The notes below the pieces were generated by a model. The model searched no databases and was not told where the DNA came from. It was given only the letters and a program-made list of their open reading frames with translations. Positions 1 through 40,017 of a stretch of 40,017 nt of DNA are shown here, in pieces. A program made the translations under genes and the position numbers. Within the stretch, counting starts at the first letter, position 1; each line of letters starts with the position of its first letter. The stretch lies in NCBI GenBank assembly GCA_024697185.1, contig JAILGB010000001.1:1-40017 (forward strand), read 5' to 3'. The stretch comes from Opitutales bacterium (GTDB lineage: Bacteria > Verrucomicrobiota > Verrucomicrobiia > Opitutales > UBA953).

Positions 1-2
1 AC

Positions 3-3000
3 ATTTACGGCAATGTGATCGTGCACTCGGGCATTACCTTGTTGCCGGCGGGCAATTTGTCGAACATCGAGTCAATCGTGCTCGTGGGCGCCGCCGAGTC
101 GCTCAACGAATCGACCAGTGGGATCGAGAGCCGTCTCGCCACCGTGGATTTCGGCAACAAAAGCCAGGTGCTCAACAATCTTATCGGCGATACGTATTCG
201 CGTCTCAAGACGGGAACGGCATCCCGGATCGAACTCGCGATCGACGAGGGCAACTACACGGGCGAATTGGATTTGAGTGCCGTCAACTACGGTATTTTCG
301 GCACGTTCGGCGGCAGGATTGAAGGCTACGGCAACATTGTCAAATCCGGAGCCGGCACTTTGAATCTTACGGGCTCGCTCGGCGCCGCGACAAATTACGG
401 CGCGCTTGTCATCAAGCAGGGCGCTCTTGTCGGCGGGACCGCGCAGATCTTGGGCAACGCGTCGGCGTTGATCTTGAACACGGACACAACAGCGAGTTTT
501 GTGGGCGACCAAAGCCTGGTGGCGCTTTACGGTGTCGCGGGAACGAGCGTCACATTGGCGGATGAGACGGGAGCGGCGGGCAATTTGCTTTTGGGCGAAT
601 CGGTTTCGCGCAGGAGCGAGCTCCCGAATGTGAGCAATCCGGCGACCAACTATCTCTCCTTGGCGGACGACCGCACCTTGTATGCGGGTCAGACGGATGT
701 GACGGTAGCTTTCAAGCCCTTCCTCGAACTCGCGGGCGCGGGAACGGAACTTTATGAGGCGCTTGAAAAATTTGCGCAGAGCTCCCCGATGTCCGTGTCG
801 CAATACGACTTGGTCCGCGATCTCTTCGGGGACAGTGCGCTGACTTCTGTCGCCACGTTGACGGAACGTCATCTCACGACGGCTTATCTGAATCTTTTGA
901 ACGCCAACGGCGATCTCGACAGTGCGGAGGCGCAGTTTGCCGGCGATGTCGTTGCAAACACGATTATTAAAATAGGCGCGAGTGAGCAGTCGCTCCTCGG
1001 CAAAATCACGGCGTCGGCAATTCGTGTCGAAGGCGGCAAGCTGACCATCGGGGGCGATTCGCTCCAAAACGAAACGGCGCTCGAAGTGAACCGCGGTGCC
1101 GAGATCAGCATCGTCGTCGCGGGTGCAAACTCGACAAATGCGGTGACGATCAACGGCGACGGCGATATTAGGATTTTGAGCGATGTCGATCTCGACCTCT
1201 CCTCGCAGTTTGCCAATACGACGACCGGCGCGATCACGCTTGTCGGCACTCATCCGACGGAGACGGTGGAGTTTTCGATGGCGTTGCGCAATGCGACATT
1301 GTCCTTGGGCGCGCAGGGCGATATTACGGTGGAAAACGCCAATCTTGCGTTGAATCAGACCTCCAATGTTGATTGGAGCAACTCGCTCGTCGTGGACGGC
1401 GACCTGATCAAGCAAGGGAGTGGCAAACTGACCTTGACGTCCAATAATTCTTCTGTCACGGGAACGGTCAGTGTCGAGGAAGGCGAATTGGATCTTGTCG
1501 GTTGGGAAAATGCGGGTGCGGCAACTTACGGCGCACTCGATGTTGCCGCGGGTGCAACGTTGAATTTGAATGTCGCGACCGCCACGAATTTTGCGGGAAC
1601 GACCAATGGTGCGGGAACGATTGTCAAATCGGGCTCCGACACTTTGACGCTTACGGGTGCGGCGGGAACATTCGCGGGAACGCTTTCCATCGACGCGGGC
1701 TCGCTCGTTGTGGCGACGGCAAATTATTTTGACGCCGCGACGACGGTTTCTGTCGCTTCGGGCGCGCAGCTCACTTTGAACAGCGATCAGAAATTCGCTT
1801 CGCTTGACGGTGCGGGAACGATCAGCCTGGCGGCTTCGGTGACCTTGACCTTGGCGTTTGACGACGCGAGCACCGCGATCGTGATCGACAACAGCTCCGG
1901 CCATTATGTGGCAACGATTCCGACGGCTTATGTCGGCTCGTTTACGGGAGCGCTCGCGGGCGGAGCCTCTTCGGCGATCGCCGTCGGCGGCACGGGCGCC
2001 TTTGATTTTAGCGCGGCGACGATTGCCGCGGGGATCGCGATAAATGTCAGCGACGGACAATTGGTTTTGCCGGCGGCTGCCGCCAACAGCGACAGCGTGA
2101 CCGTGACGGACGGTGAACTGGTTTACAGCGTTCTCGCCGGAGCGACGGACAATCTCGGCAATGTGGTGCAGCTGCCGCTCAATATCGGCAAGGTCGGCGC
2201 GGGAACGCTGGCGTTGTCTTCGAGCCAGATCGCCAACACCGCCATCGCCGTCTATGAAGGCGCGCTCACCGTCAGCGGCAGCGACGTTTTCAGCTTCAAC
2301 ACATTGAAACTCGCGCAAGGCACGACTCTTAATATTAGTTATAGCGGCAGCGACAGCGATATCGACCTTTCAAAAATTGAGGGTTCGGGAACGGTTGTCT
2401 TCACGAACACGGGAACGGCGTTTTCCTCCCTGGACCTCGGCGGCATGTCGATGTTGCCGACGACGGGAACGCGGTATTTTAACGGTTCGATCCGTTTTGA
2501 AGGCGTGAATCTCGTTGTGGGCAACGATGTGACCGTGACGGCGCTGGGATTGGACGCTGCATCCAACTTGCAAGTGAACAACAACGCGACGCTGACGATT
2601 ACGCAGAGTGACAATACGGCGCTCGCGGGCGCGGTGACGATCCAGGACGGATCGGAGATTTGCGTGACATCGCTTCGCGACGGCAACGGCGACTATTATG
2701 TTTTGTCGCTGACAAATGATTCGATCAGCGGTGACATCAGAGTCAAAAACGGCGCGTTGCAGTTAAACCAGTCGGAAAACCTCGCCGGCGGCACTTTGAC
2801 CGCGCAGGGCAGTGCCGATCTTTATTTCAATGTTCCCTCGGGCTCGGTCGCTCCGACGACTTTGACAAACGCAAATGTTGATGTCTCGTTGGCGACGTCC
2901 GTTCGCTTTATCAAGACGGGCGCGGGAACGATGAAGCTCGACGGAGCTTCGCCGGCGGCGTTCGCCAAGGTCTCATGGACGCCGCTCTCCCCGATGGCGG

Positions 3001-4760
3001 CAGGCGGCTCCACTCCGTCGGTTCCGACAATCTTGGGCGTCAACGAGGGACAATTGATTTTGAACAACGTCGATCGGATGGCAAGCAATATCGGTCTGGC
3101 GACTTATGCGGCGGGAACGCTGGTCTTGGACGGCGCGCAGACATTGGACCGCTCGGTTTCGGGCGACGGCGCCGTTGAGAAAAGAGGCGCGGGCGTTTTG
3201 ACGGTGGCGTCGAACCAGGCGTTCACGGGCGCGTTTACCCTCTCGGCGGGAACGACAGTCTTTGCCGACAATCCGACATTGGCGACCTCGCAGCTGATCC
3301 TTGCCGGTAGCGCCAAGGCTTCGGGCGCGGTGACGCTGACGGACGCGGGAACGACAAGCGCGCTTGCGATCGCCGCGGGTGCAAAATATTCTTTGGCTGC
3401 CGATGAGACGATCGCTTATGCGGGAACGCTCAACGTCGCGGACATCAACGGAACAATCGAGGTCACGGGAACATCGTCGGCAACGCCGATTGTCCTCCTG
3501 CAGGCGACGACGGCACAGGGCGATTTGAGTGTCGCAGCCCAGCGCGCGCTCGCAAATCGGATTTCCTTGAACATGGCGGGCGCAAACCGCTTTATGCTCT
3601 CGCAGTCGGCGGGAACGGTTACGCTTTACACTGTCGGTTCGAGCCTGTCCTCCAGTCTGAATCTCCATGACGGGCTTGACGGATTTGTCGGACTTTTGGA
3701 TGCGGCGTTGCCTGCGGGCAATGTCGTCGAGGCGGATCTCACGGACTCGCTGCTCGTCAGCCTCCTGCGCTCGGGAACGGCTTCTGCGGGAACGGCGATC
3801 GAAAACCTCTCGCCGCTCTCGTATTCGGCGATGGTCGTCATGTCGCGCACCGGACACAACAACGATATCAACCAGTTTAGGGATCGCGCGACGGCGCGCC
3901 GTTTCGAGCTCGCCAACGACTATGCGGATATCGGCTGGCAGTTTTGGGTGACGGCACAAGGCAGCTTTGTCAAAAGCGGCAGCGGCCATAATGCCGCCGT
4001 CTATGATTACAACGTCTATGGCGCGTTGGTCGGTGCGGATATCAAGCTCGACGACTACACCCTGATGGGCGTCGGCTTGGGTTGTGATTATGGTGTCGCC
4101 AATATTCACAACGGCGGCGGCAAAATCAAAAGCGACGATTACCGCCTCACGATTTACGGCTCCTCGCTCTTGGGCGACGGCTCTTGGTTTGCCGATTACG
4201 GCGTGTCGGGCGCTTTCAGCTCCTACGACATCAAGCGAAAAACCTTGGTCGGCAACGCCGAATCCGAACCCGACGGCTATTCCTTGGGCGCCTACGGCAT
4301 CTTGGGACGCGGCATCCTGCTCTCCGTCGATCGCGATGAACGCCTGATCCTGACACCTTACGCCGGACTCTCCGTCTATTATACGAAGGTCGGCGCGGAA
4401 AAAGAGACGGGCGGTGCCGGTCTCGACATCGACGACATCAGCGCCTGGAGCGTGCGCGGTTTGCTCGGCGCGTCTCTTGATTGGGTCTTCCCCTGCGGCG
4501 ACTACGATGCGCGACTGGGACTTGACGCGACATTCGCCCATGAGTTCGCCGATGACGAAATCGACCTCGATACGACTTACAGCGGCAAAAAATGCACGGT
4601 CCAGTCGGCGGGCGGTTCCACCAACACTTTGTCAATCGGGCCGTCGGCGGCGTTGTCGCTCGGACTCCACACCAGCATTCGCATGGCTTACCGCCTGGAG
4701 GTCGGCGTCGATGAGGATGTTGCCCACAACGTCAACTTCGGATTCCGCCATTCTTTCTAA
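3..4760 (+). CDS. Giant autotransporter, 5' end outside the window
   Basis: Large type Va-like autotransporter. The reading frame is open to the window's first bases, so the N-terminus and signal peptide are missing; the first in-window GTG (15) is internal. The visible ~1585 residues are a passenger built from beta-helix-type repeats with recurrent G-A-G-T-L-T-L-T-G and similar strands. A more helical insert lies at about residues 200-320. A linker begins near residue 1216 (N-L-H-D-G-L-D-G-F), and a C-terminal 12-strand-type outer-membrane barrel covers about residues 1310-1585 and ends in the typical terminal Phe (F-R-H-S-F). The passenger is expected to be surface-exposed or released; its ligand cannot be told. 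The gene is followed after 47 bp by a paralogue with a matching linker and barrel, so the pair looks like a tandem duplication. Many A-G-T triplets are encoded by the GCGGGAACG word that fills this window. Confidence 0.88.
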   Translation: MYGNVIVHSGITLLPAGNLSNIESIVLVGAAESLNESTSGIESRLATVDFGNKSQVLNNLIGDTYSRLKTGTASRIELAIDEGNYTGELDLSAVNYGIFGTFGGRIEGYGNIVKSGAGTLNLTGSLGAATNYGALVIKQGALVGGTAQILGNASALILNTDTTASFVGDQSLVALYGVAGTSVTLADETGAAGNLLLGESVSRRSELPNVSNPATNYLSLADDRTLYAGQTDVTVAFKPFLELAGAGTELYEALEKFAQSSPMSVSQYDLVRDLFGDSALTSVATLTERHLTTAYLNLLNANGDLDSAEAQFAGDVVANTIIKIGASEQSLLGKITASAIRVEGGKLTIGGDSLQNETALEVNRGAEISIVVAGANSTNAVTINGDGDIRILSDVDLDLSSQFANTTTGAITLVGTHPTETVEFSMALRNATLSLGAQGDITVENANLALNQTSNVDWSNSLVVDGDLIKQGSGKLTLTSNNSSVTGTVSVEEGELDLVGWENAGAATYGALDVAAGATLNLNVATATNFAGTTNGAGTIVKSGSDTLTLTGAAGTFAGTLSIDAGSLVVATANYFDAATTVSVASGAQLTLNSDQKFASLDGAGTISLAASVTLTLAFDDASTAIVIDNSSGHYVATIPTAYVGSFTGALAGGASSAIAVGGTGAFDFSAATIAAGIAINVSDGQLVLPAAAANSDSVTVTDGELVYSVLAGATDNLGNVVQLPLNIGKVGAGTLALSSSQIANTAIAVYEGALTVSGSDVFSFNTLKLAQGTTLNISYSGSDSDIDLSKIEGSGTVVFTNTGTAFSSLDLGGMSMLPTTGTRYFNGSIRFEGVNLVVGNDVTVTALGLDAASNLQVNNNATLTITQSDNTALAGAVTIQDGSEICVTSLRDGNGDYYVLSLTNDSISGDIRVKNGALQLNQSENLAGGTLTAQGSADLYFNVPSGSVAPTTLTNANVDVSLATSVRFIKTGAGTMKLDGASPAAFAKVSWTPLSPMAAGGSTPSVPTILGVNEGQLILNNVDRMASNIGLATYAAGTLVLDGAQTLDRSVSGDGAVEKRGAGVLTVASNQAFTGAFTLSAGTTVFADNPTLATSQLILAGSAKASGAVTLTDAGTTSALAIAAGAKYSLAADETIAYAGTLNVADINGTIEVTGTSSATPIVLLQATTAQGDLSVAAQRALANRISLNMAGANRFMLSQSAGTVTLYTVGSSLSSSLNLHDGLDGFVGLLDAALPAGNVVEADLTDSLLVSLLRSGTASAGTAIENLSPLSYSAMVVMSRTGHNNDINQFRDRATARRFELANDYADIGWQFWVTAQGSFVKSGSGHNAAVYDYNVYGALVGADIKLDDYTLMGVGLGCDYGVANIHNGGGKIKSDDYRLTIYGSSLLGDGSWFADYGVSGAFSSYDIKRKTLVGNAESEPDGYSLGAYGILGRGILLSVDRDERLILTPYAGLSVYYTKVGAEKETGGAGLDIDDISAWSVRGLLGASLDWVFPCGDYDARLGLDATFAHEFADDEIDLDTTYSGKKCTVQSAGGSTNTLSIGPSAALSLGLHTSIRMAYRLEVGVDEDVAHNVNFGFRHSF

Positions 4761-4807
4761 TCGCAAGTCGATCAACCTTTAATATTAACGTTTAATTTCC
4801 AACTTTT

Positions 4808-7800
4808 ATGAAGTTTACAAAACAAGCTCTCTTTACAGCATCGCTGCTCTTGGGCGCAACATTGCTCGCCACAGCTCGCGAGACGGAAACGCTCTCCGGC
4901 GGGACGGTAAATATGGACGACTTGGTGAGCGGAGCGTCCAACACAAATTTCTCGAGAAACTATGTGATTGAGGAGGGCAGCTCGGTCGTCTTCAATGTGG
5001 AGCAGTCCGTAACGCTTTTGGGACGCCTTTTGGGATCTTCGACGCAGACGCCGGGAACAAATTTGTTGGTCGGGTCTTTTGCTCCGCTCAACAATACTTC
5101 GTTGACGATCCAGGGCGGTGGCACTTTCGAATACAAAGGTTTTCATGATATCGGGTATTATGATGCGATTCCCTATATGATTCCTGACAGTTTGTCGGGT
5201 ATCGGTCGTTCCAACGCCTTCAATTATTATGCATCTTCGCTGATTGTTCCGGATGAAACGACCGGATGGACGGACCCGTCGGTGACGGCGTATTCGGGAT
5301 CGTTGACGATTTCGGGCGACACGATAGTCAAGGTTTCCGGATATTTGACCCAATATGTCGAATATCCTCCGAATGAAGGCTCCGCCTGGGTCGGTGTTCA
5401 GGACTTGACATTGACGGACACTTCGACGATTAGTTTTGCATCGTCGAGAAAAAATTTGTTGGACGATGTTGATGATTTCAATTTGGCCAGCTCGAAGCGC
5501 GACCAGAAAACGAATTCGCTGAACTTTTTGAAAAATGTCAAAGCCTCGGCGGAATCGACGATTGAAATGGGAATTGACCGCAACTCTCTTACTTTGGACG
5601 GTTCGCGGCAGTATTCTTCGATGCGTTTGATCGTGCAGACGGATGCGGGCGAGACCTCCACGATTGGGCATTTGAGCGGCACGGGTCGCGTTTATTTTGT
5701 CGGGACCTACAACAATACGGCGGCGGATGCTTCGCAAGTTTATTTTACCAGCCAGGCGCAGTTTTTGACCGGCACCACGGCAGGATTGACGAGCACCTAT
5801 ACCGGAGATGATTCCGGGCCTACTACATTTGACCGCGAGGAGTGGTTGTCGTATATCAAAAGCATTACGGGAAAATATGATACGACGGGCGAGACGATGA
5901 CAACGGGCGCCATGGCGGATGTCTTCTTGAGTGGCGGTCATTTCTATATCGGCTATAATCCTGATACGGGGACTGTCGTAAATAATATTTTCGCTTCGGC
6001 GTCTTCCTTGCAGACGGGAATTCGTATTAGAAATGCCAATCACGAGGAGGTTGACGAGAGCGAGTATATTCCCAACTTTGTCCCGAACAATTGGGCGAAT
6101 GACGGTGTTGCTCTCTATGTTTACGGCACGCAGATCGTCAACAATTTCCAGTCGTTCTGCTCATTCGAAGGCGAGAGAATCGGACTTTTTGACGAGGTGG
6201 CGGTGGGTAATAATCTCAATCAAATCGTGGGGCACTCGGAAGTTTATTCTTCTGTGTTTGCCGCCGCTCCTCGTGTTCAGTTGGAGTCCAATGCCGTTCT
6301 CGTCATCAATCAGGACAAATATCGTGACGGCGTTTTTTCGGGCGTCTTTTTGGGCGACCCGACAACTCAGGACGGCGTTGTCATCAAGGCTGGCGAGGGC
6401 AATTTTGTCCATTATTTCTTGAACGACAATAGCGCTTTTGGGACGGATGACATCGCGATTGAGCGTTTGATTGTCTTGGAAGGTATGTGGCTCACCTCGC
6501 CGACAGCGTTGTCAACGACCTCCGTCAGTATCGGCAAGGGTGCGATCTTTAATCTGCTTCAAAACGACCATGCGTTTTTAAGGGGAACGATCAAGGCGGC
6601 AACCGGATCGGAACTCCGTCTGTCGCGCGACACGCTCTATGCGACGGAAGACGATGAGGGCAACGCCATTCAGGCGTCCTACATTGAGACGGGTCATGTG
6701 GATGAAAACGGTAAAAAAGTGGCGGAAGGATTGTTTATTACCATTAATAACGGGACCATGTTCCGTAGGGATAATGTATTTGAAACGACAAACCACGGCG
6801 CTAATGGTGTTGTCGAGGTTCTCAATGCGCAAGACGAATTTTACGGCACGGTCACAGTCGGTCGCGGTATGACGTTGAGCTTGGGTTCCGACCAGTCCGA
6901 AAACTATTCCAGCGCATTTATCAACGCGGAAAAAATCGTGCTTTGCGGTGAAGAGAATTTTACCGATGACAACACGATCAATTCTTCTGCGCTCATCATC
7001 GGCTCAGCGGGAACGTCGTCTGCGACATTCCATCCCAGCTATGTTCAGGTTTTGAGTCTTTATTACAAGGACGAGAACGGGAATATTTTGCCGGGCGTCG
7101 GTGCCTATGACGAGGTGCGCATCAACAGCTATGCGACGCTGGCTTGGAACATCAAGGCGAGCGAGGCGGCGAGTTTTGACGGCATCTCTTTCAGTGCCGG
7201 CGGTGCGTTCGTCAAGATGAATCTCGGCACCTTGTCGGTGAAAGACGCTTTGGGCTATGTGGGCGCGACGTCAATTTTGAACGGTGCTTTGACGCTTGAG
7301 GCCGCCAATGTGATCAATCACAGCTCCGGCTTGATTTTGGCGGGCGGTGCGAGCGTCTTGAACAATGTGAGAAGAGGTCAGGTCGTCAACGCGCTTGTCG
7401 GCGGTGAAGGCACGACGCTGACCATGCAGGGCGCGGCGCTGACGGTCGGCTGGTCGGCTGTCGATACGACGGTGGATTCGCCGGTCGCCAACTATTTTCT
7501 CGCGACTTACAACGGCGACGACAAGTATTTGAACGGCGGGCTCAATTTGCTCTCGGGTGTTGCGCTCAACACGGATCAGGAAGACGCCATCGAAGCGCTC
7601 TTTGGCGATCTGGGTTCGGAGAGACCCGACTTTAACGGTGCGCCGATCACGGTTGCCGACACGGTCGGCTACATCGCCGATCCCGCGCTTTTGAAAACGT
7701 CGCTGGCGCGTTCGCACGCGGTGATTGATTCGGCGACTTGGGCGACCATCGCGGGAACGATCGGAACGGATCTGTCGCTCTTCGATTATTTCCGGGACAC

Positions 7801-10800
7801 ATTTTCTGTCGCTAACATCCGGGCGTTCGTGGATTCGTCGCCTTCGGGCTGGACGCCGCGCCAGTGTGAAATCTTGCTGGAGTTTGCAAAATCCCTCGAA
7901 GCGAGCGACCGTTATCTTTTTGAAAAAGAGGGTTCGTCCTACAATTTGACGGCGGCGGGTTTTGCGATTCTCAAAGACAGCTACGCGATGAAATATTGGG
8001 CTGGGCAGGTCTTGGGCAATGCCGCTTTGGCGGATTTGTCGCTCTACAACTTTATCAGCAACTATGACGCGAATTATTCGTTCCGCTTTACGGCGTCAAA
8101 TGTCAGCGCGCTTTATTCCCAATACGGGATCACGGCGAGCGACGACGCGTCTTTTGCCGCGGCAATCGGTGTGTCGGTCGATTTGACCGAGGACTACGGT
8201 CCGGCTTTTGCGGGAACGATCGACGGTGACGGGACTCGTCTGATCAAGCGCGGCGCGGAGACGCTGACGCTTACGGGCATCAACCAGTATTCGGGTTCGA
8301 CGACGGTCCAGCGCGGCGAGTTGCGTGTCGATTATGATGCGATTCCCCGCACGACCGCCATCCGTGTCGAAAGCGGTGCGGTGTTGACGATCGTCTCCGA
8401 GGCGCTTTACGACTCGGCGGGAACGCCGGTCGCGGCGGAATTCAATCCCGATGACGGCTCGGCGATCTTGTCCGGCGCGGGAACGCTTTTGAAGGACGGC
8501 GCGGGAACGCTCGAGATCGTCAGCGCGTTGGCGACGGAGCCGGCGTCTGTGGCGGATGATTTCACCGGCGCGATCATTGTCGGCAAGGACACTTTGCAGA
8601 TCGATATCACCACGCGCGAATCTTTGGCGTCGGACATCTACATCAATACGGATGCCGTTTTGCGTTTCTCCCTGGGCAAAGACGCTGCCACGGACAGTTT
8701 CGCCTTGGCGGGCGGGATTTACGGTAACGGCACGATTGTCGTCGAAGGCACGGGCAGTCTCGTTTTTGCCGACGGCGACGCGCTCGCGAGTTCGGACAAC
8801 TCGACGGTGGTGTTCCGGACGGACGGTGACACTGCCCTCAAATTTGTCTTGGACGGCTATGCCGGCACGGAGTCGATCCAGGACTTCCGTGAAGACGCGA
8901 ATTTTGTCGTGGCGGACGGCAGCTCCTTAGAGTTCAACATTTCCTCCCGCAACGGTCTCGAATATGTTTATGGCGGCACGATCAACGCCGGTGCGTCGGC
9001 TGCGCCTGCGGGAACGCTGCGTGTCTCGGGAACGACCTACGCTTCGGAAGCCTTCGGCACCGGACGCAAGTTGAAGCTGTCGGGCTCCGGAATCAATCTT
9101 GATGAAATCGATGTGACCGATCAGGCGATCTTGACGCTCGCGGCTTCGGGAACGGCTAAAGCGAACACCGTTGTCGTCGGCTCTTCCGCCGTAGAGGCGA
9201 AACTGGTCGTCGCCGGCACTTTGGATGTGGCGAAACTGACCGTCGAGTCCAAAGGCTTGCTCGAAAACACGGGAACGATCACCGCGGGAACGCTCACGCT
9301 CAACAATGCGACGACGCTCACCACGGGAACGCTCAAGGTGGCGAACGCCTTGGAAGTCAACGCGGACAGCACCTTGACGGGAACGCTCGATTTGAGCGAT
9401 GCCGCCGTGACCGTCGCGGACAATGTCAATCTGGCGCTTTCTTCGGCGACATTGACGACAAATACCGGCACGGTGTTCACGCTGGGCGAAGCGGCGACGA
9501 TGAGGGTCACGGGAACGACTTTGACGGATGTCCTGGAAAAACTCTCGACCAGCGCGGCAAGCTCCACGCTGATCATCGACGGCGGCTCTGTCGCCTATGA
9601 CAGTTCGGCGATTTTCTCGGGAAGCATTTCTCTGGTCAACGGCGCGACGATGAATGTTGACAGTTCGATTTCGGGAATTACGGCTGTGTCGGGCGACGGA
9701 ACGATCTCCGTTTGCCGTTCGACGACTTCGCCGGCCAATCTGACGGTCAATGTTGATTCGGATGTCGTGTTTACGGGAACGATCGCGTTCAATGTCGATC
9801 CTGATATTGATGTGACGGGCTCGGCGGTCTGGTCGATTGACGGGGCGTCATTTACCGCTGTCGGCACGATCAATGTCCACGCCGGCGCCGGTGTCGGTGT
9901 CGGCATGACGCCGGTTTCGGGAACGACGATTACGCTTTTCAACAACGCGGTCATCGCCTTGGTCCCCGCCTATACGGGAACGGCGACGGCGCAGACGTTT
10001 GCGGTCACCTCATCGGAATCGGTTGACGATTTGACTTTGCGCGTCAACGGCACGCTCGATTTTGCGACGACGACGCCGGAGGCGATTTTCAATCTCGCAA
10101 CGGACACCTATGGCATCACCCTTTCCAATTTTGACGGCGATTTGACGCTTCGCAATCTCGATTCCTTGGGCGCGAATGTCGATTTGGAGACCTATGGCGT
10201 CAACGGTGCTCTGATCCTCGAGGGCGGCACGACGGACTCTGTGGCTCATGACGGCTCAATCGGCGGTAACGGCAATCTGACGATCAAAAACAAGGTCGAT
10301 CTGGCTGCGACTTCCCATAGTTTTGCGGGAACGCTGACGGTGGTTGCCGCTGCGACGGCAAACTTTAACAATGCGACTCTCGCGACGACGCGGGTGGATG
10401 TCGAGTCGGGAGCGACGCTTGCCGGCGGCATTACGCTCGGCAGCAGCGGTGTTGTGACCTTTAACGGCGCCAAATATACGGCGACGCTTGACGAAGGTAA
10501 TCAGATCGTGGCGGGAACAATCGCGGGAACGGTCGATGTCACGGTTGTCGCCGACGATGCGGCGCGCGGCGTCCCCTATACGCTTTTTGTCGCGGACGAT
10601 CTCACGGGATTGACTGTCGGCAGCGTGGCGACGAGCGGTGACCAGCCGGTGATGATCGCTTCGACAAGCAACCAGGTGCTCGTTTATGTCGCACAAGACA
10701 ACTTGAGCGGCGTTGCCGGAGCCAATTACCACGACGGTCTCGGCTCCTTCCTCGGAGCTTTGAGCGCGCTCGCGCGTCCGGATTCGACAGGAGCGGTTTC

Positions 10801-11833
10801 CAGCGTTCTCGGCAGACATCTCAATATGATTTCGGCGGGACAGTTGAGCAATGAGACAGAACTTCTTTCGCCGTTGAGCTATGCGTCCTTGGTCTCGATG
10901 CCGGCAGCCGGTTTCGCTTCCGACCAGCGCTCGGTCAGCCAACGCCTCGAACAGCGTCTCTATGACAACGTTTCCCTGAACGCCATTTGGGATTATGCGG
11001 CGGACTGGGAATTCTTCGCTCAGGCGCAAGGCAGTTCCGTCACGGCGGGAACGAATTCCAACTCGATGACTTACGATTTCAACACCTTCGGCGTCTTCGC
11101 GGGTATGGATCGCAAGTTCTCGCATGAGTTCGCGAGCGGTTTCGCGATCGCTTATGACAGCGGCAAGGCGAGGATCCACCACAGCGGCGGCCGCATCGAC
11201 GGCGGACAGCTTCGCGCGGTCGGTTTCGCGGGCAAGATGCTGACAAATTCGCTCGCCCTCAATTCGGGCGTGACCGTCGGTTTCGCCAGCTATGACATCC
11301 GTCGTCAAAACGGTCTTGCGACATGCAAGGACGATACGAACGTTTTCAACGCCGGCGTTTTCGCGGATTTGGTGGCGGCGCTCCCGCTCAGCGAGTTTGT
11401 CGATGGCGAACGCATCGATCTGATGCCGCATATCGGTTTGGCATTGGGCTATTACAATGTCGGCGGCAGCAATGAGAGCGGCGCGGTCGGCGCGCTCGAT
11501 GTGGACCGCTTTAGCGCTCTCTCGCTCCAGGCGAAAGTCGGTGCGGAGCTGGCGGCGATCTTCAGCATCGCGGAATACAATGCGCGTGCGACACTTGACG
11601 TTTCCCTGATCCACGAGTTCCTCGACGACGAGGTGGAAATCGATGCGTCGATCGAAGGCAGACCGTTCTCCGTTGACGCCCGTGCGCTCTCGAAGACTTT
11701 GCTCTCCATCGCGCCGGGATGCACGCTCGATCTCGATTCAAAAACTTCGGTTTACATGAACTACGAGTTCCGCGCGGGAACGGAATCGGTGATGTCGCAC
11801 AGCGCCAATATCGGTTTCCGCCATCGCTTCTAA
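4808..11833 (+). CDS. Giant autotransporter, complete, 2341 aa
   Basis: Complete autotransporter adhesin-like protein. The ATG at 4808 opens a good Sec signal peptide (charged M-K-F-T-K-Q, hydrophobic core to about residue 22, cleavage probably after A-T-A). No Shine-Dalgarno is visible; the leader is A/T-rich. The passenger has a less repetitive first ~850 residues. A predicted alpha-helical insert follows at about 895-1135 (rich in Leu/Ala/Tyr, e.g. around D-Y-F-R-D-T-F). Next comes a dense beta-helix region with A-G-T-L-T-L-T-G strands. A linker starting near residue 1975 (N-Y-H-D-G-L) and a barrel from about 2070 to 2341 end in G-F-R-H-R-F. Linker and barrel match the upstream gene, so the two are paralogues. 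A strong intrinsic terminator follows 20 bp after the stop. Surface location is well supported; the binding target is unknown. Confidence 0.92.
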   Translation: MKFTKQALFTASLLLGATLLATARETETLSGGTVNMDDLVSGASNTNFSRNYVIEEGSSVVFNVEQSVTLLGRLLGSSTQTPGTNLLVGSFAPLNNTSLTIQGGGTFEYKGFHDIGYYDAIPYMIPDSLSGIGRSNAFNYYASSLIVPDETTGWTDPSVTAYSGSLTISGDTIVKVSGYLTQYVEYPPNEGSAWVGVQDLTLTDTSTISFASSRKNLLDDVDDFNLASSKRDQKTNSLNFLKNVKASAESTIEMGIDRNSLTLDGSRQYSSMRLIVQTDAGETSTIGHLSGTGRVYFVGTYNNTAADASQVYFTSQAQFLTGTTAGLTSTYTGDDSGPTTFDREEWLSYIKSITGKYDTTGETMTTGAMADVFLSGGHFYIGYNPDTGTVVNNIFASASSLQTGIRIRNANHEEVDESEYIPNFVPNNWANDGVALYVYGTQIVNNFQSFCSFEGERIGLFDEVAVGNNLNQIVGHSEVYSSVFAAAPRVQLESNAVLVINQDKYRDGVFSGVFLGDPTTQDGVVIKAGEGNFVHYFLNDNSAFGTDDIAIERLIVLEGMWLTSPTALSTTSVSIGKGAIFNLLQNDHAFLRGTIKAATGSELRLSRDTLYATEDDEGNAIQASYIETGHVDENGKKVAEGLFITINNGTMFRRDNVFETTNHGANGVVEVLNAQDEFYGTVTVGRGMTLSLGSDQSENYSSAFINAEKIVLCGEENFTDDNTINSSALIIGSAGTSSATFHPSYVQVLSLYYKDENGNILPGVGAYDEVRINSYATLAWNIKASEAASFDGISFSAGGAFVKMNLGTLSVKDALGYVGATSILNGALTLEAANVINHSSGLILAGGASVLNNVRRGQVVNALVGGEGTTLTMQGAALTVGWSAVDTTVDSPVANYFLATYNGDDKYLNGGLNLLSGVALNTDQEDAIEALFGDLGSERPDFNGAPITVADTVGYIADPALLKTSLARSHAVIDSATWATIAGTIGTDLSLFDYFRDTFSVANIRAFVDSSPSGWTPRQCEILLEFAKSLEASDRYLFEKEGSSYNLTAAGFAILKDSYAMKYWAGQVLGNAALADLSLYNFISNYDANYSFRFTASNVSALYSQYGITASDDASFAAAIGVSVDLTEDYGPAFAGTIDGDGTRLIKRGAETLTLTGINQYSGSTTVQRGELRVDYDAIPRTTAIRVESGAVLTIVSEALYDSAGTPVAAEFNPDDGSAILSGAGTLLKDGAGTLEIVSALATEPASVADDFTGAIIVGKDTLQIDITTRESLASDIYINTDAVLRFSLGKDAATDSFALAGGIYGNGTIVVEGTGSLVFADGDALASSDNSTVVFRTDGDTALKFVLDGYAGTESIQDFREDANFVVADGSSLEFNISSRNGLEYVYGGTINAGASAAPAGTLRVSGTTYASEAFGTGRKLKLSGSGINLDEIDVTDQAILTLAASGTAKANTVVVGSSAVEAKLVVAGTLDVAKLTVESKGLLENTGTITAGTLTLNNATTLTTGTLKVANALEVNADSTLTGTLDLSDAAVTVADNVNLALSSATLTTNTGTVFTLGEAATMRVTGTTLTDVLEKLSTSAASSTLIIDGGSVAYDSSAIFSGSISLVNGATMNVDSSISGITAVSGDGTISVCRSTTSPANLTVNVDSDVVFTGTIAFNVDPDIDVTGSAVWSIDGASFTAVGTINVHAGAGVGVGMTPVSGTTITLFNNAVIALVPAYTGTATAQTFAVTSSESVDDLTLRVNGTLDFATTTPEAIFNLATDTYGITLSNFDGDLTLRNLDSLGANVDLETYGVNGALILEGGTTDSVAHDGSIGGNGNLTIKNKVDLAATSHSFAGTLTVVAAATANFNNATLATTRVDVESGATLAGGITLGSSGVVTFNGAKYTATLDEGNQIVAGTIAGTVDVTVVADDAARGVPYTLFVADDLTGLTVGSVATSGDQPVMIASTSNQVLVYVAQDNLSGVAGANYHDGLGSFLGALSALARPDSTGAVSSVLGRHLNMISAGQLSNETELLSPLSYASLVSMPAAGFASDQRSVSQRLEQRLYDNVSLNAIWDYAADWEFFAQAQGSSVTAGTNSNSMTYDFNTFGVFAGMDRKFSHEFASGFAIAYDSGKARIHHSGGRIDGGQLRAVGFAGKMLTNSLALNSGVTVGFASYDIRRQNGLATCKDDTNVFNAGVFADLVAALPLSEFVDGERIDLMPHIGLALGYYNVGGSNESGAVGALDVDRFSALSLQAKVGAELAAIFSIAEYNARATLDVSLIHEFLDDEVEIDASIEGRPFSVDARALSKTLLSIAPGCTLDLDSKTSVYMNYEFRAGTESVMSHSANIGFRHRF

Positions 11834-11852
11834 TACCGCAAGGCTCCAAAGG

Positions 11853-11887
11853 GCGCGGGAACGACAAAAAGTTCCCGCGCTTTTTTT
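11853..11887 (+). terminator. Intrinsic terminator made from an inverted GCGGGAAC pair
   Basis: A perfect 10-bp stem (GCGCGGGAAC at 11853-11862, GTTCCCGCGC at 11871-11880) encloses an 8-nt loop and is followed directly by seven T. It closes the autotransporter pair. Each arm is a copy of the window-wide repeat word, the same arrangement by which uptake sequences form terminators in Neisseria and Haemophilus. Confidence 0.93.
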
Positions 11888-12018
11888 ATGGCGAAAAACG
11901 GCATTTCGTTTTTTCGATCGGAGACTCTTTCGGACAAAAAATGATTTTTTTTTTGCGTTCCCGTTTGAAGACGAATAGACTAAAAATACTTGTAATAACC
12001 TTCCAATAGAAAAAATAT

Positions 12019-12765
12019 ATGTCAGGACATAGTAAATGGGCGACGACAAAACGCCACAAAGGTCTTGTTGACGCAAAGCGCGGCAAGATTTTCTCCAACC
12101 TTGCCAAGGAAATCACGCTCGCAGCCAAAGCCGGCGGCGGCGATCCCGATTCCAACGTGCGTCTGCGTGCGGTGCTCGTCCGCGCTCGCGCAGCTTCGAT
12201 GCCCAAGGACAATATCGATCGTGCGATCAAAAAAGGCACGGGCGAGATTGAGGGCGCGACCTATGAAGAATTGGTTTATGAAGGTTATGCGCCTGCCGGC
12301 GTAAGCGTGATTGTCGAAGTCATGACCGACAACAAAAATCGCGCCGTCAGCGAAGTCCGCTCCGTCTTTACCAAAAACGGCGGCAACATGGGCTCTTCGG
12401 GCTCGGTCGCATTCAACTTTAACCGCAAGGGTCAGATTATCATCGCGGCGGACCAGACGACGGAAGACACGCTGATGGAAGTCGCTCTCGAAGCCGGCGC
12501 TGAGGATATCGTCAACAACGGCGACCATTTTGAAGTGCTTACCGCCATCGCCGATTTTGACAAGGTTTGCCAGGCGCTCGACGAAAAAGGCATCAAGCCG
12601 ACCGAGTCCGCTTTGGCATATCTGCCTTCGGTGACGGTGCCGGTCAACGATGCCGATACCGCGGCAAAGTTGCAAAAACTCACCGATGCGCTCGAAGATC
12701 TCGACGACGTCAAAGCCGTTTGGACCAACGACGACATCGCGGACGGACTTTTGCCCGAAGAATAA
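12019..12765 (+). CDS. yebC: YebC/PmpR-family protein
   Basis: YebC/TACO1 family protein of 248 aa, the usual length. It begins with the family signature M-S-G-H-S-K-W and the conserved K-R-H-K-G...D-A-K-R-G-K-I-F-S-N-L-A-K-E-I block. It also carries the G-G-G-D-P-D and M-P-K-D-N-I-D-R-A-I-K-K-G-T-G segments and N-G-G-N-M-G-S-S-G-S-V. Members act in the cytoplasm, either helping ribosomes through proline-rich stretches or as DNA-binding regulators; the sequence alone does not decide which. The start follows a terminator and a ~130-bp A/T-rich leader (11888-12018) with no clear Shine-Dalgarno and no convincing -35/-10 pair. It heads a + strand run with the NUDIX gene 55 bp downstream. It is not next to ruvC/ruvA here, unlike in many bacteria. 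Confidence 0.96.
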   Translation: MSGHSKWATTKRHKGLVDAKRGKIFSNLAKEITLAAKAGGGDPDSNVRLRAVLVRARAASMPKDNIDRAIKKGTGEIEGATYEELVYEGYAPAGVSVIVEVMTDNKNRAVSEVRSVFTKNGGNMGSSGSVAFNFNRKGQIIIAADQTTEDTLMEVALEAGAEDIVNNGDHFEVLTAIADFDKVCQALDEKGIKPTESALAYLPSVTVPVNDADTAAKLQKLTDALEDLDDVKAVWTNDDIADGLLPEE

Positions 12766-12784
12766 GCCGCATAAGCCATAGCCC

Positions 12785-12804
12785 GCCGCCGGAACCCCGG
12801 CGGC
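12785..12804 (+). terminator. GC-rich hairpin after yebC (weak terminator or attenuator)
   Basis: An 8-bp perfect stem (GCCGCCGG / CCGGCGGC) with a 4-nt AACC loop lies 19 bp after the yebC stop. Only a short, interrupted T run follows, so termination may be partial and the next gene could be reached by read-through. Confidence 0.5.
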
Positions 12805-12820
12805 AGCGCTTTATAATAAA

Positions 12821-13330
12821 ATGTTCCCCAAACAAAAAAGCACGCATTTCGCCCGCTCTTCGAACAACAATCCGATTCGTCCGGCGGTGCGTGCGATTTT
12901 GCAAAAAGACGGCAAAATCCTGCTGGTGAAGTTGAAGGACAACGCCGGCGGATTTTTTGTTTTGCCCGGCGGAGGGCAAAAGCACGGCGAGACGATGTTC
13001 GAGGCGCTGCGTCGCGAATGTGCGGAGGAGCTGGGAATCGCCGTCAAGCCCGGGCGTCTCTGCTATGTGCGCGAATATATCGGCGCCAATCACGAGTTTG
13101 TCCAGCGTCACAAATATTTTCATCAGGTGGAAATCGTTTTTGAGTGCGACTTGCTCGACGATTCGCAGATCGGCTCGGGAACGGAGGAGGATCTGCGCCA
13201 GGTCGGTTTCGCCTGGGTGCCGATCGCCGATTTGCCGCGAACCAATATCCGCCCGTCGGTTTTCAAAGATTTTGTCAAGGACGGCAAACTCGAAATTCCC
13301 TACGGCGCCTATCTCGGAGACACCAACTGA
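12821..13330 (+). CDS. NUDIX hydrolase
   Basis: NUDIX-fold pyrophosphohydrolase of 169 aa. A complete Nudix box is visible at residues 51-73: Gly51, five residues, Glu57, seven residues, then R-E-C-A-E-E-L-G-I with the metal-binding Glu69 and Glu70. These enzymes cleave nucleoside diphosphate-linked compounds in the cytoplasm with Mg2+. The substrate cannot be assigned: the protein lacks features unique to MutT, RppH or ADP-ribose pyrophosphatases that I can point to. The start ATG lies 16 bp after the yebC hairpin. The stop TGA abuts the ATG of the following acyl carrier protein with no gap, so the two are probably translated together. Confidence 0.9.
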   Translation: MFPKQKSTHFARSSNNNPIRPAVRAILQKDGKILLVKLKDNAGGFFVLPGGGQKHGETMFEALRRECAEELGIAVKPGRLCYVREYIGANHEFVQRHKYFHQVEIVFECDLLDDSQIGSGTEEDLRQVGFAWVPIADLPRTNIRPSVFKDFVKDGKLEIPYGAYLGDTN

Positions 13331-13558
13331 ATGCCGGAAAACCGTTTGGACAAAGTTCTTGCGGGAACGCTCAATCTCAGCACCGTTCCCGCCGATATTT
13401 CCCAGGGCAACTGCCCGCAGTGGGATTCTATCCGTCATCTCAATCTCGTGATCGCGCTTGAAGCCGAGTTCGCCGTGACATTTGAGCCGGAGGAAATCGC
13501 CGCAATGCGTTCCCGCGAGGAGATTTTAAAGATTTTAAAAACAAAAGACGGCGTGTGA
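13331..13558 (+). CDS. Small acyl carrier protein
   Basis: A 75-aa carrier protein of the phosphopantetheine-binding fold. The attachment site is W-D-S-I-R-H-L with Asp32-Ser33, followed by the helix N-L-V-I-A-L-E-A-E-F and F-E-P-E-E-I, as in ACPs. It is not the housekeeping fatty-acid AcpP, which has D-S-L-D-x-V-E. The W-D-S-x-x-H form is typical of carriers in polyketide, lipid and polysaccharide-decorating clusters that include FkbH-type enzymes. One such enzyme is encoded at 14789-16282 on the other strand, so a glyceryl- or other three-carbon-ACP role is plausible (inference). The ATG directly follows the NUDIX stop. The TGA overlaps the tsaE ATG by one base. Confidence 0.85.
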   Translation: MPENRLDKVLAGTLNLSTVPADISQGNCPQWDSIRHLNLVIALEAEFAVTFEPEEIAAMRSREEILKILKTKDGV

Positions 13559-13980
13559 TGTCGGCGTTTCCCCAAGTTTTTTCCTCGCCGCAGGCGATGC
13601 AGGATTTTGCCGCCGTCTGGGTCGGGACTTTGCCCGCCGATACGACGCTCGCCCTGCACGGGGATTTGGGCACGGGCAAAACGACTTTTGCCGCCGGGCT
13701 TGCGCGCGGTCTGCAGATCGCCGATCCCGTCACATCGCCCAGTTTCAATATTTACAGTCTCTACGAAAACGGCACGCGGCAGCTGATCCACATGGACGCC
13801 TATCGTCTCGCGGGAACGGCGGCGTTTGACGGTCTGATGCTCGAAGAGTTTATAAAAACGCCCTATCTCTGGGTGGTCGAATGGCCGGAAAAAATCGCCG
13901 ACGCGCTCCCGCCGCAGAGCATTCACCTGTATTTCTCAATCACCCCCAATGGCGAACACCGAATCGACATCCGACAATAA
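13558..13980 (+). CDS. tsaE: tRNA threonylcarbamoyladenosine biosynthesis ATPase TsaE
   Basis: TsaE, the small P-loop ATPase that works with TsaB and TsaD to make t6A37 in ANN-decoding tRNAs. The 140-aa length is typical. Walker A G-D-L-G-T-G-K-T-T is at residues 35-43, followed by the family motifs T-S-P-S-F, H-M-D-A-Y-R-L and V-V-E-W-P-E-K. I chose the ATG at 13558, which shares one base with the preceding TGA (TGATG). A GTG one codon earlier is possible but less likely. Its 3' end overlaps the scpA start by 32 bp, indicating translational coupling. tsaB and tsaD are not in the window. Confidence 0.95.
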   Translation: MSAFPQVFSSPQAMQDFAAVWVGTLPADTTLALHGDLGTGKTTFAAGLARGLQIADPVTSPSFNIYSLYENGTRQLIHMDAYRLAGTAAFDGLMLEEFIKTPYLWVVEWPEKIADALPPQSIHLYFSITPNGEHRIDIRQ

Positions 13981-14767
13981 AGCCGCCGACACGCTCCATG
14001 TCGGCGAGAGCAGCGACGGACTTTTCAAAGATCAGGCGCCGGTGTTGCGGCTCGACAAATTCGAGGGACCGCTCGATTTGCTCTATTTCCTGATTCGCAA
14101 AAACGAGATCGACATTTACGACATCCCTATCGCCGAAGTCACTCGGCAATACATCGAAATCCTTCACGGGAACGAGGAATTGAACATCGAAGTCGCCGGC
14201 GATTTTTTTGTCATGGCGGCGACGCTCATGTATATCAAAAGCCGGATGCTGCTCCCGACAAGCGAAAGCGCAAAACAGGAGGATTTGCCCGACGACAGCG
14301 ATGAAATCGCCCTGGATCCGCGCTGGCAGCTCGTCAAACAGCTGATCCAATACAAACGTCTCAAAGAATCGACGCAATATTTGGCGAAACTCATCGACGA
14401 ACGGCAAAATTTTCTCGACCGCCGCATCGCGCAACCGGAGCAGCCCGCCGTCGAACGACCGCTCGAAACCGTCGGCGATCTCGATATTTGGAACGCTTTC
14501 AATCGCGTTTTGCGCCAACTCTCCGAACGGATTTTGCCGGGAGAAATCAACGAGGACAGCTATACGATCGCCGAACAGATGAGCGTGATCCTCAAGCGTT
14601 TGGAGCAGGAAAAATCTTTTACATTCTCGTCCCTCATGCCCGAAAAAATTTCGATCCCGCTGCTGGCGACGACTTTTCTCGCCTGCCTCGAACTGGCGCG
14701 GCTGCACAAAATGCATATCCGCCAGGACGAGCTTTTCGGGGAAATCTATTGCAGCGTCGAAGCTTGA
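13949..14767 (+). CDS. scpA: Segregation and condensation protein A
   Basis: ScpA, the kleisin subunit of the SMC-ScpAB condensin that organises and segregates the chromosome. The diagnostic N-terminal region is present at about residues 30-95: L-D-K-F-E-G-P-L-D-L-L, then I-D-I-Y-D-I-P-I-A-E-V-T-R-Q-Y and M-A-A-T-L-M-Y-I-K-S-R-M-L-L-P. The C-terminal winged-helix part ends near E-I-Y-C-S-V-E-A. The 272-aa length is normal. The ATG lies inside tsaE, 32 bp before its stop. scpB, often adjacent, is not here. The gene ends 21 bp before the stop of the convergent FkbH-like gene, with no clear terminator between. Confidence 0.94.
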   Translation: MANTESTSDNKAADTLHVGESSDGLFKDQAPVLRLDKFEGPLDLLYFLIRKNEIDIYDIPIAEVTRQYIEILHGNEELNIEVAGDFFVMAATLMYIKSRMLLPTSESAKQEDLPDDSDEIALDPRWQLVKQLIQYKRLKESTQYLAKLIDERQNFLDRRIAQPEQPAVERPLETVGDLDIWNAFNRVLRQLSERILPGEINEDSYTIAEQMSVILKRLEQEKSFTFSSLMPEKISIPLLATTFLACLELARLHKMHIRQDELFGEIYCSVEA

Positions 14768-14788
14768 AAAAATTTCCCGCCGTTCCCG

Positions 14789-16282
14789 TCAGGCGCCGAT
14801 GCCGTTGTCGCCAAAGAAATTTTGATACTTGCGATTTTTTTCAGTGGGACAAAAGCGCGCGCGGATTTCCTTGGCGCCGCGGGAACGCAGTTCCTCTTCA
14901 AAAAGTTTGAGCATCCGCGTTTCGATTTTTCTGCCGAGCACCCGGCAGCTCAACGCAAATTCGCGGATTGTAAAAACACCGTTCCCGTCGGGAACAGCCA
15001 CGGCGAGTCCGACGCAGCCGCTGTCGCCAAAAATATCGCTGACGGAGACGGCGGCGATGACGGCGCCGAGGGTGAGGAGCTCCTCAAAATCCCGTTCCCG
15101 CAAACGGCTCACGCAGAGATTGAACTGGTTGGTTTTTTGTGAAATCTGCTCCAAGCGCGGGAACGTCGCGGGATCGTTGATTTTTACAGAGACTTCGATT
15201 TGGAGTTCCCGCAAATAGCTTTCATAGTCGATCCCGCTGCCGGCGAGGCGTTCCCGCGCCGCGTTGCTGCGATACTGCTCCGTTTTTTGAAGGTCCTCGG
15301 CGGTCAGTTTTTGCGCGCGAAAATATCGCGTCAGCAAATCGCCGTAAAACACCGGCAAGTCATAGGGCGCGTCCGGAAAATCGGGAACGGCGACCTGCGG
15401 CAGGGCGCTTTTGACCCAACCGCGTTCGGCGGCGGTGTTATCGACAAAAACAAAGGAGTCCAGCCCGAGATTGAGTTCCGAAGCGATTTCTTTGAGATGC
15501 TCCGCCTTGTCGCGCCAGTCGCAGCGGACGGCGGAAAAATCCTCAAGGGCGAGCGGCATTTTTTGCCGGCGGAAAATATCGCGCACGGCTTCCATGTCGT
15601 TTTTGGAGGAAATCGCCAGCAGGATGCCGCTTTGCGCCAGTTCTTTGAGGCGGGTCTGGAAAAAGCGGAAGGCGTTGGCGGGATAGTCGCCGTCGCAGGA
15701 GATCGTGTCTTCGTCGAGCGTTCCCGCCCACAATGTGCCGTCGAGATCGAGCACGATGCATTTTTTGCGCACGGCGGGAACGGGCAGGGGCTTTGCGGGC
15801 GTTCCCGCGGAATCGGCAACGCGCGCCAAGGCTCGCGGCGAAAAAGCCAGTTTTGTCAAAAAATAGAGCCGCCAGTCGATCGTGTTGAGCGTTTCATCGG
15901 GCAAAAATTTGACGTTGCAGGCGGGATACGTTTCCGCGATTTTTGCGAGTGCGGCGTTGTAGCGGGCGACTTGCGCCGCGACAAAATCGTTTTGGGCGGC
16001 AACGGCAAAACAGCCTGGCGCCGCCATCGCGAGAAGCGTCATCGGCGCGTCGGGAACGCGGTTTTTCAGGACAAGTTGCAGCCCCGATAAATAGGCATCG
16101 AGCGTTCCCGCGAGATTTTCGCTGCCGCTTTCAAAAGGAAAAGTGTAAGCCCAAAAATATTCCCGGGCGGCGGGAACGTCGCTGACATCGCCGTAGCCGG
16201 AAAAACTGCAGTCCGTTCCCGCGTCGAAAATCGCGCTGAGCGCTTCGAGGGTGGCGTTCCTGAAAATATGGGCGGAGCGCAT
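14789..16282 (-). CDS. FkbH-like HAD-IIIC enzyme (probable glyceryl-ACP synthase type)
   Basis: HAD-superfamily subfamily IIIC/FkbH-like protein of 497 aa. An N-terminal domain of about 165 aa precedes the HAD core, which starts at K-C-I-V-L-D-L-D-G-T-L-W with the nucleophile motif DxDGT. Next come S-S-K-N-D, F-V-F-V-D-N-T-A-A-E-R and the FkbH C-terminal segment with Q-I-S-Q-K-T-N-Q-F-N and F-G-D-S-G-C-V-G-L. Known relatives load a glyceryl unit derived from 1,3-bisphosphoglycerate onto an acyl carrier protein. A matching small ACP is encoded at 13331-13558, about 1.2 kb away on the other strand, so the two may be partners (inference). It lies 19 bp downstream of the VOC gene in one - strand operon. 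The N-terminal region looks complete. Confidence 0.88.
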   Translation of the reverse strand: MRSAHIFRNATLEALSAIFDAGTDCSFSGYGDVSDVPAAREYFWAYTFPFESGSENLAGTLDAYLSGLQLVLKNRVPDAPMTLLAMAAPGCFAVAAQNDFVAAQVARYNAALAKIAETYPACNVKFLPDETLNTIDWRLYFLTKLAFSPRALARVADSAGTPAKPLPVPAVRKKCIVLDLDGTLWAGTLDEDTISCDGDYPANAFRFFQTRLKELAQSGILLAISSKNDMEAVRDIFRRQKMPLALEDFSAVRCDWRDKAEHLKEIASELNLGLDSFVFVDNTAAERGWVKSALPQVAVPDFPDAPYDLPVFYGDLLTRYFRAQKLTAEDLQKTEQYRSNAARERLAGSGIDYESYLRELQIEVSVKINDPATFPRLEQISQKTNQFNLCVSRLRERDFEELLTLGAVIAAVSVSDIFGDSGCVGLAVAVPDGNGVFTIREFALSCRVLGRKIETRMLKLFEEELRSRGAKEIRARFCPTEKNRKYQNFFGDNGIGA

Positions 16283-16301
16283 GGCGGGAACGGGAAAAAG
16301 A

Positions 16302-16718
16302 TTATTTTTTGTCCTCTTCGAGGAGTTCGATCAGACCGGCGCTTTGGGAGTAAAGGAAGGCGACGCGGGCGTTCCCGCAGGCGACGGCGGGAACGGGATT
16401 TTTGACGAGCAGCCAATTTTCTTTTCGCAAATCCGCGATGCTTTTTTCGAGATCGGCGACGGCGTAGCAGACGTGGTAGGCGACGGCGGGTTCTCCGTTT
16501 TCGAGGATTTTGCGGACGGGAGCGTCTTCGGCGGCGGCTTCGATGAGTTCGACGCGCGGCTCGTCGGGTTTTTCCGCAAAACAGATATTCACTTTTTGGA
16601 CGGGATCATAAACGACGTTCCCGCAAAGGTAGCCGTTTTCGATATAAACCTGGCGCGCGGTCGTCATGTCGGCGACGGCGACGCCTATGTGGGCGAGTTT
16701 GAGATCTTTGATGTCCAT
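16302..16718 (-). CDS. VOC-fold (glyoxalase/methylmalonyl-CoA epimerase-like) protein
   Basis: A 138-aa protein of the vicinal oxygen chelate superfamily with two beta-alpha-beta-beta-beta modules. All four expected metal ligands can be placed: His10 (in A-H-I-G-V-A-V), Glu57 (R-V-E-L-I-E), His82 (A-Y-H-V-C-Y) and Glu131 (G-L-I-E-L-L). The pattern is closest to methylmalonyl-CoA epimerase/lactoylglutathione lyase relatives. It is the first gene of a two-gene - strand unit with the FkbH-like enzyme. In other bacteria such a VOC protein, an FkbH enzyme and an ACP often travel together in lipid or polysaccharide modification clusters, so a step on an acyl-ACP or acyl-CoA intermediate is likely. 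The exact substrate is unknown. Confidence 0.85.
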   Translation of the reverse strand: MDIKDLKLAHIGVAVADMTTARQVYIENGYLCGNVVYDPVQKVNICFAEKPDEPRVELIEAAAEDAPVRKILENGEPAVAYHVCYAVADLEKSIADLRKENWLLVKNPVPAVACGNARVAFLYSQSAGLIELLEEDKK

Positions 16719-16773
16719 TTTGATTTGATTTTAAAAGTTGTCGACATACTTGTCGAAATTAAAATTTGCCTAA

Positions 16774-16827
16774 AACAGGACGATTCGCGCCGTTGTAAGA
16801 AATCGTCCACGTTCCCGTCGAGGTTTC
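16774..16827 (-). pseudogene. Short Rhs-core scar
   Basis: About 54 bp closely match the Rhs core segment encoding G-T-W-Q-I-T-Y-N-G-A-N-R-P-V in the full Rhs gene (20645-20700). No Rhs reading frame extends on either side. It lies beyond the last gene of the Rhs array and marks where an Rhs copy was once inserted or deleted. Confidence 0.75.
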
Positions 16828-16886
16828 ATAAATCTTTCTTCTAACAATCAGCAAGACACCGTGCATAAGCTTCTGCCGCTTGCTTT

Positions 16887-17471
16887 TTATGCTTTGGGAG
16901 TTAAAGTTCCTCGGTATACGAAATGAACATGCTCCCAATCATAAGACATGTATCCTTCTTCGCTTAAAAATTCTATACTCGAACAATCTTTTTCACCGTA
17001 TATTTTGTCTGTAATAAGAATCCCTGTATTAGAAATAGATGTCGTATCTTTTGCCATAACATAACCTCTCTCAGGGCGACCAAGAACGATCGTTGACACT
17101 TGACAAAGACGCATAGAGGGATCACTGCCAGCCCAAACTGCAATAATGTCTCCAAGCTTGACGATATTATTAGAATTAGAATATCTCATCGCGGTTCCGC
17201 GCTTATCAAATTTTATTTTGTTCCAAATTCTAAAAAAGTTCTTTTTGTCTTCTTTTTTTACGCCAAGAAAGTTTTCGGGTATTGCATCTAAAAAAAATGT
17301 CGAATTATCATTTTTATAAAACAAAAAACCGATATAATTCGCAGGGAAAATTTCACTTAAAGGAGAACCCATTAAAACATAATTTCCTAATATTGCAGGC
17401 TCGCCATTCGGCAAAAAGACGCTATCTCCCAAATGAACGGGTTCTCCAGTCGTATAATTTAAAATTGTCAT
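16887..17471 (-). CDS. Uncharacterised AT-rich gene behind an Rhs fragment
   Basis: I do not recognise this 194-aa protein. It has no signal peptide, no clear membrane segment and no known motif. It is rich in beta-type stretches such as L-G-D-S-V-F-L-P-N-G and V-K-L-G-D-I-I-A-V-W-A. Base use is clearly more AT-rich than in the neighbouring core genes. Its ATG overlaps the stop of the preceding Rhs fragment as ATGA, the coupling often seen between a toxin end and its immunity gene. It may be a leftover immunity gene or a cargo gene of the Rhs array (inference). Both sides carry Rhs debris, at 17468-17725 and 16774-16827. Confidence 0.6.
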   Translation of the reverse strand: MTILNYTTGEPVHLGDSVFLPNGEPAILGNYVLMGSPLSEIFPANYIGFLFYKNDNSTFFLDAIPENFLGVKKEDKKNFFRIWNKIKFDKRGTAMRYSNSNNIVKLGDIIAVWAGSDPSMRLCQVSTIVLGRPERGYVMAKDTTSISNTGILITDKIYGEKDCSSIEFLSEEGYMSYDWEHVHFVYRGTLTPKA

Positions 17472-17725
17472 AAAAATCCACCCCCTGTTACTGGTCTATA
17501 TGGAATTGCTTCTGGAAATCTGCACATATAGCCCGCGTAAACATAGCGTTCCCGCAGAATTCGTTTCCCCGCTGCGTTCAAAACGCGCTTTTCAAAACGC
17601 CGACCGAGCGAATCGTACATCATAAAAATTTTCTCGCCCGTCGATTTCAGCCAAGTAACAGGACGATTCGTGCCGTTGTAAGTGATTTGCCACGTTCCCG
17701 TCGGCATCGTCCGCGGGAACGTTCC
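17468..17725 (-). pseudogene. Rhs-core fragment with frameshifting deletion
   Basis: A copy of the Rhs core segment seen intact at about 20525-20740. The longest readable frame (17707 to 17468, 79 codons) covers G-T-W-Q-I-T-Y-N-G-T-N-R-P-V to R-E-R-Y-V-Y-A-G-Y, then leaves Rhs homology and stops after a short tail ending G-G-G-F-L. Compared with the intact gene, 29 bp are missing between two direct copies of CGTTCCCGTCG (20684-20694 and 20713-20723; one copy remains at 17693-17703). This shifts the frame upstream. Another repeat copy has decayed. Homology ends upstream exactly at a GGGAACG that forms part of an 18-bp palindrome. Probably non-functional, although its stop still overlaps the next gene's ATG. 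Confidence 0.82.
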
Positions 17726-17729
17726 CGCG
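17712..17729. repeat. 18-bp perfect palindrome of two repeat words
   Basis: CGCGGGAACGTTCCCGCG: two copies of the GCGGGAACG word meet head to head, sharing the central ACGT. It sits exactly where homology between the Rhs fragment and the intact Rhs gene ends. Confidence 0.9.
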
Positions 17730-17897
17730 ATTTGGTTTAAAACTATTTCTGAACGCGATCATAAATTCTTTAGGGTGAAACAAGTATAAATTTGAAATTT
17801 TTTAGTGTCGAGGATAAAAACAGATTCGTAAAATAAATAAACCAAAGGCGAATTCCGCGCCAACTTTTTATTACCCTCGTGAAACGGGAATTCCTTT

Positions 17898-18272
17898 TTA
17901 TCTGTATTTCTTCGTGTGTTTCATAAATTCATCCACGGCACTTCGATCAACCCGAAAATACCAAATTGACTCTCTGGTTTTATCGTTTTCTTCTGGTTCA
18001 CAATCATGATCAATCCACATCATAGACGGGAAAACCGCAAATGATTTCTGATATTTTTTTGAATAATAAAAGAACCGCGGGGCTGGCGGACATCCCACAG
18101 ATTTCTCAAGAGGTTTTCGACTTAAATATATTTTTTCAAATAATATTTCTTCGTTTTTCGATGCTTGAATCTTCTTTTCTGTTCCTCCAAAAACAAAATA
18201 ATCATACGTTATTTGCGAATCTTGCTTCTGAAAACTTGAAAAAGACATCATAAACATTATTGTTAAAAACAT
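17898..18272 (-). CDS. Small uncharacterised gene after the orphan Rhs tip (possible immunity protein)
   Basis: A 124-aa protein with no family I recognise. The first ~14 residues (M-F-L-T-I-M-F-M-M-S-F-S-S-F) are hydrophobic and could be a signal peptide or short anchor. The rest is polar and AT-rich, with W-Y-F-R-V-D-R near the end. It starts 9 bp after the stop of the orphan Rhs tip with the Atp23-like domain and on the same strand. That is the standard position of an immunity gene in Rhs toxin cassettes, so immunity is the best guess (inference from position only). About 170 bp without a gene separate it from the next Rhs fragment. Confidence 0.6.
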   Translation of the reverse strand: MFLTIMFMMSFSSFQKQDSQITYDYFVFGGTEKKIQASKNEEILFEKIYLSRKPLEKSVGCPPAPRFFYYSKKYQKSFAVFPSMMWIDHDCEPEENDKTRESIWYFRVDRSAVDEFMKHTKKYR

Positions 18273-18281
18273 ATCGATTCT

Positions 18282-19211
18282 TTAAAACGGCATTTTCTTT
18301 TGATTACATATTCCGTATAAATTATTAATTTTTTTCTTTAATGCTTCTTTCGAAAGCAATGGACAAAATCCTTCCGAAGAAAAAAGCACGCCATCAACAA
18401 CACAATCTTTAGTAGATTTATGCTCATCCTTTCTCCACAATCCTCCCTTTTGACATTGTCCCGAATTTAAATAAGCGGCAATCTCATCACAAATTGAACT
18501 TTCACAATCATAAGAACCTTCACCATTGCAATCATTCCATGCATGAATAAGTTCGTGAAGAAGAACATTTAAAACAGCCGTTCCCAAATCATTATTATTC
18601 CAACAAATTTTAACCTCTCCTTCAACATAATACCCGCCCGTTCCTGCTAAATCTGGCTCAGTACAACACTCACAAGATATAGATGGTTTTTTACATTTTT
18701 TATTATTTTCAATTGCTTCTATCGTTTTTCTAATTCTACGATTATTTTTTTGTGCGCTGGTTATAATTTTATTACACGACGACTCACTTACTTCATTCCC
18801 CTGAACATCTATATTATTAGTTGGCTTATTTCCTACAAACGCATACAGATTCAGCCCGCCTTGTTCTTCGATTGGGTCGCGGGAGAGCCAGCGACCGAGT
18901 GCGGGAGAATAATGGCGATAGTTGTAGTAGATCAAATCAAGTTCAGGATCGTAGAATTCTGAGCTGAAGCGGAACGGATTCGCGGCAATCAAATCAATCG
19001 TGTAAGGCGTGTTTTTAGATGTATAAGTAATTTCGCCAAACGGAGAATATTCGTAGTGCGCCGCAACGCCGTTTTGAAGTGCCAAAAAGAAAACATCCGA
19101 AGCGTTCTTGTTCCCGTCGTGCGCGTAAAACAAATTCAAACCTCGCTTCACGAAAGTCCACGTCAGCGGACGCGATTTTCGAACATAGAAATTAATATTC
19201 GTTGTTATCAT
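18282..19211 (-). CDS. Orphan Rhs tip with Atp23-like (M76) metallopeptidase domain
   Basis: A 309-aa protein that is only the end of an Rhs protein. Residues 14-125 match the Rhs core of the full gene, from R-P-L-T-W-T-F-V-K-R-G to R-D-P-I-E-E-Q-G-G-L-N-L-Y-A-F. The first 13 residues are unrelated. The variable tip, residues 126-309, is Cys-rich and contains H-E-L-I-H-A-W-N-D-C at 219-228, then C-D-E-I-A-A-Y-L-N-S-G-Q-C at 241-253, preceded by G-G-Y-Y and V-K-I-C-W-N. This order matches the zinc metallopeptidase family M76 (mitochondrial Atp23), in which HExxH binds zinc. As a toxin tip it would cleave a protein target. It lacks its own shell, so it is probably a silent cassette that needs recombination with a full Rhs gene, unless it is expressed alone. 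Confidence 0.82.
   Translation of the reverse strand: MITTNINFYVRKSRPLTWTFVKRGLNLFYAHDGNKNASDVFFLALQNGVAAHYEYSPFGEITYTSKNTPYTIDLIAANPFRFSSEFYDPELDLIYYNYRHYSPALGRWLSRDPIEEQGGLNLYAFVGNKPTNNIDVQGNEVSESSCNKIITSAQKNNRRIRKTIEAIENNKKCKKPSISCECCTEPDLAGTGGYYVEGEVKICWNNNDLGTAVLNVLLHELIHAWNDCNGEGSYDCESSICDEIAAYLNSGQCQKGGLWRKDEHKSTKDCVVDGVLFSSEGFCPLLSKEALKKKINNLYGICNQKKMPF
18840..19174 (-). repeat. Rhs core direct repeat, copy in orphan tip
   Basis: About 335 bp that are nearly identical to 20101-20436 in the full Rhs gene, with only scattered substitutions. It spans the core from R-P-L-T-W-T-F to L-N-L-Y-A-F and offers homology for swapping tips. Its upstream edge breaks off exactly at the TTCCCG of a repeat word present in the full gene. 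Confidence 0.9.
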
Positions 19212-19237
19212 TGTCTTAATTATTTCAACATCGATAA

Positions 19238-19609
19238 TTATTTTTCATCGCCTATATAATAAATTGGCGACGGAGGGGCGCCCATAGATTCAAACTCATA
19301 ATCCTTTTTAAACTCATGACCACAATTATTACATTTTTTTAGTTCATTAGACTTCCATTGCCAAAGATTTATCGCTACAGACTCCGCACATTTAGGGCAT
19401 TTAAAAGAAAAATCTCTCATTTTAATATAAAATCTAACGATTCCCAAAATAACTACAAAAAATGCAACAAAAAGAAGTAGAAACCATAATATAAACAACG
19501 AGTCGCACTTTGCTCGTAAAACTATTGCAATAAAAAAACAAATACTTCCAGTAACACCAAAAGGAATTTGTTCCTTATAAAAGGATAAAACTATTTTATA
19601 AAATGACAT
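19238..19609 (-). CDS. Two-TM zinc-ribbon protein, candidate Rhs immunity
   Basis: A 123-aa protein with two hydrophobic helices (about residues 17-33 and 37-60) and a following zinc-ribbon with C-P-K-C at 71-74 and C-N-N-C at 93-96. No named family is recognised. It begins 3 bp after the stop of the full Rhs gene on the same strand, so it is translated with it. The gene after the second Rhs locus (35789-36241) has the same plan: two TM helices, then CxxC...CxxC. Protection of the inner membrane or of a membrane target against the cognate Rhs tip is a reasonable inference from position. AT-rich like the tip it follows. Confidence 0.75.
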   Translation of the reverse strand: MSFYKIVLSFYKEQIPFGVTGSICFFIAIVLRAKCDSLFILWFLLLFVAFFVVILGIVRFYIKMRDFSFKCPKCAESVAINLWQWKSNELKKCNNCGHEFKKDYEFESMGAPPSPIYYIGDEK

Positions 19610-19612
19610 TTA

Positions 19613-22600
19613 TTAATCAAGCTTTATTTTGTAAAAATTAACAGAACCTCCCCCAAATGCATTGACTTGATAACGAATTTGAAAGTTAACACTACAACTC
19701 CAATCGTCTTTTTCAAAATCATAACTACATTGACCATTAACAACTCCTCCATTAAACCCAACAAATAAACTTCCGTTAATGCCTGCCGTTTGTTGAGGAC
19801 AAGAAGGAAGCAATTTTTCAATTACGCTTCCTTTCGTATAAGATAATGATAGCGGATCTATTTTCCCGACGGAAACATATATGCTAATATCTCCACTTAT
19901 TTCTACCATTCTTTTTTTAGAACAATTTTGACAACATTCGCCTATGGTTAAAGTATAGCCTCCTGTAAAACAAATTGACACTAGCGGCACAACAGGAATT
20001 GGAATACAACCTCCAATCTGCAAACTATTGTTAAAATCAAAATCAATGCCGAATAAGTTGCCTAAGTAGTCTGTCGTTATCAACGTATTATTCCCGCAAA
20101 ACGCATACAAATTCAGCCCGCCTTGTTCTTCGATCGGGTCGCGGGAAAGCCAGCGACCGAGTGCGGGAGAATAATGGCGATAGTTGTAATAGATCAAATC
20201 AAGTTCGGGATCGTAGAATTCTGAGCTGAAGCGGAACGGATTCGCGGCAATCAAATCGATCGTGTAAGGCGTGTTTTTAGATGTATAAGTAATTGCGCCA
20301 AACGGAGAATATTCGTAGTGCGCGGCAATGCCGTTTTGAAGCGCCAAAAAGAAAACCTCCGAAACGTTTTTGTTCCCGTCGTGCGCGTAAAACAAATTCA
20401 AACCCCGCTTCACGAAAGTCCACGTCAGCGGACGCGTTCCCGTTGGCTCCGTCGGGTCCCAAACGAATTCTTTCTCGACCGCGTTCCCGTCGTCGCCGTT
20501 CAAAATCTGCACGCAATTATAACCTACATAAACATAGCGTTCCCGCAAAATCCGCGTTCCCGCAGCATTCAAAACGCGCTTTTCAAAACGCCTACCGAGC
20601 GAATCGTACATCATAAAAATTTTCTCGCCTGTCGATTTCACCCAAGTGACGGGACGATTCGCGCCGTTGTAAGTAATCTGCCACGTTCCCGTCGCGGTTT
20701 TAATCTGCGTCGCGTTCCCGTCGGCATCGTACACGGGAACGAAATCATCAACCGACGCATATTGATTGAGCGCGTTCGTCGCGTAATTCGTTTGCGTTCC
20801 CGCCTCGCTCGCTGTTGCGCGATTGCCGATATTGTCGAAAGCGTACGCGTAATTGTAAGCGGGATCGGCACTTGACACTGCGCCCGTGAGTTCCGAACGC
20901 GAATTGTAAGCGTAATTCAGCGTTTCCGGCTCGACAAACCCTCGCGTCATCGAGCCGCTTTTTGTCATCGACGAACGCCGACCGAGCGCGTCGTTCGTAT
21001 AATCGTATTGGGAAATCACGTTCCCGTTGACCGTATTTTTCACGCGCAAAAGCAAATCGCGATGCGTTTCATAAAACCATTCCGCGCTCGCGCTGTTGGG
21101 ATAAGTCAGTTTCGATTTCAACGACGTTCCCGCAAGATATTCCCACGTGAAATTTTGCGTTCCCGCGAGCAATTGCTTCACGCGCCCAGTTGCCGTGTCA
21201 TAAACGGTTTCCGTCTTTCGCGCGCCGTTAATCGAATAACCCGTTTCCCGACCGAAAGCGTCGTAATGATGCGTAATCGTCTTGGAATACAAGCCTGAAA
21301 GCGTTTCCGTCGTCAGCGCGCCGAACGCGTCGTAGGCGAAATCCGTCGTGCCGAACGAATCGCGGCGTTGCGTCAGTTGTCCCAAGAAATTATAGACGAA
21401 GTTTTCTTCGCTTGTGCCGTCGTTGTAGGAAATTTGTGTGAGTTCGCCCGTTTTTTCGTTGTAGGTGCGCGAAACCGTGAGCGGCGTTCCCGCGGAAACT
21501 TCCCGCGAATAAACCGTTCCCGCAAGACGGTTTTGCGAATCGTAATTGTAACTCAACTCGTTCCCGTCGGGATAAATCTTTTTCAAAAGCAGTCCCGTCG
21601 CCGCGTGATATTCCCAGCGGGTTTCGTCGCCGTCGGCGCGGGAACGCGGATCCGTTTCAATCGTTTCGCCGGGAACGCGGAAAAGTTTTTGAGAAACGAG
21701 GTTGTTCGCATCGTCGAAAACGCGCGCCACCGCTTGCGTTCCCGTGCCGAATTCCGCAACGGCGTTCCCGTGAGAATCGTAAGCGAAACAACGCGTTTTA
21801 CCGAGCGCGTCGGTGATTTGCGAAACTCTGCCCGCCGCGTCGTAAACCGTCGTCGCGACATTGCCCGCCGCATCGGTCGTTTTCAAAGTCTGCCCGAGCA
21901 CGTTTTGTTCGACGCTTGCAGCGTTCCCGCGACCGTCGGTCGTCGTCAAAACAACGCCCGCATTTGCGCCCGTTTTAAAAGTTCTTGCAAATTGCGTGAG
22001 CGTTCCCGCGTGATCCGTCTGCGAAACCGTGAAGCCGTCGAGCGTGCGCGATTGGGCGATGTTTGCCGTTCCCGCAATTTGTGTTTTTTGCAGGCGTTCG
22101 CCCGGCTCGCCGAATTCCGTTTGACGCACCGTCGCGTTCCCGCGAATATCGGTTTCGACGGTTTTGTTTTCAAAAACAGCGCTTTCGGAAACGAGCGTCG
22201 CCGTCGAGTGTGCAAGCGGCGTTCCCGCAGCGTTGTAAGTCGTTTCAGTAATCACGCGATAAACGCCGTCGTCGCGGTTTTCAAAAGTCGTTGAGCGTTC
22301 CCGCACACGCGAATTTTGCGGGCTCGGCGTTTGCGCGAGCGCGAGCGTGTATTTAATTTCGTTGCCGAAATCGTCATATTCGAAAAGTTCGGGCGCGGCT
22401 GTTCCCGCAACGCGTCGAATCGGCAAGCCGCGTGCATTGTAAACGCTTTCCGTCGCGACAAACGCGCCCGAAATATTCTGTTTCGTTTCGCGGATAATTT
22501 CGCCGAACCCGTTTCTGATTTCGCGCGAAAGCACGCCTGCATTATTCGTCGTTCCCGCGATGCGGCGCGTCAGACGCACGCCGTCGGAAACAAAATCAAC

Positions 22601-25222
22601 CTGCGACGCGACCGCGCGGCGCGACGTTCCCGAATCAGAAAGCACCGTGCCGTCGGCGTGCGTCGTCGTAATCCGCGTTGCGCCGTCGGGCAGCGTTTGT
22701 GTTTCCGTCGTCGAAGCATCCGATTGCGAATAAGAAAAAAGCGTCGTCCGCCCCAGCGCGTCCGTTTCTGAAATTTTGCGACCGAGCAAATCAAATACCG
22801 CGGTTTTTTCACTGAAATCGACGCTGTTCAATTTCAGCGTTTCGTGAACGACGTTCCCGCGCGCGTCGTGTTCGTAAATCGTGCAGCGTTCGGGATTTTG
22901 CGCCGTGAGCGCGCGCGTTTTTTCCGTCAGCAGGCGGGCGGAACTGTAAACGTAATCCGTGCGCACGCCGTCTTCGTCGATTTCCCAAAGCGGACCGCAG
23001 CACATCGTTTCCCGCTGAAAAACGCGACCGTTCCCGCGCGTGCGTTTTGACTCGTTGTTGAACGCGTCAAACTCCGCCGAAAATTCGGAAATTTTTTGCC
23101 AAGCTCCCGCATTGTCGAGAACGAATTTTTCCTCGAAAACCGTGTTCCCGTCGGTGCTGATGTAGCTCACGCGGCGCGACGATTTGCCGTTGACCGCCGT
23201 TCCCGCGACGCGCGTTTCCTCGGTAATCTTGTAAAGCGCGCCGTGCAAAGTCGTTCCCGCGTAATCGTAATGCGTCTGAACACCGGTTTGCGCCTGAACC
23301 ATTTTGACGCGGCCGCGCGCAAACTCGTTCGCGCAGGTGCCAAGCCAAGTTTCCGTGACTTCCAAACGCGTTCCCTCAAAACCGAGCCCGCCCGTGTGGC
23401 GTTCTTCGCGCTCGTAATCCGAAAACGTTTCCCGCGAAAAATCCGTGCGTGAAAAATTCACCGGACCCGACGTGCGGGAAATCCGCGTTTCCGTATAACT
23501 CAAATCCGAAACATTGTTTTCATCGGAAACATAGTGAAAATAAGTCGTTTTGTTGCGCGCGCCCGCGAACGGCTCGTGGCGAACAGAAACGCGCCCCTGA
23601 ATATCGTAAGTCGTCTCGAAAACACTGCCGTCCGGACGCGTTTCCTTAATTTCCCGCCCCGCGTCATCGTAATCAAAAAGAGTCGTTGCCGCAAGCGCGC
23701 TTTCGTAAGCTTCCGTTCGCGAAAGGCAAAGATTCCCCAGCGCCTCGTCGTATTCGAATTCTTCGGCGACAAGCGACGCGGGAACGCTTTCCAAAGCGCG
23801 CGAAACCGTCGTGACGATCCGAAAGCGGTTCCCTTCAAGCGTCGTTTTTTGCCGACGGGTGAAAATTTCCTCGTTCCCGTCGCCAATCGAAGAATTCCAA
23901 GCGCCGTTTTCAAACCAGACGGAACGCGGGAACGCCTGCGCGCCAGCGCGGGCATCTTGCTCGGCGATCGTCAGTTTTCCCGACGACGAAAGCGAAACGA
24001 CAAAACGCTTGAAAGCCGTTCCCGCCACGGAATAAAGTCCTGTTTCCGCAATTTTTTCGCCGACCTGATTCGGCAGGTAAAAAGCGATTTCATAGCCCGA
24101 AGCCGAAACATTTTCGACCGCCGCCAAACCGTCCCAAAAATTCCAAATCTGACGCAAAACGCCGTTCCCGTCGCGAAGAATTTCAAGAAACGAAGCTAGC
24201 TCCGAAGCCGTCCACAGCGTGCCGCGAGGCGTTTTGTAAGACTGAATTTCACCGTCTTCCGCCGAAAATTTAATGACGCTTTTGTCGGGAAAAACAAGTT
24301 CCAAGGACGTTTTTTCAGCCGTCGCCCAGCGTAAAATTTCCGAAACTTTCGAGGACGTTCCGATCGGAAAAAATTGGTTGCCGTTCCCGTCGCAAACCCA
24401 AGAACTGTAAGCGCCGCCCGTAAAAACTTTCAGTTGCGTTCCCGCCGAAATTCCTTCCTCCGGAAACACAAGCCAGGAATTCAGCGGATGGCGAAATTCC
24501 AGAAAATCGGGACTCGCCAAAGTTTCCGAAAACGCGTATGCCAAAATTTCAAGCCGACCCGAAGCGATTCCGCCCAAACCGCGGAATTTCCCGAAATCGC
24601 TTTGCCAACAAAAACAGTCGGCATCGACCGACAGCCGCGCGTTGCGGCCCGCAGAAGAATGCGCTCCCGAAAACGCCGAAAAAACGCGGGAACGCGCAGA
24701 CTGAACCGTCGGCTCCGAGCCGCCTTTGTCAGAATCGTCGCAATCGCAGAGCGACGATGAACCTGGCGGAGGAGGATCGTTTTTCTCGGGAATCAGCGTT
24801 CCCGCACGACCCGAAGAAATAGACCAGCTCAAAGACGCAACATTACCCGACGGCGGTTTATAGTCAATGTTTGAATAAAACAGCGAAACTTCGTAAATGC
24901 CCGGATTCAAAAGCACCGTTTTCGACGCGGGAACGGGTCCGCCAACATCGCGGCTGTAAGACGACGAAATCGATGAGCCTCCGACCGATAAAGTCGCATT
25001 GTCATCCGCCGAAACTGAAAGTAAAACCGAAATCGGCTCGCCGTCCCAGTTTTCGGGCGTGTCAATTATGTGTTCCCAAGTCCACGAACACGAAAAACCA
25101 TAATGCTCGTCATAACCGCTGATGTCCGGCAATGAAGACCTGGTCGCCGAGCGTCCAGACAGGCGGCGATTCGATGACAGCGAAACGGAATGGTAAGACA
25201 ACGAAACGGATTTTCTTTTCAT
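19613..25222 (-). CDS. Full-length Rhs/YD-repeat protein with unknown toxin tip
   Basis: A polymorphic-toxin shell protein of 1869 aa. The N-terminal ~150 residues (Ser-rich start, then a beta-sandwich-like part) lead to a P-P-P-P-G linker and a Cys/Asp-rich C-D-C-D-D segment. Some 1300 residues of YD repeats follow, with Y-D-x-x-G-R and R/D-G-N motifs. The core ends at about residue 1703 with the hallmark R-D-P-I-E-E-Q-G-G-L-N-L-Y-A-F. The last ~167 residues are an AT-rich variable tip with several Cys (E-C-C-Q-N-C) and Gly/beta-rich strands, of no recognised toxin family. I see no clear signal peptide, PAAR or export domain. Transcription probably starts from the promoter at 25284-25312. 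A two-TM zinc-ribbon gene follows after 3 bp. Confidence 0.93.
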   Translation of the reverse strand: MKRKSVSLSYHSVSLSSNRRLSGRSATRSSLPDISGYDEHYGFSCSWTWEHIIDTPENWDGEPISVLLSVSADDNATLSVGGSSISSSYSRDVGGPVPASKTVLLNPGIYEVSLFYSNIDYKPPSGNVASLSWSISSGRAGTLIPEKNDPPPPGSSSLCDCDDSDKGGSEPTVQSARSRVFSAFSGAHSSAGRNARLSVDADCFCWQSDFGKFRGLGGIASGRLEILAYAFSETLASPDFLEFRHPLNSWLVFPEEGISAGTQLKVFTGGAYSSWVCDGNGNQFFPIGTSSKVSEILRWATAEKTSLELVFPDKSVIKFSAEDGEIQSYKTPRGTLWTASELASFLEILRDGNGVLRQIWNFWDGLAAVENVSASGYEIAFYLPNQVGEKIAETGLYSVAGTAFKRFVVSLSSSGKLTIAEQDARAGAQAFPRSVWFENGAWNSSIGDGNEEIFTRRQKTTLEGNRFRIVTTVSRALESVPASLVAEEFEYDEALGNLCLSRTEAYESALAATTLFDYDDAGREIKETRPDGSVFETTYDIQGRVSVRHEPFAGARNKTTYFHYVSDENNVSDLSYTETRISRTSGPVNFSRTDFSRETFSDYEREERHTGGLGFEGTRLEVTETWLGTCANEFARGRVKMVQAQTGVQTHYDYAGTTLHGALYKITEETRVAGTAVNGKSSRRVSYISTDGNTVFEEKFVLDNAGAWQKISEFSAEFDAFNNESKRTRGNGRVFQRETMCCGPLWEIDEDGVRTDYVYSSARLLTEKTRALTAQNPERCTIYEHDARGNVVHETLKLNSVDFSEKTAVFDLLGRKISETDALGRTTLFSYSQSDASTTETQTLPDGATRITTTHADGTVLSDSGTSRRAVASQVDFVSDGVRLTRRIAGTTNNAGVLSREIRNGFGEIIRETKQNISGAFVATESVYNARGLPIRRVAGTAAPELFEYDDFGNEIKYTLALAQTPSPQNSRVRERSTTFENRDDGVYRVITETTYNAAGTPLAHSTATLVSESAVFENKTVETDIRGNATVRQTEFGEPGERLQKTQIAGTANIAQSRTLDGFTVSQTDHAGTLTQFARTFKTGANAGVVLTTTDGRGNAASVEQNVLGQTLKTTDAAGNVATTVYDAAGRVSQITDALGKTRCFAYDSHGNAVAEFGTGTQAVARVFDDANNLVSQKLFRVPGETIETDPRSRADGDETRWEYHAATGLLLKKIYPDGNELSYNYDSQNRLAGTVYSREVSAGTPLTVSRTYNEKTGELTQISYNDGTSEENFVYNFLGQLTQRRDSFGTTDFAYDAFGALTTETLSGLYSKTITHHYDAFGRETGYSINGARKTETVYDTATGRVKQLLAGTQNFTWEYLAGTSLKSKLTYPNSASAEWFYETHRDLLLRVKNTVNGNVISQYDYTNDALGRRSSMTKSGSMTRGFVEPETLNYAYNSRSELTGAVSSADPAYNYAYAFDNIGNRATASEAGTQTNYATNALNQYASVDDFVPVYDADGNATQIKTATGTWQITYNGANRPVTWVKSTGEKIFMMYDSLGRRFEKRVLNAAGTRILRERYVYVGYNCVQILNGDDGNAVEKEFVWDPTEPTGTRPLTWTFVKRGLNLFYAHDGNKNVSEVFFLALQNGIAAHYEYSPFGAITYTSKNTPYTIDLIAANPFRFSSEFYDPELDLIYYNYRHYSPALGRWLSRDPIEEQGGLNLYAFCGNNTLITTDYLGNLFGIDFDFNNSLQIGGCIPIPVVPLVSICFTGGYTLTIGECCQNCSKKRMVEISGDISIYVSVGKIDPLSLSYTKGSVIEKLLPSCPQQTAGINGSLFVGFNGGVVNGQCSYDFEKDDWSCSVNFQIRYQVNAFGGGSVNFYKIKLD
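20101..20436 (-). repeat. Rhs core direct repeat, copy in full Rhs gene
   Basis: Partner of 18840-19174. Identity is high up to the tip junction and then drops abruptly to unrelated AT-rich sequence, the usual signature of tip exchange. Confidence 0.9.
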
Positions 25223-25522
25223 TTAAGCAATAACAACTTCCAAGGGGTAAAAAAACGAGAAATTCTCCGCAAACTCTGGAGCGAATATAAGCAAAATAAA
25301 GAAAATTGTCAATTTAATAAAAACCGCGCCGCGGGAACGGCAAACGTAGCCCTGCTTGCAAAAATTCTCACCGCAGAAAACGCAAAATAACTAAAAGCTC
25401 GCGGGAACGCTTGATTTTAACGCCGATTTCGCAAATGAAACGCGAATGCCGCAAATATTTTTGAGGACGCGCGGGAATGGGAAACGAAAATTAACGGGGA
25501 CAAAAAATATCACGTTCCCGCG
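25223..25522. other. Intergenic region between lepA end and Rhs start
   Basis: Exactly 300 bp with no gene. The Rhs-proximal half is AT-rich and holds a strong - strand promoter (25284-25312). The lepA-proximal half carries three intact GCGGGAAC words (near 25333, 25400 and 25512) and a degenerate one near 25473. The last two could pair across a ~35-nt loop, but no clean T tract follows on the - strand, so I do not call a lepA terminator. Confidence 0.7.
25284..25312 (-). promoter_or_regulatory. Sigma70-type promoter for the full Rhs gene
   Basis: On the - strand a perfect -35 TTGACA (25307-25312) is separated by exactly 17 bp from TATATT (25284-25289, five of six consensus bases). The predicted start of transcription near 25277 leaves a leader of about 55 nt before the ATG at 25222. 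There is no good Shine-Dalgarno directly before that ATG. Confidence 0.82.
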
Positions 25523-27322
25523 TTATCCTTCGTTTTTGAGGATTTTGATGAATGCGTCCTGCGGGATCGAGACTTTTCCGATCTGCTTCATACGCTTTTT
25601 GCCCTCTTTTTGTTTGTCGAGCAGTTTGCGTTTGCGGGTGATGTCGCCGCCGTAGCATTTTGCCAAAACGTCTTTGCCGACACTGCCGAGCGTTTCGCGG
25701 GCGATGATTTTGCCGCCGACGGAGGCTTGGATGGCGACTTTGAAAAGTTGGCGCGGGAGCAGTTCTTTCAGGCGTTCGCAGAGGCGTCTGCCGTGGGATT
25801 CGGCTTTTGCGGTGTGGACGATGGAGGAAAAAGCATCGACGGCTTCGCCGTTGACGAGGATGTCAAGTTTGACGAGGTCGCTTTCGATGTAGTCGCCCAA
25901 TTCGTAGTCCATGGAGCCGTAGCCGCGCGTGATCGATTTCATGCGGTCGTTAAAATCGACGAGGATTTCGTTGAGCGGGAGCGTGCAGCAGAGCATGACG
26001 CGCTGTTCGTCGATCGTCTCGATGTGGTCGCAAATCCCGCGTTTTTCCTGAATCAGGGAGAGCATGTCTCCGATGGACGTTCCCGGGATGTGAATGTGGG
26101 CGCGGATGGTCGGCTCCTCCATTTTGACGATCTCGGCGGCATCGGGCATGAGTGTGGGATTATCGACGAGCGTCAGTTTGTCGCCGTGCGTATAGACTTT
26201 GTAAATGACCGACGGGTAGGTGGACAAAATGTTCAGATCGTATTCGCGGCGCAGGCGTTCCTGGATGATCTCCATGTGGAGCAGCCCCAAAAATCCGCAG
26301 CGGAAGCCGAAGCCCAGCGCGACCGAGGTTTCGGGAACATAGGTGAGGGCGGCGTCGTTGATGGCGAGTTTCGCGATCCCGGCTTTGAGTTTTTCATAGT
26401 CCGTGGTGTCGAGCGGATAGATCCCGCTAAAAACCATCGGGCGGACTTCCTTGAATCCGGGAACGGGCTCCTGCGCCTTTTTGTTGGCATGCGTGATCGT
26501 ATCGCCGATTTTGACATCGGAGACATCGCGGATATTGGTGACGATATAGCCGACCATGCCGGGCTCGAGCGTGTCCGCCGGACGCATTTTGGGTGAAAAA
26601 ATTCCGACTTCCTTGATCTGGCTTTTGACGCCGTTGGCCATCAGTTCGATCGTGTCGCCCGCTTTGAATGTCCCCGAGAACACGCGCACATAGGAGATGA
26701 CGCCTTTGTAGGTGTCAAACTTTGAATCGAAAATCAAAGCCCGCGGGAACGGATAATCGCTCCAGCGCGGCGCGGGAACGCGCTTGACGACGGCTTCCAA
26801 AATCTCGATGATCCCGATGCCGGTTTTGCCGGACGCGCGCACGGCATCGTCGGCGGGAATGGCGAGCACATCTTCGATCTGCTTGCTGACGTGTTCGACC
26901 TGGGCGCTCGGCAAATCGACCTTGTTGATAACGGGAACGATCGTCAGATCCTGCTGCATCGCCAATGTCGCGTTGGCGACCGTCTGAGCCTCGACACCCT
27001 GGGAGGCGTCCACCAAGAGGCAGCAGCCTTCGCAAGAGGCGAGCGAGCGCGAGACTTCGTAGGAAAAATCGACGTGGCCGGGAGTGTCGATCAGGTTGAG
27101 CAGATAGGTGTTCCCGTCAGCCGCCGTATAATTCATCGAAACGGGGTGGCTTTTGATCGTAATGCCTTTTTCGCGCTCGAGATCCATCGCGTCGAGCAGC
27201 TGATCCTTCATCTGGCGCAATTCGACCGTCTGCGTTTTTTCGAGCAGGCGATCCGAAAGCGTCGTCTTGCCGTGGTCAACGTGGGCGATAATGCAAAAAT
27301 TGCGGATTTTAGAAATGTCCAT
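25523..27322 (-). CDS. lepA: Elongation factor 4 (LepA)
   Basis: EF-4/LepA, the ribosome-bound translational GTPase that remodels elongating ribosomes. G1 motif A-H-V-D-H-G-K-T-T is at residues 13-21, D-T-P-G-H follows in G3, and N-K-V-D is G4. The LepA-specific C-terminal domain is present (S-M-D-Y-E-L-G-D-Y and A-K-C-Y-G-G-D-I-T-R-K-R-K-L-L), ending K-I-L-K-N-E-G. I place the start at the ATG at 27322 (M-D-I-S-K-I-R-N-F), giving the typical 599 aa. An upstream in-frame start at 27409 would overlap the end of ftsH and add 29 unrelated residues. It is the second gene of an ftsH-lepA operon with a 22-bp gap. Confidence 0.97.
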   Translation of the reverse strand: MDISKIRNFCIIAHVDHGKTTLSDRLLEKTQTVELRQMKDQLLDAMDLEREKGITIKSHPVSMNYTAADGNTYLLNLIDTPGHVDFSYEVSRSLASCEGCCLLVDASQGVEAQTVANATLAMQQDLTIVPVINKVDLPSAQVEHVSKQIEDVLAIPADDAVRASGKTGIGIIEILEAVVKRVPAPRWSDYPFPRALIFDSKFDTYKGVISYVRVFSGTFKAGDTIELMANGVKSQIKEVGIFSPKMRPADTLEPGMVGYIVTNIRDVSDVKIGDTITHANKKAQEPVPGFKEVRPMVFSGIYPLDTTDYEKLKAGIAKLAINDAALTYVPETSVALGFGFRCGFLGLLHMEIIQERLRREYDLNILSTYPSVIYKVYTHGDKLTLVDNPTLMPDAAEIVKMEEPTIRAHIHIPGTSIGDMLSLIQEKRGICDHIETIDEQRVMLCCTLPLNEILVDFNDRMKSITRGYGSMDYELGDYIESDLVKLDILVNGEAVDAFSSIVHTAKAESHGRRLCERLKELLPRQLFKVAIQASVGGKIIARETLGSVGKDVLAKCYGGDITRKRKLLDKQKEGKKRMKQIGKVSIPQDAFIKILKNEG

Positions 27323-27344
27323 CAAATCGTAAAAAAAGTAAAAA

Positions 27345-29339
<1,995 letters not shown>

Positions 29340-29360
29340 AGGAATAAAAAATATACGTTT

Positions 29361-29366
29361 ATTATA
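29361..29366 (-). promoter_or_regulatory. Probable -10 box of the ftsH-lepA operon
   Basis: A perfect TATAAT on the - strand, 22 bp upstream of the ftsH ATG, implying a very short leader of roughly 15 nt. No good -35 is seen at 16-18 bp; TTGCGC at a 20-bp spacing is the nearest candidate. There is no Shine-Dalgarno before ftsH. Confidence 0.5.
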
Positions 29367-29401
29367 CTAATTAAAACGCGGGAAAGGCGCAATAAATAAC
29401 G

Positions 29402-29434
29402 GCGGGAACGAGGGCGGACAAACGGCGTTCCCGC
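29402..29434. repeat. Inverted repeat-word pair between divergent genes
   Basis: GCGGGAACG (29402-29410) and CGTTCCCGC (29426-29434) can form a 9-bp stem with a 15-nt loop, followed on + by GCTTTT. It lies between ftsH (-) and the djlA-like gene (+), where a terminator is not expected for either. It could insulate the two promoters or be a plain copy of the repeat. Confidence 0.7.
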
Positions 29435-29480
29435 GCTTTTGCTTGCGGGCTGCGGATGCGTTTTTTAAAATTTCCTTGTT

Positions 29481-30284
29481 ATGGGTATTCTCGGAACATT
29501 TATTGTCGGTGCCATCATTTATACGATTTGGAACCGCCTGAGCAATGCGATCGCGGCGGACGGCGAGACGACGGACACGGGAACGCGTTCCCGCGAGAGA
29601 GCCGGTTTTGAAGAAGAGCCGCGCTACACCGACGGCCGCGATTGGGAAAAATGCTTTTTCCGCTGTCTGGGAAAACTGGCAAAGGCGGACGGCCGCGTCA
29701 GCGCCGAGGAGGTGGCGTTCACGAAAAGCCTCTTTAAAACTTTTTCCTACTCCCCGGAGACGATCCGCACGATGCAGGTGGAATTTAACCGCGGGCGCGA
29801 CAGCTCCAAGACTTTTGAAGAACTGTTGAACGAACTGGCGCAAGAACTGGTCGGCATCCGCGCCTCGCGAACGCTTGTCGCCAGCGTCGTCCAGAGTTTT
29901 TGCGCCATCATCGCCATCGACCACCATATTCATCCCGACGAGCGGCAAATGCTCGAGGCGGCGGGCAGGATTTTGAACGCGCGTTCCGTTGTCGAGGACT
30001 TTTTTAGGGAACGCGGCGGGAACGGACAGCGTTCGCAGGAAAACCGCTCATATACCCGAGCGACTTACGGACGCGCCAACGACGCCTATCAGGTGCTCGG
30101 CGTTCCCGCAAGCGCCAGCGACGCCGAGGTCAAAAAAGCCTACCGCAACAAAATGCGCGAATTTCACCCCGACAAAATCCAAGGGCTCGGCATCTCGGAA
30201 GCCTACATCGAGTTCGCCAAGCAAAAATGCCAAGAAGTCAACGACGCCTACGATTTGATAAAACGCGAGCGCGGCATCAAGTAG
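29481..30284 (+). CDS. djlA: DjlA-like membrane-anchored J-domain co-chaperone
   Basis: A 267-aa DnaJ-like protein of DjlA architecture. An N-terminal TM segment (about residues 4-18, G-T-F-I-V-G-A-I-I-Y) is followed by a TerB-like helical domain at about 55-175 with K-A-D-G-R-V-S-A-E-E and A-I-D-H-H-I-H-P-D-E. A C-terminal J domain at about 200-267 has Y-Q-V-L-G-V-P and H-P-D-K at 229-232, the loop that stimulates DnaK ATPase. It should face the cytoplasm from the inner membrane. Residues 31-40 contain a 16-bp palindrome of the repeat word. The next gene, icd, starts 94 bp later and has its own leader, so an operon is not certain. Confidence 0.88.
   Translation: MGILGTFIVGAIIYTIWNRLSNAIAADGETTDTGTRSRERAGFEEEPRYTDGRDWEKCFFRCLGKLAKADGRVSAEEVAFTKSLFKTFSYSPETIRTMQVEFNRGRDSSKTFEELLNELAQELVGIRASRTLVASVVQSFCAIIAIDHHIHPDERQMLEAAGRILNARSVVEDFFRERGGNGQRSQENRSYTRATYGRANDAYQVLGVPASASDAEVKKAYRNKMREFHPDKIQGLGISEAYIEFAKQKCQEVNDAYDLIKRERGIK
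29578..29593. repeat. 16-bp perfect palindrome of two repeat words inside djlA
   Basis: CGGGAACGCGTTCCCG, read by the gene as part of T-G-T-R-S-R-E-R in the linker after the TM helix. Two word copies overlap at the central CG. Confidence 0.9.
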
Positions 30285-30378
30285 CCCCGCAGCGTCGCGC
30301 GCCTTTCGCCGTTCCCGCGGCGGATGCTTTATTCTTTATTTTTAAAAATCCAATCTTTAAAATAAAAAAAGGAAATTT
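30285..30378 (+). promoter_or_regulatory. Leader between djlA and icd
   Basis: Contains a small hairpin (CGCCG at 30307-30311, CGGCG at 30318-30322) with the repeat word TTCCCG as its loop, then an AT-rich stretch suited to a promoter but without a convincing -35/-10 pair. Just before the icd ATG there is an A-rich AAAAAAAGGAAATTT with GGA eight to ten bases upstream of the start. It is one of the few purine-rich ribosome-binding-like sites in the window. Confidence 0.4.
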
Positions 30379-31629
30379 ATGGCAGAAAAAATCACGATAA
30401 AAAATGGCGAACTCTGCGTTCCCGCGAATCCTATCATTCCGTTTATTCGCGGTGACGGCAGCGGTCCGGACATTTGGGCGGCGTCCGTCAGGGTTGTCGA
30501 TGCGGCGGTGGCAAAAGCCTACGCGGGAACGCGCGCCCTGGCTTGGCGGGAAGTCCTCGCCGGCGAACGCGCCTTCGCGGAGACGGGAACGTGGCTGCCG
30601 GAGGAGACGATGCAGGCTTTTCGCGACTGCTTGGTCGGGATCAAAGGACCGCTGACGACGCCGGTCGGCAAGGGAACGCGCTCCCTGAACGTCCAACTGC
30701 GCCAAACCCTCGATCTCTATGTCTGCCTGCGCCCCGTGCGTTATTTCCAAGGCGTCCAAAGCCCCGTCAAAGACCCTTCAAAAGTCGATATGGTCGTGTT
30801 CCGCGAAAATACGGAGGACATCTACGCCGGCATCGACTGGCAGGCGGGAACGCCAAAAGCCGTGCGCCTGCTCGAAATTTTGAAAACGGAGTTCCCCGAA
30901 GATTTCAATAAAATCCGTTTTGCGGCGGCAACGCCAAACGAAATCGGCGTCGGCATCAAGCCCGTTTCAAAAAGCGGTTCCCAACGCCTCGTGCGCGAAG
31001 CGATCCGCTACGCGATCCGGCATCACCGCAAATCCGTCACCCTGGTTCACAAGGGCAATATTATGAAATACACGGAAGGCGCGTTCCGCGACTGGGGCTA
31101 CGAGCTCGCGAGAACGGAGTTTGGCGCCGAGCCGACAGGCAAGGGCGCCTGGATGCGCATCCCCGAAGGGAAACCCGGAGCCGGCATCGTGATCAAAGAC
31201 TGCATCTGTGACGCATTTTTGCAGGAAATCCTGCTCCATCCGCAGGAACACGACGTCATCGCGACCTTGAATCTCAACGGCGACTATTGCTCGGACGCGC
31301 TGGCGGCGCAAGTCGGCGGGATCGGGATCGCTCCCGGCGGGAACGTCAATTTTGACACGGGACACGCGATTTTTGAAGCCACCCACGGCACCGCTCCCGC
31401 ACTCGCCGGACAGGATCGCGCCAATCCCTGCTCCCTCCTGCTCTCGGCGGAAATGCTCCTGCGGCATCTGGGCTGGAACGAAGCGGCGGACCTGCTCAAC
31501 GCGGCAATCGCGACGGCAATCGCCCAACACCGCGTGACGGCGGATCTCGCAGAGACGATGCCGGGAACGACAGCCCTCAAAACTTCACAATTTGCAGACG
31601 CACTAATCGAAATCATCAACGGGCGGTGA
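30379..31629 (+). CDS. icd: Isocitrate dehydrogenase, E. coli Icd type, probably NAD-dependent
   Basis: TCA-cycle enzyme oxidising isocitrate to 2-oxoglutarate and CO2. It has 416 aa, the same length as E. coli Icd, and aligns without gaps over the C-terminal half. Substrate-binding R-S-L-N-V-Q-L-R-Q at 101-109 (Ser102 equals the E. coli phosphorylated Ser113 region) and the [11 protein letters not shown] motif are intact. The residues that grip the NADP 2'-phosphate in E. coli (Lys344, Tyr345, Tyr391, Arg395) are Ala341, Leu342, Ala388 and Glu392 here, and Val351 is Ala348. NAD use is therefore predicted, although database rules would label it NADP-dependent. The gene overlaps the following large gene by four bases (GTGA). 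Confidence 0.94.
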
Positions 31630-34592
31630 AAACCCTCCTCCACAGACTGACAAATCTTTTTTTGACGCTCACGCTGACATTGGGCGCTCTCGGGATTTAT
31701 TTCGCAAATACGGAAATCGAAGTTCCCGAATTTGTCGTGGAGAAAGTTCTCGAAAAAGTTCCGACGGGAAATTTCAAAATCTCCTTCGGCTCGATAAAAT
31801 ACCAGCTGGGCGGTTTGAAAATCCGCGATCTCCGCATCGAGGACAAGGCGTCGCACGAGACGCTGGCGACGGTAAAATTTGCAAAACTGCGTTTTTACAT
31901 CAGCGACCTTTTGTTCGGCAATCCGTTCCCGCACATGCTTTTTGTCGATAAGGCGAGCGTTTACTGCCCGGCCTCGATCTCGCCGTCGGGCAAGGCGGAG
32001 ACGCTGATTGAGGACGGACGGCTTTTTACGAGGCTCGCCGCCGGCAATTTTGTCAGGCTTCCTATTTTGTCCTGCCGCTTGGGCAATTGGGTTTTGGCGG
32101 CGGACGGCAATATCGATCCGCATCCGCTCCGCGATTGTTTTTTGTGGGAAGAGCCCGTTCCCGCGACAGGTGAAAATCCCGTTCCCGCGGGAACGCCGGC
32201 GGAAGATTTTGCCGCGCCGGCAACGTTCTCGCTGGCGGATTTGGCGCCGCATCTGCAAATGCTCTACCGCCTGAAAGCCCTGCAAAAACAGGCGCCACTC
32301 GACGGGCAGCGGGGCATTTATCTGCAAGTGGAACCGCGCCGCGGGAACGACGGACAGTCGTTCTTGGACCTCGATTTTTATGTCCTGCTCGACAAATTGG
32401 CGACGGAGCAGGTCAAAAAACTTTTTCCCCTCTTTGACAGGGAAGCCCCGGAGCTCTGCGATTTTTTGGCGGAAAAGCTTTATTTGGAATATCGTTTTTC
32501 GCTCGGTTTTGATCCCGCAAAAAAATGGCCGGTCATGTCGTCGGAACATTTTTTGGCGCTCGATTGCGGCACGTTGACGCTCGACACGAGCGAAGGGCTG
32601 CTCGACAACTGGCATTTGCAGGCGCGAAGGATTTCGGCGGGAACGCTGCTGGATTTTTCGTCGGAGTCCATAGAAGGGATTTTGGCGCGGCCGCTGCTCT
32701 GCGATGTCTTGGATCTGACGGCGAGCCATTTTTATGAAGGCGATTTTGTCGCAAGGCATATCGGCGTCACCCTCTCGCACGAAGACGCTTGGGGCGCGTC
32801 CATCGATTTGTTCGCCTACGGCTCGGATGCGCGCGCCTGGGCGCTTTGGGACGGCAAAAAAACACACGTGAACTACCGCCTCTCCCCCAATCTGCATGAC
32901 CTGCAGCAAGTCCCGAAAATCGCCGCATTCGTTCCCGCGGATTTTGATTCGCTAAAATTTAAAGGCCGTCCGCGCGTCACGGGAACGCTCGAGCTCAACG
33001 AGGATTTTTCCTTCGAACGCATAGACTTTTCCCTGACGACACCGCCCATCGATTGGAAGACCTTAAAGGCGACATCGGCGCGCGCCGAGGGCGAAATCAC
33101 CCCCGAGGCGCTGACGGTCTATGATGCCGAAGTGCGCGGCAAGGATTTTTGCACTACGGCATCGCTCCGCGTGGCGCTCGACGGGAGCGGCTTTTACCGG
33201 ACGCAGATCGGCGGCAGTTTTTACAATGTCGAGCTGATCGATCCCTATCTCGGCTGGTTTTGGTGGCGGATCTGGCGCGATATGGCGTTGCAGCCGCGAG
33301 ATCCCAAAAACGGCGTTCCCGCGCCGCGCGTCGATCTCGAGATCTACGGCAATTTTGCAGACAAACAGATCTGGGAACGCGTTTTCGGCACAGTCGCGCT
33401 CGAAGGCGGCTTGCGCAACGGCGTTCCCGTCGATAAGGCGAGTTTGCGCATTCACGAGGAGGAGACTTTTATCGCCGTGCCGGAAATCCGCATTAGCAAA
33501 AACGGGAACACGGCGACGGGAACGCTCCTTTTCAATTCCCCGACGGAACCGCAGCCGCACAGCGGACCCTTCCAGCTGCATTTTGCGGGAACGATGCCCG
33601 CGGACGAAATCGTTGCGCTGGCGGGCGAGGGCGTTCCCGAGATTATGGATTTGCTGGAATTCAAATCCTCCGCGTTGGTGACAGCGGATGTCACCGGCTA
33701 TTTTTCAGGCGACGAACGCTTCGAGGCGCCGCGCTCCGCGGTGACGGTCCGGATCGACGCTTTGGACGGCGATTACGAGCTCTACGGGATTCCCGGCAAA
33801 AATTTCAAAGGCGTCATCGACTACGAAAACACAATCGTGACGATCAGGAACGCGGAAACCAACATCGCCGGCGGCACGCTGACGGGAACGGCAAAATTGA
33901 TTTTCCCCGACGAATCGATGAATATCGACGGCGCCAAAGTCGAAATCGACAATCTGCTCTTTGAAATGGCGAAACTCGGCCAACTGACAGACATCGCCAC
34001 AAAGTTGGCGGCGCGACTCCCCGAAGCCGAAGGACAAGCCCCGGAAATCTTCAAAAAAACCCCGGACGCGGAAACCAAGGAAGACAAATCCGTCGTCGTC
34101 GGCAGATTTACGGGAAGCCTCGTCCTGCCCGCCGTCGAAACCCTCAACGGCAGCGGCTCGATCTATGTCAACGACGACAATATGGTCAGCTATGAGATTC
34201 TCGGGGAAATGTCACGGCTGCTTTCGACGCTCAAAGTCCCGTTTTTCTCCTTCGATTTTAACAACGTCAACGGCAATTTCATCGTCGAAAACGGCATCGT
34301 GAACATGCCCGAACTCAAATTGACAAGCGCCAACGCCATCGTCGAGGGCGACCTTTCCTGTGATCTGAAAACCTTCCAGCTCGCCGGCGACCTCGTCTTC
34401 AAAAACCGCCGCGGGACAACGCTGCCGCTCTTGGGCAAACCGATTTCATGGATCTCCGAATGGACAACGCTGACCCCGCTCTCGCTCACGGGAACGATAT
34501 TTGATGTCGATATCAGCCTGGCGCCGTTGAGCTCCGGCAAATCTATTTTCAAACGCAAATCCTCAAGCATGGAGTCTTTTCAAAAAGATTAA
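31626..34592 (+). CDS. AsmA/TamB-like large envelope protein
   Basis: A 988-aa protein with an N-terminal signal anchor ([10 protein letters not shown], then [16 protein letters not shown]) followed by a long beta-rich periplasmic part. Stretches such as I-R-D-L-R-I-E-D, the C-terminal T-A-K-L-I-F-P-D...G-A-K-V-E-I-D region and the end near [12 protein letters not shown] are typical of AsmA-like/DUF3971 bridge-like proteins, which in other Gram-negatives move or sort phospholipids between the membranes. GTG at 31626 is the start, overlapping the icd stop, so the two are coupled. A Pro/Ala linker near residue 180-195 is made of repeat words. A terminator follows. Confidence 0.75.
32180..32195. 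repeat. 16-bp perfect palindrome of two repeat words inside the AsmA-like gene
   Basis: CGTTCCCGCGGGAACG, with a third CGTTCCC about 20 bp upstream. The gene reads this block as V-P-A...P-V-P-A-G-T-P-A, a linker-like stretch. Confidence 0.9.
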
Positions 34593-34608
34593 AGCTTAAA
34601 GCTTAAAG

Positions 34609-34637
34609 AAGCGCGCCACGGGAACGGCGCGCTTTTT
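34609..34637 (+). terminator. Intrinsic terminator after the AsmA-like gene
   Basis: A 9-bp stem AAGCGCGCC (34609-34617) / GGCGCGCTT (34626-34634) with an 8-nt loop ACGGGAAC, then a T run interrupted by one G (to about 34646). The loop itself is a repeat word. Placed 16 bp after the stop, it ends the icd unit. Confidence 0.88.
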
Positions 34638-34820
34638 GTTTTTTTACACAGAGCCGCAGAGTCAGAGAGATTTTTTGGAGAGCCCCGCGTTCCCGAGACT
34701 CCAAAACTTTACATCCTAAAATCTGTGGATTAAAAAACACCCCTTCAATCCCGCCTCTGCGTTCCGGCAATCCCAACACCTCAAAACCTCTTAAGCCCCA
34801 ATCATACTATTAAGAAAAAT
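34638..34820. other. Gene-free stretch between convergent units
   Basis: About 180 bp with no reading frame worth calling. It contains a purine-rich block of short CAGAG steps at about 34648-34673, one repeat word near 34690 and AT-rich sequence up to the end of the secreted-protein gene on the - strand. No terminator for that gene is clear. Confidence 0.5.
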
Positions 34821-35693
34821 TTATTCATCAGCTTCATCATCTAAAATCTCTACCGATTGAATCAGCTCTTTTTTTAATTCATAAAAGACCAATTCCCCAA
34901 ATTCGTCATATCTCGCAGCCTTGTCATACATGCCATCCCCGTCAAAATCCAACCAAAACGTTTGTTCATCACTAACATATTCGTAATAAAAAAATTCGTT
35001 TTCTTTTTTTATTATTTCCCATGCAATAAAATTGGCATTATTTTTTTCTCTAAAAATAATAAAAACACGTGTTTTCTTTTCTTCCTTTGAGTAGACAACG
35101 GTCACTCCATTTTTTATAGATCTCCAAAATAAAAATTTACGACCTTTCTCCTGACAAAATACACCATTTCTATTGGAGCTAAACACCTTTTCAAAATTAT
35201 CAAAATCCTCTTTTAGGCATAATTTGTTAAATTCTCTTATATAATCAATAAAAACCTTATCCATTTCACACACAGAGGGCGATGACAAGCTTAATGTATA
35301 TTGCTTGCAAAAAGAGTCTTCACGACCACTCAAATGCCTTTTCCCGTTACGACCGGGAATAGGTATTTTAATCTCTGTATTCCAATCTTCTTCCTTTTCG
35401 TTATAAGCAGGACCTTCATTTAAAATGTCGCTCCAGCGACCTAAGACTTTAAGAAAAAATCCTTTTGCGTCCAAGATCAAATATATCCCGTCAGATGCGA
35501 CCTCTTTCCCCAAAATTGGATTTTTGACAAGCAATGTTGTAAACTCTCCCTCTGTGTTCGACAGTCCGTCTTCTCCACACAAAAAATCATCAAGACCGCC
35601 CTTGTCAGAAAAAGTACAAGTGAAATCATCTTCACTTGCAAAAGAAAATACAAATGAAAAATATAATAACAACGCAGAATAAAAAGACTTCAT
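34821..35693 (-). CDS. Uncharacterised secreted protein at the second Rhs locus
   Basis: A 290-aa protein with a clear Sec signal peptide (M-K-S-F-Y-S-A-L-L-L-Y-F-S-F-V-F-S-F-A-S, cleavage before E-D-D). The mature part is AT-rich and Lys/Glu-rich, with no family I recognise. Near the C-terminus D-F-D-G-D-G at 249-254 followed by M-Y-D-K resembles a calcium-binding DxDxDG loop. It lies 95 bp downstream of the two-TM zinc-ribbon gene on the same strand. It could be a periplasmic immunity or accessory protein for the second Rhs locus, or simply an adjacent gene; position is the only hint. Confidence 0.7.
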   Translation of the reverse strand: MKSFYSALLLYFSFVFSFASEDDFTCTFSDKGGLDDFLCGEDGLSNTEGEFTTLLVKNPILGKEVASDGIYLILDAKGFFLKVLGRWSDILNEGPAYNEKEEDWNTEIKIPIPGRNGKRHLSGREDSFCKQYTLSLSSPSVCEMDKVFIDYIREFNKLCLKEDFDNFEKVFSSNRNGVFCQEKGRKFLFWRSIKNGVTVVYSKEEKKTRVFIIFREKNNANFIAWEIIKKENEFFYYEYVSDEQTFWLDFDGDGMYDKAARYDEFGELVFYELKKELIQSVEILDDEADE

Positions 35694-35788
35694 TTTCCAA
35701 TTTTTTTCAATAAAAATTCAGACCAACTAATTGCAAGACAATGGTGTTCTCAAAGAGCTCCAAGTTGTCGGCTTTTAGAAAGAACGTT

Positions 35789-36241
35789 TCAATTTCTGAA
35801 CATTTTATTTTTTATCGAAGGTTTTCCGGGAAAGGTTGGAGCATAAATTTTGCAATGTTCGCAAAGAAAGACATCGTAGAAAATTGTCCGATTATAGAGC
35901 ATTTGGACTTCAGCTCGAGACATCCACTTTCCGCATCTTGGACATCTCGCAAATCGTCGTCGGATAAATGCGAGATAAAACCCGCCTAAAATCCCAATGC
36001 ATGCGCTAACAGGGAATGGGAGCATAATAATCCACCCATATTCCCAGTCTTCTAAACTAAATCCCTTTATGATAAGTGTCGGAATAATCAACGAGGCAAA
36101 TGCGGTAATAATCCAAAGGATAAACCATTTTCCGTAGCGTTTGTCTTGGGTTCGGAAATGATGTTCCAAGACCCACTCACACTCGTAGCCTGCACCTCGT
36201 AATGCTTCACGCCAATCAGATTTTGCAGTAAATGTTTTCAT
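35789..36241 (-). CDS. Two-TM zinc-ribbon protein, candidate immunity for the second Rhs
   Basis: A 150-aa protein with a short soluble N-terminus, two hydrophobic helices at about 39-58 and 70-93, and a cytosolic-type zinc ribbon with C-P-R-C at 100-103 and C-E-H-C at 127-130. It starts 8 bp after the stop of the second Rhs gene, on the same strand. The plan repeats that of the gene after the first Rhs (19238-19609), though the sequences differ widely outside the Cys pairs. Position and shared architecture suggest an immunity role, perhaps against membrane-acting tips (inference). AT content is intermediate. Confidence 0.75.
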   Translation of the reverse strand: MKTFTAKSDWREALRGAGYECEWVLEHHFRTQDKRYGKWFILWIITAFASLIIPTLIIKGFSLEDWEYGWIIMLPFPVSACIGILGGFYLAFIRRRFARCPRCGKWMSRAEVQMLYNRTIFYDVFLCEHCKIYAPTFPGKPSIKNKMFRN

Positions 36242-36249
36242 AGAATTTG

Positions 36250-39200
36250 TTATGAGTACCTTTTACATGGACACTTCAACGGAGGTGGAAGTGGGATTTC
36301 AGCTTTTGACTTCCCTATTCCAGGGAAGTTGTGAATAGGAAACTTGACGTCGTCTGTAGAGCCATTTGCTTCAATCCAAAAATGCCATTTAGTCTTAACC
36401 TCTGCCGTGTATGATGCCTTGGCATAAAGAAATGCCTCCCCCGTTATAACGTCCCATTTCCCTCCGCCTTTTGCACTAACAAACAGCTTTAATAGATCAG
36501 CGTCATACCCCAAAACTCCTCGAAGAAAAATGGTCACCTGCAGCTTATTCATTTCACAGATGATTCTGTTTGTTTTTTCGTCGCATGAACAATCTATTGT
36601 TGTGCTTCCTTCTCCCCCAAATTGTAACTCTTGTTTAAAGTTCATTAGCTCGAGGGTTGCTCCAAGAGCCGTACCTACAAATCCAGCCCCATAAAAAAGC
36701 GATGCGATAATTTCAGAAAAGAATATGCGTCCATAAATGGAAGCTGAAATATCCATCGATATTCCCTGATGCAGAGCTTTTAGTACAACGGAAAATGAGG
36801 CAAATCCTCTATATCCCCAAAGTGGGAAGGTTTCTTTTTCTCGAAAAAAGACCTCACATCCCCAGACATCGAATTGAGTTATGGCTGAATTCTTTGCAAA
36901 TAGATACAAGCAAAATCCTCCTTGTTCGGCGATTGGGTCGCGGGAGAGGAAGCGGCCGTCAAGCGGAGAGTAGTGGCGGTAGTTGTAGTAAACGAGCCCG
37001 AGCTCGGAATCGTAGATTTCGGACGACCATTGGAGCGGGTTCGCAACCGTTCCCGAGGAAGTGACCGCGCCGAAGGGGGAATAGTCGTAAGTTGCGGCGA
37101 GCGTTCCCGAGAGGGTGACAAGCTCGCAGACGTTTTTCGTGAGATCGACGGTCGGGAAGTAGAGTTGGTCGCCGACAATGTTAATTATTAACGGACGCGT
37201 AGCGACAGGCTCCGACGGATCCCAATAAATGACGCGCTTGAGCGAGTAATTCAGCGTTCCCGCGGATTCCGTGACGTCGAACGCGGCGACTTGGAGATAG
37301 TCGCGATAAAGATAACGTTCCCAAAGGGTTGTCGTTCCCGCGACGAAGACTTTTTTCTCGAAGCGTCGGCCTTGCGAATCATAAGCGCAGGTGATGACGG
37401 TTTGCGTCGCAAGATTCTCAAAACGCACAGGGCGATTTTCCGCATTGTAGGAAATCTGCCAAACGCCCGTTGCCGTCCGCACCAAAATCGCGTTCCCGTC
37501 GGCGTCATGTATAGGCGTGAAATACGAAGGCGTGCCGCCGACAGTCTCGACAATCGCCTGATACTGATTCAGATTGTTTGTCGAATAGGAAGACGCCGTT
37601 CCCGCCTCCGTCGCGGAATTTCGGTTGCCGATGTTGTCGTAATTGTAAATAAAACTATCGTTCCCGAGAGTCGCGAAAACCAATTCCGACCGCGAATTAT
37701 AGCCGAAACTGTCGTTGCGCGGCGTTCCCGCGCCGCGCGTTTGCGTGCGCGAGACGACGCGCCCGAGCGAGTCGTAAGAATAATTCCGTTTGGCGAGGAG
37801 GGTGCTCACGCTGTCATTGTAAGCGATTTCAACAGGCAAGTCACGCGAAGACTCGTAAGTTATTGTCTTCGTGACAAAATAATTTCCCACACTCGCCAAA
37901 AGATTCGTTCCCTCGAGATAGTTGTAAGCAAACTCGACGTTCCCGTAAGAGCCGACGGAAAGCCGTCCCGTCGCCGTGTCGTAAGCCAGCCCGAAAAGCG
38001 CGATCGTCTGCTGCCCGCGCGAAATCGTGCAGGTTGTTTCGCGTCCGAACGCATCGTAGCCGAACGCGAGCGTCGCGCCGGTCGCGCCCTGCGTTTCCGT
38101 GACGACGTTCCCGTAGGGATCGTAGGTTTTAGTCGTCGTTCCCGCGGAGTCGGTGACGGAGATGAGGCGGCCGAGAAGGTCGTAGGAACGCGAAACGGCG
38201 GATGTGGAATCGGAATAGCTCGTGGATGTGAGTTGGTTCCAAGCGTCGTAGGAATAAGTCGTTACGATCCCGCGAGCCCAAGTGCGCGTCGCGAGCAGCC
38301 CCGCGGAATTGTAAGTGTAAACCGTCGCCTGGTTCGAAGCGTCGGTTTTGGTGAGCAGAAGTCCCGTTCCCGCGTCATAAGCCCAAGTCGTGACATCGCC
38401 GCCCGTGAGATTTGCCAGCTCCTCCGGCGTTCCCGCAAGCGTGCGGAAAGTCTGCATTTGCGTTTTCTGATTGAGCGCGTCAAAAGTGAATTTCACAGGA
38501 TAGGATGCGTTCCCGTATTCGGCAATTTTGTTCCCGCGCAAATCGTAAGCCGACGCAATCCAAGTGCCGTCAGGGAAAGTCGTCCGAATCCGCCGTCCCG
38601 CCGCATCATAGACAAAGCACGTCATCGCGGGAACGCCGTTCAAGGTCCGCGTCTCCGAAACAATCCTGTCCGCCAAATCATAGGCGAAAACGGTCGCGTT
38701 CCCGCGAGCGTCGGTTGCCGACGTTCTGCGGTTGAACGCGTCGTAAATGGCGGAAGTCGTCACGCCGCCCGGCGCAGTTTGCGAAGTCACAACGCCGTCA
38801 ACAGCAACGCTCGTCTGCACGTCCGTCATTTTCGGGAAGGCGGTCGTCTGCGTGCGCGTCTTGGTTTCGGGAACGTAGGCGCTTGTCGTCACGGTTTCGT
38901 TCCCGCGGACATCGAGCGAAATCTGCTTGGATTCCAACGCAAGCGAAAGCCCGTTCAGCTGCGTCTTGGAAACGCTCGTTTGTGCGGGAATCGTTGCGTC
39001 CGAGCAAGAAACGGTGTTGGTCGTTTTTTGCCAAATAATCCCGGAAGCGTCTTTTTCGTAAACGCTTTCCGTGGTGGTTTTTCGCCAAACGGAAGACGCG
39101 CTTTGCGTCGTTTCGGTGACGTTCCCGAGTGTATCGTGCGCGTAGGCGACGCTCGGCTGTCCGGTCGAGACGGTCGCGATCAAACGCCCTTTGGAATCGT

Positions 39201-40017
39201 AAGTATTTTCCGAAGACAATGTGATGTTTTCGCCGAAGCCGGGACGCTCCGTCTTCACAATTTTCCCGTGGCCATCCTCGTAAGTTTTTTCCCAACGCGC
39301 GCTGTTTTGCGTTCCCGTAAAAACCGTCGTCACTTTCAAACCATTTTCAAGCGTGTAATTATAATACCGCGAAACGACCGCCGTTCCCGTGACGGAAAGC
39401 AAGTCCCCGTTCCCGCCGCGAACCGTGATTTGCGTCCCGCCGTCGGGATAAGCGACCGTCTCCGTCAAGCCGTCCGCGGATTGTGTGTAAGTCGTCGCGT
39501 TCCCGACAAAATCGCTCTCCGAGGCGAGCGAACCGTCCGCGTTGTAGGCGCGGGAACGCGAACGGAGCAGCGTTCCCGAAGACTCCGTTTCGGCGACAAT
39601 CCGACCCGAAGCGTCGTAGGAGTAATTTGTCACAAGATCCCCGCGAACGCCGTGGCGCGTCTTGACAGAAACGCGTTTCGCGGCATCATAAACATAATCC
39701 GTCCTGACGCCCTCCGCGTCGATTTCCCAAAGCGGTCCCGTGCAAATGTAATCGGCGGACGAGGTTTTGCCGTCGGAGCGCGTCGTGGCGATAACTTTGT
39801 GCGAGGGCGAATAGGTTTTGTTTTCCCAAAAAACAAGCTCGAACGCCGTTCCCGTATGGACATGCTTTTCCGTCCGGACCTCGTTCCCGCGGCAGTCAAA
39901 AATGCGGACGGTGCGCGAAGATTTGGCGGGAACGGCAGAAAACGCGCCGTTTTCCCAAACGCCGACGGTTTCCGTTTGCGTGTAGCCTGAACTTTGCGCC
40001 GCGACGAATGTCGTGTC
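36250..40017 (-). CDS. Second large Rhs/YD-repeat protein, 5' end outside the window
   Basis: A YD-repeat Rhs protein. I checked the frame upstream of the first in-frame GTG (39633): it stays open to the window end and encodes further Rhs sequence (C-T-G-P-L-W-E-I-D-A-E-G-V-R-T-D-Y-V-Y, matching the first Rhs gene). The gene is therefore cut by the window end and 1255 residues are visible. The core ends with R-D-P-I-A-E-Q-G-G-F-C-L-Y-L-F. The last ~220 residues are a variable AT-rich tip containing a hydrophobic stretch (A-S-L-F-Y-G-A-G-F-V-G-T-A-L-G-A), a C-S-C...C segment, beta-rich sequence and P-L-P-P-P-L-K-C-P-C-K at the end. I do not recognise a toxin family. A candidate immunity gene follows after 8 bp. 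Confidence 0.92.
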   Translation of the reverse strand, partial: DTTFVAAQSSGYTQTETVGVWENGAFSAVPAKSSRTVRIFDCRGNEVRTEKHVHTGTAFELVFWENKTYSPSHKVIATTRSDGKTSSADYICTGPLWEIDAEGVRTDYVYDAAKRVSVKTRHGVRGDLVTNYSYDASGRIVAETESSGTLLRSRSRAYNADGSLASESDFVGNATTYTQSADGLTETVAYPDGGTQITVRGGNGDLLSVTGTAVVSRYYNYTLENGLKVTTVFTGTQNSARWEKTYEDGHGKIVKTERPGFGENITLSSENTYDSKGRLIATVSTGQPSVAYAHDTLGNVTETTQSASSVWRKTTTESVYEKDASGIIWQKTTNTVSCSDATIPAQTSVSKTQLNGLSLALESKQISLDVRGNETVTTSAYVPETKTRTQTTAFPKMTDVQTSVAVDGVVTSQTAPGGVTTSAIYDAFNRRTSATDARGNATVFAYDLADRIVSETRTLNGVPAMTCFVYDAAGRRIRTTFPDGTWIASAYDLRGNKIAEYGNASYPVKFTFDALNQKTQMQTFRTLAGTPEELANLTGGDVTTWAYDAGTGLLLTKTDASNQATVYTYNSAGLLATRTWARGIVTTYSYDAWNQLTSTSYSDSTSAVSRSYDLLGRLISVTDSAGTTTKTYDPYGNVVTETQGATGATLAFGYDAFGRETTCTISRGQQTIALFGLAYDTATGRLSVGSYGNVEFAYNYLEGTNLLASVGNYFVTKTITYESSRDLPVEIAYNDSVSTLLAKRNYSYDSLGRVVSRTQTRGAGTPRNDSFGYNSRSELVFATLGNDSFIYNYDNIGNRNSATEAGTASSYSTNNLNQYQAIVETVGGTPSYFTPIHDADGNAILVRTATGVWQISYNAENRPVRFENLATQTVITCAYDSQGRRFEKKVFVAGTTTLWERYLYRDYLQVAAFDVTESAGTLNYSLKRVIYWDPSEPVATRPLIINIVGDQLYFPTVDLTKNVCELVTLSGTLAATYDYSPFGAVTSSGTVANPLQWSSEIYDSELGLVYYNYRHYSPLDGRFLSRDPIAEQGGFCLYLFAKNSAITQFDVWGCEVFFREKETFPLWGYRGFASFSVVLKALHQGISMDISASIYGRIFFSEIIASLFYGAGFVGTALGATLELMNFKQELQFGGEGSTTIDCSCDEKTNRIICEMNKLQVTIFLRGVLGYDADLLKLFVSAKGGGKWDVITGEAFLYAKASYTAEVKTKWHFWIEANGSTDDVKFPIHNFPGIGKSKAEIPLPPPLKCPCKRYS

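Follow-up and report, generated by a model that had tools for sequence, protein, structure and literature searches.

The hairpin and T-tract at positions 11853-11887 of the window form a strong predicted intrinsic (Rho-independent) terminator, and it is highly probable that this terminator is one of a large set built from copies of a single word, CGGGAACG/CGTTCCCG, that is scattered in extreme excess over the genome. The window is the whole stretch of DNA analysed, a 40,017-base contig of a draft genome of 1,589,236 bases (assembled in 32 contigs, of which two are masked). Most of the nearest named relatives of its YebC come from Opitutales-type Verrucomicrobiota. The co-option of this abundant word into predicted terminators is well supported.

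The hairpin at 11853-11887 and its neighbourhood

The stem of the hairpin has 10 bp and a calculated folding energy of -20.5 kcal/mol, or -28.0 kcal/mol when the flanks are included (RNA folding). It starts 19 nt past the stop codon of the gene at 4808-11833 and lies 138 nt ahead of yebC (Table 1), and it combines the features of an intrinsic terminator, namely a GC-rich hairpin, an immediate T-tract and a position downstream of a stop codon. In the initial annotation this element was described as a terminator with a 10-bp stem of which both arms are copies of the word. The terminator is borne out by the sequence, the run of seven T and the fold. With respect to the arms, the description is accurate for the left one, whereas the right one carries only GTTCCCG, preceded by A instead of C, and this copy of seven out of eight bases counts against the proposed origin from the word.

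Other word-bearing hairpins had been listed along with it. The one given as 34609-34637 was recovered at 34606-34637 as a predicted terminator with a 12-bp stem, a T-rich tail and the word in its loop. The hairpin given as 30307-30322 does carry the word across its loop (30305-30324), and with its weak tail it is doubtful as a terminator. At 29402-29434 the inverted pair exists, its 7-base cores lying 17 nt apart, but a terminator is ruled out there by the position between divergent genes (27345-29339 on the reverse strand and 29481-30284 on the forward strand) and by a structure that lacks a T-tract. Given that the word occurs 185 times in these 40 kb, the window by itself is weak evidence, and the genome-wide test is the decisive one.

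Table 1. Features of the window that bear on the terminator and on other word-bearing hairpins.
Feature	Position	Strand	Basis or remark
Gene ending before the terminator, 2,341-aa protein with autotransporter beta-domain	4808..11833	+	Pfam PF03797, E 9.1e-31; gene call
Predicted terminator hairpin: GCGCGGGAAC, 8-nt loop GACAAAAA, GTTCCCGCGC	11853..11880	+	Sequence and exact match
Full word CGGGAACG in left arm, final base within loop	11856..11863	+	Sequence
GTTCCCG, incomplete copy of the word in right arm (7 of 8 bases)	11871..11877	+	Sequence
T7 tract (TTTTTTT), abuts the stem	11881..11887	+	Sequence
Next downstream gene, yebC/TACO1 family	12019..12765	+	Pfam PF01709 and PF20772
Inverted word pair, no T-tract	29402..29434	.	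Flanked by divergent genes
Weak terminator-like hairpin, word at 30310-30317 across loop, after gene 29481-30284	30305..30324	+	Fold -10.8 kcal/mol; weak T-tail
Predicted terminator, word at 34619-34626 in 8-nt loop, convergent genes on either side	34606..34637	+	Fold -19.6 kcal/mol

Predicted word-derived terminators across the genome

Genes were called with a simple in-house caller, and the 670 gene ends followed by 40 nt or more of available space were evaluated with an in-house scorer of hairpins followed by a T-tail. Terminators were predicted at 231 of these ends, against 14-21 in dinucleotide shuffles. The exact 8-mer is present in 175 of the 231 predicted terminators (76%), whereas random 36-nt downstream segments contain it in 34% of cases. 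In 130 of the predicted terminators the word occupies both arms, 113 times in the majority orientation (GTTCCCG...CGGGAAC) and 17 times in the minority orientation that had been flagged at 11853 (CGGGAAC...GTTCCCG). The word spans the loop in a further 26 predicted terminators, of which 20 read CGGGAACG; in these, the two ends of the word should be able to pair around a GGAA tetraloop.

Downstream of stop codons, majority pairs whose cores are 3-14 nt apart reach a density of 1.456 per kb, compared with 0.019 per kb in genes, a 75-fold difference, and minority pairs are 13-fold denser after stop codons than inside genes. Since the density of the words is itself 3.3- to 3.6-fold higher downstream of stop codons, density alone predicts approximately 12-fold for pairs, which places the majority type about sixfold beyond chance and the minority type not beyond it. 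The expectation of the initial annotation that inverted pairs would be commoner downstream of genes than inside them is, therefore, upheld for the majority type, while the minority orientation as a class is no commoner than word density predicts, which counts against the explanation of the 11853 hairpin. When neighbouring words 7-12 nt apart are considered, 84 majority, 13 minority and 88 direct pairs are found between genes, and 11, 15 and 131, respectively, inside genes. Overlapping copies with zero spacing, which form the palindrome GTTCCCGCGGGAAC, number 65 genome-wide, 51 of them inside genes.

Inverted word pairs are concentrated at gene ends, and their tails follow the direction of the gene. 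For forward genes the downstream T-count at pairs is 6.7 out of 10, for reverse genes the upstream A-count is 7.1, and between convergent genes both counts are approximately 6, compared with approximately 2 inside genes. The preferred orientation is the one that brings the A-rich flank of the word into the tails. The hairpin at 11853 has the other orientation; minority pairs after forward genes have T-tails too (6.4, n=7), which is consistent with this hairpin. The word peaks 21-27 nt past stop codons, and apart from this terminator peak single words in both orientations show a second one within 10 nt after stop codons.

Upon transcription, the GC-rich stem and the U-tract at 11853-11887 would make RNA polymerase pause, and the transcript would be released after the autotransporter gene. 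With a word approximately every 300 bp, two opposite copies after a stop codon would offer a ready-made stem. Selection would mainly retain the CGTTCCCG...CGGGAACG pairs, given that in this arrangement the A-rich 5' flank supplies both an A-tract and a T-tract; the hairpin at 11853 would combine the opposite arrangement with a T-run of its own. The predicted hairpins would be expected to terminate transcription in the cell, and the abundance of the word would be maintained by a separate process, for which biased DNA uptake is the most likely candidate.

The word in the genus and in its relatives

Terminators in other species were counted by pattern, complemented by small sequence samples. Each of the eight genomes of the genus carries the word above a control pattern; six contain more than 5,000 copies, G001 has 1,362 and G006 has 546. 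Majority pairs exceed minority pairs in every one of the eight, including these two word-poor genomes (majority/minority counts of 143/63 in G000, 124/77 in G002, 150/39 in G003, 128/44 in G004, 124/47 in G005, 97/29 in G007, 73/8 in G001 and 13/0 in G006). In G001, words are approximately four- to fivefold rarer than in the word-rich genomes and majority pairs are only approximately halved; five of the five majority pairs in the sampled DNA have tails. The smaller reduction of pairs than of words in G001 is what independent selection for termination predicts. The proposal of terminators made from inverted copies of the word, in the style of Neisseria and Haemophilus, is supported, at the level of prediction, both genome-wide and genus-wide, with the 11853 hairpin as an example of the rarer orientation.

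In relatives from other genera of the family and order, the word (extended form GCGGGAACGC) is not enriched, and sister genera have intrinsic terminators without it at similar or lower rates in the small samples considered. The orientation bias is likewise absent from sister genera. No alternative word (dialect) was found in the word-poor G001 and G006, where the mismatches at aligned sites are scattered and at background level; the scarcity of the word in these two genomes may reflect decay, or the word may never have been gained. Because close relatives include word-rich, word-poor and word-free genomes, hypotheses on how such words arise and disappear can be tested.

Two observations on other repeated sequences were made in these samples. 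In G006 (L199-L208, L231), decamers of the CCACCAACCC type occur 83 times against 0.4 expected, and C/G runs are also very frequent. In G009, from a sister genus (L214-L218), a different word, AGCGTGCCG/CGGCACGCT, is approximately tenfold over-represented (36 in 100 kb versus 3.5 expected) and may represent a further abundant word or a family of repeats.

Abundance of the word and the DNA uptake question

Genome-wide counts were run on the genome joined from its separate stretches (1.59 Mb). The word CGGGAACG/CGTTCCCG has 5,322 copies, one per 298 bp. A third-order model predicts 410, or 129 if the words are masked beforehand, and the count corresponds to 13 to 41 times the expectation. Its single-mismatch neighbours are near background or raised at most approximately six-fold. 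The word is found on both strands, in all frames and between genes, where its density is 2.5 times higher than inside them, and isolated genic copies, written as CGTTCCCG, keep the A-rich 5' flank and a 3' C. A short non-palindromic word in extreme genome-wide excess on both strands has the form of a DNA uptake sequence. A literature search that included uptake sequences and Verrucomicrobia found no paper naming this word; the combination of the two subjects yielded a single review.

We are inclined to think that the word is indeed a DNA uptake sequence, in which case a pilus-associated receptor would prefer DNA that contains it, transformation would spread it, and the terminators would be a by-product. 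Such a role explains the abundance of the word and is compatible with, not opposed to, the terminator explanation. In addition to the excess, the placement in all frames and intergenic DNA, and the flank retained even by isolated genic copies of this non-palindromic word, it is favored by the confinement of the word to one genus and by its positional conservation: in alignments of word-rich genomes, taken from a few loci that surround conserved genes, the word was retained at 21 of 39 sites, compared with approximately 10% for comparable 8-mers (22% in one genome). ComEC, DprA, type IV pilus ATPases (T2SSE-family) and pilins are encoded in all eight genus genomes, with a cluster of minor pilins at G000:C2:7401-9709 as one example. 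Nonetheless, being present in all eight, the competence genes fail to distinguish word-rich from word-poor genomes and were rejected as a discriminator, and ComEC is also present in word-free relatives. ComEA was not found, the strong HHH_3 match being a frame of approximately 800 aa that is probably Tex. The terminator design had been taken initially to strengthen the comparison with uptake sequences. This is fair as an analogy, and the likeness is strong, but it does not by itself demonstrate uptake, because co-option needs only an abundant word.

It is possible, and we put this forward tentatively, that the word is maintained instead as the site of a modification enzyme, as a repair or recombination signal, or by another DNA-binding protein, with the terminators merely exploiting it. 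To our knowledge, some abundant genomic words, such as the cyanobacterial HIP1, have no proven uptake role, which fits this possibility. Genomes, however, usually avoid restriction sites rather than enrich them. Furthermore, the strand bias of the word is weak and mostly tracks the gene strand with no strong replication-type skew, which led to the rejection of a Chi-like signal.

A reading in which the pairs arise by chance, through the crowding of words in intergenic DNA, and play no part in termination is very improbable. The 13-fold enrichment of minority pairs fits it, being near the 12-fold obtained from squared word density, but for the majority type it is already contradicted by the orientation and tail tests (an 84-to-13 bias and gene-directed tails), along with the fixed offset from stop codons and the persistence in word-poor genomes.

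Comparison with known uptake words

In Neisseria and the Pasteurellaceae, the uptake word is present in 54-55% and 16-29% of terminators, respectively; the +- orientation is preferred because in it the tails are provided by the word's A-rich 5' end, and inverted pairs cluster where genes converge and seldom occur within genes (Kingsford et al. 2007, PMC1852404). The genome described here resembles Neisseria, with its GCCGTCTGAA pairs, in that the stems consist of inverted pairs of a genome-wide word, the A-rich 5' flank enters the tails in the favored arrangement, and pairs are frequent between convergent genes but scarce within genes. In both, more than half of the predicted terminators contain the word, 54-55% there versus 76% here by differing prediction methods. 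The two differ in that both the words and the phyla are unrelated.

Haemophilus and other Pasteurellaceae (AAGTGCGGT) share the principle of co-option and an AT-rich extended flank (PMC1852404), but their word is unrelated and is found in the smaller share of terminators given above (16-29%); in H. influenzae it occurs approximately once per 1.2 kb, versus once per 0.3 kb here. The densest neisserial dialect, kingDUS of Kingella oralis, has 5,918 copies in 2.4 Mb, approximately 2.5% of the genome (Frye et al. 2013, PMC3630211). Its extreme density is comparable, but it is a dialect of the neisserial word, to which CGTTCCCG bears no resemblance. The possibility that the present word is itself a dialect of the neisserial DUS or of the Pasteurellaceae USS was rejected by direct comparison, since CGTTCCCG/CGGGAACG resembles neither GCCGTCTGAA nor AAGTGCGGT.

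If the uptake role is true, this lineage would be the third to have uptake words. The finding, in another phylum, of an equally dense or denser word that follows the same orientation logic in its predicted terminators points to repeated evolution of such words and of their reuse in termination. The wider proposition is that a third, independent lineage (Verrucomicrobiota, Opitutales-type) evolved its own uptake word, that this word was convergently co-opted into most of its intrinsic terminators, and that the terminator copies outlast single words in two word-poor species; in our judgement the case for this proposition and the case against it are evenly balanced.

Stretches without the word

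The word is missing from some stretches of the genome outside the window. The 15 kb at G000:C15:15698-30711 have zero words and 35% GC, versus 51.5% for the genome, with genes resembling mnmG, mnmE, dnaN, hisB and hisH as read by eye; this is possibly an origin region or a mis-assembly. The view that word-free stretches are simply foreign DNA was not upheld, given that several contain core genes. Two further ones are located at G000:C12:34752-42513 and G000:C28:15527-24490. One of them looks like ribosomal protein and rpoB genes, and the other is a glycosyltransferase-type region of 40% GC.
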